From Paraflavisolibacter caeni (lineage in GTDB: Bacteria; Bacteroidota; Bacteroidia; Chitinophagales; Chitinophagaceae): a stretch of 64,000 nt of DNA. How positions within the stretch are numbered: the first letter of the stretch is position 1; the number at the start of each line of letters is the position of its first letter. A model generated the notes under the pieces. The model made no database searches, was not told the origin of the DNA, and saw only the letters and a list, made by a program, of their open reading frames with translations. Both the position numbers and the translations under genes were made by a program. The stretch lies in assembly GCF_025628885.1 (NCBI RefSeq), contig NZ_JAOTIF010000002.1, positions 434,001 through 498,000 of the forward strand. Reading direction: 5' to 3'. Positions 1 to 64,000 of this stretch are shown piece by piece.

Positions 1-1
1 T

Positions 2-652
2 CCACATGTTGATATTGTGAAACTCGGTTTTGGAACTTCGTTTGTTACCCCCAACCTTGAAGAAAAGCTGGAAGTATACCGCTCATTCGACATCCCCGTA
101 TATTTTGGCGGAACTTTATTTGAAGCTTTTTTAATAAGAAATCAATTCGAAGATTATATAGCTGTATGCAAAAACTTTGGCATTGAGTACATGGAAGTAA
201 GCGACGGCTCTATTACGATCCCGCACACAGAAAAATGCGGCTATATAGAAAAATTGACGAAACATGGTATTGTGCTAAGCGAAGTAGGTAGCAAGGATGC
301 TGCTCATATTATTCCTCCATACAAATGGATCGAATTGATGAGAGCCGAATTAGACGCTGGTTCTTCTTATGTTATTGCAGAAGCCAGGGAAGCTGGAAAC
401 GTTGGCATCTATCGTGGATCCGGTGAAGTGAGAGAAGGGCTGGTACAGGAAATCCTGACTCAGATCCCAGGCGAAAGAATACTTTGGGAAGCTCCTCAGA
501 AAGCACAGCAACTCTATTTCATTGAACTATTAGGTTCAAATGTAAACCTTGGCAACATCGCCCCAATGGAAGTATTGCCTTTAGAAACTATGCGTTTAGG
601 CCTTCGCGGCGACACCTTCCATTTATTCTTAGATAAAGAAGCCGTTCAATGA
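2..652 (+). CDS. Phosphosulfolactate synthase (ComA) family protein, 5' end outside window
   Basis: The reading frame is open to the left edge, so the start lies upstream; a GTG at 17 is internal, because the residues before it (PHVDIVKLGFGTS) fit the ComA signature DxVKxGxGTS. Other family motifs are PVYFGGTLFE and EVSDGSI, with a C-terminal region rich in conserved Gly and Glu. ComA enzymes form a TIM barrel and add sulfite to phosphoenolpyruvate to give phosphosulfolactate. Family membership is fairly certain; the substrate in Bacteroidota is not established from sequence. The stop overlaps the aroE start (ATGA), so the two genes are probably cotranscribed and translationally coupled. Confidence 0.8.
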   Translation, partial: PHVDIVKLGFGTSFVTPNLEEKLEVYRSFDIPVYFGGTLFEAFLIRNQFEDYIAVCKNFGIEYMEVSDGSITIPHTEKCGYIEKLTKHGIVLSEVGSKDAAHIIPPYKWIELMRAELDAGSSYVIAEAREAGNVGIYRGSGEVREGLVQEILTQIPGERILWEAPQKAQQLYFIELLGSNVNLGNIAPMEVLPLETMRLGLRGDTFHLFLDKEAVQ

Positions 653-1389
653 AACTATTCGGTTTGCTAGGAAAGACCTTGAAACATTCTTTTTCCAAAA
701 GCTATTTCTCGAAAAAATTCGCAGAGGAAAACAGAGCTGATTTTAAGTACGAAAACTTTGAGCTGGAATCAATAAATCAGCTTCCTGCTTTGCTGGATCT
801 ACATCCAGACCTTTGTGGATTGAACGTGACAATACCTTACAAGGAAGAAGTGATCCCTTTTCTGCATGTGCAAAACGATGTAGTTCAAAAAATAAAAGCT
901 TGTAATTGTATTAAAATCAGGGAAGGAAAACTATTTGGTTTTAATACGGATGTAATAGGCTTTAAGCAATCGCTCGAGAAAGGCTTAAAGCCTCACCATC
1001 AAAAGGCATTGATATTAGGTACAGGTGGTGCCGCTAAAGCTGTACAATATGCTTTAGAGTTGCTGGACATTGATTTTACTATAGTTTCCCGCACAAAAAA
1101 AGAAGGAATTCTTTCATACAAAGAATTGAACGAGGAAATCATGCAGGAGCACTTATTGATCATTAATACTTCCCCTGTCGGTATGTTCCCAAATGTGAAT
1201 GAAGCACCTCAGATTCCATATGAGTTCATTACACCCAACCATTATCTTTTCGACCTGATTTACAATCCGGAAAAAACGCTCTTCCTTCAAAAAGGAGAGG
1301 AGCGTGGTGCCTTCATTGCCAATGGCCATGAAATGCTGGTATTGCAGGCAGAAGAAAGCTGGCGTATCTGGAATACTGAATCATTGTAA
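649..1389 (+). CDS. aroE: Shikimate dehydrogenase
   Basis: Reduces 3-dehydroshikimate to shikimate with NADPH in aromatic amino acid synthesis. The 246-residue length is slightly short for the family (about 270). The substrate-binding motif NVTIPYKEEV carries the catalytic Lys at about residue 65, and Asp about 101 in NTDVIGF is its partner. The nucleotide loop is GTGGAAKA (about 124-131), and INTSPVGM is also typical. Its ATG overlaps the stop of the preceding gene by 4 bp. Its 3' end overlaps the convergent thioesterase gene by 9 bp. Confidence 0.95.
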   Translation: MKLFGLLGKTLKHSFSKSYFSKKFAEENRADFKYENFELESINQLPALLDLHPDLCGLNVTIPYKEEVIPFLHVQNDVVQKIKACNCIKIREGKLFGFNTDVIGFKQSLEKGLKPHHQKALILGTGGAAKAVQYALELLDIDFTIVSRTKKEGILSYKELNEEIMQEHLLIINTSPVGMFPNVNEAPQIPYEFITPNHYLFDLIYNPEKTLFLQKGEERGAFIANGHEMLVLQAEESWRIWNTESL

Positions 1390-1803
1390 TTGCTTCAGTG
1401 CCAGCTCCGGTACTTTAGCTACTTTTTTCTTTTCATAATCAAAACAAACCATGCCTGTTTTAGCTGTTGCTACCAAAGTCTCTTCTTCGTTTTTTACTAA
1501 TTTATAGACCAGGTCAAATCCAACCGCACTAAAATCATTGGCAGCTACATAAACTTTTAATACATCTCCATAAAATAATTCTGCTTTGAATTCAATGGCT
1601 ACATCAGCCATGATCAATCCTACACCTCCAAAATTTAGCTCAGTAAGTTGATGATGCTTTAAAAATTGTACCCTGGCTTCATGAATCAGAGAGAGAACGG
1701 AATCATTGCCTACATGATTACCATAATTTAAATCAGTAATACGAACGGGAATAATTGAAGAAAATGTAAATGAATCGGGAACAGTAACCTTAACTCTTGC
1801 CAT
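1381..1803 (-). CDS. Acyl-CoA thioesterase, 4HBT/hotdog family
   Basis: A 140-residue single-hotdog protein. The N-terminal motif RITDLNYGNHVGNDS matches the 4-hydroxybenzoyl-CoA thioesterase signature, in which the Asp is catalytic and the following Gly/His/Asn sit at the helix start; EARVQFLKHH is the expected continuation of the hot-dog helix. It probably hydrolyses an acyl-CoA in the cytoplasm; the chain preference cannot be read from sequence. Convergent with aroE, overlapping it by 9 bp. It stands apart from the sigma-factor operon, with about 100 bp of AT-rich DNA between. Confidence 0.85.
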   Translation of the reverse strand: MARVKVTVPDSFTFSSIIPVRITDLNYGNHVGNDSVLSLIHEARVQFLKHHQLTELNFGGVGLIMADVAIEFKAELFYGDVLKVYVAANDFSAVGFDLVYKLVKNEEETLVATAKTGMVCFDYEKKKVAKVPELALKQLQ

Positions 1804-1904
1804 TGATCATATTTGAAAACGGGCAAATTAACAAATTACCAATTCATATCACCAACATCCATTTTCAAAATATTAAATGATCTATCCCCATTCGTCATTC
1901 CCGC

Positions 1905-2702
1905 TCATCTTTCATCTTCCTGCATCCCCTTCAAAATCTCAAGCACACCGTTAAAATCAGCAGATGCATATATCGCAGAAGTGGCAGCCTTTTGTTGCCA
2001 TAACTTGATTTGTTGCGCACATTCGGTTTCAGACCATTCATCAGAACATTCAAAAAGGTCATAAAGTTTGCTGGAATATCTTATAGGTTCCCCTTTGTTA
2101 TTGGTATGCACAAAATAACGGTCAACCAGTGAATCCTTTGCTTTTTGCCATTCCGCGATTATTGCATGATAACCGCTACCCCTACCTGATGGATGCAAAG
2201 CTTTGGAAGAATGTTTTTCCGGAAAAATGGTTGTTGTTCCGGTATTAACTTCTGTGGAATTTTGATCAGAATATGTTTGGCTATCTGAATATCCGTTCCA
2301 AGGTGTACGTTTATTTTCTTGACCCTCGGATGATTGAACTTGTCGAAGTTGAGGAATGGTTTGCACGCTGGATCGTTGTGTTAATTCATTGGACTCAGAT
2401 GGTTTTGCAATAAATAAGTTAATGAGCACGGCAGCGAAAATTAATGCTGCAGCGACGCCGCTGTAACGGAAAGCCAGTTTATGTTTTTGATAAAACGAAA
2501 CCACATTGCCAGGTTGACGCGCCTCTAACCCTTCCTCAATATTTTCCCATACTTGCTGGGGAGGCCTACTTTCAAAGGAAGAAAGTTTGTGTGCAAGAAC
2601 GTATTCCTCATCAGCATCTAGTGAAGCAGCTATCCTGTTCCATGTATCTGCCGGCGGCTTAGCTTCCCATTGATGCATCTTATCTTTTAATTCGCTGCTC
2701 AT
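1905..2702 (-). CDS. Putative anti-sigma factor, single-pass membrane protein
   Basis: A 265-residue protein with a cytoplasmic N-terminal part of about 75 residues. It contains two related short blocks, KPPADTWNRIAASLD and RPPQQVWENIEEGLE. One transmembrane segment (about 79-98) follows, then a low-complexity Ser/Thr/Gln-rich stretch and a C-terminal extracytoplasmic domain with a Cys pair (FECSDEWSETECAQQ). It lies 3 bp downstream of an ECF sigma factor on the same strand, the usual place for the cognate anti-sigma. No classical zinc-binding ZAS motif is visible, so the role is inferred from topology and position. Confidence 0.65.
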   Translation of the reverse strand: MSSELKDKMHQWEAKPPADTWNRIAASLDADEEYVLAHKLSSFESRPPQQVWENIEEGLEARQPGNVVSFYQKHKLAFRYSGVAAALIFAAVLINLFIAKPSESNELTQRSSVQTIPQLRQVQSSEGQENKRTPWNGYSDSQTYSDQNSTEVNTGTTTIFPEKHSSKALHPSGRGSGYHAIIAEWQKAKDSLVDRYFVHTNNKGEPIRYSSKLYDLFECSDEWSETECAQQIKLWQQKAATSAIYASADFNGVLEILKGMQEDER

Positions 2703-2705
2703 AAT

Positions 2706-3254
2706 TTAGCGTGGCTGCTTTCTTTTTTCAATGTGTTTTTGTACCAGATCCTGTAATATCTGCTTGGCTCTTGATAATTGCGATTTGCTGGTGCCTTCAC
2801 TAATGCCCAATTCCTCTGCAATCTGCTTATGAGAATAACCTTCAATTACATACATGTTAAATACCGTACGGTACCCTGGTGATAATTGTTGTACCAATTG
2901 AACGATATCTTTTTCTGCAAGCGTATCCAGAATAGATAAATATTTCCCTTCAACAGTACTCTCTTCCTTTTCCGTTATTGGCTGCAGATGAACCTTCCTC
3001 CGGAAATGTTCTATAGCCGTATTTACAAAGATCCTTCTGATCCACCCTTCAAATGACCCTTCACTGCGGTAACTGCCAATTTTTTTGAACACCTTGATAA
3101 ATCCTTCCTGCAAAATATCTTCCGCCTCTTCATTGTTAGAGGCATAACGCAGGCACACACCAAACATTTTTGGTGCAAACCGTTCATACAATTCATATTG
3201 CATTTTCCTGTCCCCGCGAATACATCCCTCAATTAAGTCGGCTTCATTACGCAT
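2706..3254 (-). CDS. RNA polymerase ECF sigma factor (sigma-70 family)
   Basis: The 182 residues carry both ECF domains. Region 2 has EAEDILQEGFIKVFKKIGSY followed by GWIRRIFVNTAIEHFRR. Region 4 has LSPGYRTVFNMYVIEGYSHK with the helix-turn-helix IAEELGISEGTSKSQLSRAK. It directs RNA polymerase to an unknown regulon. It is followed after 3 bp by a probable membrane anti-sigma factor, so it is likely controlled by an envelope signal. An AAGGGAG sequence lies about 10 bp before the ATG, a clearer ribosome-binding site than at most genes here. Confidence 0.93.
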   Translation of the reverse strand: MRNEADLIEGCIRGDRKMQYELYERFAPKMFGVCLRYASNNEEAEDILQEGFIKVFKKIGSYRSEGSFEGWIRRIFVNTAIEHFRRKVHLQPITEKEESTVEGKYLSILDTLAEKDIVQLVQQLSPGYRTVFNMYVIEGYSHKQIAEELGISEGTSKSQLSRAKQILQDLVQKHIEKRKQPR

Positions 3255-3278
3255 TTGGTTGCTTGCTCCCTTTAAGAT

Positions 3279-3866
3279 TTATTGTTGTAAGCTCATTTGA
3301 TTCAAAAATTCTACCAGCTTGGCCACAGCTTTCTTCCTGTGGCTGAACTTGTTTTTTTCTTTCATCCCCATCTCTGCAAATGTCTTTTCTGCTCCATTAG
3401 GAATGAAAACGGGATCATACCCAAAACCTTGATCACCTCTGGGTTCGTATGTGATAACGCCCTCGCAAATACCTTCAAAATGATATTCCAGGTCTGCCAG
3501 GATTAGACAAATCACCGTTCTGAACCTTGCTCGCCGGTCTTCTTGCTGTCCTAGCCTGGCTAGCAGCTTTTCCATGTTTTGCTGCGAAGTCTTTTCTTCA
3601 CCGGCATAACGTGCACTTTTTACTCCAGGTTCGCCATTGAGTGCCTGAACCTCCAACCCGGTATCTTCGCTAAAACAATTCTCTCCGGTCATTGTTCGTA
3701 TTGTTCTGGCCTTCTCTGCTGCATTTTCTTGCAGCGTATCATGAGGTTCTGGTATTTCAGCATCTATCCCCGCTTCTCGTAGGCTGATAATGGAAATATT
3801 AGATGGCAAAAGAGTTTTTACTTCTTCTACCTTGTGTTGATTATTGGTTGCAAAAATGATTTTCAT
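3279..3866 (-). CDS. rdgB: XTP/dITP pyrophosphatase (RdgB/HAM1)
   Basis: A 195-residue house-cleaning nucleotidase that hydrolyses non-canonical purine nucleoside triphosphates (XTP, dITP) to monophosphates. Family motifs: ATNNQHKVEE at the N-terminus, FSEDTGLEVQALNGEPGVKS with the metal-binding acidic residues, FGYDPVFIP, and the C-terminal SHRKKA. Length and motifs are complete. It lies just upstream, in transcription order, of the sigma-factor operon (24 bp gap), so partial cotranscription is possible. Confidence 0.95.
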   Translation of the reverse strand: MKIIFATNNQHKVEEVKTLLPSNISIISLREAGIDAEIPEPHDTLQENAAEKARTIRTMTGENCFSEDTGLEVQALNGEPGVKSARYAGEEKTSQQNMEKLLARLGQQEDRRARFRTVICLILADLEYHFEGICEGVITYEPRGDQGFGYDPVFIPNGAEKTFAEMGMKEKNKFSHRKKAVAKLVEFLNQMSLQQ

Positions 3867-3903
3867 ACTTGATTGTTAACCTCCCGGGCTTAAGACTTTC
3901 ATC

Positions 3904-4557
3904 TTATAGCGAAAATAAGTTTTTCAAACTCCCCCAAAGCTTCATTTTTAATGCCTTGTCTTTTTCAATTTCATGAAGCGCAGGAGCATGCAGGTAAGTG
4001 CATTTACTAAAATTTTGAAGTTGAAACTGCGGAAAGTTCATTGGTAAGCCAATACTATCTGGCTCCAGACCAAATAGCAAAGCTGTCTGATTTTGAAAAA
4101 AGGATTGAAGTCCTTTAAAATCTGCATTTTGATTTTTTAAATTCAAAATAGCGACATCCTCAGTTGTAAGCCCACATGCCTTTAGCACAGAAATTAAGAA
4201 TTTCAATTCATGTTCTGCCAGATATTGAGCTTTATCGCTGGTTGTAAGAATCAAAATATGCTTTCTGTTCTTGCCTTGGAAGTCGAAAGTTTGCTGTTCT
4301 ATCTTAATTCGTTGCTCTGTCTCTTGATGAACAATGTTTGGCTGCTCGTTTAATGAAGGGGTGTTCATTGGTTCTTCCACCAAAGACTGTTCTGGCATAG
4401 CCTGCACTATTTCTGGTTGATCCATCTCAGGGTGTTCAACCATAGGATGCTCCGCTCTGGGCTGAACCTCAATCCATGTTATTTCAGTTTCCACCAGAGT
4501 GTCTGGATAGAGACCCACAATCAGTTGCGGGGGCATTTTTATGTCGTTTAAGCTCAT
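3904..4557 (-). CDS. Conserved hypothetical protein with a C-terminal HolD-like pattern
   Basis: A 217-residue protein in three parts: a short N-terminal block (MPPQLIVGLYPDTLVE), a Pro/Glu/Gln/Met-rich linker at about 35-85 that looks disordered, and a compact alpha/beta C-terminal domain of about 120 residues. The end of that domain (YLHAPALHEIEKDKALKMKL, then W) resembles by eye the C-terminus of the DNA polymerase III psi subunit (HolD). That likeness is weak and is my inference. No signal peptide. It is divergent from ilvE with a 66-bp shared upstream region. The function should be treated as unknown. Confidence 0.55.
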   Translation of the reverse strand: MSLNDIKMPPQLIVGLYPDTLVETEITWIEVQPRAEHPMVEHPEMDQPEIVQAMPEQSLVEEPMNTPSLNEQPNIVHQETEQRIKIEQQTFDFQGKNRKHILILTTSDKAQYLAEHELKFLISVLKACGLTTEDVAILNLKNQNADFKGLQSFFQNQTALLFGLEPDSIGLPMNFPQFQLQNFSKCTYLHAPALHEIEKDKALKMKLWGSLKNLFSL

Positions 4558-4623
4558 TTAATGTAGATGATTTCCAGTAAAGTCTTAGCTTTTTTGTTTC
4601 TTTGCTTTGCTAAATTAGTTATT

Positions 4624-5688
4624 ATGATTGCAAGTATTGGTTTTCCTGTTATAAAGGCTGAGCGTAGCAAACTCCAGGACATGAATCTGGAGAATTTACC
4701 CTTCGGAAGAATCTTTACCGACTACATGCTGGAAGCTGATTACGATAAAGGTGAATGGAAAAATGTAGAAATAAAACCTTATCAGCCACTAGTGATGGAC
4801 CCATCGGCCGCTGTGCTACATTATGGCCAGGCTATCTTTGAAGGAATTAAAGCTTATAAAGACGATCAGGATAATGCTTATGTCTTTAGGCTTTATGATA
4901 ATTTCAAGCGTTTTAACGTTTCAGCTGCACGTATGGAAATGCCCCAGGTGCCGGAAGAAATCTTTGTGGAAGGCATAAAGCAACTGATTGCCCTGGAAAA
5001 AGCTTGGATCCCTTCAATGGAAGACCATTCTTTGTACATCAGGCCGTTTATGTTTGCAACAGATGAAATGATTGGTGTGAAACCTTCTGATAAATATAAA
5101 TTCCTGGTGATCCTGAGTCCTACAGGTCCTTATTATGCCAGGCCAATGCGCATTTATGTGGAAGAATTTTATGTGCGAGCTGTAAAGGGCGGAATCGGCT
5201 TTGCAAAAGCTGCTGGTAACTATGCCGCTTGTTTGCATCCGACTGAAGAAGCTAAAAAGAAAGGTTATGACCAGATCTTATGGACTGACCCGGTTGAGCA
5301 CAAGTATGTTCAGGAAATTGGTACCATGAATGTGATGTTTATCATCGGTAATTCAGTTGTAACGCCAGATTTGGAAGCAGGCACCATTCTGAATGGTGTA
5401 ACCCGTCAGACTGTTTTAACCCTCCTGAAGGAAAGGGGACTTACTGTTGAGGAAAGACCAGTAAATATAGAAGAACTGATCGAGGCTTATAATGCAGGTA
5501 CACTGAAGGAAGTATTCGGTACCGGTACAGCAGCAACTGTATCTCCAATAAAAGAACTTCGTTACAAAGACTTTGTAATGACATTTGATATTGATCAGTG
5601 GGAAGTAATGCCCGGAGTAAAAAAGACCCTGGACGACATCCGCTCCAGCAAGACTGAAGACAAGTACGGCTGGATGGTGAAAGTGTAA
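4624..5688 (+). CDS. ilvE: Branched-chain amino acid aminotransferase
   Basis: A PLP-dependent fold-type IV transaminase that interconverts Leu/Ile/Val and their 2-keto acids. Typical motifs: LHYGQAIFEGIKAYK, RPFMFATDEMIGVKP, the PLP-lysine region GFAKAAGNYAA, EIGTMNVMF and FGTGTAATVSPI. I chose ATG 4624 rather than an in-frame ATG at 4567. A TTTG-rich promoter-like stretch (TTTCTTTG at 4597-4604) lies inside the longer version, and homologues begin with a sequence like IGFPVIKAERSKL. The product is then 354 residues. A strong terminator follows at 5711. Confidence 0.93.
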   Translation: MIASIGFPVIKAERSKLQDMNLENLPFGRIFTDYMLEADYDKGEWKNVEIKPYQPLVMDPSAAVLHYGQAIFEGIKAYKDDQDNAYVFRLYDNFKRFNVSAARMEMPQVPEEIFVEGIKQLIALEKAWIPSMEDHSLYIRPFMFATDEMIGVKPSDKYKFLVILSPTGPYYARPMRIYVEEFYVRAVKGGIGFAKAAGNYAACLHPTEEAKKKGYDQILWTDPVEHKYVQEIGTMNVMFIIGNSVVTPDLEAGTILNGVTRQTVLTLLKERGLTVEERPVNIEELIEAYNAGTLKEVFGTGTAATVSPIKELRYKDFVMTFDIDQWEVMPGVKKTLDDIRSSKTEDKYGWMVKV

Positions 5689-5710
5689 TGAGAGCTATGA
5701 TTAATTTCTA

Positions 5711-5749
5711 TAAACTAAAAACCCGCTCTTAAAGCGGGTTTTTAGTTTA
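5711..5749. terminator. Bidirectional intrinsic terminator after ilvE
   Basis: A 17-bp perfect inverted repeat (TAAACTAAAAACCCGCT with a CTTAA loop and its complement), G+C-rich near the loop and flanked by A and T runs on both sides. It can end ilvE on the plus strand and the PorP gene on the minus strand. Confidence 0.88.
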
Positions 5750-5775
5750 TGCCTTAAAATCTCCCAAATTCAGGC

Positions 5776-6819
5776 TCAGAGACTTTTAAACGACGGACAG
5801 ATCGTCTCCCTTCTGTTGCCTCTGTATTGGTTCAAAACACCCTGTTTAACCAGGGAAAATTCGAAAGCTCCACGGGTGTTATTATAGTTCTTTAATGTTG
5901 AAATCGTGGCATCATAGCAAAAGGTGAAAATATAATCTTTATAACCCAATCCAACCATAGGGATCACCGCCTCTTTATGCCGGTAATATAAACCTCCGAT
6001 TAAAAGGTATTCGCCATCACCTGAAAGATTATAGTGGGCATTGGCGCCTGCTACCAATTGGGAAACCTTGGCTTGTGTTGTGTAATAAGCATTCGGATTG
6101 ATGATCCATTGTTCATTTACTAAAAAACTACCGTTTAAAAAGGCAATGTAACGGCGGGGCACCCGGTTGTCAACAGTACCATCAGCGCTGGCATCAAAGA
6201 ATGATTCCCTGGGTTTATTGATGTGATGAACAGAAAAACCGCTGTTCAGGTATATCTTGTCAGTCGGAAAATAAGCATAGTTCATACCAGCCTGAAGGTC
6301 TAGATAGCCGGTTTGAGTCCTGTCAAGGCTTGCGGTGGTTGGCATCTTATTATCAAAAAACTTTCCGTCAAACTGGTCTGGGAACTTTAAATTGGACACA
6401 TTGATGTGTTTATTGGCATAGCCCACATTGAACCCAAGGCTTAATAAACTTGCATAGCCTAGCAACTGGTGGTATGCAATTGAACCATACAGCTTTGTAG
6501 AGGTGAGATTGCCACTGCCTGCAACATCTCGCAGTAGCACAGCACCTGCGCCTACCCAACCGTTTTCCATCCGGTCCTTTAGTAACTGTACATCGCCATA
6601 AATACTGGTGGTTTTAAAAGGAAGTGTCATGATCGACGACCACTGGTTTCGGAAATTGGCGCCAAGCCGGTAGTCCCCATCTGGAATAAAACCTGTGTTA
6701 GCAGGATTTGTAGTAAGTGGAGAATTGAAAAATTGTGAATAATGCAGGTCTTGTGCATAGGTTAGGCTGACAACCAACAGGCCGCAGCAGGCAAACAAAG
6801 TTTTTAAAATTGATTTCAT
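5776..6819 (-). CDS. PorP/SprF family type IX secretion outer-membrane protein
   Basis: A 347-residue protein with a signal peptide ending at about TYAQ and the family opening DLHYSQFFNSPLTTNPANTG. Many alternating beta strands follow, typical of the 14-strand barrel. In Flavobacterium, SprF, a PorP-like protein, is needed to secrete the surface adhesin SprB. This gene is 13 bp downstream of the PKD/SBBP cargo and presumably serves that protein. The pair arrangement recurs at 30191-35556. Confidence 0.9.
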   Translation of the reverse strand: MKSILKTLFACCGLLVVSLTYAQDLHYSQFFNSPLTTNPANTGFIPDGDYRLGANFRNQWSSIMTLPFKTTSIYGDVQLLKDRMENGWVGAGAVLLRDVAGSGNLTSTKLYGSIAYHQLLGYASLLSLGFNVGYANKHINVSNLKFPDQFDGKFFDNKMPTTASLDRTQTGYLDLQAGMNYAYFPTDKIYLNSGFSVHHINKPRESFFDASADGTVDNRVPRRYIAFLNGSFLVNEQWIINPNAYYTTQAKVSQLVAGANAHYNLSGDGEYLLIGGLYYRHKEAVIPMVGLGYKDYIFTFCYDATISTLKNYNNTRGAFEFSLVKQGVLNQYRGNRRETICPSFKSL

Positions 6820-6832
6820 ACTCTAGCCCCCT

Positions 6833-9800
6833 CTATCTAATTAAAGTGATATCACCTTTTTTACTCGTTTTCTTGCCGTCAAAAAATTCTACTTCGAGTG
6901 TATAAGCATAAACATCCATAGGCAGTAGTGCTCCCTTATAACGGCCATCCCAGCCTATACTTTTACTTTGTGTTTCAAACACCTTTTCTCCCCAGCGCGC
7001 CCAGATCGAAAACTTCATTTTAGTAATTCCATAGCCACGTACAAACACCTTATTGTTTGCATCGCTGCTCAACGGTGTAAACGCTGTTGGAACGTCTACT
7101 GCCGCATCTACCAGCGCCTGTACAGGTTGGCAAATAGTATCAGTACAATTGGCAATGTTAAATGCGATCAGGCAGGCATTGAATGTTCCTGTCGAATTAT
7201 ATTCATGCTGCACAGGTTGCGCTGAATTCACTACCAAACTGTCTCCATCGCCAAACAACCACTTAAATCTTACCGCATCCGGAGATGATAAATTGGTGAA
7301 GGTAACTGGTGTATTTACCAAAGGAGGCTGTGGCGCAGCACTGAAATTAGCCGTTGGTATGCCCGCTACGGTGATGGTCTTGGCTATTGAATCAATAAAA
7401 TTACAAGTGGCAGAATCTCTCGCTATTAGCTTAATCGTATATGTGCCGGGCGTAGTGTAAATATGTAAAGGTTCATGGTCTGTTGATGTGGCTCCATCGC
7501 CAAAATTCCATGTGAAATTCTGGCCCGCCATAGAGGTATTGGTGAATTGCGCAGGATACGGCGCACAACCTGTTGGAAGCGTCTCAAACTGGGCTTTCAC
7601 AAGAGCCGCTACACGCAAAGTCTTTACAACAGAATCCGGGTAGTTACAAAATGCACTATCCAATAATAATAGTCTTACATTATAAGTACCTGGATTGGCA
7701 TAAGTATGGAAAACACTGTTTAGACCGCTCCTGAGTCTTGGGGTGCCATCACCAAAGTCCCACTCAAATGATTGTCCATTGAATGGCTGTGTACCCGGAG
7801 CTCTGGAAAGATTATCAAAACGGTAGCGGAATGAATCACAAGGATTCAACTTTACTGGGTTAAAGTCCAAATCAGCTTTTATATCGCCTACACGTATACG
7901 TAGGTATGATGTATCCCGGATATTACAGGTAGAAGAGTCTATTGCAACCAGCATAACACGGTATGTCCCAACCACATTATACGTGTGTGAAGCAGACGGA
8001 GTAGCAGTGGTTATCTGTGGACTGCCATCTCCAAATTGCCATTCATAACTAACGGCATTACGTACTGTATCAGTAAAATCAACAGTCAGTGGTACGCAGC
8101 CTGCAGTATCGCGCAGAATTCCCCTAATTGAAGACCGTACTCCAGAATGTACTCCGGCAAAGTTCATTTCAATCTTCACCATAGCTAAATTACAACCCGG
8201 TGAAGGATTTGTTTCCTGCCATGCTCCAGGTGTAGTAGGAAAAGGTGTTGGACCAAATTGCTTGCAGTTGGCGCAAATGGCCTGGTAAATTACTCCGTTA
8301 CGGTCAAAGCGGCTTGTTCCTCCATCCACATGGTCTGTAGCATAACCGTCCTGTCCAAAGAAACTTCCAAACAATTGAGCCGTTGCATTTTTCTTTAAAA
8401 CAAAGAAATAAAAATCTTTACCGTCAGTGGTAGCCTTAATGGCATCTGGCGTTACAGGAAGCCCGTTGGTTCCGGAGCTTTGATAATTTGTGCCCGAAGA
8501 AATTGAACCGCCCCATCCAGATACATAAACATTTTCACACCTGTCCACCAGGAAGGCTGTTATAGAAATACTCGGATTATTGGCCGATTTACCGAATGCC
8601 GTAGAATAAACATACCTGGAAAGGTCTGGTTCCAACTTGGCAATGAACTGTTTGGCCCCGGCATCATAATAGGCGGCATTGATATGTGGCCAGTCGCCTG
8701 TAGTTTGTCCGGTTACATAGGGATAGCCAAATTTGTCAAACTGTATTCCGTACACCTGGTCAATGCCACTAGTGCCTATAAAGGTCGTTTTTTGTATGCC
8801 CCCTGAATTACCAATAATTGAAACAAAACCATCAATATTGCCCTGATTACTTACACCGATAGTACCACTGGTATTTCCTGGCATACTTCCACCTGAAGAT
8901 TCTGTACCTCCGGCTATATAGATCTGACCTGTAAAAGGGTTAAGAGATAATACATAAGCGGCATCATTTCCATCGCCTCCCAAATAACTGCTGAAAATGA
9001 CATTGGAGGCATCTGGTGTCAGCTTAATAATAACGCCATCTTGCTTTCCTGCATTATTGTTTTGGAAAGCATTTTGTACATAAAAGTTGGTCGATTGCGT
9101 ACAGGAAGCAACATATATATTATTTCCTCCATCCAGAATGACTTCACTTCTGCCATCATCACCATAGTTGCGTTGTAATGAATTAGCTCCGCTCCGGGAA
9201 GCGTTGATGTTGGCTCCGTCATCAGCAGATCCGCCAATCCGTGCGGAGCCTATCAGGGCTGTACCTGTTGCGTTTAATTTAGTAACAATGATATCATAAT
9301 TGCCCAGGTTACTGGAGGTGAAGCCTTTTGTTGGGTAAGAGCCTGCTCCCGAAATAGGAGAGTTGGTCCTGCCCGCAATAACAAGGTTGCCTTGTTGGTC
9401 CACTACCAGGCTGTGTGGTTGTTCATTGCCTGAACCGCCAATATAGGTAGCGTATACCCGGTTTCTGCCATCTGGAGTGAGTTTAATAATAACAATATCT
9501 TCCGGTACGGGGTTGGACGAACCTCCGCCAAAAGTAGTTTGAAAGGCTCCGGGAGAAACAGGGAATCCTCCTTCCAGCGATATCCCTCCACCATACATGC
9601 TGCCATCTGGTCCATAAGTCGCAGTGAAGCCCCAATTGTCTTTCATGCTTCCACTGAACGAACAAAAAATAAGTGTGGGGTCGAGGATCAGAGGAAGATT
9701 CTTGTCATAATTTCTGACATCAAATCGCATAACATTTCCGTTCACCACATATTTACTGACGATCTCTTTGCGGCCACTTTCATTTGGTTGATAAGAGTAG

Positions 9801-10423
9801 GGGGCTAATTCTTTTAATATACCTACCGAAGTAGGGATGAATAACTCCTTATTTTTTACTTCAAGTTTATCTATCCCATTATACTTTAGGGCAACCTTAC
9901 TCACATCAGCGCCGGGATTTACAATAAGATCATATTTTACGCGTCCGTTTTGAGAATAATAACGAATATCTATACCAGGGTACAAATTCTTTACTGTAAT
10001 ACCTAGATAAATTTTGCAGTCGGTTGCCCATTTGGATGGATCATCCCCCTTAAAGTAATTATTGTAATTATTAAGGGGTTTGTCGGCAATGATTTGCGGG
10101 TGGGCTGCTGCATTTAAAAAATCAACACGGTAAGCATGGGATTTGATCGTTGTTCCTGTATTTCTCTCATCCCTTGGTTCATCTTTCAGATGTCCAAGTA
10201 CTCGATCAATCGCACTTTCCCACGACTGTGGTTCATGCTGCAGTATCGTAAAACCGTTGTCATGTATATAAATTGCGCCGGCAGGCACTTCGGCCATGAA
10301 CTTTACTTGACTGTTCCACTGGCCTTTATTTTCAACGAATTGAACCGACTCATTAGATTGGCCGAAAGTAAAGCAGGAAAACAGTAAGAAAGACAGGAAA
10401 AGTATATAGTTTTTGATAGTCAA
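6833..10423 (-). CDS. Large T9SS cargo: SBBP beta-propeller, four PKD domains, gliding-motility C-terminal sorting domain
   Basis: A 1196-residue secreted protein. The start is a TTG; an in-frame stop lies 9 nt upstream and no ATG is available. Order: signal peptide ending FTFGQ; an N-terminal domain beginning FVENKGQWNSQVKF (about 28-245); SBBP/propeller repeats such as GNDAAYVLSLNPFTGQIYIA and VDRCENVYVSGWGGSI (about 250-740); four PKD domains marked by WQFGDG, WDFGDG, WNFGDG and WLFGDG (about 770-1110). Last comes the type B (CHU_C-like) sorting domain, FSIWARWGEKVF through SIGWDGRYKG. It probably acts as a surface adhesin or matrix protein. The PorP gene follows after 13 bp, implying an operon. 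Confidence 0.9.
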   Translation of the reverse strand: MTIKNYILFLSFLLFSCFTFGQSNESVQFVENKGQWNSQVKFMAEVPAGAIYIHDNGFTILQHEPQSWESAIDRVLGHLKDEPRDERNTGTTIKSHAYRVDFLNAAAHPQIIADKPLNNYNNYFKGDDPSKWATDCKIYLGITVKNLYPGIDIRYYSQNGRVKYDLIVNPGADVSKVALKYNGIDKLEVKNKELFIPTSVGILKELAPYSYQPNESGRKEIVSKYVVNGNVMRFDVRNYDKNLPLILDPTLIFCSFSGSMKDNWGFTATYGPDGSMYGGGISLEGGFPVSPGAFQTTFGGGSSNPVPEDIVIIKLTPDGRNRVYATYIGGSGNEQPHSLVVDQQGNLVIAGRTNSPISGAGSYPTKGFTSSNLGNYDIIVTKLNATGTALIGSARIGGSADDGANINASRSGANSLQRNYGDDGRSEVILDGGNNIYVASCTQSTNFYVQNAFQNNNAGKQDGVIIKLTPDASNVIFSSYLGGDGNDAAYVLSLNPFTGQIYIAGGTESSGGSMPGNTSGTIGVSNQGNIDGFVSIIGNSGGIQKTTFIGTSGIDQVYGIQFDKFGYPYVTGQTTGDWPHINAAYYDAGAKQFIAKLEPDLSRYVYSTAFGKSANNPSISITAFLVDRCENVYVSGWGGSISSGTNYQSSGTNGLPVTPDAIKATTDGKDFYFFVLKKNATAQLFGSFFGQDGYATDHVDGGTSRFDRNGVIYQAICANCKQFGPTPFPTTPGAWQETNPSPGCNLAMVKIEMNFAGVHSGVRSSIRGILRDTAGCVPLTVDFTDTVRNAVSYEWQFGDGSPQITTATPSASHTYNVVGTYRVMLVAIDSSTCNIRDTSYLRIRVGDIKADLDFNPVKLNPCDSFRYRFDNLSRAPGTQPFNGQSFEWDFGDGTPRLRSGLNSVFHTYANPGTYNVRLLLLDSAFCNYPDSVVKTLRVAALVKAQFETLPTGCAPYPAQFTNTSMAGQNFTWNFGDGATSTDHEPLHIYTTPGTYTIKLIARDSATCNFIDSIAKTITVAGIPTANFSAAPQPPLVNTPVTFTNLSSPDAVRFKWLFGDGDSLVVNSAQPVQHEYNSTGTFNACLIAFNIANCTDTICQPVQALVDAAVDVPTAFTPLSSDANNKVFVRGYGITKMKFSIWARWGEKVFETQSKSIGWDGRYKGALLPMDVYAYTLEVEFFDGKKTSKKGDITLIR

Positions 10424-10492
10424 AGTGTTTTATAATATTAACTGAATATTCCGAAAATTGTTGCGTAAACAATTGTTAAGAAAGCAAACAAT

Positions 10493-12607
10493 TCACGATA
10501 TCTTGCTCCACACTGTCTTTCCCTGTAGGCTTCCCAGGTAATGTTTAAGGCGTAAATTCTCTGCCGCATCTAGTTCTGGGTCTTCTTCAGCAATTTGTTC
10601 TGCCCATTTTTTAGCGGCATCCAGAATAAGTTTGTCTTTGACGAGATCTGCAAGTCTAAGGTTTAATGTACCGCTTTGGCGTGTACCTTCTATATCCCCG
10701 GGGCCGCGCAGTTCTAAATCTTTCTCAGCAATTTCGAAACCATTGTTCGTAGAAACCATCGTTTTGATACGCTCCCTGGCTTCGTTACTTAGTTTTGAGG
10801 AGGTTAATAATATACAATAACTTTTTTCAGCGCCCCTTCCAACTCGACCACGCAATTGATGCAACTGCGATAGTCCAAATTTTTCCGCATTTTCAATAAG
10901 CATCACGCTGGCATTGGGTACATTTACACCTACTTCAATCACCGTCGTCGAAACCATAATTTGAGTATCTCCTTTTACAAAACGTTGCATGTTGGTTTCT
11001 TTTACTTCAGGGTTCTGACGGCCGTGTACCATACTGATCCAATACCGGGGTTCAGGAAAAAAAGCTTTTACATGCTCATAACCTTGCATCAGGCTTTCAT
11101 AATCTAATTTAACACTTTCTTCGATTAAAGGAAAAATTATATATGCTTGTCTTCCTTTTTCTATTTCATCTTTAATAAATTCCAGTACAGACACCCTGTA
11201 TGTATCATAACGGTGAACGGTAGTGATAGGTTGCCTGCCTGGTGGCAATTCATCCATGATACTGTAATCAAGGTCTCCATATGCGGTCATAGCCAATGTT
11301 CTGGGAATCGGTGTTGCGGTCATAACCAGAACATGAGGAGGTACGGCGGCCTTTTTCCATAAACTCGCACGCTGCGCTACTCCAAAACGGTGTTGTTCGT
11401 CGATAACAGCCAATCCTAAGTTTTTGAACTGCACCACTTCTTCAATAAGTGCATGGGTGCCTATGATCAGGCTGAGACTACCTTCTGCCAGGCATTGCAG
11501 GATATATTTACGCTCACCGTTTTTGGTAGAACCGGTAAGCAGGTGTACGCCAATGGGCATGTCTTTCAGCAGGCTGCTGATAGAATTGAAATGTTGCTGC
11601 GCCAGGATTTCGGTCGGCGCCATCATACAGGCTTGGAAACCATTGTCTATCGCCAACAGCATTGAAAGAAGGGCTACAATAGTTTTACCGCTGCCCACAT
11701 CTCCTTGCAACAACCGGTTCATCTGGTGACCATTCAAAGTGTCGGATCTTATTTCTTTCAACACCCGTTTTTGAGCGCCAGTCAACTGGAAAGGAAGGTG
11801 CTTGTGATAAAATGTATTGAACAAGTCTCCAACCTTGTCGAACACCACACCTTTGGAATAGCGGTGACGCTTGGCCCTGACAATGGCCAGGCGAATTTGT
11901 GCTATAAAAAACTCTTCAAATTTTAGCCGGCGCACTGCTTTTTCATATGCTTCTGTCGAAGACGGAAAGTGCGCCTGCTGATATGCGGCATAACGCGAAA
12001 CAAACTGCCCTCTATGAAGAATACTATCGGGAAGGTTTTCCGGAATGTCTTTTTCCGAAAGCAAGGGTAGTAACGCTTGTACCAGTTTTGCCATAGGGCG
12101 CCCACCCAATCCCCTGGCCTTCAGTTTTTCAGTGGTCGGGTATACAGGCTCCAGGTAATTCTTAGTCTGTGCAGTCCCGGCTTGAACTACTTCCAACTCC
12201 GGATGAACCATTTGGGGCTTGCCCATAAAAAAGCCCATCCGCCCAAACACCAGGTACTGCTGCCCTTGCCGAAGCATTTTTTGAACCCAGCTGATACCTT
12301 GGAACCAGGTAAGTTCCATTGTGCCGGAATCATCTTTTAAATTAGCTATTAAGCGTCTTGCACTTTTCTCTCCAATCACCTCAAAATTGACCAATACTCC
12401 CTGTACTTGTGCAAATTCAATTGACGGGTTCAGGTCTACGATCCTGAATATCTTGGTGCGGTCTATGTGCCTGTACGGAAAATGATGCAATAGGTCACTG
12501 AAAGTAAAGATATTCAGCTCCTTCTTCAACAGGTCTGCACGCTGCGGCCCCACACCCTTTAAATATTCAATAGGATACGATAATATGTTTTGATTACTCC
12601 CAGTCAT
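10493..12607 (-). CDS. recG: ATP-dependent DNA helicase RecG
   Basis: A 704-residue branch-migration helicase that processes stalled forks and Holliday junctions. An N-terminal wedge/OB domain (about 60-160) recognises the branch. Superfamily-2 motifs include LLQGDVGSGKT (Walker A), AVIDEQHRFGV (DExH-type), MTATPIPRTLAMT and the C-terminal QLHQLRGRVGRG. Full length for the family. It lies 12 bp downstream of pdxJ on the same strand and is probably cotranscribed with it from the promoter before pdxJ. Confidence 0.97.
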   Translation of the reverse strand: MTGSNQNILSYPIEYLKGVGPQRADLLKKELNIFTFSDLLHHFPYRHIDRTKIFRIVDLNPSIEFAQVQGVLVNFEVIGEKSARRLIANLKDDSGTMELTWFQGISWVQKMLRQGQQYLVFGRMGFFMGKPQMVHPELEVVQAGTAQTKNYLEPVYPTTEKLKARGLGGRPMAKLVQALLPLLSEKDIPENLPDSILHRGQFVSRYAAYQQAHFPSSTEAYEKAVRRLKFEEFFIAQIRLAIVRAKRHRYSKGVVFDKVGDLFNTFYHKHLPFQLTGAQKRVLKEIRSDTLNGHQMNRLLQGDVGSGKTIVALLSMLLAIDNGFQACMMAPTEILAQQHFNSISSLLKDMPIGVHLLTGSTKNGERKYILQCLAEGSLSLIIGTHALIEEVVQFKNLGLAVIDEQHRFGVAQRASLWKKAAVPPHVLVMTATPIPRTLAMTAYGDLDYSIMDELPPGRQPITTVHRYDTYRVSVLEFIKDEIEKGRQAYIIFPLIEESVKLDYESLMQGYEHVKAFFPEPRYWISMVHGRQNPEVKETNMQRFVKGDTQIMVSTTVIEVGVNVPNASVMLIENAEKFGLSQLHQLRGRVGRGAEKSYCILLTSSKLSNEARERIKTMVSTNNGFEIAEKDLELRGPGDIEGTRQSGTLNLRLADLVKDKLILDAAKKWAEQIAEEDPELDAAENLRLKHYLGSLQGKTVWSKIS

Positions 12608-12619
12608 TCGTCAGTCGAA

Positions 12620-13345
12620 TCATTCGTAATTCAATTGCCTTTTATACAGCTGGATCACATTTTCAAATCCAAGATAAATGGCATCGCAAATAAGTGCATG
12701 ACCTATGCTCACTTCGTCCAGCCAGGGAATATTTTGCTTCAGGAATTTCAGGTTATTCAGGTCAAGATCATGACCGGCATTCAAACCTAATCCCAATTCC
12801 TTCGCTCTTCTGGCTGCAGCCAAATAGGGTTCAATGGCTGATTGCTTATCACCCTTTGCATATTCGACAGCATATCCCTCTGTATAAAGCTCAATTCTGT
12901 CCGTGCCCGTTTCTGCAGCACCTTCTATCATTTCAAGCACTGGGTCTACAAATATGGAAACGCGGATACCGGCATTTTTGAAAATGCCAATGATCTCTTT
13001 AAGGTAATCCTTATAGGCAATGGTATCCCAACCATGATTGGAAGTGATTTGATTGAGCGCATCAGGAACAAGTGTTACTTGGTCCGGTTGGGTTTCCAGT
13101 ACCAGGTCTACAAACTTCTGTTCCTGGCAATTCCCTTCAATATTAAATTCTGTAGTAATAATTTTCTTTATATCACGAACATCTTGATATCTTATGTGTC
13201 GTTCGTCTGGTCGGGGGTGAACTGTAACGCCATCTGCTCCAAAGCGCTGAGCATCAATAGCAGCCTTCACTACATCTGGATTATTGCCTCCCCGGCTGTT
13301 ACGCAGGGTGGCAAACTTGTTGATGTTTACTGATAACTTGGTCAT
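12620..13345 (-). CDS. pdxJ: Pyridoxine 5'-phosphate synthase PdxJ
   Basis: A 241-residue TIM-barrel enzyme that condenses 1-deoxyxylulose 5-phosphate with 3-amino-2-oxopropyl phosphate to make pyridoxine 5'-phosphate. Motifs: LSVNINKFATLRNSRGG (substrate loop), GVTVHPRPDERHI, FNIEGN, VTLVPD, ELYTEGYA and GLNAGHDLDL. The ATG sits 4 nt after a TAATTTTG box, so the mRNA may be leaderless. First gene of a probable pdxJ-recG operon. Confidence 0.97.
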   Translation of the reverse strand: MTKLSVNINKFATLRNSRGGNNPDVVKAAIDAQRFGADGVTVHPRPDERHIRYQDVRDIKKIITTEFNIEGNCQEQKFVDLVLETQPDQVTLVPDALNQITSNHGWDTIAYKDYLKEIIGIFKNAGIRVSIFVDPVLEMIEGAAETGTDRIELYTEGYAVEYAKGDKQSAIEPYLAAARRAKELGLGLNAGHDLDLNNLKFLKQNIPWLDEVSIGHALICDAIYLGFENVIQLYKRQLNYE

Positions 13346-13349
13346 ACTG

Positions 13350-13357
13350 CAAAATTA
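13350..13357 (-). promoter_or_regulatory. Bacteroidota -7 box for pdxJ, 4 nt before the ATG
   Basis: TAATTTTG matches TAnnTTTG exactly and is followed by CAGT and then the pdxJ ATG. With initiation a few bases after the box, the transcript would start at or next to the start codon. No convincing -33 TTTG is seen at the expected distance. Confidence 0.5.
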
Positions 13358-13545
13358 CAGTCGGAAGAGTGAGTTTGGTGGTTGAACTTTTTTCTAACCT
13401 TTTTTTATAAAATCGATATATCCTCCACATCTTTAAATCCAGGTTCGCCAATTGCTCATTTACTTCCGTGGCCAATGATTGATTTCTAAAACACAAAAGA
13501 CCATTAAGGATTTCAAAACTTAATAGTCTCCGTTATTAAAAGCGG

Positions 13546-13553
13546 TAAATTTG
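13546..13553 (+). promoter_or_regulatory. -7 box for the small PLDc_N-like gene
   Basis: TAAATTTG matches TAnnTTTG exactly. It covers the in-frame TTG at 13551, which rules out that codon as the start and supports the ATG at 13575. A purine-rich GAAGGGAG (13553-13560) follows but is far from the ATG. Confidence 0.5.
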
Positions 13554-13574
13554 AAGGGAGCAACACCGTTCGCA

Positions 13575-13772
13575 ATGAATACTGCCAATTATGTTTTCTG
13601 GTTTTTTGTGATCACGCTCCTCATTTGGTTGGTTGTTTTGGTATGGGCGTTGATCAATCTGTTTAAAAGAGAAGACCTGTCTCTGGTCGCTAAGGCCTTC
13701 TGGACATTAATAATTATTTCTTTTCCCATTCTTGGCCTGATCGTATATGTCATCATAAGAAAAAGGCTTTAA
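13575..13772 (+). CDS. Small two-TM membrane protein, PLDc_N (phospholipase D nuclease N-terminal) type
   Basis: A 65-residue protein made of two hydrophobic helices (about 6-28 and 41-62) separated by a charged turn, LFKREDLSLVAKAFW. This is the layout of the short PLDc_N module found at the N-terminus of cardiolipin synthases and also as stand-alone proteins. It has no HKD catalytic motif, so it cannot itself be a phospholipase. It probably sits in the inner membrane; its role is unknown. It is isolated, between pdxJ (divergent) and a degenerate region. Confidence 0.7.
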   Translation: MNTANYVFWFFVITLLIWLVVLVWALINLFKREDLSLVAKAFWTLIIISFPILGLIVYVIIRKRL

Positions 13773-13795
13773 TAGGTACCCAACTTTAATCTTCT

Positions 13796-14162
13796 TTACT
13801 GGAAATACTTTTTCAATTCTTTATCCTCACCTTTCCACTGTGCAATCTTTGCCAATGCATTTACCAAGGGCTCCTGAATAAATCCAGGGATACCTGGGAG
13901 ATAGGTGCCGCTGTATCCTTCATTTATTGTATATTCCTTGCCATTCTTGCCAACCAGGGCTTTGCCCTTTAAAACGGTGAAATACTCATTAAATTTTTTA
14001 TGATAGTGCCAGTCATTTCCACCATGTGGTTCCAATTCCACTTGGATCAATTCATAAGCGCCACCGGTTTCTTTGCCGGTCTTCAAAAAAGTGGACCTGT
14101 AATTACCATCGCTGTTAAAGACGGTTCGGTCTGTACGATTTCCAACATTGGTGTCAAGGGCA
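13796..14162 (-). pseudogene. Cupin-domain protein fragment lacking its 5' end
   Basis: The open frame encodes a cupin core: VELEPHGGNDWHYHKKFNEY contains the His-containing metal motif and is followed by TVLKGKALVGKNGKEYTI and PGIPGFIQEP. Upstream of the only possible start codons (a TTG at 14086 is the first), the same frame still reads like protein (VFNSDGNYRSTFLKTGKETG). It then runs into a stop near 14190 with no start codon. The natural gene therefore seems to have lost its beginning at a junction with an AraC fragment. A short product from the TTG cannot be excluded. Confidence 0.55.
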
Positions 14163-14163
14163 G

Positions 14164-14262
14164 GTAAACTTTCACACCGGCTACAACAACATCAGCAGCT
14201 TTTCTGCAGCTTACAAAAAATTCTTTGGCTATCTACCCGGAAAAATCAGTGTACGTTGTTAA
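14164..14262 (+). pseudogene. AraC-family transcription regulator, C-terminal HTH fragment
   Basis: In this frame the sequence reads VNFHTGYNNISSFSAAYKKF then FGYLPGKI before a stop at 14260-14262. This is the second helix-turn-helix of AraC/XylS regulators (pattern vGYnnxSsFsrAFKKxFGxxP). The frame is closed by a stop at 14116, and no other AraC sequence is nearby, so it is the last ~35 residues of a lost gene. It overlaps the 3' end of the opposite-strand peptidase gene by 17 bp and abuts the cupin fragment. Confidence 0.6.
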
Positions 14263-16891
14263 TAGGAAACCCCCTCTTTTGCATCAGTCCATCGATCTTC
14301 GCATCACGTCCTCTGAACAAGCGATAACTCTCCGTTGGATCAATTGTATTACCAACAGAAAAAACATACTCATACAAACGTCTGGCAACTACTTTGTCAT
14401 AAGGGCCGCCAGCTTCAGTGAATGCACCGTAAGCGTCGGCAGTGATGACATCCGACCATAAGTAACTGTAATAACCTGCAGAATAGGAGTCACTCGAAAA
14501 TATATGCAAGAAGTGGGGGAGACGGTGCCGCATCACCAACTCACTCGGCATGCCCAACTGGGCAAGAGTTTCCCGCTCAAATGCATCCGGATCAATTTTC
14601 TGTGTACCCGCCAAATGGATCTTCATATCAATTAGTCCGCTCGCTAAATATTCTGTAGTAGCAAATCCTTGTTGAAATGTTGATGCTTTTTCAATCTTTT
14701 CTACAAGATCCTTTGGGATCGGCTTGCCGGTTTTATAATGAAGGGCAAAGCGCTGAAGTACTTCGGGTGTAGATAACCAGTGTTCAAGAAGTTGAGAAGG
14801 GAACTCTACATAATCACGGAAAACAGCTGTCCCGGCAAGCGATCCATAAGTGACATTGGAAGAAAGTCCATGCAGGGCATGACCGAATTCATGAAACAAA
14901 GTACTGGCATCATCCCAGGAGATGAGCACGGGTTCTCCTGGTTTCCCTTTCACAAAATTGGAGTTGTTCGAAACAATGGTAGTTATTGGTTCATCCATTT
15001 GTTCCTGGCGGCGGTAAGCATTCATCCAGGCACCGGATTTCTTGCCAGTTCGTGTGTAAGGATCGAAGTACCACAGGCCTACGTGTCTACCTGTTGTTTT
15101 GTCTTTTACATCCCATACACGAACATCAGGATGATAAACTGGAATGTTTGATACTAACGTGAAACTAAAGCCGAAGAGTTCTCCTGCAACCCAAAACATG
15201 CCCTCACGTAATTGCTCCAGCTGTAAGTATTGTTTTACCTCATCTTGATCCAGGTCATACTTCGCTTTTCTTACCTTCTCTCCGTAGTAACTGTAATCCC
15301 AAGGCTCAATCTTGTTGACACCATCTTTACTGGCAATTTGTTGCATATCGGCAACTTCTTCCTGCACGCGCGCTACTGCAGGCTTCCATACAGCTTCCAT
15401 CAATTCCATAGCCTTCTCTGGAGTCTTCGCCATGGTGTTCTCCAGGCGCCAGTGTGCATGTGTGGGGTAACCCAGTAACTGGGCACGCTGTGCACGGAGT
15501 TGCAGGATCTCCGTACTAATTGCATTATTGTCATGTTCGCCTCCATTATCACCGCGACTGATAAACATCCGCCATACCTTTTCACGTAGATCGCGTCGGC
15601 TGGAGTAAGTAAGAAAAGGGGCAACAGATGAACGGGTGTTTGTAATGATGCCCACCCCAGTAATTTTCTTCGCAGCTACTGCGGCAGTGACTACATCACG
15701 CGCTGATTGAGGAAGTCCTTCAAGATCAGCCTCATTTTGCAGTACAACATATTGCTCGCTCTCATCAGCAAGCACGTTCTGGCTGAACCGTGTAAATTGT
15801 CTGGCCAGTTGTTGATTGATCTGGGACAATCGTGCCTTATCGGCTGCATTAAGTTTCGCTCCGGCACGGACGAAGTTGTTGTAATAGTGCCAGGTAAGTC
15901 GTTGCTGCTCTGGAGTCAGTTTTGCTTTCTCAGGTGATTGATATACAGCTTCAATACGCTGAAACAATTGCTCGTTCTGAATAATTTGATCTGAGAAGGC
16001 TGCGATCTTTGGCCCCATTTCACGTTCTACCAACTGGAACTCTGGACTATTCATGTTCGCGCTCCAGATATTATAAACAATATGAACGTTACGGAATGTT
16101 CGGTCCGCACGTTCCATAGCCGCAATGGTATTGTCAAATGTCGGAGCTTCAGCATTAGAGGCAATTTGTTTCACCTTGTCCAGATTGTCTGCCATGGCTG
16201 CTTCAAGTGCAGGCTTGAATTGTGGCACCTCAACACTGTCAAATGGCGGTACTCCTCCATATGGACCTTCCCATCGCTTTAGAAGAGGATTGTCGTGAGC
16301 GTCAGTCATAGTATCTACAGTTCTGGATTGCGTTATATGTTCTTTACCTTGATTAGTATGCTTGTTGTGAATTAACTTCTTCTTCATTACTACAAATTCC
16401 AGTGGCTGTTTCGGAATGCCAAATCTCGGGTCGTTTGGAAAAGGCTGCTTTTCTCCTGTAAGATGAAACCCCCTTCTTTCATACCAGGCGATCAATTCAT
16501 TGCGTATCGAGATGACCGTCATTGTAATCGCCTTGCAATCTTCTTGTCTTGCGTATTCTTCTGAAGCTTCTAGGAGCTGCTTCCCAATTCCTGAGGCCTG
16601 GCTTTCAGGTGATACGGTAAGCATGCCTAAATACATTTCATCTTGATAATGATGCAGGTACACGCAACCTAAAAACTCACCTCTATTATTCGTGCATTTT
16701 AATAAACACGCACCTGGTCTTTTGATCAGATCTGTTAACGATGTTTCATCTATGCGGATGCCACCTAGTAAGTCCGCTTCCGTCGTCCAGCCTTTCTTTG
16801 AAGATTCACCACGGTAAGCACTATTCACTAATTGAACCAGTTGCGGAACATCACTGATCGTAGCTGCAGAAATAGTCAAGTCATCAAACAT
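14246..16891 (-). CDS. Fusion of a GNAT N-acetyltransferase with an M3-family oligopeptidase (Dcp-like)
   Basis: An 881-residue protein. Residues 1 to about 172 are a GNAT domain: LGMLTVSPESQASGIGKQLL is motif A with the acetyl-CoA loop, and WYERRGFHLTGE is motif B. Residues about 173-205 are a polar, low-conservation linker. From about 206 (MTDAHDNPLLKRWEGPYGG) runs a complete M3A metallopeptidase with the zinc motif FHEFGHALHG near residue 665, followed by SQLLEHW. M3A enzymes cleave short peptides, often as peptidyl-dipeptidases. Dcp relatives in this phylum often carry a signal peptide; this one cannot, so a cytoplasmic location is inferred. The linker reads like former intergenic DNA, suggesting loss of a stop codon. 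Confidence 0.85.
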   Translation of the reverse strand: MFDDLTISAATISDVPQLVQLVNSAYRGESSKKGWTTEADLLGGIRIDETSLTDLIKRPGACLLKCTNNRGEFLGCVYLHHYQDEMYLGMLTVSPESQASGIGKQLLEASEEYARQEDCKAITMTVISIRNELIAWYERRGFHLTGEKQPFPNDPRFGIPKQPLEFVVMKKKLIHNKHTNQGKEHITQSRTVDTMTDAHDNPLLKRWEGPYGGVPPFDSVEVPQFKPALEAAMADNLDKVKQIASNAEAPTFDNTIAAMERADRTFRNVHIVYNIWSANMNSPEFQLVEREMGPKIAAFSDQIIQNEQLFQRIEAVYQSPEKAKLTPEQQRLTWHYYNNFVRAGAKLNAADKARLSQINQQLARQFTRFSQNVLADESEQYVVLQNEADLEGLPQSARDVVTAAVAAKKITGVGIITNTRSSVAPFLTYSSRRDLREKVWRMFISRGDNGGEHDNNAISTEILQLRAQRAQLLGYPTHAHWRLENTMAKTPEKAMELMEAVWKPAVARVQEEVADMQQIASKDGVNKIEPWDYSYYGEKVRKAKYDLDQDEVKQYLQLEQLREGMFWVAGELFGFSFTLVSNIPVYHPDVRVWDVKDKTTGRHVGLWYFDPYTRTGKKSGAWMNAYRRQEQMDEPITTIVSNNSNFVKGKPGEPVLISWDDASTLFHEFGHALHGLSSNVTYGSLAGTAVFRDYVEFPSQLLEHWLSTPEVLQRFALHYKTGKPIPKDLVEKIEKASTFQQGFATTEYLASGLIDMKIHLAGTQKIDPDAFERETLAQLGMPSELVMRHRLPHFLHIFSSDSYSAGYYSYLWSDVITADAYGAFTEAGGPYDKVVARRLYEYVFSVGNTIDPTESYRLFRGRDAKIDGLMQKRGFPINNVH

Positions 16892-16895
16892 GAAG

Positions 16896-16903
16896 CAAAA
16901 GTA
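16896..16903 (-). promoter_or_regulatory. -7 box 4 nt before the GNAT/M3 start codon
   Basis: TACTTTTG matches TAnnTTTG exactly and is followed by CTTC and then the ATG. This supports ATG 16891 as the true start and a leaderless or nearly leaderless transcript. No clear -33 element. Confidence 0.5.
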
Positions 16904-17035
16904 GTGAGGTTAACTTTGCTTACCAGTACTCTTGCATCTCATGCATTAGAAAAGGGGCAGCAGCCCCTTAATAAATCGTGGTTTCGTTTTATGGCAACGC
17001 CCCAGTTGTGTAAATATCATTTACACCATATGAAT

Positions 17036-17188
17036 TTAATTAATTTCCATATAACTGGAAATTAAAACATAAAAGCTTGCCGCAATAAACATTAATAAGA
17101 TGAGCATGACCGTGATGGCTGCTCCCAGGTTGAAATCGTCGCGAACTTCTGTCTCTGCTCTGCTTATATTCTTTCTCACTGTCTCCAT
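17036..17188 (-). CDS. Small single-pass membrane protein, 50 residues
   Basis: ATG at 17188, stop at 17036. The product is METVRKNISRAETEVRDDFN followed by one hydrophobic helix (about 21-45) and a short tail. A polar, charged N-terminus before one TM helix is typical of small inner-membrane proteins. I do not recognise a family. It fills part of the gap between the GNAT/M3 gene and the porin-like gene. A 9-bp inverted repeat (TAATTTCCA/TGGAAATTA, 17041-17064) overlaps its 3' end. Confidence 0.5.
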   Translation of the reverse strand: METVRKNISRAETEVRDDFNLGAAITVMLILLMFIAASFYVLISSYMEIN

Positions 17189-17560
17189 GATATTTGGTTT
17201 TTGAACTTATAGAATAAAGCTAAAAAGCATGCCATTGTAATATTAACTTGAACTTGGGTCAAATCAAAGCCCATCTGTTTAAAAGTTGTTGAAAGGGCAC
17301 TACGTTATGAAAAATAGTGGGGTTAATGGATGAAGTATGCCCCTATTAAACAGTCAAGAATTTGGATTTGATCGTCACTTTGTTGAAAATTAGAATTTTG
17401 GACTAATGTTTTATGATATTTCTGCTTTTCTGGTAGTTATAGTTTATACTAAGTTTTCACTTTAGGCGTTTCTCGTTTGTTCGCTTCGGGCGGATGCCCA
17501 AATGCGAATTCCGTACTACTCAACGGATAGTGGATAAATCCAAAAAACAAATAATAAAAT
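17189..17560. other. Intergenic region without a recognised gene
   Basis: AT-rich, with no convincing reading frame on either strand. It should hold promoters for the divergent small membrane protein (minus) and the beta-barrel gene (plus). A possible leader region lies just before 17561; I found no exact TAnnTTTG box at a useful distance. Confidence 0.4.
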
Positions 17561-18130
17561 ATGAAAAACGGCTTAAGAAATCTGCTTACATTACTAATTT
17601 TTGTTAGTCTTTCTCAATTGCTGAAGGCTCAGGATGCAGGGGGAAATGCACCCGCTAATCCTTGGTTCTATGGGGGCAACTTCGGTTTGAGTTTTGGAGA
17701 TTATACGCTTATCAATGTATCACCCTTGGTTGGTTACCGTTTTTCAGAAATGCTGGCAGCAGGTGGCGGTGTCAATTTTCAATACTCAAGCATCAAAAAT
17801 CACTACGATAATGGTGCTGATTACAGTAAAGTTTCGCAAGGAGTAGTTGGCTTAAATATTTTTGGCCGGTTTTATCCAATCCGTAACTTGATGCTTCAGA
17901 TTCAACCCGAAGCAAATTATGTATTCGGTAATGAAAAATTTTATACGACTCCACCTTATGAAAACAAATTCAATAAAATCGTTCCAAGCCTCTTGGGAGG
18001 AGCAGGTCTGGTGTTCCCTGCCGGCCGTGGTGCAACCATAATATCTGTTTTTTATGATTTGCTACAGGATTCAAGCTCTCCATACGGCAACCAGCCCATT
18101 ATAAACTTTGGATACAACATCGGCTTCTAA
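17561..18130 (+). CDS. Outer-membrane beta-barrel protein (porin-like)
   Basis: A 189-residue protein with a signal peptide (hydrophobic 10-20, ending LLKAQ), then alternating amphipathic strands with Gly/aromatic pairs: WFYGGNFGLSFGDYTLINVS, LVGYRFSEMLAAGGG, IFGRFYPIRNLM. It ends with NFGYNIGF, a terminal aromatic typical of barrels recognised by the BAM complex. Size suggests an 8-strand barrel of the OmpA/OmpW class. Function cannot be named. Its 3' end overlaps a possible small downstream gene. Confidence 0.8.
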   Translation: MKNGLRNLLTLLIFVSLSQLLKAQDAGGNAPANPWFYGGNFGLSFGDYTLINVSPLVGYRFSEMLAAGGGVNFQYSSIKNHYDNGADYSKVSQGVVGLNIFGRFYPIRNLMLQIQPEANYVFGNEKFYTTPPYENKFNKIVPSLLGGAGLVFPAGRGATIISVFYDLLQDSSSPYGNQPIINFGYNIGF

Positions 18131-18308
18131 CAATATCCAAAAGAAGAAAAAGCCGATTTACGAAGCTTGGATGCAAGACCAATTAAACAATGAAAGCCTG
18201 CAGGAAGGTTACTCTCCCCGCGAAACCGGCATATTGGTATTCGCCGAATCCCTCGAAAAAGCTATGTATTTCAAAGATGTCTGCGAAAAGTTGGCCTCTA
18301 AAGAATAG
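18108..18308 (+). CDS. Hypothetical small protein, start uncertain
   Basis: The frame can begin at a TTG at 18108 (66 residues) or at ATG 18171 (45 residues). The stretch KKPIYEAWMQDQLNNESLQE through CEKLASKE is polar, helical and protein-like, with no hydrophobic segment, so a cytoplasmic product is plausible. The longer form would overlap the preceding barrel gene by 23 bp. I recognise no family. Confidence 0.4.
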   Translation: MDTTSASNNIQKKKKPIYEAWMQDQLNNESLQEGYSPRETGILVFAESLEKAMYFKDVCEKLASKE

Positions 18309-18327
18309 CGCATCCAGCGTCGATTCT

Positions 18328-18900
18328 CTATTTCCTATTGTCAAATGCTTCTTGTCTGTTCGCAATTCCTAGATACTGAACCAACTCCCCGGGCTCCTTC
18401 AACACGGTGATCTGCTCATCAAGTTCCCCGTATAAAAATCCTTCCCGTGTCAGCAACTGTAAATGGTCCAGTAAATTATCATAAAAGCCCGCCGCATTTA
18501 GAATGAATACCTTTTTATCATGTAAGGAAAGCTGATTCCACGTCAATAGTTCAAAAAGCTCATCCAGGGTTCCGAACCCGCCCGGTAAAATCAGTGCGGC
18601 ATCGCACCATTCATACATAGTCCGTTTGCGCTGGTGCATATCCTCCACCACCAGCAGTTCGCTGATTTCATTGTGCTGGCTTTCCCATTCAATCAGTAAT
18701 TGCGGGATCACACCGCGTACCGTTCCTCCTCTTTCCATTATAGCGTCGGCAACGCTGCCCATCAAACCGTTCTTGCCACCACCATATATCATAGTAATAT
18801 GATGTGCTGCCATCAAAATACCAAGCTCCTTGGCCTGCTGAATGTACAAGGGATTATTACCCGCCTTCGACCCACAGAAAATCGCAAGAGATCCTATCAT
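18328..18900 (-). CDS. LOG family protein (cytokinin riboside 5'-monophosphate phosphoribohydrolase type)
   Basis: A 190-residue protein with a Rossmann-like fold. Diagnostic motifs: IFCGSKAG near the N-terminus, MIYGGGKNGLMGSVADAIM, and ALILPGGFGTLDELFELLTW, the PGGxGTxxE signature for nucleotide binding and catalysis. LOG enzymes split nucleoside 5'-monophosphates into base and ribose 5-phosphate; in bacteria outside plant hosts the physiological role is mostly nucleotide turnover. Complete length, isolated transcription unit. Confidence 0.92.
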   Translation of the reverse strand: MIGSLAIFCGSKAGNNPLYIQQAKELGILMAAHHITMIYGGGKNGLMGSVADAIMERGGTVRGVIPQLLIEWESQHNEISELLVVEDMHQRKRTMYEWCDAALILPGGFGTLDELFELLTWNQLSLHDKKVFILNAAGFYDNLLDHLQLLTREGFLYGELDEQITVLKEPGELVQYLGIANRQEAFDNRK

Positions 18901-19040
18901 AATTCAGAATTGCTGGTTAATAGATCAAAGTTTATGGTTTTTCTTTAACAATTTGTCACACCCCTAAATATCACAAAATCTTAATGTAAAAATCTCCTGC
19001 CCCCTGACCGCAAATGGCAGCAAATGACCGCTTTTGTCCA

Positions 19041-19304
19041 CTTCAACAGAATCCATCCTTCGTACCTTAAGTAGACCTGAAGCATACCATAAGTATACCT
19101 AAAGTAGGGCTAGCGTATTCCAACAGCAACCCTCCATGCCCTCTACTTACCCCATACATACTCCATGCAGACTGGATGCCTACTCCGTATCTAAGCCGTA
19201 CCATAGGCGTACTTTAGGTATACATCAGCCGTACTTAAGCCGAGGCTACTTCGACCATCCTTCGACCATCCTTCGACTATGGTTCGACTATGCTTCGATC
19301 TGAA
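19041..19304. repeat. Degenerate 11-bp periodic array (24 units)
   Basis: Read from 19041 in steps of 11, nearly every unit ends in or near TA/CA/AC and shares a loose core: TACCTTAAGTA (19063), GACCTGAAGCA (19074), TACCATAAGTA (19085), TACCTAAAGTA (19096), and so on. The right end is a near-perfect tandem repeat: TTCGACCATCC twice, TTCGACTATGG, TTCGACTATGC and a partial TTCGAT (19250-19299). The register never slips across the array. Eleven is not a multiple of three and the frame is not coding. Function unknown. Confidence 0.75.
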
Positions 19305-19423
19305 TGGAGCAAATGCTCATAAATAAGGGGAAAACAACCTATAGGCAGAACGCCCTGAACGGAGGCAATGGAGCTGCGCCTAAAGATACAAAACCAACCC
19401 CCACCTTCCAAGTTTTGCCCCCC

Positions 19424-19480
19424 AACTTCAAACTTCAAACTCCAAACACCAAATCTCTAAATTCCGAAATCCGAAATCCC
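19424..19480. repeat. 7-bp periodic C/A-rich tract
   Basis: Heptamers AACTTCA, AACTTCA, AACTCCA, AACACCA, AATCTCT, then AAATTCC, GAAATCC, GAAATCC. Purine-free C/T positions alternate with AA pairs. A very similar tract, on the other strand, occurs at 28304-28357 beside the second 11-bp array. Confidence 0.65.
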
Positions 19481-19697
19481 CAGCCCCGGTTCAGATCTGA
19501 ATACTCCCCTCTAAGCTTGATGCAAACTTGGAATGCAAGCAATGTGTAAAAGTTTGATAATTACTATGGCGGGATTAACCAGGCAAAACAAATTTTTTTA
19601 TCTTCAAAAATTCTGCTTCTTTGCGGACCCTGCCAGGTCTTAAAGACAGGGTAGGGGTATAAATCGGTACCGTACTTATATTGATAAATAACAATTT

Positions 19698-21257
19698 ATG
19701 TCATCTGCGCTTTTGCTTTCATTTGTGTTAGGGTATTTTGTGCTGCTGCTGGTGGTAGCTTATTTCACGTCTCGCAATTCCAACAATGATTCTTTCTTTA
19801 TAGGAAATAAAAAGTCCAACTGGATGTTGGTGGCATTCGGTATGATCGGCACCTCCCTGAGCGGCGTTACATTTGTATCTGTACCCGGAACAGTTGGGAC
19901 GGCAGCGTTCTCTTATTTCCAGGTTGTGATCGGTTACCTGTTAGGATATTTCGTGGTGGCATTCGTGTTACTTCCACTTTATTACCGGCTTAACCTGACT
20001 TCCATATATAATTACTTGCAACACCGGTTTGGTATGGTGTCTTATAAAACCGGCGCTCTGTTTTTTATTATCTCAAGAACACTAGGAGCAACCGCAAGAC
20101 TGTACCTGGTAATCAATGTATTGCAGATTTTCATTTTAAGAGACCTGCACATTAGCTTTGGATTAGCAACTTTTATTATCCTCCTGCTCATCTTGCTTTA
20201 TACATTCGAAGGCGGCGTAAAAACGATCGTGTATACAGATACCCTTCAAACTACATTCATGCTGCTAGGGCTTGTGGTTTGCATTGCCTATATCATGTCC
20301 AACATGGGGCATTCTGTCAACTCCACCTTGCATGAGTTGAGCCAGAACAACCTGACCAGGATCTTTAATACAGATGTTCATTCTGCGGGCTTTTATCTAA
20401 AGAATATCCTGGGTGGTATGTTCATCACCATTGGCATGACCGGCCTCGACCAGGAGATGATGCAAAAGAACATTAGTGTGAAAACATTAAAGGATTCACA
20501 AAAGAACATGATGACTTTCAGCATTATCATGGTGATGGTGAACTTCCTGTTTCTCCTCCTGGGTGGCATCCTTTACCTGTATGCTAAAACAAATAACATA
20601 ACAGTGCCTGGCGATGACCTGTTCCCAACCATTGCATTACAATACATGCCGACTGCTATTTCCATCATTTTTATCATCGGTCTGATATCAGCCTTGTTCC
20701 CTAGTGCCGATGGCGCTTTAACAGCACTAACATCTTCTTTCTGCATCGATATTCTAGGAATAAAGAGAAGAGAAGATCTATCCGAAAAGGAAAGAAAGAA
20801 AATCCGCCTTACTGTCCATTTTACTTTTGCCTTTATCTTTTTCCTGCTGGTGATTGGCTTTAAGTTAATGGATAACAAATCTATTATTGATATTATCTTA
20901 AAAGTAGCCGGCTTTACTTACGGACCTCTTTTGGGTTTATTTGCATTCGGTATTCTTACCCGCAGGGTCGTGAACGATAGGTTGGCGTTGTACGTTTGCC
21001 TGTTAGCTCCTCTGCTGATTTTAGGAATCGATTTTGTGAACAATATTGGATGGTGGCAGAAACAGCTAAAATTAGATGGAGCCTGGGTGGATCAAATGAA
21101 CGCGTTTTCAACTTCAGTGTTTGGTACTTTTAAAATAGGGTACGAGCTGCTCATCTATAATGGCTTGCTTACCTTTTTAGGTCTCTGGATGATCTCCGGA
21201 AAAGAGGAAAGTATAAAATTGAAAGAACAAGGCAAATTGGAGGAAGTAAAATACTAG
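19698..21257 (+). CDS. Sodium/solute symporter (SSS family)
   Basis: A 519-residue membrane protein with about 13 predicted TM helices. Early motifs: SRNSNNDSFFIGNKKSNWML followed by GMIGTSLSGVTFVSVPGTVG, the typical SSS start with the sodium-binding unwound TM1. Later come GLISALFPSADGALTALTSS and TGLDQEMMQKNIS, both characteristic of SSS carriers. It couples sodium entry to uptake of an unidentified solute. Upstream lies the long repeat-bearing intergenic region. No substrate-specific neighbour is present. Confidence 0.93.
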   Translation: MSSALLLSFVLGYFVLLLVVAYFTSRNSNNDSFFIGNKKSNWMLVAFGMIGTSLSGVTFVSVPGTVGTAAFSYFQVVIGYLLGYFVVAFVLLPLYYRLNLTSIYNYLQHRFGMVSYKTGALFFIISRTLGATARLYLVINVLQIFILRDLHISFGLATFIILLLILLYTFEGGVKTIVYTDTLQTTFMLLGLVVCIAYIMSNMGHSVNSTLHELSQNNLTRIFNTDVHSAGFYLKNILGGMFITIGMTGLDQEMMQKNISVKTLKDSQKNMMTFSIIMVMVNFLFLLLGGILYLYAKTNNITVPGDDLFPTIALQYMPTAISIIFIIGLISALFPSADGALTALTSSFCIDILGIKRREDLSEKERKKIRLTVHFTFAFIFFLLVIGFKLMDNKSIIDIILKVAGFTYGPLLGLFAFGILTRRVVNDRLALYVCLLAPLLILGIDFVNNIGWWQKQLKLDGAWVDQMNAFSTSVFGTFKIGYELLIYNGLLTFLGLWMISGKEESIKLKEQGKLEEVKY

Positions 21258-21308
21258 GATAGAACCCTAATCCGTAGCCTTTATCTTGTAACCCAATATT
21301 GTAACTAG

Positions 21309-21947
21309 ATGGACATCACCTCCCCCAAAGCTGAAGCCTATATCGGAAAGTATACTTCTGAGGAAGATTCATTATTAAAAGAGATTGCTGAGTACACGGA
21401 AGCCAATCATCCGAAGGCTCATATGCTCAGTGGCCGGTTGCAGGGTAAATTCCTGGAAATGGTAAGCTTTATGATACGCCCAGAGCGCATACTTGAGATA
21501 GGAACCTTTACCGGTTATAGTGCTCTTTGCCTGGCTAAAGGCTTGCAACCTAACGGCGTTTTACACACGATAGAACTAAGGGAAAGCGATGCTGCGACTG
21601 CAAAGGGATTTTTTCAGCGGTCTTTTTTCAAAGACAATATAATTTTGCATATCGGTGATGCGTTAAAAGTAATCGGTGAGTTGGATGAAATGTTCGATTT
21701 GGTTTTCATTGACGCAGACAAGACAAATTACATGAATTATTTTAACCTTGTTTTGCCAAAAGTGCGTCAAAACGGATTTATTTTCGCAGACAACGTGCTC
21801 TTTCACGGTCAGGTGTTAACGGAGGAAATAAAGGGTAAAAACGCCAAAGCTATCCAGGCTTTTAACGATTTTGTCCTCTCCTGCAACGATGTGGAAAAGG
21901 TAATGCTGCCTTTACGCGACGGCCTGTTGCTGATGAGAAAGTTATGA
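21309..21947 (+). CDS. Class I SAM-dependent O-methyltransferase (caffeoyl-CoA/catechol type)
   Basis: A 212-residue enzyme. SAM-binding motif I is ILEIGTFTGYSALCLAKGL, with the acidic residue in HTIELRESD. Metal and catalytic residues lie in DLVFIDADKTNYMNYF and FADNVLFHGQV. The family transfers a methyl group to a catechol-like hydroxyl with a divalent metal. The natural acceptor is unknown. It sits 51 bp after the symporter and 84 bp before the LysM gene, all on the plus strand, possibly one transcription unit. Confidence 0.92.
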   Translation: MDITSPKAEAYIGKYTSEEDSLLKEIAEYTEANHPKAHMLSGRLQGKFLEMVSFMIRPERILEIGTFTGYSALCLAKGLQPNGVLHTIELRESDAATAKGFFQRSFFKDNIILHIGDALKVIGELDEMFDLVFIDADKTNYMNYFNLVLPKVRQNGFIFADNVLFHGQVLTEEIKGKNAKAIQAFNDFVLSCNDVEKVMLPLRDGLLLMRKL

Positions 21948-22031
21948 GGCGTTTAGTGGCTTATGAATTACATCCTGGTAGCCAGTAAACCGGAAAACAA
22001 AATAAACAAAGACTGATTGAAAACACATCCC

Positions 22032-23261
22032 ATGCAGAAACTCAAAATCTATTTCGTACTAGTGATTGCTCTGGCTGGCAAGTTATGTATTGCCCAGCCT
22101 GCCGACATTATCAAAGAGTACATTGTTAAATACAAGGAACTGGCTATCGAGGAGATGAAGCGTACCGGGGTACCGGCTTCCATCACACTCGCCCAGGGTG
22201 TTCATGAAACTTTTGCAGGTCAAAGTGCTTTGGTATTAAAATCAAACAACCATTTTGGTATTAAGTGTAAGAGCACCTGGACTGGTGAGTCTGTATCCCA
22301 TGATGATGACGCACCTGGTGAATGCTTCCGCAAATATGCAGACCCTGCTGACTCCTATAGAGATCATTCCGACTTCCTGAAAAGCGGTGCCCGTTATGCC
22401 TCCCTGTTCCGTCTGGATCCTACAGATTTTGAAGGATGGGCATGGGGACTGAAAAGGGCTGGCTATGCTACAAATCCTAAGTATCCACAAATCCTGATCA
22501 AACTCATTCGCGATTTCCAGTTACAGGATTATACGCTCATTGCCATGGGGCAAAAAACGGAGGGACCTGATGTATTCTGGGTTAAATCTGAAACCCCTTC
22601 TTCTGTAGAGCAGCCGCAAATCGTAAATGCAGTAGTAAAAACAGAGGTGAAGCCAGAGATCACAAAGGCTGTTTATCCTTCAGGACTATTTAAGATCAAT
22701 GAGACTAGAGTGGTGTATGTTCCCAGGGGTACTTCTTATTTAAGTATTGCTAATGAGCATCATGTTCCTTTACACCGTTTATTTGATTTCAACGACCTGA
22801 AACCCCAGGAAACAGCTGACCGCGACCAATTGGTTTATGTTCAGCGCAAGCGTAAATCAGGTTCATCAGATTATCATACAGTATCTGCAAATGAAACCCT
22901 GTTGGATATTGCCCAGGCAGAGGGCATTCGCCTGGAAAGTCTGTTGGCTTACAACTTCTTAAAAGAAAACATGCAACCCGAAGCCGGCCAGGCATTATAT
23001 CTCCGCCATAAGGCTCCGGCTATGCCCAAACTGGCTACTGCTATAGCTAGTGTAAGCGTGATCAATACAATGTCAAATAATATGGTGGCTGCTTCTGCAG
23101 AAACCAATAATGCCTTCCTGGTTCATGTTGTTCAACCAAAGGAAACTGTGTATTCTATATCTAAAAAGTACGCGGTAAGCATGGACGATGTTCTTAAATG
23201 GAACGAATTGTCTTCTGTTGACTTGAAAACCGGCCAACAATTACGAATTAAAAAAATGTAA
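22032..23261 (+). CDS. Secreted N-acetylglucosaminidase with LysM domains (peptidoglycan hydrolase)
   Basis: I chose ATG 22032 over an in-frame TTG at 22017 because it opens directly into a signal peptide (KIYFVLVIALAGKLCIAQ). The 409-residue product has a glucosaminidase domain (about 25-165) with the catalytic Glu in LAQGVHETFAGQSALVLKSN and the family motif NNHFGIKC. Two or three LysM-like modules follow (YVPRGTSYLSIANEHHVPLH; HTVSANETLLDIAQAEGIRL; HVVQPKETVYSISKKYAVSM), the last at the C-terminus. It should bind and trim peptidoglycan in the periplasm. Its stop overlaps the hpt start (TAATG), coupling translation. Confidence 0.93.
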   Translation: MQKLKIYFVLVIALAGKLCIAQPADIIKEYIVKYKELAIEEMKRTGVPASITLAQGVHETFAGQSALVLKSNNHFGIKCKSTWTGESVSHDDDAPGECFRKYADPADSYRDHSDFLKSGARYASLFRLDPTDFEGWAWGLKRAGYATNPKYPQILIKLIRDFQLQDYTLIAMGQKTEGPDVFWVKSETPSSVEQPQIVNAVVKTEVKPEITKAVYPSGLFKINETRVVYVPRGTSYLSIANEHHVPLHRLFDFNDLKPQETADRDQLVYVQRKRKSGSSDYHTVSANETLLDIAQAEGIRLESLLAYNFLKENMQPEAGQALYLRHKAPAMPKLATAIASVSVINTMSNNMVAASAETNNAFLVHVVQPKETVYSISKKYAVSMDDVLKWNELSSVDLKTGQQLRIKKM

Positions 23262-23806
23262 TGTCATTAGTCACTGTTCACGACAAAACTTTCTGCACTT
23301 ATCTTACGGAAAAGGATATCCAGGCAAGAATTGTGCAAATGGCGGAGGCCATCAATAAGGATTATCAAGGCAAGAAACCCTTGTTTATTGGAATTTTAAA
23401 TGGGGCGTTTATGTTTGCTTCCGACTTATTCAAGCATCTTACTATTGAAGCAGAAATTACTTTTATTAAGCTCGCTTCATATAAAGGAATGAAATCTACC
23501 GGTAATGTGGTAACATCTATTGGTTTGGATCATGACCTGTATGGCAGAGATGTAGTAATCATAGAAGATATCATTGATACTGGTAAAACCCTCCACAAGT
23601 TTTTACCACAGCTGGACCACCAACAGCCAGCGTCTCTTAAAATAGCTGTCCTGTTGCATAAACCAGAAGCACTACAGCATCCTTTGAATATAGATTATGT
23701 AGGTTTTTCCATTCCCAACAAGTTTGTTGTTGGATTCGGCTTAGATTACAACGGCTTAGGCAGGAACTTAAAGGAAATTTACCAGCTGGACGGGAATAAT
23801 GAGTGA
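23261..23806 (+). CDS. hpt: Hypoxanthine phosphoribosyltransferase
   Basis: A 181-residue purine-salvage enzyme that makes IMP or GMP from hypoxanthine or guanine and PRPP. The PRPP loop is VVIIEDIIDTGKTLHKFL (about 91-108). FIGILNGAFMFASDLFKHL is the pyrophosphate loop, and DYVGFSIPNKFVVGFGLDYN is the C-terminal purine-binding part. Complete. Its ATG overlaps the preceding stop by one base. A strong hairpin follows at 23848. Confidence 0.96.
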   Translation: MSLVTVHDKTFCTYLTEKDIQARIVQMAEAINKDYQGKKPLFIGILNGAFMFASDLFKHLTIEAEITFIKLASYKGMKSTGNVVTSIGLDHDLYGRDVVIIEDIIDTGKTLHKFLPQLDHQQPASLKIAVLLHKPEALQHPLNIDYVGFSIPNKFVVGFGLDYNGLGRNLKEIYQLDGNNE

Positions 23807-23847
23807 ATAGGAAAATGAACTAAGGTGGACTGATAAGGTCCGCAATG

Positions 23848-23897
23848 TGCACAAATCCTTACTTAAATTGCTGAGTTAAGGATTTGTGCATTTTTTT
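23848..23897 (+). terminator. Intrinsic terminator after hpt
   Basis: A perfect 14-bp stem (TGCACAAATCCTTA and its complement) with a 15-nt loop, followed by seven T residues. It ends the LysM-hpt transcript. Confidence 0.88.
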
Positions 23898-24099
23898 ATA
23901 GTTATACCATCATAAGTTTGGTAGTATAGATCTAAGCCATTCACGTTTAATGGCTGATGAAGAAACTGTTTATTTTACACTGGGATTAGCGTATTGAGTT
24001 GAATAGAAATTGTTCTGCTTATCTTTAAAGCAGCATTCTTTCGCTAAAACCTGTCCCTAATTAGTGTTTTGTACTCAGCAAATATCTGTCCGCCATATT

Positions 24100-25839
24100 A
24101 TGCAAAGACTGCTTTCTGTAATACTTCTTTTGACTTTTCATTCAGTAATGGCTCAACATTACATCAGGGGAGAAGTTAAAGATGAAGAAGGTAATATTTT
24201 GCCTAATGCTGCTATCCTTCAACAGAGTACGGGTTATGTTTTTTCCTCTGGTTCATCTGGTGCTTTTGGCCTTCCTGCCTCCAAAGCTTGCGACACATTA
24301 ACCTTTTCACTCTCTGGTTATCAAAAATTGAAGCTAGCAGTCAATACCTCTGATTTTATCACGGTAGTTTTAAAGAAAGCAGAAACGGGAAAGATTTCTC
24401 CTTATAAGCTCTTATCGCTAACACAAAACCTGAAAAGAGATGTGCAGCAGCAGTGGTTTACTGGTGATGAAACTTATGCCAGCCTGGTTGAAAACCACTT
24501 TATCAATACTTCTGCGTATCCGTCAACCGGGGTTAGCCTGAACATGGATAAAGCATCTTACAGTAATATCAGGCGGTTTTTAAAGAACAATGCATTTGTG
24601 CCTTCCGATGCTGTTCGCATAGAAGAGATGCTGAATTACTTCAACTTTAATTACGAAGAACCTGCTCAAGGGAAAATGTTCCGCGTAAAACCTCTGCTTA
24701 CAAAATGCCCCTGGAATGATGAGAACCAGTTACTCTTCATCAACATCTCATCTAAAAAGATTAAGTTGGATAGCCTGCCACCCACTAACCTTGTCTTTTT
24801 GATAGACGTGTCAGGCTCTATGGATTTACCTAACCGGCTGCCTCTATTGAAGTCCGGCTTTAAATGCTTGGTCAATAACCTTCGGCCAATAGACTCAGTT
24901 TCAATTGTGGTGTATGGAGGGTTTACCGGTGTTATGTTACCTCCCACCGGCGGGGCTGAAAAAGAAAAGATCCTAAACATTATTGATAGCCTTACACCCG
25001 GAGGTTCTACTCCTGGCGAAGCCGGAGTTAAATTGGCTTACCGGCTGGCTAAAAGCCATTATATAAGAAAGGGAAACAATAGGGTTGTTTTAGCAACAGA
25101 TGGAGATTTCAACGTAGGTCTACAGTCGGAAGAAGACCTGGAGAAAATGATCACTGAACAGCGAAATGCCGGCATTTACTTAACCTGCCTGGGGGTAGGA
25201 ATGGGTAATTATAAAGATTCAAAGATTCAGATTCTCGCGCAGAAGGGTAATGGCAATTTTGCTTATATCGATACGTACGCAGAAGCAGAAAAAGTCTTAC
25301 TAAAAGAATTCCTGCAAACCATCTATACAGTGGCTGATGAAACTTATTTCAAAGTGCAATTCAATCCTTCGGTGGTTAAGGAATACCGTTTGATTGGCTT
25401 TGACAACAAGGCTGGTGCAATAAAGGATACATTAGCTACTATTGAGGGTGGAGAAATAGGTTCTGGGTATTCAGCTTTAGTGGTCTTTGAGATCATGCCT
25501 GTACAGAAAACGATAATGGATCATTTGCGACCAGTACGTTTTACCCTTCAGTATCAATTGCCGAGTAACCACCGGGAATTTGAGCAAACCGAGGAACCAG
25601 AGGTCTCGTTCACATCATGGAACAATGTGGATAATAGCTATCAGTTCGCTTCATCCGTTGCCCTGTTCGGTATGCTTTTGCAGAATTCCCGCCATGCTAA
25701 AAATGCCTCATGGAATGATGTCCTGGACATTGCTACCCAATCAGCAAACGCAACCAGCGTATCCGAACAAGAATTTCTGACCCTGGTACAAATTGCCAAA
25801 AGCATTTACGGTAAAAAGAGGAGAAAGAATTACTGGTAG
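24100..25839 (+). CDS. Secreted von Willebrand factor type A protein (YfbK-like) with an N-terminal regulatory-like beta domain
   Basis: I chose ATG 24100, which opens a signal peptide (MQRLLSVILLLTFHSVMAQ); an in-frame GTG at 24064 would add residues before it. Residues about 20-95 look like a CarboxypepD-regulatory-like domain (IRGEVKDEEGNILPNAAILQ). A YfbK-type region (about 130-220) follows, then the VWA domain with an intact MIDAS: DVSGSM, the Thr in GGSTPGE, and ATDGDFN. VWA domains bind protein partners through a metal ion. No partner gene is adjacent. About 580 residues. Confidence 0.88.
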   Translation: MQRLLSVILLLTFHSVMAQHYIRGEVKDEEGNILPNAAILQQSTGYVFSSGSSGAFGLPASKACDTLTFSLSGYQKLKLAVNTSDFITVVLKKAETGKISPYKLLSLTQNLKRDVQQQWFTGDETYASLVENHFINTSAYPSTGVSLNMDKASYSNIRRFLKNNAFVPSDAVRIEEMLNYFNFNYEEPAQGKMFRVKPLLTKCPWNDENQLLFINISSKKIKLDSLPPTNLVFLIDVSGSMDLPNRLPLLKSGFKCLVNNLRPIDSVSIVVYGGFTGVMLPPTGGAEKEKILNIIDSLTPGGSTPGEAGVKLAYRLAKSHYIRKGNNRVVLATDGDFNVGLQSEEDLEKMITEQRNAGIYLTCLGVGMGNYKDSKIQILAQKGNGNFAYIDTYAEAEKVLLKEFLQTIYTVADETYFKVQFNPSVVKEYRLIGFDNKAGAIKDTLATIEGGEIGSGYSALVVFEIMPVQKTIMDHLRPVRFTLQYQLPSNHREFEQTEEPEVSFTSWNNVDNSYQFASSVALFGMLLQNSRHAKNASWNDVLDIATQSANATSVSEQEFLTLVQIAKSIYGKKRRKNYW

Positions 25840-25878
25840 TTGTTCCTGTTAGTAGTTAAATGGGAAGGGCACAAAAGT

Positions 25879-25912
25879 AAAAGGCTGTCTCTGGTATTTG
25901 AGACAGCCTTTT
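25879..25912. terminator. Bidirectional terminator between the VWA gene and dnaJ
   Basis: AAAAGGCTGTCTC, an 8-nt loop, then GAGACAGCCTTTT: a perfect 13-bp stem with A and T runs at the ends. It lies between two convergent genes and can serve both. Confidence 0.88.
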
Positions 25913-25953
25913 GTATATTAAGATGGTTGCTTATAAAAGAAGTATTGAATCAA

Positions 25954-27114
25954 TTAATTGAACATTTCTCTCATCTTATCGAAAAAGTTCTTTTGATTCT
26001 TGTCAGGATTCGGTTTAAAGTTAGTGGAGTGGCTCAGCTTTTCAAGCATTGCACGTTCCTCGCTGGTAAGGTTCTGTGGTGTCCATATATTAATATGTAC
26101 CAACTGGTCGCCCTTTTCATAACTGTTTACAGCCGGGAAGCCTTTGCCTTTCAGCCTGAATATTTTGCCACTTTGTGTACCTGCAGGAATCTTAATTTTA
26201 GCCCTGCCATCGATGGTTGGTACTTCGGCCTGTATACCAAATACTGCATCAGTAAACGAAATGTGCAAGTCATAAACGACATTCAGACCTTCGCGTTGCA
26301 GTTCTTTATGTTGTTCTTCTTCGATCAGGATGATCAGGTCGCCGGGCATACCACCGCGCTCACCCGCATTACCTCTACCACTTACATTCAGTTGCATACC
26401 TTCCTGAACGCCTGCTGGAATATCTATCGTTACAGTTTCTTCACCGTAAACCCTTCCTTCGCCATGACAACTGTTACATTTAGCTGTAATCGTAGAGCCT
26501 TCGCCATTACAAGTAGGGCAGGTTGTTACGGTTTGCATTTGTCCAAGGAATGTGCTGGTTACTTTGCGAACCTGGCCACTGCCACCGCAGGTAGAACAGG
26601 TTTGCACACTGCCTTTGTCCTTGGCGCCACTGCCACCGCAGGTATTACAATGAACATACTTTTTAACTTTGATGTTCTTGGTTACGCCTTTGGCAATCTC
26701 TTCATAATTCAGCTTAAGCTTAATGCGCAGGTTGCTGCCTCTAGTGCCTCTTGTACGCTGGCCGCCACGGCTTCTGCCTCCGCCACCACCAAAGAAACTT
26801 CCAAAAACATCTTCGCCAAAGATGTCGCCGAATTGGCTGAAGATGTCATCCATGTTCATACCACCCGGATGTGGCCCACGACCATTGCCACTGACACCGG
26901 CATGTCCAAAGCGGTCATATTGCGCTCTTTTGTCAGTATCGCTTAAAATTTCATAAGCCTCAGCAGCCTCTTTGAACTTTTCTTCAGCAGCTTTGTCTCC
27001 CGGGTTACGGTCGGGGTGGAATTGCATAGCCACTTTACGGTAAGATTTCTTAATCTCATCCGCAGAAGCGCCTTTGGACACCCCTAATATTTCATAGTAA
27101 TCTCTTTTAGCCAT
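25954..27114 (-). CDS. dnaJ: Chaperone protein DnaJ
   Basis: A 386-residue Hsp40 co-chaperone that stimulates DnaK ATPase. The J domain (1-70) contains HPD in [12 protein letters not shown] Gly/Phe-rich linker follows with [12 protein letters not shown]. The zinc domain has four CxxCxGxG repeats: [34 protein letters not shown]-terminal substrate-binding domain ends the protein. It lies 139 bp downstream of grpE on the same strand; the two probably form one heat-shock unit. Confidence 0.98.
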
Positions 27115-27253
27115 ATAGCTTTGTTCACTTCTGTACCCCGGTAAGCTAATGAGCCCGACCTGTTAAGGCTGGAAGTTATTTATCTTTTAAAGAATCTTTT
27201 AACTATATTATTGAGACCCCTTTTCTGTCTCCCTTTCAAGGAGGCAAGGGCAT

Positions 27254-27823
27254 CTACTTTCCCACCACAACCTTAGCAAAACGAATGATCTTGTCATTCA
27301 GGTAATATCCTTTGATCACTTCATCAACCACTTTTCCTTTCATTTCTTCGCCTACCTCAATTTCTGTAATTGCCTCATGCAGATCCGGATTAAACTCTTT
27401 GCCCTTGGCGTCCATTGGTTTTAACCCCTTAGCTGTCAAGGTGTTACGGAGTTTGTTGAATACCAGTAAGACACCTTCTTTGATCTGGTTGATATCTTGA
27501 GCTTCTTCTAATTGTTTTTGTGCTCTTTCTGAATCATCCAATACTTCCAGCAGGCTTTCAATTACATCACGGCCAGCGGTCTGTATTAGTTCGATCCGTT
27601 CTTTGGCAGTGCGGCGTCTGAAGTTGTCAAACTCTGCTGCCTGGCGTAGGTATTTATCTTTCAATTCGTCAACCTGTGCTTTCAATTGTGCTACTTCTGC
27701 TACTTCAGGACCTTCAGAAACAGTTTCTGTTTGGGTCTGATTTGTATTTTCCATGTTCACTTCCTGGGTGCTGGTTTGTTCTGGTGTTGCTGATTCTTTT
27801 TCCTTAAAATCCTTGTGCTTCAT
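27254..27823 (-). CDS. grpE: Nucleotide exchange factor GrpE
   Basis: Releases ADP from DnaK. I chose ATG 27823 (189 residues). An in-frame candidate at 27889 would place a TACCTTTG promoter box (27844-27851) inside the gene. The N-terminus is acidic, Gln/Glu-rich and probably disordered (to about 50). A long coiled-coil helix follows (VAQLKAQVDELKDKYLRQAA). The head domain has FNPDLHEAI and the family end VIKGYYLNDKIIRFAKVVVG. Confidence 0.96.
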   Translation of the reverse strand: MKHKDFKEKESATPEQTSTQEVNMENTNQTQTETVSEGPEVAEVAQLKAQVDELKDKYLRQAAEFDNFRRRTAKERIELIQTAGRDVIESLLEVLDDSERAQKQLEEAQDINQIKEGVLLVFNKLRNTLTAKGLKPMDAKGKEFNPDLHEAITEIEVGEEMKGKVVDEVIKGYYLNDKIIRFAKVVVGK

Positions 27824-27843
27824 ATCAAAACAAAAATTGTTTG

Positions 27844-27851
27844 CAAAGGTA
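27844..27851 (-). promoter_or_regulatory. -7 box for grpE-dnaJ
   Basis: TACCTTTG matches TAnnTTTG exactly and lies 20 nt before the chosen grpE ATG. A TTG (minus-strand TATTGGCAATGG) occurs upstream near the -33 position, but the spacing is not ideal. Confidence 0.5.
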
Positions 27852-28022
27852 GCTGACAAATCCATTGCCAATAAGCCAGATAGAGACAAATTGTCTTAAA
27901 GTTTACTTAGTTTTTAAATGAGGAGGGGCGAGCAGGCACGTAATCTAAGGGAGATGGGGGAGTGTTTGAACCTGGATTAGGTAGGGGAGTGATGGGATCA
28001 GGAGAGGTCAAAAACTGTTTCG

Positions 28023-28253
28023 TGCTTCAGGTATGCTGTAAGTGTGCTTCAGGTATGCTTGAACTATACTGAAGGTATGGGTGGATAGATAAGGGGGAAA
28101 GTAGGGCATAGGTATATGGTAGATACGGGGTTGATACGGATTAGTATAGGAGTGGTCGAGGAGGATATAGTTAGGATGTACGGCTAATGTTTACTATAAC
28201 TCTACTATATGTTTACTATAACTTTACTGTAAGTTTTCTATAAGATTACTATA
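28023..28253. repeat. Second degenerate 11-bp periodic array (21 units)
   Basis: Read from 28023 in steps of 11, most units end in TA: TGCTTCAGGTA (28023), TGCTGTAAGTG, TGCTTCAGGTA (28045), TGCTTGAACTA, TACTGAAGGTA, and so on. The right end is A/T-rich: TGTTTACTATA (28188), ACTCTACTATA, TGTTTACTATA (28210), ACTTTACTGTA, AGTTTTCTATA, AGATTACTATA. The register is kept throughout. The complement of TGCTTCAGGTA differs by one base from GACCTGAAGCA in the array at 19041, so the two arrays belong to one family in opposite orientation. Confidence 0.75.
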
Positions 28254-28303
28254 AGGCACAATTGGTATGACGGATGGGGGAGGAGAAGATGATAGATGAT
28301 AGA

Positions 28304-28357
28304 GGGGATTTGGGGATGTTGAGATTTGGGGGTTGGAATTTGAAATTTGAGGTTGGG
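28304..28357. repeat. 7-bp periodic G/T-rich tract
   Basis: On the complementary strand the units read AACCTCA, AATTTCA, AATTCCA, ACCCCCA, AATCTCA, then slightly longer steps ending AAATCCCC. It closely resembles the tract at 19424-19480. The rest of 27890-28433 outside the repeats is G-rich and holds no gene. Confidence 0.6.
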
Positions 28358-28433
28358 TGGTGGGTGTAGTGGGTAGCGAGGAGAGGGGAGGAGGGTGTGT
28401 GATGTAAACATGTAAACTTGTGACTTGGTGGAT

Positions 28434-28441
28434 TACATTTG
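28434..28441 (+). promoter_or_regulatory. -7 box 4 nt before the rlmI ATG
   Basis: TACATTTG matches TAnnTTTG exactly and is followed by CAAA and the ATG at 28446. It also lies inside a longer in-frame extension beginning at a TTG at 28425, which argues against that longer start. Confidence 0.5.
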
Positions 28442-28445
28442 CAAA

Positions 28446-29618
28446 ATGTCGAAAGTAGTTTTAAAGAGAAAGATAGCGCCCAGGATCGCAGGTGGGCATC
28501 CATGGATCTTTGCCAATGAAGTGGAAAAGGTTGAAGGGAATCCTGAAGAGGGAAGTATTGTTGATGTTTTTTACCATGACGGTAAGTTCACAGGTAAAGG
28601 GTACATCAACCAGCAGTCGCAGATCATGGTGCGTCTATTGAGCCGGAAGAAGAGTGATGTGATTGACGATGAGTTTTTTCTTAATAAGATCAGGGAATGC
28701 TGGAAATACAGGCAGCACATAGGCTATACGGAAAACTGCCGTCTTGTGTTTGGTGAAGCCGATGGGCTGCCACAGATGATCATTGATAAGTTCAACGATT
28801 ATTTCGTGCTGCAAACATTGGCGCTTGGTATCGATAAATGGAAGCCTGCCATTGTAAAGGCGCTGAATACGGTGTTTTCTCCCAAGGGTGTATACGAAAG
28901 GAATGATGTGCCTGTAAGGGAGTTGGAAGGGTTGCCACAACATAAAGGCTTTTTATCTGCGCCTTTTGACACCAAGATCATTATCAATGAGAATGGTTTG
29001 AAGTTTCATGTTGATATTGAGAATGGTCAAAAGACCGGGTATTTCCTGGATCAGCAAGATAACCGCAAGGCCATCCAAAATATCGTAAAAGGAGCAGATG
29101 TACTTGGTGCTTTTACGTATACTGGTACTTTTGAAATACATGCTGCGTATTATGGGGCTAAAAGTGTGTTGGGTCTTGATATTTCTGAAAATGCGGTTGC
29201 CCAGGCCAACAAGAATGCGGCCCTGAATGGTTTGGAAAAGACCTGCCGTTTTGAGACTGCGAACGCCTTTGATGTATTGAAGCAATGGGGCAAAGATGGC
29301 CGCCAATATGACGTAGTAATGCTTGATCCGCCAGCTTTTACCAAGAGCAGGGCGAATATCCAGAAAGCGATTACGGGTTATAAGGAGATCAATTTGCGGG
29401 GGATGAAACTGGTGAAGCCAGGTGGTTTCCTTGTGACTTCATCTTGTACCAATCTTGTGAACCCGGAACTTTTCCTACAAATCATAGAGATGGCGGCCAA
29501 GGATGTCAGAAGAAATATCCGTCAGGTTACGTTTCAAACACAATCGTCTGACCACCCTATCATCTGGGGCATGGAAAATACTCAGTACCTGAAGTTTTTG
29601 ATTGTGGAAGTGGATTAA
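28446..29618 (+). CDS. rlmI: 23S rRNA (cytosine) methyltransferase RlmI-like, class I SAM-dependent
   Basis: A 390-residue protein with an N-terminal PUA domain (KIAPRIAGGHPWIFANEVEK, about 8-80), a central RlmI region, and a C-terminal Rossmann methyltransferase. Motifs: ENGQKTGYFLDQQDNR, GADVLGAFTYTGTFEIHAAY, LGLDISENAVAQANKNAALN and VMLDPPAFTKSR, with the catalytic Cys probably in VTSSCTNLV. RlmI makes m5C1962 in E. coli 23S rRNA; the exact target base here is inferred. The start is chosen from the promoter box. Confidence 0.92.
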   Translation: MSKVVLKRKIAPRIAGGHPWIFANEVEKVEGNPEEGSIVDVFYHDGKFTGKGYINQQSQIMVRLLSRKKSDVIDDEFFLNKIRECWKYRQHIGYTENCRLVFGEADGLPQMIIDKFNDYFVLQTLALGIDKWKPAIVKALNTVFSPKGVYERNDVPVRELEGLPQHKGFLSAPFDTKIIINENGLKFHVDIENGQKTGYFLDQQDNRKAIQNIVKGADVLGAFTYTGTFEIHAAYYGAKSVLGLDISENAVAQANKNAALNGLEKTCRFETANAFDVLKQWGKDGRQYDVVMLDPPAFTKSRANIQKAITGYKEINLRGMKLVKPGGFLVTSSCTNLVNPELFLQIIEMAAKDVRRNIRQVTFQTQSSDHPIIWGMENTQYLKFLIVEVD

Positions 29619-29646
29619 GCGTAGGATTGGTATCTCTAAACCATCG

Positions 29647-29979
29647 TTATTTTGACACCTGAAACTTACCAGATTCGATCATTTTTCCGTTTCTATCGAA
29701 AAGCTGATAGATGTAAACGCCACGGTTAAAGTCTGAAAGATTAATTGAAGTACGCAGACCTAAGTTGTTGGCTTCGAACATCTTCTTACCCAAGAAGCTG
29801 AAAATTTGTATTGAATATCCCTTTTCGTAATTCTTTTGAAAGTCGAAAGTAACAGTTGTAATAGCAGGGTTAGGATAAAAACGTACATAGGGCCCACCTG
29901 GATTTGCTTTCAGGCCCTGAGCCGGTAGTTGCGTGATTGTTAAGAGGATTATAAATGATATAAGTAAAAGTTGCTTCAA
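29647..29979 (-). CDS. Minimal T9SS cargo: signal peptide plus type A C-terminal sorting domain
   Basis: The 110-residue protein starts at TTG 29979; no ATG lies upstream in frame, and a TAAATTTG box sits 5 nt before the TTG. It has a signal peptide (LISFIILLTITQLPAQ) and then almost directly the Por secretion tail: VRFYPNPAITTVTFDF, LGKKMFE, INLSDFNRGVYIYQLFD, ESGKFQVSK. These are the features of TIGR04183-type C-terminal domains. No passenger domain remains between them. It may be a stand-alone surface peptide, a decoy for the secreton, or a remnant of a longer cargo. Confidence 0.85.
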   Translation of the reverse strand: MKQLLLISFIILLTITQLPAQGLKANPGGPYVRFYPNPAITTVTFDFQKNYEKGYSIQIFSFLGKKMFEANNLGLRTSINLSDFNRGVYIYQLFDRNGKMIESGKFQVSK

Positions 29980-29984
29980 CGAAA

Positions 29985-29992
29985 CAAATTTA
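29985..29992 (-). promoter_or_regulatory. -7 box 5 nt before a TTG start
   Basis: TAAATTTG matches TAnnTTTG exactly and is followed by TTTCG and the TTG codon of the minimal T9SS cargo. This supports that unusual start and a leaderless transcript. Confidence 0.45.
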
Positions 29993-30190
29993 AATTTATT
30001 ATTACCAATATAGAAGTTTTTTTTAGTAAGTGCAAAGTTTTTGCCGGAATTACAGAATTATTAGTCAAAGTGCTGATTAGGGGCTAAGGGCATTTCTGTA
30101 TACTTGGAATTGCCTTTCATTGAGCATCAATTGTGTATAAAAGTGGCTTCTTTACATTACCTGTTGAAGGGCTTAAGGATTAAGAAGCAG

Positions 30191-31192
30191 TTAAAATTTA
30201 GGGCATAGCATAGAATTGATCGTTCCTTTTGGTAAAAAGCCTATGTAGGTAACGCCTGCTTCGAAGCCACCCCTGCCGCGGGTTGATGCTTTCAATTTTG
30301 ATACGTTAACATCATAGCTAAAAGACATAGAGAACGGCTTGTAATCAATTTTAATCGTGGGTATTAAGGCGTCGTTCCAGCGAAGGAAGGCTCCACCATG
30401 GATTGTGTACAATGGATTTTCATAATCATCCCCCAGCTTAATACCATAAAGAGCCCCGGCCACTGTTTCTGTAAATTCACCTTGCTTTGAAAAATCTCCC
30501 TGCAGTGTGAGGTAAGAAACTGGTGTAACTTCAAATCGAACACCGGCTGAAGCGACCCATTTGGGTAGAATTTCTACATTTTGAGTTCGGTAAAATGAAT
30601 TTTGGGGTTTGTTGAAATGATGATATGCCAAGCCAGCAAACATGTTGTTGCTGGGGTTTTCATTTAACTGGGTATTGAAACTCATGCCTACACTGGCATC
30701 CATATGAGTATATTGGCTACCAATAAAGTTTTCACCTTGTCCAGCGCCATCATACTGAGAATTTGTCGTCATTTTGCTTCTGTCGAAACGCCTGCTTACG
30801 ATGCCTGCCATAAATCCCAGAGAAAGATACCGGTTCACTTCGGAGCTCAATGACTTATGGTAGTTCACGGCTGGTAAAAAATGAGAAGAGATCCAGGAGA
30901 CTGTGCCCGCCCGGTCATATAGTGTTTGAAGGCCGACGGTTAGGAAGTCGTTGCTTTTACCTATCGGCATTTTATATTCTGCATTCACCGAGGCTGTTTT
31001 GTAAGCATCCGTTATAGAGTTCCACTGGTCGCGGTAAACGGCCTGTACGCGGATATCTCCTGTGAATATTCCAGCAAGCGAAGGGTTTCTTAACAGCGGG
31101 GTTTCATAAAACTGAGAAAAATGTATATCCTGCGCCGATGCAGAAACGCTCAGAGCCAGTAGAATCACAATAAGTTTACAATATCGGTACAT
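30191..31192 (-). CDS. PorP/SprF family type IX secretion membrane protein
   Basis: A 333-residue protein with a signal peptide ending SASAQ and the hallmark start DIHFSQFYETPLLRNPSLAG. The remainder alternates beta strands and turns with typical motifs such as VQAVYRDQWNSITDAYKTAS and GVTYIGFLPKGTI. It lies 47 bp downstream of the 1438-residue PKD cargo. By analogy with SprF-SprB it should help export or hold that cargo. It is a distant paralogue of the protein at 5776-6819. Confidence 0.9.
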   Translation of the reverse strand: MYRYCKLIVILLALSVSASAQDIHFSQFYETPLLRNPSLAGIFTGDIRVQAVYRDQWNSITDAYKTASVNAEYKMPIGKSNDFLTVGLQTLYDRAGTVSWISSHFLPAVNYHKSLSSEVNRYLSLGFMAGIVSRRFDRSKMTTNSQYDGAGQGENFIGSQYTHMDASVGMSFNTQLNENPSNNMFAGLAYHHFNKPQNSFYRTQNVEILPKWVASAGVRFEVTPVSYLTLQGDFSKQGEFTETVAGALYGIKLGDDYENPLYTIHGGAFLRWNDALIPTIKIDYKPFSMSFSYDVNVSKLKASTRGRGGFEAGVTYIGFLPKGTINSMLCPKF

Positions 31193-31239
31193 GTTGGTTT
31201 CTATTTATAATTTCAAGGACCGTATTTAATGGTTAGGGT

Positions 31240-34200
31240 TTATTGAATCAATGCTACGTTACCTTCAAACCGGAGGATGTCGCCATTTGCGCAATAAACC
31301 TCCGCCTGATATATATATACATCAGGATGGGGAGGGGCTCCTTTATTTTTGCCGTCCCATCCGTACTGTACACTTTCAATATTTGCAGGTATTTCTCTCT
31401 TTTCAAAAACTATTTCCCCCCAGCGGTTAAATACCCTAAGAGATTTTACTCTTTCAATTCCCTTGCCGCGTACATATAATATATCATTCTTTCCATCTCC
31501 ATTTGGCGAAAACGTATTGGGAACGAAAACGTTAACAGTAGGACAAATAACAGATACATGAACGTTGCCTGTATTATGACATCCTTTTTCATCGGTAGCG
31601 GTAACCGTGTATTTGGTACTGAATTTTGGAGCCGCTACAGGTTGTGGACAATCAGAACAACTTAAGCCCTGGGCGGGAGTCCAATTATAATTGGTAATGC
31701 CTTGCGAGTACGATGCCGGGATGGTTATACTGCCCCCTGAAAAAGTGGTTAAAGCAGCCGGCACGATTACATCAGGTAAAGGGTATACATGCAATGGTAA
31801 AAAGGCTGAATCTGAACACCCACTGCTGTTTACCACTAAGGTTTTTATTTTATAGTCGCCGGCTGTTGGATATAGTTGCAATTCAGGATTCTGGAGTGAG
31901 GAGCTTTTCCCGTTGGGGAATTGCCACAACCACCTGATCACAGAAGTGTCCCGAATAGTAAAGGTTCCAGTATAACCTACGCGATCATTCAGACAGATCG
32001 CAGTATCACCTGCAGTTGTTATCCGAGGGGTTTGTACCACTTTCAATGGAGAGAAGAAAGCCGAGTCCGGGCACCCAGCCTCGGTCATCACATCCAACCT
32101 TACATTATAACTTCCCGTTTGTCTATAGAAATGAACAGGATTTTGCTGGCTGGAGATTGATCCATCACCAAAGTTCCATTTATATGATGTGATTCTGGTG
32201 TTGAACACCGATGAATCTGTAAAAGCAACTGTGCCGGTATCGCAGAATAGTTTCTTATTCATTACGAATTTGGCATCTACTCCATAAATCCTGATCGTAT
32301 CCAAACCAGTGAGGGGGATGATGCATTGTTCTTCCAGGATCACCTTGGGAAGGAACTTTCCGAAATCAGTATAAGTATGCACCAGTTTATTGGCAGATGT
32401 ATCAATAATGTTACCATCTCCAAAGTCCCATGTGAACTTAGCATTTATGGGTTCGAAGGCTTCAAAGTTTATATTTGCCGGCGTACAAGCCACCAGTGGA
32501 TTGTATGTAACCTTGCCATCTGAGGCATTTTTAACCTGCAGGACTTTTGACACAGAATCCTTGCATCCTCCGGGACTGGTAATCAACAGTTTGACTGTAT
32601 CCTTAACGGTTTGTGTGTAATAAGTGGTTGGATTATTTAATAGTGAAGTAGCTTTTTGGAAGGTCCAGATGAACGAATTATAGAATTTAGATGTATTTGT
32701 GAATTTAGCCTCAAAAGGTACGCAGAATGAAGTGAGGTTGTTTGCTGTAAAGTCGGCAACCGGTTTGCCTATACGCAAATAGTTTGGCCTAACTAAAGAA
32801 TCTTCACAGCCGATATTGTCACGAACTTTAAGTTTTATTGTATAAGAGCCAGTGTCTTTGTATGCATAAGTTGGAGAAGTAGTTGTGGAGGTAGAACCAT
32901 CTCCAAAACTCCAACTGCTTGTAAATGAACCTGCAGTAGTATTGTTGAACGTAATGTTGGCTTTAGGGCAGGACTCATTTACTGCATTCCATGCGGCTTT
33001 GAGGGTGGAAACCTGTACGAAATTGTTTCTTGTAATGCTATCTATGCAGCCTCCAGCATCTTCAACGATCAATTTCACATTAAAAGCGCCTATCGTATCA
33101 TACTTATATGATGGATTTTGGACTGTGGACTTACCAATGCCATCACCAAAACTCCACTGCCATTTCACTATTGCATTGGTGTTATCCGCTTTTGAGCTGT
33201 CGAGGAAGGAGGTTGTAAGGCCTTTACAACCACGATTGGTTAGACTTCCAAAGGAAGCTGTGGGACCGTTTACTTTGATAAAGTTGGTTCTGGAAGTAGA
33301 ATCAATACAACCGTAAGTATCTGTTGTGTATAATTTTACGGTATAAGTACCGGCTGTAGTGTAAGAGTGGGTGGGCTGGAAGGAAGTGACTGATTGTCCA
33401 TCACCAAAATTCCAGGTGAAAGATCTGATCTGCACTGGGGTTGAAGGGAAAAATTGAGGCTTGAACGTTTTGCATCCTTCCTGGGCAGAGGCCGTAAAGC
33501 TTGGTGTCTGGTCTACAATTCTTACAGTTGTTGTATATGTATAAGAACAAGCTCCATTTCCTGTTGTGAGGGATACATTGTAATTGCCCCTGGTCGGGAA
33601 AGTATGCGGGGCAGGCGTTTGCCCGCTTACTGCGGGACTACCATCTCCATAGTTCCATGTCCAGGATTGTGCGCCAATAGATACATCCGTAAAGGTGAAT
33701 TCCAGTCTTTGAGCGCAATTAGGACGGTAGTTGAACTTAGAGATTGGAGGCTTAACGTATATAGGTGCAGGAGCAATTGCTGTATCTCCGCAACCACTGT
33801 TGTAAACAACCAGTGAAACAATCATGTTACCCGTATCGACGTAATTGTATGTTGGGTTTTTGTTCCTGGAGGAACCTCCATCGCCAAAATACCAGATGTA
33901 TTCGTCAGTTGGGGGCGGGGAAGTAACGGTGAATTGTACAGGCGCACTGGCGCAAGTGTTTGCTGTGCTGGCTGTAAATTGAGCATCTGGCTTGGTTCCG
34001 ACTCTAACCGCGCCAGGTAATGTAATCGTTTCCCTACAGCCTGTGCTGGTAGTGATCGTAAGTGTTACCGAGTAGGTACCTTGTTTGGTATATATGTAAG
34101 TAGGAAACTGCTGAGAGGAGGTTCCTCCGTCACCAAAATCCCACTCGTATGTGAGAACATTATCAACGCTTTTTATATCGGCAACTGGTTTTAATGTATA

Positions 34201-35556
34201 TGGAAGACAGCCTCTTACGGGTAAGTTTTTGAATGAGATTACCGGTTTTTTGATTTTTATAAATGATGCTTTTGATAAAGAATCCACACAACCGGCTGCG
34301 TTGGTCGCAATCAATTTAACGCTATATGTTCCAGAGTCCACATAGGTATAAGATGGATTCGCAACCCTGGAAGAATCACCGTTGCCAAATCTCCATATGT
34401 AAGAAATCCCATCATTGGTTTTGTTCTGGAAGTTGACTGTAGAAGGTGGGCTACACCTTACGGTATCTGCCGATGTAAAGTCAACAACCGGCTTAGCGGA
34501 AACATTGATGGTTTTAGTAACCGAGTCCTTACAACTGCCAAATTGGTTGATCAGTTTGACGTCGTAGGGACCTGCAACAGGGAATGTTTTAGCTGCATTT
34601 GTTGCAGTGGATGCGGTTCCATCAGGAAACACCCATCTTGAACTGTTGGGAGTTGGAGAAGAAGTGTTTTTAAAACTAACGCTGTTGCCACCACAGAGTG
34701 TGTCTGATACTGTAAAATCGCTTTTCATTCCTCCGATTATTACTGCATTTGTCTTGGTAAGGGTGTCAATACAACCTAAACTGCTGCTGACAATCAATGA
34801 AACAGAGTAGGTGCTGTCCTTGATGTACGCGTGCGAAGTATGTTGGGTTTGAGCAGAGTCGCCATCGCCGAAAAGCCAGTTATAAGAAAGCGTGCCCGGG
34901 CCTTTTGAACTGTTGGTGAATTTAATTGTATCAGGTGCATGGCAAAACGCCGGTAAGGTATTGGTAAAAGCCAGAGAAAGTCCGGAAGTAATTGTGACAA
35001 AGTTTGGTTTTGACAACATCTTAAAGCAACCCTTGTCGTTGGTGATCTTCAGAAAGACGGTAAACTGACCTGGCGATCTGTAAACGTGCTGAGGGTTTTG
35101 CGCCGTTGAACTGGTCCCGTCGCCAAAATCCCAGAACCATGTGTTATTTGTTGTTCCCGGCGAAGGCGTGGCCTTGTCTGTATATTGGATTCTTCCCGGG
35201 GCGCAACTGGTTGTTTTGTCTGCAATAAAATCTACCGTTGGTCCATCATAAACTGTGATCAGGCTGGTTTTGGTTACTGTATTACTACCAGATGCATTTG
35301 AAACTGTCAATGTTACCGTATAAGTTCCTGCAGTGAAATAAGATGTCGAAGGATTTTGCTTGGTAGACGTGGAACCATTGCCAAAGTCCCATTTCCAGGA
35401 AGTAGGGTTTCCGGATGATCTATCCTGGAAGTTCACAATAATAGGGGCACACCCATTGGTTGCGTTGGATGTAAAATTCGCAACGGGGCGCTGTGCCCAT
35501 AATAATGTGGACACAGACAGGAATAATAGGGTCAGAAATAAGGTTTTGGTTTTCAA
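31240..35556 (-). CDS. Giant T9SS cargo with about 15 PKD domains and a gliding-motility C-terminal sorting domain
   Basis: 1438 residues, beginning at a TTG; no in-frame ATG is available near it. Signal peptide (to about 21, LLWAQ). The body is an array of PKD/Ig-like domains at roughly 85-residue spacing, each marked by a W-x-FGDG/FGNG core (for example WKWDFGNGS, WFWDFGDG, YEWDFGDGG, FTWNFGDGQ). One repeat near residue 960 is degenerate. The C-terminal type B sorting domain (about 1345-1438) has FVPNTFSPNGDGKNDILYVR, FNRWGEIVFEKRE and GNVALIQ. Presumed surface adhesin or filament. It has a close paralogue at 39326-43645. Confidence 0.92.
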   Translation of the reverse strand: MKTKTLFLTLLFLSVSTLLWAQRPVANFTSNATNGCAPIIVNFQDRSSGNPTSWKWDFGNGSTSTKQNPSTSYFTAGTYTVTLTVSNASGSNTVTKTSLITVYDGPTVDFIADKTTSCAPGRIQYTDKATPSPGTTNNTWFWDFGDGTSSTAQNPQHVYRSPGQFTVFLKITNDKGCFKMLSKPNFVTITSGLSLAFTNTLPAFCHAPDTIKFTNSSKGPGTLSYNWLFGDGDSAQTQHTSHAYIKDSTYSVSLIVSSSLGCIDTLTKTNAVIIGGMKSDFTVSDTLCGGNSVSFKNTSSPTPNSSRWVFPDGTASTATNAAKTFPVAGPYDVKLINQFGSCKDSVTKTINVSAKPVVDFTSADTVRCSPPSTVNFQNKTNDGISYIWRFGNGDSSRVANPSYTYVDSGTYSVKLIATNAAGCVDSLSKASFIKIKKPVISFKNLPVRGCLPYTLKPVADIKSVDNVLTYEWDFGDGGTSSQQFPTYIYTKQGTYSVTLTITTSTGCRETITLPGAVRVGTKPDAQFTASTANTCASAPVQFTVTSPPPTDEYIWYFGDGGSSRNKNPTYNYVDTGNMIVSLVVYNSGCGDTAIAPAPIYVKPPISKFNYRPNCAQRLEFTFTDVSIGAQSWTWNYGDGSPAVSGQTPAPHTFPTRGNYNVSLTTGNGACSYTYTTTVRIVDQTPSFTASAQEGCKTFKPQFFPSTPVQIRSFTWNFGDGQSVTSFQPTHSYTTAGTYTVKLYTTDTYGCIDSTSRTNFIKVNGPTASFGSLTNRGCKGLTTSFLDSSKADNTNAIVKWQWSFGDGIGKSTVQNPSYKYDTIGAFNVKLIVEDAGGCIDSITRNNFVQVSTLKAAWNAVNESCPKANITFNNTTAGSFTSSWSFGDGSTSTTTSPTYAYKDTGSYTIKLKVRDNIGCEDSLVRPNYLRIGKPVADFTANNLTSFCVPFEAKFTNTSKFYNSFIWTFQKATSLLNNPTTYYTQTVKDTVKLLITSPGGCKDSVSKVLQVKNASDGKVTYNPLVACTPANINFEAFEPINAKFTWDFGDGNIIDTSANKLVHTYTDFGKFLPKVILEEQCIIPLTGLDTIRIYGVDAKFVMNKKLFCDTGTVAFTDSSVFNTRITSYKWNFGDGSISSQQNPVHFYRQTGSYNVRLDVMTEAGCPDSAFFSPLKVVQTPRITTAGDTAICLNDRVGYTGTFTIRDTSVIRWLWQFPNGKSSSLQNPELQLYPTAGDYKIKTLVVNSSGCSDSAFLPLHVYPLPDVIVPAALTTFSGGSITIPASYSQGITNYNWTPAQGLSCSDCPQPVAAPKFSTKYTVTATDEKGCHNTGNVHVSVICPTVNVFVPNTFSPNGDGKNDILYVRGKGIERVKSLRVFNRWGEIVFEKREIPANIESVQYGWDGKNKGAPPHPDVYIYQAEVYCANGDILRFEGNVALIQ

Positions 35557-35712
35557 CTTCGGATGTTTTTAAATAGTAGGCCGCATTTCACCAGGTTAGG
35601 GGTCGGGTTATAAGTTTTGAGTTACAGGTAAGTTTACCTGTTGCTCAAAGGATTTAGTTTAACTTTTAGATATTGTAAATGTTGATTATTAAATGAAATA
35701 AGAAGGCAAAGT

Positions 35713-36120
35713 TTACTTTTTTAGCAATCTTAAATTTCTTATTTCGTCATTTACGGTTGCTGTAGCGGTAACAGTGGTTTCACTGCCGTTGGTTACAGTC
35801 CATGTAGCATTTAACAGGATCAATGGATATGAAGCAGAAGTAAAATTAGAATAAATTGTTCTATTTGCCTGATCATCTTGCCAAGTGCCACTCATTTCCA
35901 GGATTCCATTCTTCAGTGCGTCCACCGTTCTATTGCTTTTGAACTGGAATGAGTAAGCTGCTAAGTCAGCGGTTTTATCCCCATTGGGAGTAAGATAGCT
36001 TGAGACTATCCACTGTCCATTAGTGATAAACTCCATGGCTCGCTTTTCCTGAATGTTCTCTTTTATTTTCTTACAACAAACAAGTGAAAGCGATAACATG
36101 ATCAATAACAAACCCTTCAT
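35713..36120 (-). CDS. Small lipoprotein, lipocalin-like
   Basis: A 135-residue protein with a lipoprotein signal: MKGLLLIMLSLSLVCCKK, lipid-attached Cys at 15 or 16. After it comes a short Lys/Glu-rich stretch and a beta-rich domain beginning NGQWIVSSYLTPNGDKTADL. This resembles the small lipocalin-like domains common in Bacteroidota (W at the start, then a strand with T-P-N-G-D). It is anchored to a membrane; ligand unknown. It is 15 bp downstream of the M32 peptidase on the same strand, so probably cotranscribed. Confidence 0.7.
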   Translation of the reverse strand: MKGLLLIMLSLSLVCCKKIKENIQEKRAMEFITNGQWIVSSYLTPNGDKTADLAAYSFQFKSNRTVDALKNGILEMSGTWQDDQANRTIYSNFTSASYPLILLNATWTVTNGSETTVTATATVNDEIRNLRLLKK

Positions 36121-36135
36121 CCATCACAAAGTTTT

Positions 36136-37638
36136 CTACAAGTTATAAATAGAACTGTATTTGTGCAATAGATAATCCATAAAATATTGCACATTAAGGG
36201 TATTCCCAGTAACTTTCTTGCATAGTTCTTCACTAGTATATTGTCTGCCTTTGGAATGGATTTCACTTCTCAGCCAAGTCAAAAGCGGGGCAGAATTCCC
36301 TGAAACCAGGTTGGCTTCCAGATTTTCCAACGATTGCCCGGCTGCTGCAAAGAATTGTGCTGCATAGAAGCTGCCGAGACTATAAGTGGGAAAATATCCA
36401 AAGCTTCCATGGCTCCAGTGCACGTCCTGCAAACAGCCTTTTTTATCATTCGTTACTATAACGCCCATTTGCTTTTCATATTGTTCATTCCAGAATGCCG
36501 GGATGTCGCGGGTTGATAAACTGCCTTCGATCAGTTTTTTTTCCAATTCGTAACGTACAAATACGTGGAAGTGGTACGTAATCTCGTCGGCTTCCGTACG
36601 GATAAGAGATGGCTGTACTTTGTTGATGCCTTTATAGAAAGTGTCAAGGCTGATGTGGTGGAACTGTTCGGGAAAATATTGTTTTAGTTTGGGATAGTAG
36701 TGCTGCCAGAAGCTTTTGCTGCGGCCTACATTGTTTTCCCAGAGCCTTGACTGCGATTCGTGCATACTGAAGGAGCAAGCTTCGCCCAGGGGGAGCCCAT
36801 ATTGTGCTGCATGGAGGCCCTGTTCGTACAAGGCATGGCCGGTTTCATGGATGCAACTCCAGGTCATGTTTCCGAAGTCGGATTCATCTATACGGGTGGT
36901 AATGCGCACATCCTGGTTGCAGAAAGAAACACTGAAGGGGTGTTCACTAATGTCTTGCCGGCCTGCTTCGAAGTCGAAGTTCAGTTCGCGGACAAGATAC
37001 ATGCCCCAGTCCCACTGCTGCTGGTGAGGGAAGTGCTGGAAAAGGAAAGCATCATCGACTTGGGGTTTTGCTTTTATTTTATCGAGTAATTCTTTGAGTG
37101 ATGGCAGCAGGCCACTGAACGTGCGGTCGAGCAGTGTAACGGTGGCGCCTTTTTCATATTCGTTCAACAGGGCGTTATAAGGGTGTCCTTCGTAGCCGAG
37201 GATGCCTGCTTCTTCTTTTTTAAGTTGCACCAAGGCATCCAGGTCTTGTTCGAAAACAGAAAAGTTGTTTTGTTTTCTTGATTCAATCCAGGAATGAAAG
37301 GCTTTATTGGATTGTTCGGATAACCTGCGTACAAAGGAGGATGTATATTTTTTGTTTTTCGTATAGTCTTCCCAGGTAAGTTCTACGTTGCGGCGCTCTT
37401 CAGCGGTGAGGTCCTGGTAAGCGAGGAGTTCCTGCAGTGTACTTCCGAGGCTTTCCTCGCTGAACAAGTGGTGCGCCAGTTCGGAGAGGGTGCTGATCTG
37501 GCGACCGCGGAAGGCAGCGCCTTTAGGTGGAAGGTAAGTTTCCTGGTCCCATTGTAAAAGGGCATTAGCAAAGCGCACATCGGCAATGCGCTGCATCTTG
37601 GTTCGGTAGTCGTTATAGAGTTCTGCTTTTGATACCAT
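36136..37638 (-). CDS. Carboxypeptidase Taq-type metallopeptidase (M32)
   Basis: A 500-residue cytoplasmic zinc carboxypeptidase of full family length. The catalytic site is CIHETGHALYEQGL (HExxH). The downstream Glu ligand lies in GEACSFSMHESQSRLWEN, and the substrate motifs IRTEADEITYHFHVFVRYEL and KGCLQDVHWSHGSFGYFPTY are characteristic of M32. It removes single residues from peptide C-termini. There is no signal peptide. It precedes the lipoprotein gene. Confidence 0.95.
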   Translation of the reverse strand: MVSKAELYNDYRTKMQRIADVRFANALLQWDQETYLPPKGAAFRGRQISTLSELAHHLFSEESLGSTLQELLAYQDLTAEERRNVELTWEDYTKNKKYTSSFVRRLSEQSNKAFHSWIESRKQNNFSVFEQDLDALVQLKKEEAGILGYEGHPYNALLNEYEKGATVTLLDRTFSGLLPSLKELLDKIKAKPQVDDAFLFQHFPHQQQWDWGMYLVRELNFDFEAGRQDISEHPFSVSFCNQDVRITTRIDESDFGNMTWSCIHETGHALYEQGLHAAQYGLPLGEACSFSMHESQSRLWENNVGRSKSFWQHYYPKLKQYFPEQFHHISLDTFYKGINKVQPSLIRTEADEITYHFHVFVRYELEKKLIEGSLSTRDIPAFWNEQYEKQMGVIVTNDKKGCLQDVHWSHGSFGYFPTYSLGSFYAAQFFAAAGQSLENLEANLVSGNSAPLLTWLRSEIHSKGRQYTSEELCKKVTGNTLNVQYFMDYLLHKYSSIYNL

Positions 37639-37880
37639 GCGCCAAAGATAAGATGACTGTTGTTAGAAGAAATAGAGGTAATGCCGGGGCCTCGTCGATA
37701 AATTGAGGTGGTTGGTAGATAAAGAGTCTGGAACCTGAAGGTGGTTGTAAACTTTTTCATTTAAGGGAGGTCTGATTATCCTGTCTGGGATATGGAACTG
37801 GTTCGCCGGAAAAATAATTGGCTTTGTGTAGTTAGGTTTCATTATAGAACCCCTCTTGTTTACATTTTAATTGTATTTTG

Positions 37881-38477
37881 ATGATACTTCAATTCTGTGG
37901 TCTGTCCGGAGCAGGGAAGTCGACATTGGCCAAGCTCGTCCGGGAAAAACTAAGTCGAAAAGGATATATTGTAGAAATACTGGATGGAGACGAGTACAGG
38001 CAAACGTTGTGTTGTGACCTGGGATTTTCGAAAGAAGACCGTAAAGAGAATTTGAGGCGGATGGCTTTTGTCGCAGCCCAATTGTCAAAGCATGGTATTA
38101 TTACGATCATTTGTGCTATCAATCCTTATGAAGCAACAAGGGAGGAAATCAGAAATGCCTATTCCAATGTAAAAACTATTCATATAGACTGTTCTCTTGC
38201 AACACTCATCAACCGTGATACCAAGGGCTTATATCGAAAGGCTTTACTGCCAGACGCTCATCCGGAAAAGATCAGTAACCTGACCGGCGTAAATGATCCT
38301 TTTGAGGTGCCGAAGGATGCTGATCTTTATGTTAATACTGACCATTATAACATTGGTGAATGTGCACATCAAATTGCCAGTTTTACTGAAAAGCATTTTG
38401 TGCTTTGTACAGAAATGGAAAGTAAAGTTGTAACAAATGTCATTCCTTTAACTTCTTACCAGAGCAGTGTGATATGA
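37881..38477 (+). CDS. cysC: Adenylylsulfate (APS) kinase
   Basis: A 198-residue enzyme that phosphorylates APS to PAPS, the universal sulfate donor. Walker A is FCGLSGAGKSTLAKLV. The APS-binding motif is DGDEYRQTLCCDLGFSKEDR. Further family motifs: ENLRRMAFVAAQLSKHG, the CysC lid region around NRDTKGLYRKALL, and LTGVNDPFEVP. A TTG at 37878 is also in frame; I use the adjacent ATG. Its stop overlaps the sulfotransferase start by 4 bp (ATGA), a tight functional pair. No ATP sulfurylase is in the window, so APS must come from elsewhere. Confidence 0.93.
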   Translation: MILQFCGLSGAGKSTLAKLVREKLSRKGYIVEILDGDEYRQTLCCDLGFSKEDRKENLRRMAFVAAQLSKHGIITIICAINPYEATREEIRNAYSNVKTIHIDCSLATLINRDTKGLYRKALLPDAHPEKISNLTGVNDPFEVPKDADLYVNTDHYNIGECAHQIASFTEKHFVLCTEMESKVVTNVIPLTSYQSSVI

Positions 38478-39337
38478 ATTCAAACATTTTAATGATCATT
38501 GGCATGCATCGCTCAGGTACTTCTTTAATTACACAATGGGTTCATCGTTGTGGCCTTCATGTCGGCGACAGGCTATTGATTGAAAACGTTGGCAATGAAG
38601 ACGGTCATTTTGAGGATGAAGATTTCCTGGAATTACATACTAAGTTTTTATTGAAGAGGAAAGTATGCAGTGATGGATTTATTGATACTTCACCTAGTCA
38701 ACTTACCAAAGTTGAGCTTCAGAGAATGAAGGCTTTAGTTTATGCTAAAAGTAAGGGCAATCTACAATGGGGGTGGAAGGAGCCCAGAACATGTTTATTT
38801 CTTTCTGAATACAGGGCTTTGATCCCTGATGCATTTTGCCTTATTGTAACAAGAGGGTATAACGACACGGTTAATTCATTGGTTGTTAGAGAACACCGTT
38901 CTCATGAAGAGAGGTTCCAAACTAAAAGAGGGCTGTCGAGGCTGAAGTGGAAGCTTTATAAAAGGAAAAGTCTTGAATATTTTTTTGAAACACGGGCAGA
39001 ATTGTATTTAAAAACATGGATTCATTACAACGAACAAATCCTGAATCATGTAAGTACTTTACCTGCAGGCAGATACCTGTTTGTGCAATATGAGGATCTT
39101 TTCCAAAATGATGAGGCTTATTTTGACCATTTAATTAAAGAATGGAATTTCTCATTGAAATACATTCCCTTCCGAAGTGTTTTTAAAAGAAGCTTGTTGA
39201 GTGATACAAGGAATATTGAGGGATATATTAGAGATCAACAACTGCTAGACAAGGCAAAGCAGGTAGAATATCTTTGCAGATCTTTCTGTGATTTTTTTCA
39301 AGTAAGGATACCTGAGATAAAAGTGCTACAGAAGTAA
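38474..39337 (+). CDS. PAPS-dependent sulfotransferase
   Basis: A 287-residue protein. The 5'-phosphosulfate-binding loop is LMIIGMHRSGTSLITQW, followed by GDRLLIENVGNEDGHFEDED; the second nucleotide motif is FCLIVTRGYNDTVNSLVVRE. The pattern fits the bacterial sulfotransferase family that acts on carbohydrates, lipids or tyrosine; the acceptor is unknown. It is coupled by a 4-bp overlap to APS kinase, which makes the donor. Its 3' end overlaps the convergent PKD gene by 12 bp. No signal peptide, so it acts in the cytoplasm. Confidence 0.85.
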   Translation: MNSNILMIIGMHRSGTSLITQWVHRCGLHVGDRLLIENVGNEDGHFEDEDFLELHTKFLLKRKVCSDGFIDTSPSQLTKVELQRMKALVYAKSKGNLQWGWKEPRTCLFLSEYRALIPDAFCLIVTRGYNDTVNSLVVREHRSHEERFQTKRGLSRLKWKLYKRKSLEYFFETRAELYLKTWIHYNEQILNHVSTLPAGRYLFVQYEDLFQNDEAYFDHLIKEWNFSLKYIPFRSVFKRSLLSDTRNIEGYIRDQQLLDKAKQVEYLCRSFCDFFQVRIPEIKVLQK

Positions 39338-42300
39338 TGCTACATTGCCTTCGAAACGGAGAATTTCACCATTTTCACAGTAGATTTCAAGCTGGTATAT
39401 GTACACGTCCGGATTGGGTTTAGCTCCGTTGAATTTGCCGTCCCAGCCGTTCTGTGTATTTTCAATATTTGGTTGTATGTCTCTTTTTTCAAAAACTACC
39501 TGACCCCAGCGGTTGAATATCCTCAAAGTTTTAACCCGGTCGATCCCTTTTCCGCGTACATAAAAGATGTCATTGCTGCCATCTCCATTGGGTGAGAAAG
39601 AATTAGGCACAAATACTTCAGCATTTTTGCAAGGCACAATGATCTGAACGAAGTCTGTATTACTGCAGCCGTTTCCATCTGTTACAGTGACTGTGTATTT
39701 TGTATTGAATTTAGTAGTGACTTCAGGCTGGGGACAGTTGGTGCAACTCAATCCCTCTGAAGGTGTCCAGGTATAGCTGGTAACGCCTGCTGAATAAGTA
39801 GCGGGTATGGTTAATGAAGGTCCATTATTGAAGGTCAATGATGGCGGCATGTTGATAGTAGGTTTGGATTTTACATGCAGTGGTAAAAAGGCTGAATCCA
39901 TGCAGCCACTGCTATTGGTTACCAGGGTTCTTACCCGGTAATCGCCTGGAACAGGGAACCATTGTACCTCCGGATTCTGTACAGCAGATCTTTTGCCATT
40001 TGGAAATTGCCAAAGCCACCTTGTTACTGCTGTATCTGAACGCGTGAAGTTTCCTTGATATTGTATATAATCTCCCATGCAAATAGCTGTGTCACCCCTA
40101 ATTGCAATCTTTGGGCTTTGGGCCACCTTGACAACAGAGAAGAAAGCTGAGTCTGTACATCCTTGCTGCGTCTGTACATCCAGTCTAATTGTATATGCTC
40201 CCAGTTTATTATAAAAGTGAACAGGGCTTTGCTGGTTTGAGAACCCTCCATCGCCAAAATCCCATTTATATGATTGGGCACGATCATTCATAACTGTGGA
40301 GTCGGTAAAAGCAACAATGCCCGTATCACAAACCAGGTTTTTATTTACTACAAACCTGGCATCGACGCCATATACATAAATCGTATCTATTCCACCTAAT
40401 CCAGCAATGCATTGCTCTTCGATAATCACTTTAGGAATGAACTTTCCAAAGTCAGTGTAAGTGTGCGAAATCTTATTCACGTTGGTATCGACGGTATTAC
40501 CGTCGCCAAAGTCCCATGTGAATTTGGCATTCAAAGAGTCGGAAGTTTGCATGTTTACAGTAATGGGCGTGCAACCTTCCAAGGGCGTGTACGTTATCTT
40601 GCTGTCTGTAACGTTCTTGACTTGAAGTGTCTGAGAAACGGAATCCTTGCATCCCCCAGGACTGGTAACTGTGAGGTTGATTTTGTAGGAGCCTGTTTTT
40701 GTAAAAAAAGTTATGGGATCTTTTGTTTTTGATGTTCCAGATAGGAAACTCCACACAAATGAATTGTAATACTGCGATGTATTGGTGAACCTGGCTTCAA
40801 AAGGTGAGCAATAAGTGATCAGATTATTGGCTGTAAAAGATGCAACAGGTTTGCCTATGTACAAATAGTTTTCCCTAGTCAATGTATCTCTGCAACCAAT
40901 TGAATCAAACACAACCAGGCTTATTGTGTATTTGCCTGTATCTGCATATGCGTGTGAAGGTGATTTCCTGGTAGAAAACGTGCTATCACCAAAGCTCCAT
41001 CTACTTGCGAAAGTACCCATTGTGGTGTTTCTGAAAGTAACCGGAGCTTTCGGACAGGATTGTTCAACAGCCTCCCAAGCTGCTTTCAAAGATGAGATCT
41101 GGACATAATCATTTTTAGTTAAACTGTCTTTACACCCTGTTGCATCCTCTACAATTAATTTAACATCGAATGCGCCGGCTGTATCATAGGTGTAGGATGG
41201 TAATTGATCAGACGACTGGCCAGTGCCATCGCCAAAATCCCACTGCCATTTCACAATAGGATTCGTGCCATCAGTCTTTGAGCTGTCGGCAAAAGTTGTT
41301 TGCTGTCCAATACAATGGCGGTTTGCAAGACTGGTGAAGGCTGCGGTAGGACCGTTCACACGAATAAAGTTTTCTTTGGTCCTTGTATCCTTGCAGCCAT
41401 AAATGTCTGTAGTTGTCAGCGTGACAGTGTATGATCCAGGAGTTGAATAAATTGTAGTAGGCCGCAGTATATTGCTCTTTTTCCCATTTCCAAAGTCCCA
41501 TTGAAATGCTGTAATCCGTACAGGCGAGTAGGGATTAAATGTTGGCTGGTAGGTTTTGCAGCCGACTTGGGAAGCTGTGGTAAAATCAGGCGTTTGGTCT
41601 ACAATTCTGAGTACTGTTGTTTGCGTAAAGGAGCATTCGGCATTTGTAGTGGTCAAAGAAATGATAAAGGCGCCTCTTCTTGGGAAATTGTGTGGTGCAG
41701 GGTTTTTCCCGTTTACTGACGGACTGCCATCTCCAAAGTTCCAGGTCCAGGAAGTAGCCCCAATTGACGAGTCAGTAAAAGTATAATTCAACCTGTTGTT
41801 GCAATCAGGACGGTATGAAAACCTTGAAATCGGAGGTTTGATCCTTACGAAATTATTTTTGGTCAAGGTATCGCCGCAACCATTATTATAAGAGATAAGG
41901 GTTACGCTTATTTTACCTGTGTCCTTAAATTGATAGGCTGGCTCTTTTAGAGTTGAACTTCCTCCATCGCCGAACTTCCACAAGTATTCGTCTGTAGGAT
42001 CGGGTGACAGGTTTGTAAACTTAACAGGCTGGCTGGCACAGACATCTGTATTATCGGCGGTAAAATCAGCTTTGGGTTTTGTGCCTACTTTGACTGCTGC
42101 ATTTAATGTGAATGTTTCGGTGCAACCCTTGGTGGTGGTTATGGTAACTGTTACATCATATGTTCCCTGTTGGGTATAGGTATAGCTTGGAAGCTGGCCT
42201 GTTGCTGTTCCGCCATCTCCAAAGTTCCATTGATAGTTTACAACAGAATCTAAAGATGTAACAACTGCTTTTGGATTTATCGTGTAGGGGACACAGCCCT

Positions 42301-43645
42301 TTACGGGAAGGTTTTCAATAGAGATTACCGGCTTTTGGATCTTTATGTATGAAACTTTCGTTAAGGAATCAAAACAACCTGCAGCATTGGTGGCTTTGAG
42401 CGATACTGAATAATCGCCAAAGGTTGAGTATGTATTTGATGGATTAGGCGAAGTTGAAGAGTTGCCATCTCCGAACAGCCATTCGTAGGAAACTGCTCCA
42501 TTTGAACTGTTTTGAAAGATTACAGTAGTTGGTACCTGGCAATTGAGCGTATCAGGAGATGTAAATCCAACTGTGGGCTTCCCTGAGATGGTAATTGTTT
42601 TAGCAACGGTATCCCTACAATTTTCGTAATCGTTGACTAGCTTGACCGTGTAGGATCCTGGGGCACCAAACTTTTTGACTGGATAGACCTCATTGGAAGT
42701 CGTACCATCAGGAAAAATCCACTGATAATTTACCGGGGCTGGCATACTCGTGTTGCTAAATCTTATGTTGCTTGTTGCGCAAAGCGAATCGATGTTTGTG
42801 AAGTTGCTGTTTGTGCCGCCGATTTTAACCGCGGAATCTTTAGTGAGGGTGTCGGAGCATCCCAGGCTGCTACTGACAATTAATGAAACAGAGTAAGAGC
42901 CTTCCCGTGAATAAGTGTGCGAAGGATTCTGACTCCGTGATGTGCTTCCATCACCAAAAATCCAGGTAGAGGTTAATGTGCCTTGTCCGGCTGATTCGTT
43001 GGTGAAACTCACAGAAGCCGGCGCTCGGCAAAGGTCGGGGGATGTATTGCTGAAGGCTGCTGCAACCCCCTCATAAATGGTAATTGAATTGGACTTGGGA
43101 AAAGCCTTAACGCATCCTTTGTCGTTGGTGACCTTTAATAGCACGCTATATACTCCGGGGTTTGTATAAGTATGCACAGTATTTTGCCCGGTTGCTGTAG
43201 CGCCATCACCAAATTCCCACTGCCATGAGGTATTAGTAGTGCCTGGCGCCGCTGCAGAATTATCCTTAAACTGAATGGAGCCTGGTGCGCAACTAGTAGT
43301 TTTGTCGGTACTGAAATTAACATTGGGAACATCATAAGCCGTGATATAAGCTGTTTTAGTAATGCTATCGCTTCCGTTTGCATTGGAGACTACCAATTTT
43401 ACCGTATAAGTGCCGGCAGTAATAAAGGTAGTAGATGGGGTCTGCCTGGTAGAAGTGGATCCATTCCCAAAGTCCCATTTCCAGGAAGTGATGTTGCCAG
43501 ATGACTTGTCCTGGAAATTTACAATAATAGGAGAACATCCACTTGTAATATCGGATGAAAAATCTGCACGCGGACTTTGCGCCCATAAACATAGGGACGT
43601 AAAAATGGCTATCAGGGTTAGGAAAAAGGCTTTGGTGTGCCGCAT
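39326..43645 (-). CDS. Giant T9SS cargo with about 15 PKD domains, paralogue of the protein at 31240
   Basis: 1439 residues, with ATG start and signal peptide ending LCLWAQ. It aligns with the 31240-35556 protein along its whole length, same order of PKD units and almost the same words: GCSPIIVNFQDKSSGNITSW against GCAPIIVNFQDRSSGNPTSW, and FNRWGQVVFEKRDIQPNIEN in the sorting domain. The degenerate repeat near 960 is shared. The C-terminus has FVPNSFSPNGDGSNDIFYVR and GNVALLL. Unlike its paralogue it has no PorP gene immediately downstream. It is convergent with, and overlaps, the sulfotransferase gene by 12 bp. Confidence 0.92.
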   Translation of the reverse strand: MRHTKAFFLTLIAIFTSLCLWAQSPRADFSSDITSGCSPIIVNFQDKSSGNITSWKWDFGNGSTSTRQTPSTTFITAGTYTVKLVVSNANGSDSITKTAYITAYDVPNVNFSTDKTTSCAPGSIQFKDNSAAAPGTTNTSWQWEFGDGATATGQNTVHTYTNPGVYSVLLKVTNDKGCVKAFPKSNSITIYEGVAAAFSNTSPDLCRAPASVSFTNESAGQGTLTSTWIFGDGSTSRSQNPSHTYSREGSYSVSLIVSSSLGCSDTLTKDSAVKIGGTNSNFTNIDSLCATSNIRFSNTSMPAPVNYQWIFPDGTTSNEVYPVKKFGAPGSYTVKLVNDYENCRDTVAKTITISGKPTVGFTSPDTLNCQVPTTVIFQNSSNGAVSYEWLFGDGNSSTSPNPSNTYSTFGDYSVSLKATNAAGCFDSLTKVSYIKIQKPVISIENLPVKGCVPYTINPKAVVTSLDSVVNYQWNFGDGGTATGQLPSYTYTQQGTYDVTVTITTTKGCTETFTLNAAVKVGTKPKADFTADNTDVCASQPVKFTNLSPDPTDEYLWKFGDGGSSTLKEPAYQFKDTGKISVTLISYNNGCGDTLTKNNFVRIKPPISRFSYRPDCNNRLNYTFTDSSIGATSWTWNFGDGSPSVNGKNPAPHNFPRRGAFIISLTTTNAECSFTQTTVLRIVDQTPDFTTASQVGCKTYQPTFNPYSPVRITAFQWDFGNGKKSNILRPTTIYSTPGSYTVTLTTTDIYGCKDTRTKENFIRVNGPTAAFTSLANRHCIGQQTTFADSSKTDGTNPIVKWQWDFGDGTGQSSDQLPSYTYDTAGAFDVKLIVEDATGCKDSLTKNDYVQISSLKAAWEAVEQSCPKAPVTFRNTTMGTFASRWSFGDSTFSTRKSPSHAYADTGKYTISLVVFDSIGCRDTLTRENYLYIGKPVASFTANNLITYCSPFEARFTNTSQYYNSFVWSFLSGTSKTKDPITFFTKTGSYKINLTVTSPGGCKDSVSQTLQVKNVTDSKITYTPLEGCTPITVNMQTSDSLNAKFTWDFGDGNTVDTNVNKISHTYTDFGKFIPKVIIEEQCIAGLGGIDTIYVYGVDARFVVNKNLVCDTGIVAFTDSTVMNDRAQSYKWDFGDGGFSNQQSPVHFYNKLGAYTIRLDVQTQQGCTDSAFFSVVKVAQSPKIAIRGDTAICMGDYIQYQGNFTRSDTAVTRWLWQFPNGKRSAVQNPEVQWFPVPGDYRVRTLVTNSSGCMDSAFLPLHVKSKPTINMPPSLTFNNGPSLTIPATYSAGVTSYTWTPSEGLSCTNCPQPEVTTKFNTKYTVTVTDGNGCSNTDFVQIIVPCKNAEVFVPNSFSPNGDGSNDIFYVRGKGIDRVKTLRIFNRWGQVVFEKRDIQPNIENTQNGWDGKFNGAKPNPDVYIYQLEIYCENGEILRFEGNVALLL

Positions 43646-44102
43646 GATAATCGTTATAAATTCGGGGGTTTTTCGGTAGGGGGATTAGATTGAATAAGAA
43701 TGACGAGTAGCAGGTGTACTAACTCAAAGTCCATACTCTGCAATTATCGTTCCTTAAAGCAAATCAGCGTTAAAAAACTTAACAGGTGGTTACTTTCAAT
43801 AAGATAATGCCAAGCGAAACTGGTTTAAACAAAAACGGGAATTCCCCTAATTAAATTTTCTACAGGTTTAAATTTTTTAATTTGGATATTCAGGATTGGG
43901 GTGGATGTTGCAGAAAATTCACAATTAGTAAAGTATTTGTTCTTGTGGTTTGAATTGTGTCATGGTGAATATATTTAATGTTTATGATTTTAATTTGCTG
44001 TTATTTATGCAATGTGTCGTTGTGAAATTGGAGAAAATGCTATCAAGGCTTATATTCAATATTGTATTTAATAATCTGAACCTATAAAAACTGAACTGCA
44101 TT
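43646..44102. other. Intergenic region upstream of the giant cargo and the two-TM gene
   Basis: 457 bp, strongly AT-rich. It separates two divergent genes and should carry both promoters. I find no protein-like reading frame, no convincing hairpin and no exact TAnnTTTG box at a useful distance. Confidence 0.4.
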
Positions 44103-44735
44103 ATGAGTATGACTGTCGTAATGAGTACGACCGACATGGTCTTCAAAGTTAATGGTAAGAATGTTGAAAGTCTTGTGTTCACTGAAAAGGCTCTTCTATT
44201 ATCCAGCCAATCCTTTGCAACCGTTGATGACTTCAAGCAGGCCTGGGCTAAAACCCTGACGTTGGCCACCAGGACTGAGATCAAATTCGATGCTATTAAA
44301 TCTGTTACTAAGGAAGATTCGGAAGAAACCATTGTGATCAAATACAAAGGGAAACTTGGAATGCCCAGCGAATGTTCGTTTTCCTTCTCCAACAAGGGAG
44401 ACCTGGATTTATTCTATGATTTCCTGGAGCATGAACAATATTTCAAGAGGATCGATGAACGTCTTTCTCCATTATTAGCGGCTAAGCCGTATATTGTTGG
44501 GCTCATCATTACTATTGGTATTACGTTCCTGGCACATTTCCAGGCGATCAGGATTGCTAGTGGGGTGGCTAAAGAATCCGGTTACAGAAAAGCGCGCCTG
44601 TTTCATCATATTATAGAATTGATAGGTGATAACGGAGTATGGACCATAGGGGGCCTGGTCACATGTTATATTGTTTACAAGATCTGGAGCCGGTTTACGA
44701 ATCCGCCCGGGCAGACAAGGTTTTTGCCGTTTTAG
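44103..44735 (+). CDS. Hypothetical membrane protein with a PH-like N-terminus and two TM helices
   Basis: A 210-residue protein. Residues 1 to about 115 form a beta-rich domain; MVFKVNGKNVESLVFTEKAL and RTEIKFDAIKSVTKEDSEET resemble bacterial PH-like modules, by eye only. Two hydrophobic helices follow (about 139-158 and 182-198) and the C-terminus is basic/Pro-rich (NPPGQTRFLPF). Several ATG codons lie close together at the start; I use the first. A good terminator follows at 44787. No family recognised. Confidence 0.65.
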   Translation: MSMTVVMSTTDMVFKVNGKNVESLVFTEKALLLSSQSFATVDDFKQAWAKTLTLATRTEIKFDAIKSVTKEDSEETIVIKYKGKLGMPSECSFSFSNKGDLDLFYDFLEHEQYFKRIDERLSPLLAAKPYIVGLIITIGITFLAHFQAIRIASGVAKESGYRKARLFHHIIELIGDNGVWTIGGLVTCYIVYKIWSRFTNPPGQTRFLPF

Positions 44736-44786
44736 TGGGTGGGCTATTGTTATCAATCATATTTATTTAATAATGCAACTATAAGG

Positions 44787-44829
44787 AAAGCCTGGTACAG
44801 GGAATTGTACTAGGCTTTTGTTTTTCTTT
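44787..44829 (+). terminator. Intrinsic terminator after the two-TM gene
   Basis: AAAGCCTGGTACA, a 6-nt loop, then TGTACTAGGCTTT (one G-T wobble), followed by TTTGTTTTTCTTT. Confidence 0.85.
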
Positions 44830-44855
44830 AAGTGTGTTTTTTACATTTATTTGCA

Positions 44856-44863
44856 TAGGTTTG
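44856..44863 (+). promoter_or_regulatory. -7 box before the GH43 gene
   Basis: TAGGTTTG matches TAnnTTTG exactly. It would give a leader of about 85 nt before the ATG at 44955. Confidence 0.4.
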
Positions 44864-44954
44864 AAGGAAGAATTGTTCAGCAATGGTTGTTTTGTACATG
44901 TTGATGAATACAACCGGAGCGGCCATTTGAAAAATATTAAAAGGGAGAAAACTC

Positions 44955-47150
44955 ATGAATCTTCTTCAAGAAAGCTTTGCCAGGAGCAAGTCCATAAAGG
45001 GCGATTGCCGTTTTATACAATTGTTGTGTATTGCTCTTTTTCTTTGTGTTGCTACACTATCTTCTGCACAAAAATCTTCCGTTTCAAAAATCAAGGTGAA
45101 AGACAATAGCGTTCCTAATGAGCTTGTCAAAAACATGACCTGGACTTCTGACAATGGTAATGGCACTTTTACCAATCCTCTGTTTTATGATGAGTTTTCA
45201 GACCCCGACCTGATCAGGGTAGGCGATGATTATTACCTCACAGGCACTACAATGCATACGATGCCGGGTCTGCCGGTGCTGCACTCAAAGGACCTGGTAA
45301 ACTGGGAGTTTTTGACCTATGCTGCGGACAAGCTTGACTTTGGCCCCGAATTCAGGCTGGAGAATGGACGTGATATTTACGGCCAGGGTATCTGGGCGCC
45401 TTCCTTCCGGTATCATAAAGGTAAATTCTACATCTTCAGCAATGTTAACAGGTATAATACCCATTTATATACAGCAACAGATCCAAAAGGACCATGGACG
45501 CATACCAAGATGAATAAGTCATTCCATGACTTGTCTGTACTTTTTGATGATGATGGAAAAGTATATGTGGTCTGGGGATATGATGAGGTGAGAATTGCTG
45601 AATTGAACGATGAGCTGACAGATACCAAACCAGGAACGGAGCAGGTAATTGTGCCTAGAGAAAGCGGTGCCGGTGAGGGTTGTCATTTTTATAAGATCAA
45701 TGGGAAGTATTATATCACCAATACTAACTATGACCCGCTTTGTTACCAGGTGTGCCTGCGCGCCGATCAGCCAACAGGTCCTTATGAGATCAATGTGATG
45801 AGTGCCGAGGAAAGCCTTGGAATTGGCACTGGTTACCAGTTAAGAGATACCAGGAATGGTCCTCCTTTCAATATCACTAAGCCTACAGAAAATTTCGTGG
45901 GTTGTATTCCCATGCACCAGGGTGGTATCGTACAGACACAATCCGGCGAATGGTGGGGGTGGTCGATGATGGACCATAATTCTATCGGTCGTTTGGTATG
46001 CCTGTCGCCAGTGACCTGGCAAAACGGGTGGCCTTATTTTGGTTTGCCTGGTAACCTGACCCGTTCGCCCCGTACGTGGGTAAAGCCAAATACAGGATTT
46101 AGCGCACAACCCAAGGCACCATATGAAAGGAGTGATGATTTTTCCGGTTCATCCTTTAAGCCTATTTGGCAATGGAATCATGTGCCGGTGGATGGGAAGT
46201 GGTCGCTTACAGCCCGCAAGGGATATTTGCGCCTGCAATCGTTGCCTGCCAAGGATTTCTGGAGTGCCCGTAATTCGTTAACACAAAGAGCTGTGGGACC
46301 AGAGTCTATAGTTACAACAGAAGTGGATGTGAAAGGTTTGAAGGCAGGAGATGTGGCTGGATTTGCTTTGTTAAATCTTCCTTATGCCTGGATCGGGTTG
46401 AGTAAGAATGGGAACAATATTGAAGTGCAGCAGTTCAACCAGCAAACCGGTCAAACAGATAAAGCCCAGCTGAATAGCTCACGTGTATGGTTAAGGGCAG
46501 ATTGCAATTTTGATACTGAAAAGGCAAGGTTTAGTTACAGTACTGATGGTACAAGCTTTCAGCCGTTGGGTGAAGAATTTATCATGGTGTTCCAGTTAAG
46601 AACATTCCAGGGTGTGCGTTTTGCCTTGTTCAATTACAATACGGCAGGTGTTGAAGGAGGTTATGCAGATTTTAATGATTTTATAGTGACAGAGCCACGC
46701 TCAAAAGGGCTTACCAGGCCTATTCCTTACGGAAAGTCAATAACGCTTACCAGTCTGGCAGATAGTACTGTATTGGTGAATTGGAAAGGTTTTGTGCGCC
46801 CTGTACCCAGTTCAGATCCGCTGGCGAAAGGTGCGGCTGCCCGTTTCCGTGTGGTAGATCGTGGTAATGGACGGATAGCATTGCAATCGGAAGTTGGTGA
46901 TGGTTTTGTAACGGTGAAAGGAATGGGGAGCATGGCAGAAGTGAGGATTGAAAAGGAGGCGAAAGGTGATGCTTCTGTATTTCAGTGGCAGGATATGTTG
47001 AGGGGTGATCTGATGCTGATGTCGATGGCAACACACCGCTATTTGTTTGCAGATCCGGGTGCGAAGAGTTTGACATCCGCGGACGCACCAGGGACGAGGC
47101 CGGATCGGAAGGATGGGGCGTGTTTTGGGTGGACAATACACACCCCCTAG
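44955..47150 (+). CDS. Secreted glycoside hydrolase family 43 enzyme (beta-xylosidase/arabinofuranosidase type)
   Basis: 731 residues. An N-terminal extension and hydrophobic segment (about 20-36) end at LSSAQ. The five-bladed propeller (about 60-390) starts with NPLFYDEFSDPDLIRVGDDY, the catalytic base being Asp about 83. GIWAPSFRYHKGKFYIF and FHDLSVLFDDDGKVYVVWGY are typical, and the acid Glu is likely in RESGAGEGCHFYKINGKYY. A GH43_C2-type beta sandwich (about 400-590) and a fascin/trefoil-like tail (about 600-731) follow. It cleaves a plant or microbial polysaccharide side chain outside the cytoplasm. A terminator after the gene separates it from the sugar operon. Confidence 0.9.
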   Translation: MNLLQESFARSKSIKGDCRFIQLLCIALFLCVATLSSAQKSSVSKIKVKDNSVPNELVKNMTWTSDNGNGTFTNPLFYDEFSDPDLIRVGDDYYLTGTTMHTMPGLPVLHSKDLVNWEFLTYAADKLDFGPEFRLENGRDIYGQGIWAPSFRYHKGKFYIFSNVNRYNTHLYTATDPKGPWTHTKMNKSFHDLSVLFDDDGKVYVVWGYDEVRIAELNDELTDTKPGTEQVIVPRESGAGEGCHFYKINGKYYITNTNYDPLCYQVCLRADQPTGPYEINVMSAEESLGIGTGYQLRDTRNGPPFNITKPTENFVGCIPMHQGGIVQTQSGEWWGWSMMDHNSIGRLVCLSPVTWQNGWPYFGLPGNLTRSPRTWVKPNTGFSAQPKAPYERSDDFSGSSFKPIWQWNHVPVDGKWSLTARKGYLRLQSLPAKDFWSARNSLTQRAVGPESIVTTEVDVKGLKAGDVAGFALLNLPYAWIGLSKNGNNIEVQQFNQQTGQTDKAQLNSSRVWLRADCNFDTEKARFSYSTDGTSFQPLGEEFIMVFQLRTFQGVRFALFNYNTAGVEGGYADFNDFIVTEPRSKGLTRPIPYGKSITLTSLADSTVLVNWKGFVRPVPSSDPLAKGAAARFRVVDRGNGRIALQSEVGDGFVTVKGMGSMAEVRIEKEAKGDASVFQWQDMLRGDLMLMSMATHRYLFADPGAKSLTSADAPGTRPDRKDGACFGWTIHTP

Positions 47151-47226
47151 TCCGCCATGGGCGGAGAGCGTCAGCGCTGCAAAGCCTGAAATTGTTTATA
47201 ATCTTTTATGGATAGATAATCTTTAT

Positions 47227-47266
47227 AAAGCAGGTTGAGGTTAGTGTTCTCAACCTGCTTTTTTAT
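47227..47266 (+). terminator. Intrinsic terminator after the GH43 gene
   Basis: AAAGCAGGTTGAG, a 9-nt loop, CTCAACCTGCTTT and then a run of T residues. A shorter inverted repeat (TCCGCC-ATG-GGCGGA) lies just after the GH43 stop. Confidence 0.88.
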
Positions 47267-47353
47267 TAAGTAGTTTGATCGCAATCTTTTTTGAATGTCC
47301 GTTTTCCGAGAAAAAGTTTGTATTTTCTCGGTCCATAACCCCTCATACGAATT

Positions 47354-48460
47354 ATGCAAAGAACGAAAGTTGCCATTCTAGGGGCCGGCTTTGTTTCGGA
47401 CATCCACATGGAAAGTTACCACCGTTTTGTACCGGAAGCAGAAGTGGTAGCCGTTTATACCCGCAATGAGAAAAAAGCAAAGGCATTCGCTGAAAAACAC
47501 AATATTCCGCAGTGCTACGATCAACTGGACCAAATCATTGATGAATCAGGCTGTGAAGTCGTGGATATCTGTTTGCCCAATTATCTTCATGCTTCTACTG
47601 TGCTTAGGGCCGCAGCAGCCGGTAAACATATTATTATTGAGAAGCCTTTGGCTGTTACATTAGAAGAAGCTGATGCTATGATAGAGGCTTGTAAAGCGGC
47701 TGGAGTCAAACTAATGTATGCTGAAGAATTATGCTTCGCTCCTAAATATGAAAGGGTGCGGCAATTGGTGAAAGAGGGAGCTGTCGGAGAAATTTATATG
47801 TTGAAACAATCCGAGAAACATTCAGGTCCACATTCAGATTGGTTTTATGATGTAAATCTTGCAGGGGGTGGTGTTTTGATGGATATGGGGTGTCATGGAA
47901 TTGCCTGGTTCCGTTGGATGCTTAATAATGCCAAAGCTGTAAGTGTGTATGCTACTATGTCGACAGTGTTGCATAAAGAGAGAACGAAGGGGGAAGACTT
48001 TTCTGTGGTTATTATTGAATTCAATGATGGGGTTACTGCAGTTGTGGAAAATAGTTGGGCCAAACATGGAGGAATGGATGACCGTAGTGAAGTATATGGA
48101 ACCGGAGGGGTTATTTATGCAGATTTGTTTATGGGTAATGCAGCGATTTCCTACAGTAAACATGGCTATGGTTATGCCATGGAAAAGGCTGATACCACAA
48201 TGGGATGGAGCTTTACTGTGTTTGAAGAAGTCTTTAACCAGGGATATCCGCATGAACTAAAACACTTTATTGAATGCGTACAGCAGAACAAGGAGCCTTT
48301 GGTTACAGGTGAGGATGGCAGGGCAGTTCTTGAAATCATCTATGCAGCCTATGCTTCCGCTGCACAAGGGAAAAAGATCATGCTTCCTTTTACGCCTGAG
48401 TCTAAAAGTTTGAAACCTATTGAGCTTTGGTTGGGAAAGTTTCCTGAAACAGTGGGCTGA
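47354..48460 (+). CDS. Gfo/Idh/MocA family NAD(P)-dependent oxidoreductase
   Basis: A 368-residue protein. The nucleotide fold is KVAILGAGFVSDIHMESYHR. The catalytic signature is IIIEKPLAVTLEEADAMIEA (EKP Lys) with the motif LAGGGVLMDMGCHGIAWFRW containing the conserved His. Family members oxidise or reduce sugars and inositols at ring carbons, often at C3. It is the first gene of a four-gene operon and its stop overlaps the next start (TGATG). Given the DUF1080 gene in the same operon, oxidation at C3 is an attractive inference. Confidence 0.93.
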   Translation: MQRTKVAILGAGFVSDIHMESYHRFVPEAEVVAVYTRNEKKAKAFAEKHNIPQCYDQLDQIIDESGCEVVDICLPNYLHASTVLRAAAAGKHIIIEKPLAVTLEEADAMIEACKAAGVKLMYAEELCFAPKYERVRQLVKEGAVGEIYMLKQSEKHSGPHSDWFYDVNLAGGGVLMDMGCHGIAWFRWMLNNAKAVSVYATMSTVLHKERTKGEDFSVVIIEFNDGVTAVVENSWAKHGGMDDRSEVYGTGGVIYADLFMGNAAISYSKHGYGYAMEKADTTMGWSFTVFEEVFNQGYPHELKHFIECVQQNKEPLVTGEDGRAVLEIIYAAYASAAQGKKIMLPFTPESKSLKPIELWLGKFPETVG

Positions 48461-49230
48461 TGGGATTGAAGATTATTAATGATTACGATTATTTTTCCAT
48501 GGAGATATTTATTGCTGATACTTATCAAGAAATGTCTAGTTTGGCGGCTCAGGATCTTTTGAGTCTGATGCAAGAGCGTGAGCGACCTGTTCTGAGTCCA
48601 GCTTCAGGTGATAGTCCAACTGGTTTGTACAGGGAAATTGTAAGGCGCTTTCAAGCGAGAGAGGTGGATGTTTCAAAATGGAAGTTCGTAAGCCTGGATG
48701 AATGGGCAGGTATGAATGGGAGTGATGAGGGAAGTTGCCGTTATTACTTAAACCAACAATTGTTTTATCCCTTACAGCTTTCACAAGATCAAATCTTTTT
48801 CTTTGATGGTAAGGCTTACAATTTAGAAGCAGAGTGTGAGCGGATTGAACGATTTATCAAAGAGCAAGACGGCATTGATGTAGCTGTTGTTGGAGTAGGG
48901 ATGAATGGCCATGTGGGTCTAAATGAGCCGGGCGTTAATCCTTCGCTACGTTCACATATCATGAACCTGGATGCAGTAACAAAACAGGTGGGGCAGAAGT
49001 ATTTTAAAGAACAGAAACAACTTACAAAGGGTATTACACTAGGACTTGGTAACCTTATGGAAGCCCGCTACATATTTCTGTTAATCAGCGGGGCTCATAA
49101 GGCTGATATTGCGCAGAAGGTATTGCAAGGTCCCATTTCAGAACAGTTACCTGCCAGTTTATTAAGACATCATCCCGGTTTACGGGTATACATGGATAGG
49201 GAAGCTGCTACAGGATTAGAAGAACGTTAG
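48460..49230 (+). CDS. NagB-type glucosamine/galactosamine-6-phosphate deaminase family protein
   Basis: A 256-residue protein. The phosphate loop is SPASGDSPTGLY. VSLDEWAGM carries the Asp (about 80) equivalent to catalytic Asp72 of E. coli NagB. GVGMNGHVGLNEPG carries the His (151) and Glu (156). The residue matching Asp141, part of the ring-opening relay, is Asn here (149). The C-terminal motif ITLGLGNLMEARYIFLLISG is conserved. The expected reaction is deamination and isomerisation of an amino-sugar phosphate. The TGATG overlap supports start 48460, though ATG 48499 is also possible. Confidence 0.85.
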   Translation: MGLKIINDYDYFSMEIFIADTYQEMSSLAAQDLLSLMQERERPVLSPASGDSPTGLYREIVRRFQAREVDVSKWKFVSLDEWAGMNGSDEGSCRYYLNQQLFYPLQLSQDQIFFFDGKAYNLEAECERIERFIKEQDGIDVAVVGVGMNGHVGLNEPGVNPSLRSHIMNLDAVTKQVGQKYFKEQKQLTKGITLGLGNLMEARYIFLLISGAHKADIAQKVLQGPISEQLPASLLRHHPGLRVYMDREAATGLEER

Positions 49231-49232
49231 CT

Positions 49233-50081
49233 ATGAACAAAAACAGCAATATCGGAATAGACCTTGGTGGGACTAATGTCCGCGGTGGCTTGGTGACGGA
49301 AAGAGGTTTGTCCCATATCTTAAATCAGCGTATTCACGGAAGTGGTTCGGTTGAGGAAGTATTGCAGGGGCTGTTCGGATTTACTGATCAGTTGATCAGC
49401 AACTCTGTGGCTTCTATTGGTATTGGCGTGCCGGGACTTGTGGATGCGGAAACAGGGCTTGTTTTTGATGTGGTGAATATTCCTTCCTGGAAGGAGGTGC
49501 CTTTGCAAAGGCTTATGGAAGATCGTTATGGAATACCGGTAGCGATCAATAACGATGCTAATTGCTTTGCACTTGGCGAGTTTTATTTTGGAAAAGGGAA
49601 AGGCTGCAATTCCATGTTGGGATTGACCATTGGCACGGGCCTGGGATCGGGTATTATCATCAATCAAAAATTATATGCTGGTCGACATTGTGGTGCCGGA
49701 GAGTTTGGAATGATCGAATACCTGGACAAGTATTATGAATACTATGCCAGCGGACAATTTTTCCAGAATGTGCATGGTGTTGATGGAGAAACTGTATTTC
49801 AACAGGCAGAGGCGGGTGATGCAAATGCTATCAGGATGTATGAGGAATTGGGTGCTCACCTGGGTAATGCCATCAAGACGATCCTGTATGCCTTGGATGT
49901 TGATTTGATTGTTCTCGGAGGATCTGTACGGTATGCATGGCGGCATTTTCATAAAACCATGTGGGAGCGGATTGAGACGTTTGCATATCAAAGGGCATTG
50001 AGGGATCTGAGGATTGAAGTGTCTGAGCTTGGAAATAGCGGGATATTGGGGGCGGCAGCCTTGTATCATGATTTACACTAA
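49233..50081 (+). CDS. ROK-family sugar kinase
   Basis: A 282-residue protein. The phosphate motif is IGIDLGGTNVRGGLV. Catalytic Asp lies in VAINNDANCFALGEFYFGKG, and the adenosine part in LGLTIGTGLGSGIIINQKLY. The ROK signature around GRHCGAGEFGMIEY lacks the CxCGxxGCxE zinc-ligand cluster of many ROK kinases, so it belongs to the zinc-free group. It probably phosphorylates a hexose or amino sugar in the cytoplasm. It starts 2 bp after the NagB-like gene, whose substrate it may supply. Confidence 0.88.
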   Translation: MNKNSNIGIDLGGTNVRGGLVTERGLSHILNQRIHGSGSVEEVLQGLFGFTDQLISNSVASIGIGVPGLVDAETGLVFDVVNIPSWKEVPLQRLMEDRYGIPVAINNDANCFALGEFYFGKGKGCNSMLGLTIGTGLGSGIIINQKLYAGRHCGAGEFGMIEYLDKYYEYYASGQFFQNVHGVDGETVFQQAEAGDANAIRMYEELGAHLGNAIKTILYALDVDLIVLGGSVRYAWRHFHKTMWERIETFAYQRALRDLRIEVSELGNSGILGAAALYHDLH

Positions 50082-50093
50082 AGATTGCTACAT

Positions 50094-50831
50094 ATGAAGA
50101 AGTTTATTGTTTTTTATGCGTTTGCATTATTGTTATTGGGTGGATGTTCGAGTAATAAAGGAAAGTCATCGAATGTGAAAGCAGAAACCAACGAACAATC
50201 GGATGGATGGATCTCTTTGTTTGATGGAAAGACTATCAAAGGGTGGCATACATATGGTAAAACAGAGGCAGGCACAGCATGGAAAGTAGAGGATGGCGCA
50301 TTGCACCTAGATGCTTCTCAGAAGGATGAGTGGCAAACAAAAGGAGGCGGTGATCTTGTGTCTGATGAGGAATTCGAAGACTTCCATTTGCAATTGGAGT
50401 GGAAGATATCAAGGGCCGGAAATAGTGGAATCATATTTTATGTGCATGAAGAACCATCAAAGTATGAACAAACCTGGAATACAGGAATGGAAATGCAGGT
50501 CGCAGATAACGATGAGAATGAAGATGGTAAAATCAATAAACACAGGGCCGGTGAATTGTATGATCTTATACCTGCTTCAAAAGACGTCATCAAGAAGGCT
50601 GGAGAATGGAATGCAGTAGAGATTATTTCCAATAATGGAAAGTTGGATTTTTATGTAAATGGGACGCACACTTTATCTACATCACTTTGGGATGATAACT
50701 GGAAGAATTTGATCGCACAAAGCAAGTTTAATACTATGCCTGATTTTGGTACATTTAGAAAAGGACGGATTGCATTACAGGATCATGGGGCTGATGTTTG
50801 GTTCAGGCATATCAGGATAAAAAAACTTTAA
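50094..50831 (+). CDS. DUF1080 (3-keto-disaccharide hydrolase-like) lipoprotein
   Basis: A 245-residue protein. I chose ATG 50094 because it gives a clean lipoprotein signal (KKFIVFYAFALLLLGGC, Cys18), rather than an in-frame TTG at 50085. The domain opens with the family words GWISLFDGKTIKGWHTYGK and continues with KVEDGALHLD, GDLVSDEEFEDFHLQLEWK, GNSGIIFYVHE, GMEMQV and a Gly/His-rich end. Some DUF1080 proteins hydrolyse 3-keto-glycosides made by Gfo/Idh/MocA enzymes; both genes occur in this operon. Likely periplasmic or outer-membrane. Confidence 0.9.
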   Translation: MKKFIVFYAFALLLLGGCSSNKGKSSNVKAETNEQSDGWISLFDGKTIKGWHTYGKTEAGTAWKVEDGALHLDASQKDEWQTKGGGDLVSDEEFEDFHLQLEWKISRAGNSGIIFYVHEEPSKYEQTWNTGMEMQVADNDENEDGKINKHRAGELYDLIPASKDVIKKAGEWNAVEIISNNGKLDFYVNGTHTLSTSLWDDNWKNLIAQSKFNTMPDFGTFRKGRIALQDHGADVWFRHIRIKKL

Positions 50832-50832
50832 G

Positions 50833-50853
50833 TTACTTCTTACGCAGAAGTAA
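50833..50853 (-). terminator. Possible terminator for the hybrid sensor gene
   Basis: An 8-bp stem (TTACTTCT, loop TACGC, AGAAGTAA). On the minus strand it is followed, 8 nt on, by TTTTTTT. It lies between two convergent genes. Confidence 0.4.
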
Positions 50854-50874
50854 AGGATTATGAGATCTTCATTA

Positions 50875-53637
50875 CTACTTCTCCTTAAAAGCCTTTGGAG
50901 TTACACCAAACTTTGACTTGAATACAGTGGAGAAATAGGCTGGAGAGGAGAAGCCTACTTTGTAAGCAATTTCACTGACCGTTGCTTCTTCATGTTGCAA
51001 GAGGTATTTTGCTTTTTGCAGCCTTGTATTCAGGATGTAATCATTGACGTTAATGTTTAGCAATGCTTTTACTTTTCTATATAGTTGAACCCTTGAAATC
51101 GCCATTGCTTTGCATACGTCATCCACACTGAAGTCTTCGTTCGCAATATTGCTTTCCACCAGGGTTGTAAATTCATTGATGAATTTCCGGTCCAGTTTTC
51201 CAACGGTTTGCGTCTTCAGGTTGGAAGACAAATCTCCGGTAAAATGTTCTTTCAACCGGGCCCGGTTGGCCATCAGGCTTTTGATCGTTTGTTCTAAAAA
51301 ATGCACATTGAAAGGCTTTGTAATGTAGGCATCAGCCCTGTTCTTCATGCCTTCAATTTGCTGTTCTACACTTGATTTGGCAGTTAACAGGATAATGGGT
51401 ATGTGTGAAGTGCGGATGTCGTTTTTGAAGATATTGGTCAAGGCCATACCATCCTTTCCTGGGATTACCACATCGCAGATGATCAGATCGGGTATGTTGT
51501 CGAATGCCTGCTGGAGCGCTGTTTGGCCATTATCTGCCTCCAGTATCTCATATTCTGTATTGAATTTGCGAGCGAGAAATGCGCTTAGGTCAGCATTGTC
51601 TTCAATTATTAAAATTGATTGCTCTTTCGCGTTTTTCACGTCTACTGTTTCCTGTTTTGCGACCGGGATGGATTGAAGGTCGGAAGTATAGATCTTTTCC
51701 TGTTCATATAATGCGGCCTGGTTGTATTCGCCTTCGATCATTTCTTCTTCGCACAGGTGTTCTTTGCCTAATGGCAGGCGGAACTCAAAGGTGGTGCCTT
51801 TCCATTTCTCACTGTTTACTGAAATGGAGCCTTTGTGCAGTTGGATAAGTTCTTTAGACAGTGCCAGCCCTAGACCAGAACCCTTGTAATTTTCATAGTC
51901 GCCCTGGTAAAATATTTCAAAGGCATGTTGCAGTGCATTTTGGGAAATACCGACTCCATTATCTTCTACCTTGACTACCGCTTCGTTATCTTCTTTAGTC
52001 ACATACACATGTATAAAGCCATTGTCATTGGTGAACTTAAAAGCATTTGACAACAGGTTGAAGATCACTTTGTCGATCATTGTGGCATCCATCCAGATGT
52101 TTAGTTGTCGTTCATTGGTGATAAGGCGAAGGTCGATACCTCTTTTTTGAGCGATGCTCTTGTAAGATTGCACGATTTCAGAAATAAAGGTGATCAGGTC
52201 ATTTTCCGAGGCCTTCAATTTCATTTTATCTGCTTCGATCTTACGGAAGTCCATGAGTTGATTAACTAGTCTTAAGAGGCGCATTACGTTTTTCTGGACA
52301 AGGGACAAGCTTTGGTTGGTGGTATAAGAGTTTTTGGTGTTCGTCAATAATTCCTCCAGAGGTCCCAGGATGAGTGTCAAAGGCGTGCGGAATTCGTGGG
52401 AAATATTGGTAAAGAAGTTGACTTTTGCTTCATTGGCGGCTTGTGCTTTGGCCGACATGATTTCCAGTTGTGCTTTCTGGTCTGAGATCTCCAGGTTTTG
52501 AAACAGGAGTTGTTTATTGATCTTCCTGTTTTCTCTAAGGGAATAGAACGCCAGTCCTCCCAGTATGATGGCAAGAGCCAGGGATAACACCATAATGTAT
52601 AGGAGGGTGCGTTGATTGTTATAGATCCTTACCTGCTCTGTGATCAGGGTTTGCTGCCGTTCAATTTGCTGCTGCTGGCTGGCCACCTTGGCAGCTTGTA
52701 ACTGCATGATGCGTACGTTGGTAAAGTCAATAACGGTGGTTTGCAGCAGGTTTTGCTTTTCAAATTTTTCTTTGTTCAGGATTTTCAAGGCTGTTCTAAT
52801 GGCCTCTTCTCCGCCGGTTGGGTACAACATGGTGGCTGTAATGACTTTGCCTGATACTAAGTCTAAACCAGCGCCTTTACCTGGCAGACCATCTACTCCA
52901 ATAATTTTGGGTTTGGTTGCCATTCCTTTTGCTTTGAACACCTCATATGTACCCAGCGCCATTCTGTCGTTTTGGGCAAAAAACAGATTGACACCAGGAT
53001 ATTGCCCTGGGATAGCTGCCAGTTTGCTTTGGGCTTTTTCTTTCAGCCACTCGCCGTTTACCTGTTTCACGATCTTTACAGATGGATAGTTTTTCAAAGC
53101 ATCCACAAATCCATTATGTCTTTCAATGGCTGGAGATGATTTTGGCAGACCTGTCACTTCGATGATATTCCCTTGACCGTTCAGTAACTGTGCTGCATAC
53201 TGGCCCGCCATTTTTCCCACTTCATAATTATCGCCACCAACATAAGCTGAGTAGAGTGGTGTTGAAATTTTGCGATCCACAACAATTACTGGGATGTTTT
53301 GTTTATAGGTTTCCTCAACAATTGGAGTAAGTGGATCTGCTTCATTAGGAGAGATAATGAGCAGATCAATGTTTTTGCTCAATAATTCTTTTACCTGTGT
53401 GATTTGTTTTTGGCTGTTGCCATCTGCCTGTTTATAAAGAAATGTAACGTTGGGATGGAAGCTCAGTTCCCGTTTCATTTCCTCCAGCATCGTTTTTCTC
53501 CAGAGGTCAGATTCCACGCATTGAGAGAATGCGATCGTGAACTGTTCCTGCTTCTTTTTGGTTGTACAAGCTGTAAAGAAAAGGATCAAAATGATTCCCA
53601 GAAAGGAAAGATAATGTTGGTAACGTTTAATAGGCAT
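50875..53637 (-). CDS. Hybrid two-component sensor/regulator with a periplasmic sugar-binding-protein-like sensor and AraC output
   Basis: 920 residues. The N-terminal signal ends FFTAC (Cys24, lipobox-like). A type I periplasmic-binding-protein domain (about 30-330) has NIDLLIISPNEADPLTPIVE, GGDNYEVGKMAGQYAAQLL and IIGVDGLPGKGAGLDLV. A coiled stretch and a TM helix (about 346-366) follow. Then HisKA with FFTNISHEFRTPLTLILGPL (His about 412), HATPase (VEDNGVGIS, GSGLGLALSKELI), a receiver (SILIIEDNADLSAFLARKF, Asp in LIICDVVIPG, about 719) and an AraC helix-turn-helix to the C-terminus. All signalling steps are on one chain. It is divergent from GH97 and presumably activates the starch-like locus. 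Confidence 0.93.
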   Translation of the reverse strand: MPIKRYQHYLSFLGIILILFFTACTTKKKQEQFTIAFSQCVESDLWRKTMLEEMKRELSFHPNVTFLYKQADGNSQKQITQVKELLSKNIDLLIISPNEADPLTPIVEETYKQNIPVIVVDRKISTPLYSAYVGGDNYEVGKMAGQYAAQLLNGQGNIIEVTGLPKSSPAIERHNGFVDALKNYPSVKIVKQVNGEWLKEKAQSKLAAIPGQYPGVNLFFAQNDRMALGTYEVFKAKGMATKPKIIGVDGLPGKGAGLDLVSGKVITATMLYPTGGEEAIRTALKILNKEKFEKQNLLQTTVIDFTNVRIMQLQAAKVASQQQQIERQQTLITEQVRIYNNQRTLLYIMVLSLALAIILGGLAFYSLRENRKINKQLLFQNLEISDQKAQLEIMSAKAQAANEAKVNFFTNISHEFRTPLTLILGPLEELLTNTKNSYTTNQSLSLVQKNVMRLLRLVNQLMDFRKIEADKMKLKASENDLITFISEIVQSYKSIAQKRGIDLRLITNERQLNIWMDATMIDKVIFNLLSNAFKFTNDNGFIHVYVTKEDNEAVVKVEDNGVGISQNALQHAFEIFYQGDYENYKGSGLGLALSKELIQLHKGSISVNSEKWKGTTFEFRLPLGKEHLCEEEMIEGEYNQAALYEQEKIYTSDLQSIPVAKQETVDVKNAKEQSILIIEDNADLSAFLARKFNTEYEILEADNGQTALQQAFDNIPDLIICDVVIPGKDGMALTNIFKNDIRTSHIPIILLTAKSSVEQQIEGMKNRADAYITKPFNVHFLEQTIKSLMANRARLKEHFTGDLSSNLKTQTVGKLDRKFINEFTTLVESNIANEDFSVDDVCKAMAISRVQLYRKVKALLNINVNDYILNTRLQKAKYLLQHEEATVSEIAYKVGFSSPAYFSTVFKSKFGVTPKAFKEK

Positions 53638-56339
<2,702 letters not shown>

Positions 56340-56355
56340 GCATTCAATAAATGAG

Positions 56356-56384
56356 TTGCCGGAGTTATTTCCGGCAATTTTTTT
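56356..56384 (+). terminator. Intrinsic terminator after GH97
   Basis: TTGCCGGA, loop GTTATT, TCCGGCAA and then seven T residues: a clean 8-bp G+C-rich stem. Confidence 0.88.
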
Positions 56385-56479
56385 ATGTGAAGAAAAGTAA
56401 AGCATGTCGTATTTTTAATAACATCATTGACTGAAAAAGGTAAATGTAATAACCCTTTTGTCGCTCAAAATAATGCCTA

Positions 56480-56815
56480 ATGAGAAGAATATTATTCACA
56501 TTTCCAAGCCTTCTTCTATTTGCCGCCTTACATGCCCAGCAACAACCAACCCGTTTGATCATTCGGGGAGATGATATGGGCTACACACATTCTGGTAACG
56601 AAGCCCTGATCAAATGTTATAAAGAAGGAATTGAAACCTCCATTGAAGTCATCGTGCCTTCACCTTGGTTCCCTGAAGCGGTGAAATTTCTAAGGCAAAA
56701 TCCAGGCGTGGATGTAGGTGTTCATTTAGCATTGACCAGTGAATGGGAGAATATTAAGTGGAGGCCTTTAACCAATTGCCCCAGCCTTACAGTCAGTAAC
56801 GGATATCACAAGTAA
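56480..56815 (+). pseudogene. Truncated ChbG/YdjC-type carbohydrate deacetylase
   Basis: 111 codons. A signal peptide (FTFPSLLLFAALHAQ) is followed by the N-terminal third of the family: LIIRGDDMGYTHSGNEALIK (metal-binding Asp), SIEVIVPSPWFPEAVKFL, and VDVGVHLALTSEWENIKWRP (metal-binding His). It then breaks off after NCPSLTVSNGYHK with a stop at 56813; family members are nearly 300 residues. No continuation is found in the next 40 bp in any frame before the GH13 gene starts, so a deletion removed the rest. It is unlikely to be active. Confidence 0.75.
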
Positions 56816-56853
56816 ATAAGGAATATATTGCAGACGCTTATATGTCATTTCGT

Positions 56854-58722
56854 ATGAACAAACGATTGCTTATCTTTTTACTTCCCTTTGCAATAACTGC
56901 TTGTAAAACTTTGAAAAATACAATGGAGCACAACAATCAAACACAAGTGAAAGGTAAAATCGTTATATACCAGGTGTTTACCCGACTTTTTGGTAATACA
57001 AAGACAACCAACAAGCCATGGGGTACGATCGAGGAAAATGGTGTTGGCAAATTCTCTGACTTTACTGATAAAGCACTTGAGGAAATCAAAGGTTTGGGCG
57101 CCACGCATATATGGTATACTGGTGTGCCGCACCATGCCGTTATTCGAGATTATACATCTATAGGTGTTAGTAATGATGATCCGGATGTGGTGAAAGGGCG
57201 TGCAGGTTCACCATACGCTGTTAAGGATTATTACAATGTGAACCCTGACTTAGCAACTGATCCTGCCAAACGTTTGGATGAGTTCAAGACATTAGTTGAT
57301 AGAACACATAAACATGGTTTGAAGGTAATTATTGATATCGTACCGAACCATGTTGCGCGCCAATATGTTTCTGTTCACAAGCCAGGTGGAGTTCAGGATT
57401 TTGGAGCTACTGATGATACCAGTGTTGAATACAAGCGTGACAACAACTTTTACTATATTCCCGGGCAAAGTTTCCAGGTGCCTTATGCGCCCAATGGCTA
57501 TAAGCCTTTAGGCGGAGAACCGCATCCTCTTAGTGATGGTAAATTTGATGAAAGCCCGGCAAAATGGACAGGGAATGGCAGTCGCCGTGCACTGCCAAAT
57601 ATCGATGACTGGTATGAGACTGTAAAGATCAACTATGGTGTGCGTCCTGAAGGAACCAAAGATTTTGACACCCTGCCTGCAGAATATGCTACCAAGCAGA
57701 TAGCTGATCACTATGCCTTTTGGAAGGAGAAAGTTGTGCCCTCCTCTTGGAAGAAGTTCCGGGACATTGCCTTGTTCTGGTTAAAATTGGGTGTTGATGG
57801 ATTTCGCTTCGATATGGCTGAAATGGTTCCTGTAGAATTTTGGAGTTATATGAATTCAGCCATCAAAACAGCTAAACCTTCTGCTGTATTGATTGCTGAA
57901 ATTTATAACCCTGCAGAATACCGTAATTATATCCATATTGGAAAAATGGATTACCTCTATGATAAGGTTGATTTCTACGACAGGACAAGGGATGTTATTC
58001 AGGGCCGTGGTGGAACTGATATTTTAGCATCCATTCAGCAGCGGTATGCAGATATAGAGCATCATTTACTTCATTTTTTAGAGAATCATGATGAGCAGCG
58101 CATTGCAAGTCCTGAGTTTGCTGGTAACCCTGAAAAGGCAAAACCTGGTATGGTAGTGTCAGCAACCATCAGTACATCGCCAACAATGATCTATTTTGGA
58201 CAAGAGTTAGGAGAGCCCGGTGCGGAGCATGCAGGTTTTGGAAGTCCATCACGTACTTCTATTTTTGATTATGTTGGTGTGCCCCATCATCAGCGGTGGA
58301 TGAACGGGGGTAAGTTTGATGGGGCGCAATTGTCGGCGTCTGAACTGGAGCTTCGTGACTTTTACAAAAGGCTGCTCAATTTAACCAGGAGCAGTTCTGC
58401 CTTTACTGGCAAATATGCAGATCTTCATCACTGGAACCGACTGAGATCGGAGGGATACCATAACCGGCTGTTTTCGTTTGCCAGGTGGAGTAATGATCAA
58501 AAACTTATCGTATTCTCTAATTTCAGTGATCAAGCAGGTTTCACAGGTAGTTTACATGTGACTGCTCCTGTTATTAAAGATTGGGGCTTGAAAGATGGCA
58601 GTTACCGGTTAAAGGATGAACTTTATGGAAAATTAATTGTTACCATGCAGGTGGTGAATGGAGAGGGACAGATGGAACTTTCTGTTCAGCCATTAGAATC
58701 ATTGGTGCTTTCGCTTGAATAA
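56854..58722 (+). CDS. GH13 alpha-amylase-family lipoprotein
   Basis: I chose ATG 56854 (MNKRLLIFLLPFAITAC, lipid Cys17) over an ATG at 56842. The 622-residue product has the four GH13 regions: DIVPNHV, GFRFDMAEM with the nucleophile Asp, LIAEIY with the acid Glu, and FLENHDEQR. A C-terminal beta domain ends near residue 620. It should act on alpha-1,4-glucans at the cell surface or in the periplasm. It sits 83 bp upstream of the second GH13 gene, in the same orientation. Confidence 0.93.
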   Translation: MNKRLLIFLLPFAITACKTLKNTMEHNNQTQVKGKIVIYQVFTRLFGNTKTTNKPWGTIEENGVGKFSDFTDKALEEIKGLGATHIWYTGVPHHAVIRDYTSIGVSNDDPDVVKGRAGSPYAVKDYYNVNPDLATDPAKRLDEFKTLVDRTHKHGLKVIIDIVPNHVARQYVSVHKPGGVQDFGATDDTSVEYKRDNNFYYIPGQSFQVPYAPNGYKPLGGEPHPLSDGKFDESPAKWTGNGSRRALPNIDDWYETVKINYGVRPEGTKDFDTLPAEYATKQIADHYAFWKEKVVPSSWKKFRDIALFWLKLGVDGFRFDMAEMVPVEFWSYMNSAIKTAKPSAVLIAEIYNPAEYRNYIHIGKMDYLYDKVDFYDRTRDVIQGRGGTDILASIQQRYADIEHHLLHFLENHDEQRIASPEFAGNPEKAKPGMVVSATISTSPTMIYFGQELGEPGAEHAGFGSPSRTSIFDYVGVPHHQRWMNGGKFDGAQLSASELELRDFYKRLLNLTRSSSAFTGKYADLHHWNRLRSEGYHNRLFSFARWSNDQKLIVFSNFSDQAGFTGSLHVTAPVIKDWGLKDGSYRLKDELYGKLIVTMQVVNGEGQMELSVQPLESLVLSLE

Positions 58723-58805
58723 GTTGGCTGTGTGGCTATTGTGAGCGTTTGAAAAGCTTTGGTTAATCTGTGCCCGGTATGCTTTAATATTTAAATTCCT
58801 GGGCC

Positions 58806-60551
58806 ATGAAACTATATAAGTATTTCACCGCTTTGTGTTTAAGCACAATTATGGTTGTTCCTTTCTGTATGGCTCAAACAAAAACGACATCTAACGATTT
58901 TTCAACTAGTTTTTCCGGGCGCAAATGGTGGAAAGAAGCCGTTATATACCAGATTTACCCGCGTAGCTTTAAAGATAGCGATGGAGATGGAGTCGGTGAC
59001 TTGAAAGGTATCATTTCCAAACTTGATTACATCAAAAGTTTGGGTGTAGATGCAGTATGGCTGAATCCTATCTATTCTTCTCCGAATGATGATAATGGTT
59101 ATGACATTAGCGATTACCGCAACATCATGAAGGAGTTTGGAACGATGGAAGATTTCGATGCAATGTTGAAGGGCATGCACGACCGTAATATTAAGCTGAT
59201 CATGGATTTGGTTGTCAACCACAGCAGCGATGAACATGAATGGTTCAAGCAATCCAGAAGTTCCCGTTCCAGCCCATACCGGAATTACTATCATTGGTGG
59301 GATGCAGAAAGAGGTAAGCCGCCCTATCGTTATAGCTTGTTTGATGTCAACCATGATGCATGGATGTACGACTCGTTGACCAATGCTTATTATCTGCACT
59401 ATTTTTCTCGAAAGCAACCTGATCTGAATTGGGAAAATCCCAAGGTGCGCCAGGAGGTTTTTGATATTATGAGATTTTGGGCAGATAAGGGCATTGATGG
59501 TTTCAGGCTCGATGCTTTTCAATTTGTAGCTAAAGACACTACTTTTCCTTATTTCCCCAAAGGCTTTGAAAAGAATTTTATTCAATATTATGCCATGCAG
59601 GGGAATTTGCATGGATACCTGCAGGAGATGAATAAGGAGGTGTTGAGTAAGTATGATGTTATGAGTGTGGCGGAGGGCGCAGGAAACACTTTTGAAGACG
59701 CACACAATTTAGTGGATGAAGATCGCCATGAACTGAACATGGCTTATGCTTTTGAGGGTGTAGACATTGCTAAGATGGAAGGATATAGCCTCCTACATTT
59801 TAAAAATGTGTTCAGTAAATGGGATAGTGCTTTTGCAGAAAAGGGGTGGTTAGCTATATTCCTTGCTAATCATGACCAGGCAAGACTGGTCAGCAGATTT
59901 GGAAACGATAGCCCTGCATTCAGAGAGGTGTCTTCCAAGATGCTGACTACATTTATTTTGACCATGAGAGGCACTTCTTTTTATTATAATGGCGATGAGT
60001 TGGGGATGGCCAATGCCGGATTTGAAAAAATAGAAGATTTCAGGGATGTACAAACTCTGAACGAATACCAGTATCAAAAGAATACCGGGGGAGATTTGAA
60101 TAAAGTTATGGCTCGTATCAAATTTGGAAGCAGGGATAATAGCCGGACTCCATTTCAGTGGGACAATTCAGCCAATGCGGGTTTTACAACGAGTAATCCA
60201 TGGATAAAAGTAGCTTCCAATTATAAAACAATCAATGCTGCTGCTCAGGAAAAGGATACTAATAGCTGTCTGAATTACTTCAGGAATTTAGTGAAGTTGC
60301 GAAAGGAACAACTGGCTCTGGTGTACGGCAAGTATACATTACTGGATAAAGGCAATCCCGCTGTTTATGCTTACACCAGGGAGTGGGAAGGAATGAAGTT
60401 GCTGGTATTGCTTAATTTTACCAATAAAACTGCCAGAACCAAAACTGGTCTCAACCTTGCCTCATCAACTGTATTATTGGATAATTATAGTAATCCTTCC
60501 AAAAACGGAGTTTTAAAGCCTTTTGAAGCTATTATTTACGAGGTGCATTAA
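58806..60551 (+). CDS. GH13 alpha-glucosidase (oligo-1,6-glucosidase/alpha-glucosidase type), secreted
   Basis: A 581-residue enzyme with a signal peptide ending at about CMAQ. Hallmarks: WWKEAVIYQIYPRSFKDSDG, GDLKGIISKLDYIKSLGVDA, VWLNPIYSSPNDDNGYDISD, MDLVVNHSSDEHEWF, GFRLDAFQFVA with the nucleophile, VAEGAG with the acid Glu, and FLANHDQARLVSRFG. It belongs to the oligo-1,6-glucosidase/alpha-glucosidase group, which trims short oligosaccharides, including alpha-1,6 links. Together with GH97 it would complete conversion to glucose. Confidence 0.93.
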   Translation: MKLYKYFTALCLSTIMVVPFCMAQTKTTSNDFSTSFSGRKWWKEAVIYQIYPRSFKDSDGDGVGDLKGIISKLDYIKSLGVDAVWLNPIYSSPNDDNGYDISDYRNIMKEFGTMEDFDAMLKGMHDRNIKLIMDLVVNHSSDEHEWFKQSRSSRSSPYRNYYHWWDAERGKPPYRYSLFDVNHDAWMYDSLTNAYYLHYFSRKQPDLNWENPKVRQEVFDIMRFWADKGIDGFRLDAFQFVAKDTTFPYFPKGFEKNFIQYYAMQGNLHGYLQEMNKEVLSKYDVMSVAEGAGNTFEDAHNLVDEDRHELNMAYAFEGVDIAKMEGYSLLHFKNVFSKWDSAFAEKGWLAIFLANHDQARLVSRFGNDSPAFREVSSKMLTTFILTMRGTSFYYNGDELGMANAGFEKIEDFRDVQTLNEYQYQKNTGGDLNKVMARIKFGSRDNSRTPFQWDNSANAGFTTSNPWIKVASNYKTINAAAQEKDTNSCLNYFRNLVKLRKEQLALVYGKYTLLDKGNPAVYAYTREWEGMKLLVLLNFTNKTARTKTGLNLASSTVLLDNYSNPSKNGVLKPFEAIIYEVH

Positions 60552-60717
60552 GTATGTGTTCAATAGCATGTCATAAATAAAACTATTTGGGTACAGAGTT
60601 TGAGCCAGAAATAAATTAGTTGTGTTATTGAAACCAGGAAATGTAAGTTCAGCAATTCCAATCTATTCTATGCAATTGTCTTCAACTTAACCACTAATTC
60701 ATTAAATCCCTTGCTTT

Positions 60718-63700
60718 ATGAGTGATTGCGCTCTACACCGTCTTGCTGTTCTCCCTGTATTTTTGCTCCTTATAACTCAAATTACCTTAGCACAAACAAA
60801 AACAGTGAGTGGTCTGGTCACTGATACTTCGGGAGCAGGTTTACCAGGTGTAACCATTACTGCAAGAGGGGTTAATGGAGGTACAATTACAAATACCACA
60901 GGAAATTTTATTTTAACCATACCAACCAATGTAGTCACACTGGTCTTTACTTCAATAGGTTTTCAGCGGCAAGAAGTAAGCATTACTGATCAGTTAAACA
61001 TAACCGTGACTATGCAGACAAGTGCTATTACAAGCCTTAATGAAGTTGTGGTCATTGGTTATGGTACGCAACGAAGGCGAGAGCTTACAGGTTCTGTGGC
61101 TACGGTGGGTGCAAGAGATTTTCAGCAAGGTGCAATTACTACTCCGGAACAATTGATTGCGGGAAAAGTAGCGGGTGTTTCTATTATTTCAAATAATGGT
61201 GCTCCGGGGGCTGGAAGTACGATTCGTATTCGGGGCCTGGCTTCTTTAAATGCCAGTAACGATCCCCTGATTATTGTCGATGATTTACCATTGGCCCCTG
61301 CCAGATCTACCAGCGGTACATCGGCTATAGCAGGTTCTCCTGATCCGTTGAGCTTAATTAACCCCAATGATATTGAGTCTTTCACCATTTTAAAAGATCC
61401 ATCATCTACTGCTATTTATGGTTCACGTGCTTCCAATGGAGTTGTTATCATTACGACTAAAAAAGGAAAAGTTGTTAAACCTGTTATTAATTTTAATACA
61501 AAGTTTTCTGTTTCAGAGGTATACAGAACTGTTGATGTTTTTTCTGTCGAGCAGTTCCGTAATTATGTTGATACAACTGGTACCACTGCTCAAAAGGCTT
61601 TAATGGGAAGTGCTGCAACAAATTGGCAGGATGAAATTTATCAAACTGCACTTACTACCGATAATAATGTAAGCATTACAGGTTCCCTGAATCAATTGAA
61701 TAAAATGCCTTATAGAGTTTCAGCAGGCTATTTATTCCAGGAAGGTATTCTTACTACTGATGAGTTAAAACGTACTTCTGGTGGTATTAGTTTAAGCCCC
61801 AGGTTATTTGCCAATCATCTTATCATCGACTTTAATTTAAAGGGTGCGATCAGTAAATGTCGTTTTGCTAACAGGAGTGCCATTGGCGCTGCTGTAAACT
61901 TTGATCCAACACAGCCTGTAAATGTTACAAGTCCGTTTGGTAATTATTTTGAATGGGCAACCATAGGTTCGAACGGAGTGGTTACCCTCAATCCTAATGC
62001 ACCTCGCAATCCTGTTGGGCTACTCCGTCTGAAATGGGACAAGAGCACTGTTGAGAGAAGTTTTGGGAATGTACTGTTTGATTACAGTTTTCATTTTTTA
62101 CCAGACCTTCATGCTCATTTAAATTTAGGATATGATATTGCGAAAGGTGAAGGTACTATATATGTACCTGCTGAAGCAGCACAGAGTTGGGCTACCCAGG
62201 GCATGAATAACGAGTATTCGCAACGTACCAATAATAAAGTAGTAGAGTTTTATTTTAACTATAATAAGACAGTCGACGCCATTCGAAGCAATATCAATGC
62301 AACAGCTGGCTATGGATACTATGACAACAAGACAAAAAATTATAATTTTCCAAGCTTTAGTGCAAATGGTGATACGATAGCAGGATCTGTACCGATTTTC
62401 CCCTTTGATATTCCAAGGAATACGTTGATCTCTTACTACGGCCGTTTGATCTATACGTATAATACCAAGTATATAGTGGCCGCCTCTATCCGTACAGACG
62501 GTTCTTCCCGTTTTGCTCCGGACGTGCGTTGGGGTGTTTTCCCTTCTGTAGCTTTTACATGGAGAGTAAAGGATGAAGCAATCCTGAAAAATTCAAAAGC
62601 ACTTTCTGATTTGAAACTTCGGTTGAGTTATGGCGTTACGGGTAACCAGGAAAATATTTCCAACTATTCTTATTTGTCAACTTATTCATTGAGTCAAAAT
62701 GCTTCCCAATACCAGTTCGGTAATACTTTTTACAGTATGTTCACGCCCGCAGCTTATGTTTCTGACATTCAGTGGGAAGAAACTGATGCTTATAATGTAG
62801 GGCTGGATTATGGCTTTATCAATAATCGCATTGTTGGAAGTGTCGAGTATTATAATAAGAAGACCAAGAATCTTTTAGGGCCTGTTAATATTCCGGTAGG
62901 CTCGAATTTTACGAATCTTGTTACAACTAATGTAGGCAACCTCACCAATAGGGGATTTGAATTTAGTATTAGTGCTACACCTATAAGGAAAGAGGATTTT
63001 ACCTGGGATGTAAGTGTTAACTACGCAAATAATAAAACCGAAATTACCAACCTTTCCCTTACTGCTTCAAAAGACACCACTTTCCTTGGCTTTCCTGTTG
63101 GTGGTATTACAGGTGCTACAGGACAGAACATCCAGATTCATACGGTTGGTTATAGTCCTTTTGCATTCTTTGTGTTCAAGCAATTGTATCATGTAAATGG
63201 AAAACCTATCGAGGGCGCGTATGAAGATTTGAATCGTGATGGAATTATCAATCAAAAAGATCAGTACCGTTTCCGGTCTCCATTTCCCAACCATATTTTA
63301 GGTTTCAATACACAGGTTACTTATCGAAAATGGAGTCTGAATACAGTATTGCGTGCCAACTTCGGGAATTATGTGTATAATAATGTAGCGTCAAACCTCG
63401 GTGTTCAAAGAAATCTCCTGAATCCAAGTGGTGTGCTTGGTAATGCGCATACAGACATATTGAAAACGGGCTTTATCAATAATCAGTTTCAATCAGATTA
63501 CTATATACAGAATGCTGAATTTGTTCGGATGGATAATCTGGGTATTAACTATAATGCCGGTCATGTATTCCATAATGAGATCAATCTGCTTTTACAACTG
63601 AATTGTCAGAATGTGTTTGTGATTACACCTTATGAGGGAACAGATCCTGAGATTTATGGTGGCATCGATAATAACTTTTATCCCAGGCCAAGGATATTTA

Positions 63701-63726
63701 CTTTGGGTGTGAATCTTGATTTTTAA
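60718..63726 (+). CDS. susC: SusC/RagA-type TonB-dependent outer-membrane transporter
   Basis: 1002 residues. Signal peptide ends TLAQT. A CarboxypepD-regulatory domain follows (VSGLVTDTSGAGLPGVTITA, about 30-115). Then comes the SusC signature plug start, LNEVVVIGYGTQRRRELTGS. The plug has IRIRGLASLNASNDPLIIVD and FTILKDPSSTAIYGSRASNG. A 22-strand barrel follows, ending in LGVNLDF with a terminal Phe. It imports maltooligosaccharides with SusD as the lid, driven by TonB. SusD begins 31 bp downstream. Confidence 0.95.
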   Translation: MSDCALHRLAVLPVFLLLITQITLAQTKTVSGLVTDTSGAGLPGVTITARGVNGGTITNTTGNFILTIPTNVVTLVFTSIGFQRQEVSITDQLNITVTMQTSAITSLNEVVVIGYGTQRRRELTGSVATVGARDFQQGAITTPEQLIAGKVAGVSIISNNGAPGAGSTIRIRGLASLNASNDPLIIVDDLPLAPARSTSGTSAIAGSPDPLSLINPNDIESFTILKDPSSTAIYGSRASNGVVIITTKKGKVVKPVINFNTKFSVSEVYRTVDVFSVEQFRNYVDTTGTTAQKALMGSAATNWQDEIYQTALTTDNNVSITGSLNQLNKMPYRVSAGYLFQEGILTTDELKRTSGGISLSPRLFANHLIIDFNLKGAISKCRFANRSAIGAAVNFDPTQPVNVTSPFGNYFEWATIGSNGVVTLNPNAPRNPVGLLRLKWDKSTVERSFGNVLFDYSFHFLPDLHAHLNLGYDIAKGEGTIYVPAEAAQSWATQGMNNEYSQRTNNKVVEFYFNYNKTVDAIRSNINATAGYGYYDNKTKNYNFPSFSANGDTIAGSVPIFPFDIPRNTLISYYGRLIYTYNTKYIVAASIRTDGSSRFAPDVRWGVFPSVAFTWRVKDEAILKNSKALSDLKLRLSYGVTGNQENISNYSYLSTYSLSQNASQYQFGNTFYSMFTPAAYVSDIQWEETDAYNVGLDYGFINNRIVGSVEYYNKKTKNLLGPVNIPVGSNFTNLVTTNVGNLTNRGFEFSISATPIRKEDFTWDVSVNYANNKTEITNLSLTASKDTTFLGFPVGGITGATGQNIQIHTVGYSPFAFFVFKQLYHVNGKPIEGAYEDLNRDGIINQKDQYRFRSPFPNHILGFNTQVTYRKWSLNTVLRANFGNYVYNNVASNLGVQRNLLNPSGVLGNAHTDILKTGFINNQFQSDYYIQNAEFVRMDNLGINYNAGHVFHNEINLLLQLNCQNVFVITPYEGTDPEIYGGIDNNFYPRPRIFTLGVNLDF

Positions 63727-63757
63727 TGTCTCGTTTTATAAAGTAAATGCATGCCGT

Positions 63758-64000
63758 ATGAAAAACAATTTATTAAGAATATTTGTTTTTGTTGTAGTTC
63801 TAACAGGCATTTTTACTTCCTGTAATAAAGATTTGGATCGTACACCAACGAATGAAACAACTGCCGATGCTGCTTACAGCTCCGCAGAAGGTTATAAGCA
63901 GGCATTGGCAAAAGTGTATGGCAGTTATGCATTAACCGGCAGTTCCGGACCAAACAGTACCGATTTAGGTGGTATAGATCCGGGCACCTCAGACTTTTTA
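63758..64000 (+). CDS. susD: SusD/RagB-type outer-membrane lipoprotein, 3' end outside window
   Basis: Starts at ATG 63758 and runs off the right edge. The lipoprotein signal (KNNLLRIFVFVVVLTGIFTS, then Cys22) is followed by NKDLDRTPTNETTADAAYSS and GYKQALAKVYGSYALTG, the typical SusD opening with TPR-like helices. SusD binds the glycan and hands it to SusC. Placed directly after SusC. Confidence 0.9.
   Translation, partial: MKNNLLRIFVFVVVLTGIFTSCNKDLDRTPTNETTADAAYSSAEGYKQALAKVYGSYALTGSSGPNSTDLGGIDPGTSDFL

Follow-up and report, generated by a model that had tools for sequence, protein, structure and literature searches.

An 11-bp intergenic array of Paraflavisolibacter caeni forms the interior of a short dispersed DNA repeat

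An intergenic region of Paraflavisolibacter caeni can be read in steps of 11 bp over some twenty units, most of which differ from one another. What kind of sequence largely retains an 11-bp register though its units diverge? We analysed the 64,000-nucleotide stretch that contains the array (contig NZ_JAOTIF010000002.1, positions 434,001 to 498,000), termed the window here and numbered from its first base, together with the 7.0-Mb genome to which it belongs (G000; L-numbers denote fetched loci). A sequence-only reading had described 24 units in strict register from 19041 to 19304 and had suggested a phased platform for protein binding or bending, or the decayed product of 11-nt slippage. Autocorrelation against shuffled controls bore out the register: self-identity at lag 11 is 0.589 for 19041-19304, compared with 0.259 +/- 0.027 (maximum 0.352) in 2000 dinucleotide shuffles (z 12.1), which rules out chance or base composition as the source of the pattern. 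An excess is also present at lags 22, 33 and 44, and the lag-11 z is still 9.1 for 19041-19240, from which the near-identical right end has been removed. Ranked by lag 11, the window's 40 best stretches of 120 bp fall without exception inside this array or the second array described below. The unit count required correction, since 22 units (19063-19304) make up the array and the bases at 19041-19051 (CTTCAACAGAA) are upstream sequence. Similarly, of five right-end units reported as almost identical, four are close (TTCGACCATCC twice, TTCGACTATGG and TTCGACTATGC), while the fifth, TTCGATCTGAA, is alike at its start only. The 11-bp pattern is real, and it is the interior of a short dispersed DNA repeat without a recognised gene.

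The element is composed, in order, of an optional upstream module, the left edge CATCCTTCG, 11-bp units, units of the form TTCGA(C/T)(C/T)ATCC, a conserved tail of 135 bp and a G-poor run with 7-bp repeats; all of these lie on the + strand of the window. The upstream module (TGACCGCAAATGGCAGCAAATGACCGCTTTTGTCC, 19005-19039) is present, judged by eye, whole or in part in 12 of the 25 copies that have a left edge, with unrelated sequence at this place in the rest. A script pattern recognised the left edge itself (19054-19062), exact or nearly so, in 25 of the 40 fetched copies; one further row that it picked out, L038, seems false, and L026, L030 and L053 carry near forms by eye. Copies without a recognised left edge have shorter or other left parts. 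Twenty of the 22 tandem units at 19063-19304 precede the first two units of the tail, and 13-20 units occupy the same place in 13 copies of uniform layout. A repeat search of 18890-19640 found inverted arms within the array, where a left arm of 46 nt (19066-19111) is 74% complementary to a right arm at 19194-19239, the two forming an imperfect inverted repeat.

The tail, or core, of the element (19283-19417) is non-periodic beyond its first two units. Alignment A1 of the tail comprises 38 of the 40 copies at a mean column identity of 87% and omits the divergent L059 as well as L044, which runs into a contig end; alignment A2 comprises 29 copies at 86%, includes L059 and omits eleven others, mostly close to retained members. 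About 9-10 bases found in most copies are missing from the tail of the window copy. The G-poor, C/A-rich run with 7-bp repeats follows at 19418-19494, and the right limit of the element is not sharp. An 81-aa ORF (19304-19549) crosses the tail, but a coding origin was rejected because the frame is not preserved among copies, in which small indels break any reading frame across the tail. By a script criterion, 34 of the 40 copies have no ORF of at least 70 codons spanning the tail start and six have ORFs of 71-187 codons; the 81-aa ORF, which starts within the tail, is excluded from this count. No Rfam family matched the window at gathering score, the other Rfam matches being weak and at chance level, and no tRNA was found in the window.

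The element is dispersed and intergenic, with at least 42 places in the genome. A search with the 264-base query gave at least 74 matches, 40 of 106 candidates having been scored. Forty places were fetched with their flanks and a query of 19250-19420 showed two more, which makes 42 the minimum. In their best pieces the copies are 68-93% identical. The genes that flank the 40 fetched copies, judged from ORFs in 800-bp flanks, occur in all four arrangements, and a promoter-linked role was rejected on account of this mixture.

Array lengths change mostly by whole units. Thirteen of 22 left-edge arrays have a length of 9 modulo 11. When four composite arrays with a second module are set aside (L033, L035, L056 and L060; remainders 8, 6, 6 and 2), the same 13 are found among 18 arrays (one of which, L038, is doubtful) and span 152-229 bp, or 13-20 units; the other five have remainders 8, 6, 0, 5 and 3. 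These five deviate by shifts of one base (L022) or three bases (L036) or through other left modules. One remainder shared by 13 of 18 arrays would have a probability of about 2e-9 if the copies were independent, but they are related. Of 246 pairwise gaps within the 13 uniform arrays, 189 measure 11, 22, 33 or 44 bases, a count that describes these arrays and gives no independent test, since they were picked by length remainder.

The units also show phase-specific base preferences, as a position-weight check proposed with the first reading confirmed. The information amounts to 5.9 bits in 102 different units of the 13 copies, compared with 0.73 +/- 0.06 bits in randomly rotated units; the 102 units were drawn from related copies and hence are not independent. 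Similarity between units in the same copies falls with distance, from 0.625 for neighbours through 0.518 and 0.463 to about 0.3 at ten units or more, where 0.26 is expected from base composition alone. Part of this decay comes from the switch from left-arm to right-arm units. Identical neighbouring units are present in 6 of the 13 copies. The decay with distance leads us to prefer unit-by-unit duplication with divergence over one binding site kept throughout the array.

We think it probable that the element is MITE-like: an intergenic repeat, apparently non-autonomous, that contains an 11-bp minisatellite. Copies would have spread in trans by means of an enzyme, or by recombination, and the minisatellite would grow and shrink through replication slippage or unequal exchange between adjacent units, processes that would preserve the 11-bp register without selection on register. 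The inverted arms could let a strand fold back, which may help slippage; no cellular role is required to explain the data. This explanation is favoured by the dispersed copies, the recurrent left edge, the conserved tail, the whole-unit length steps and the similarity of neighbouring units. Against it stand the low-complexity sequence that blurs the right end, the Y1_Tnp and RVT_1 searches described below, which gave no mobilising gene, and the failure to find terminal inverted repeats: neither the repeat search of 18890-19640 nor, for other copies, inspection by eye matched the left edge to the end of the tail. The element is short, non-coding, multi-copy and intergenic, as a MITE should be; since no terminal inverted repeats were found and it has no known parent transposon, "MITE-like" is a description rather than an assignment of membership. 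The slippage option of the sequence-only reading fits the variation, with its mostly whole-unit steps, occasional identical neighbours and decay with distance; what that reading missed is that the array belongs to a dispersed element with a conserved tail. If slippage is the only process at work, the many paralogous copies record the unit-by-unit growth of a minisatellite.

In the genus, the LOG-family gene and the sodium/solute transporter gene (both named by eye) that flank the array are adjacent and divergent. They stand 797 bp apart here, compared with 91-97 bp in 10 relatives (taking as ends the residues that align with the first codons) and 96-101 bp in G003, G004, G008, G013 and G015 (measured between match ends). 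The difference between 797 bp and the roughly 91-101 bp of 15 of 17 relatives argues that a block has been inserted. Host sequence at 19584-19613 (+ strand) resembles by eye the sequence upstream of the transporter in relatives, where it lies about 20-30 bp from the LOG start, compared with about 680 bp here. The block is a mosaic that carries a further 100 bp or so of unassigned sequence to each side of the element, which makes more than one event likely. The remaining two relatives have intermediate gaps, G001 of 178 bp and G012 of 235 bp, and these count against the explanation given above.

A query of the right end and tail (19250-19420) had no DNA match in 36 of 37 relatives and matched 27 bases in G012, taken as Cnuella takakiae. 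Absence from related genomes together with random unit composition had been named beforehand as an outcome that would count against the array, as had the lack of an excess at lag 11; absence from relatives largely holds at the DNA level, but the phase composition is non-random and the lag-11 excess is large. The G012 match belongs to a decayed copy that shares the unit words and has the start of the tail, and it lies just upstream of a gene similar in product (by eye) to the gene beside L059, the most divergent copy of the own genome; the genes on the opposite side differ. L059 and the C. takakiae locus (L118:8494-8700) probably share an old insertion on the left side, with other genes on the right. 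We infer that the family predates the split from C. takakiae and that most copies in the own genome are later. As C. takakiae, a member of Chitinophagaceae, is among the relatives, the bacteria G015, G019 and G022 with the differently spelled arrays described below are placed in this family. Exact tail words were absent from the named genomes scanned, a set that may not include the window's own genome.

Other arrays that step by 11 bp are present in the same genome and elsewhere. The second array of the window (28010-28270 on the - strand, with the array proper at 28023-28254) has a lag-11 z of 8.9 for 28020-28260 and represents a sister family built of different units, of the TTATAGTAAAC and CTGAAGCATAC kind. 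It ends in ACGAAACAG..TTTTG plus a C-rich run, an end much like that of the first family, and it too is dispersed: scoring 40 out of 76 candidates gave at least 42 matches within the own genome. The distance between RlmI and GrpE around this array is 623 in the own genome compared with 135-386 in 16 relatives, where the values are upper bounds because the first GrpE residues are unaligned in most. A third unit set, TTATAGAGACC or near forms of it, was observed in L038, L043, L048, L051, L078:7055-7161 and L090:9036-9132, fused with the other unit sets inside single arrays.

The sequence-only reading had suggested a search for other 11-bp arrays. A 400-kb sample of the own genome yielded 10 arrays above the threshold at lag 11, all non-coding by a script criterion, compared with 3 at lag 7 and none at lags 8-10 or 12-14. 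Non-coding lag-11 arrays were detected in 4 of 13 sampled genomes (G000, G015, G019 and G022): 4 in a 400-kb sample of G015, where 10 arrays were found at lag 7; 1 in a 100-kb sample and 2 in a 500-kb sample of G019; and, in 100 kb of G022, one of two lag-11 arrays. None was detected in 200 kb of G012, which has one coding array, or in 100 kb each of G008, G003, G005, G014, G016, G011, G018 and G020. The G015 element, with units TGTACCTCTTC and TGTACCTAATC, has at least 35 strong matches among at least 41 (40 of 144 candidates scored) and was detected in 1 of 18 genomes of the genus. Its tail resembles our tail in plan, with a small hairpin, AAAGTGAAGAG and then CYTAAAGRTACA; such a tail is found in 14 of 30 fetched G015 loci (L212-L241) plus one place in the 400-kb sample, and alignment A3 includes 14 of these 15. 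For the G019 element, with units AGTACTATCTC, scoring 40 out of 71 candidates gave at least 9 matches. When named genomes were scanned for the right-end word, seven stretches emerged: three in Anaerolineae MAGs, one in C. takakiae, and three in two Bacteroidales MAGs, of which RUG377 has two. The RUG377 stretches (L290:2807-2896 and L293:231-319) are apparently intergenic DNA foldbacks (fold z -6.3 and -7.5) whose arms consist of 11-bp units in tandem, TTCGACCATCC and its reverse complement. Short tandem runs of TTCGACYATCC occur in the Anaerolineae loci L289, L291 and L292 and in the Bacteroidales locus L288, the run of L291 adjoining a TTCGACAAGCTCAGG-type word.

Slippage alone leaves unexplained why differently spelled arrays elsewhere have the same 11-bp step, and the recurrence of an identical step under other spellings is, with a register mostly retained by units that diverge to near background, a sharp oddity of these arrays. 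Three unit sets in the own genome, others in G015, G019 and G022, and the Bacteroidales MAG foldbacks raise the idea of a sequence-independent 11-bp rule, by which shared, undescribed machinery would work on DNA or RNA eleven bases at a time, making or reading it; candidates would be a binding protein that polymerises and an enzyme copying an 11-nt unit. Some units of G000 (GCCGTACTTAA), G015 (TGTACCTCTTC) and G019 (AGTACTATCTC) have TAC at one common phase by eye, which could reflect kinship. Because the shared TAC may mean kinship and the sampling is small, we hold such a rule to be a tentative idea of low probability. If the step does reflect a protein or enzyme, the arrays are a ready-made bait for it.

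An unlikely alternative is that a protein would bind once per 11 bp and polymerise along the array, as ParR does on parC, with selection acting on the register. The parC site of plasmid R1 has 11-bp repeats bound by ParR and thus resembles our array in having tandem 11-bp repeats outside genes (PMC9426499). It is a plasmid centromere with a partner protein (PMC9426499), in contrast to the dozens of chromosomal copies with divergent units described here. The phase-specific preferences, the TAC found at one phase in three unit sets and the further arrays of 11-bp units in related genera would agree with such a platform. One site repeated in phase, as in parC, is not what we observe, however, since similarity declines to about 0.3 with distance, near the background set by composition. 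Moreover, the own-genome arrays of TTATAGAGACC and TTATAGTAAAC do not carry the common TAC motif, one- and three-base shifts occur, copies stand in every gene arrangement, and the block is absent from relatives at the LOG-transporter gene pair.

It is less likely still that the array is transcribed into a long imperfect hairpin, with the tail as a conserved RNA domain. The predicted fold of 18950-19400 as RNA is better than that of shuffles (z -3.2). For 21 copies, those that passed the script's pattern, the mean z on the two strands is -2.7 and -2.3 relative to dinucleotide shuffles, and -2.1 and -1.9 when the order of units is permuted instead; on the + strand 20 of 21 copies beat the shuffle mean and all 21 beat the permutation mean. 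With its roughly 11 bp per turn, A-form RNA would suit such a hairpin. A small hairpin is predicted at the corresponding place in the tails of G000 and G015, with different arm sequences; 5 of 14 G015 stems pair fully, but the other 9 have at least one mismatch, and the G015 arms fall into two sequence classes. Against a structured RNA, RNAalifold found no covarying pair on A1, and pair counts on A2 gave one double change, not above the controls. Left and right arms match no better within one copy than between copies (15 copies, p 0.31), which rules out co-evolving hairpin arms. The second array of the window folds no better than shuffles (z -0.77), and the Rfam matches were at chance level, as noted above. 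Folding of 19053-19195 as DNA gave a z of 0.25; this piece ends before the right arm and so is no test of a foldback.

REP and BIME palindromes have a Y1/RAYT partner. The element is likewise intergenic, partly palindromic and multi-copy, and CCTTCGAC-type words recur in other bacteria, which would fit palindromes spread by a RAYT (Y1 transposase). REPs share with it an intergenic, palindromic and dispersed nature, but they measure 20-40 bp (PMC3733652), far shorter than the element. Searched at E 0.001, the own genome had no match to the Y1_Tnp family (PF01797), although the same search was positive in 5 of 14 control genomes, and spread by a RAYT is accordingly very improbable. Reverse transcriptase offers no better source: the sole RVT_1 match of the own genome, L211 (G000:C19:11621-12244), looks group II intron-like by eye, and the 3.6-kb locus around it contains neither an 11-bp array nor a tail, so RT-driven spread was rejected. 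Among the two families searched, Y1_Tnp and RVT_1, we thus found no candidate for a mobilising enzyme. Neither the plasmid nor the phage collection gave a match at E 1e-5, and a plasmid or phage origin was rejected. One viral contig carries the 21-base word of the right end.

Intrinsic curvature was predicted with a wedge table. Across 13 copies it lies slightly above that of shuffles (mean z 1.4), and L025 and L039 exceed all 60 shuffles; the curvature ratio of the 13 copies is 1.08-1.21, compared with 1.85 for a phased A-tract control. B-DNA has about 10.5 bp per turn, so that sites spaced at 11.0 bp drift by about a full turn over 20 units and leave one face of the relaxed helix. A bending platform of phased flexible or curved steps is hardly credible with such ratios, such drift and a z of -0.36 for the window copy itself. 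The platform of the sequence-only reading, whether for binding or bending, therefore fares poorly, distant units sharing little beyond composition. The models support curvature and a conserved RNA structure weakly.

Foldback transposons, such as Drosophila FB, have inverted arms of short tandem repeats. Inverted arms of tandem subunits are a point of likeness, clear in the Bacteroidales loci L290 and L293, but the arms alone are seen here, with no transposase or terminal structure. Among open-licence PMC full texts we found no paper on the element or on 11-bp intergenic arrays in Chitinophagaceae. The nearest published system that we found is the BrickBuilt MITE of Porphyromonas gingivalis, with 19 dispersed intergenic copies, a minisatellite between leader and tail, and no internal transposase (PMC4596501). 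Its units are of 23 nt with 0-11% mismatches within an element, and its inverted-repeat ends resemble those of IS5-family elements (PMC4596501). Both elements are dispersed and intergenic repeats of Bacteroidota with a variable number of imperfect units and predicted long stem-loops, and both follow a leader-minisatellite-tail plan, the "leader" here being the 9-base edge plus the optional module (PMC4596501). They differ in that the units here are of 11 nt and fall to near background along one array, and in that no terminal inverted repeats were found. With the present family, the MITE-like repeats of Bacteroidota that carry minisatellites gain a high-copy, lineage-specific element. Intergenic runs with a 7-base period (AACTCCA, CACCATT and similar) were also seen, at 19424-19479 and in the right flanks of many copies, and such runs outnumber 11-bp arrays in each of the samples of G012, G015, G014, G016, G011, G018 and G020.
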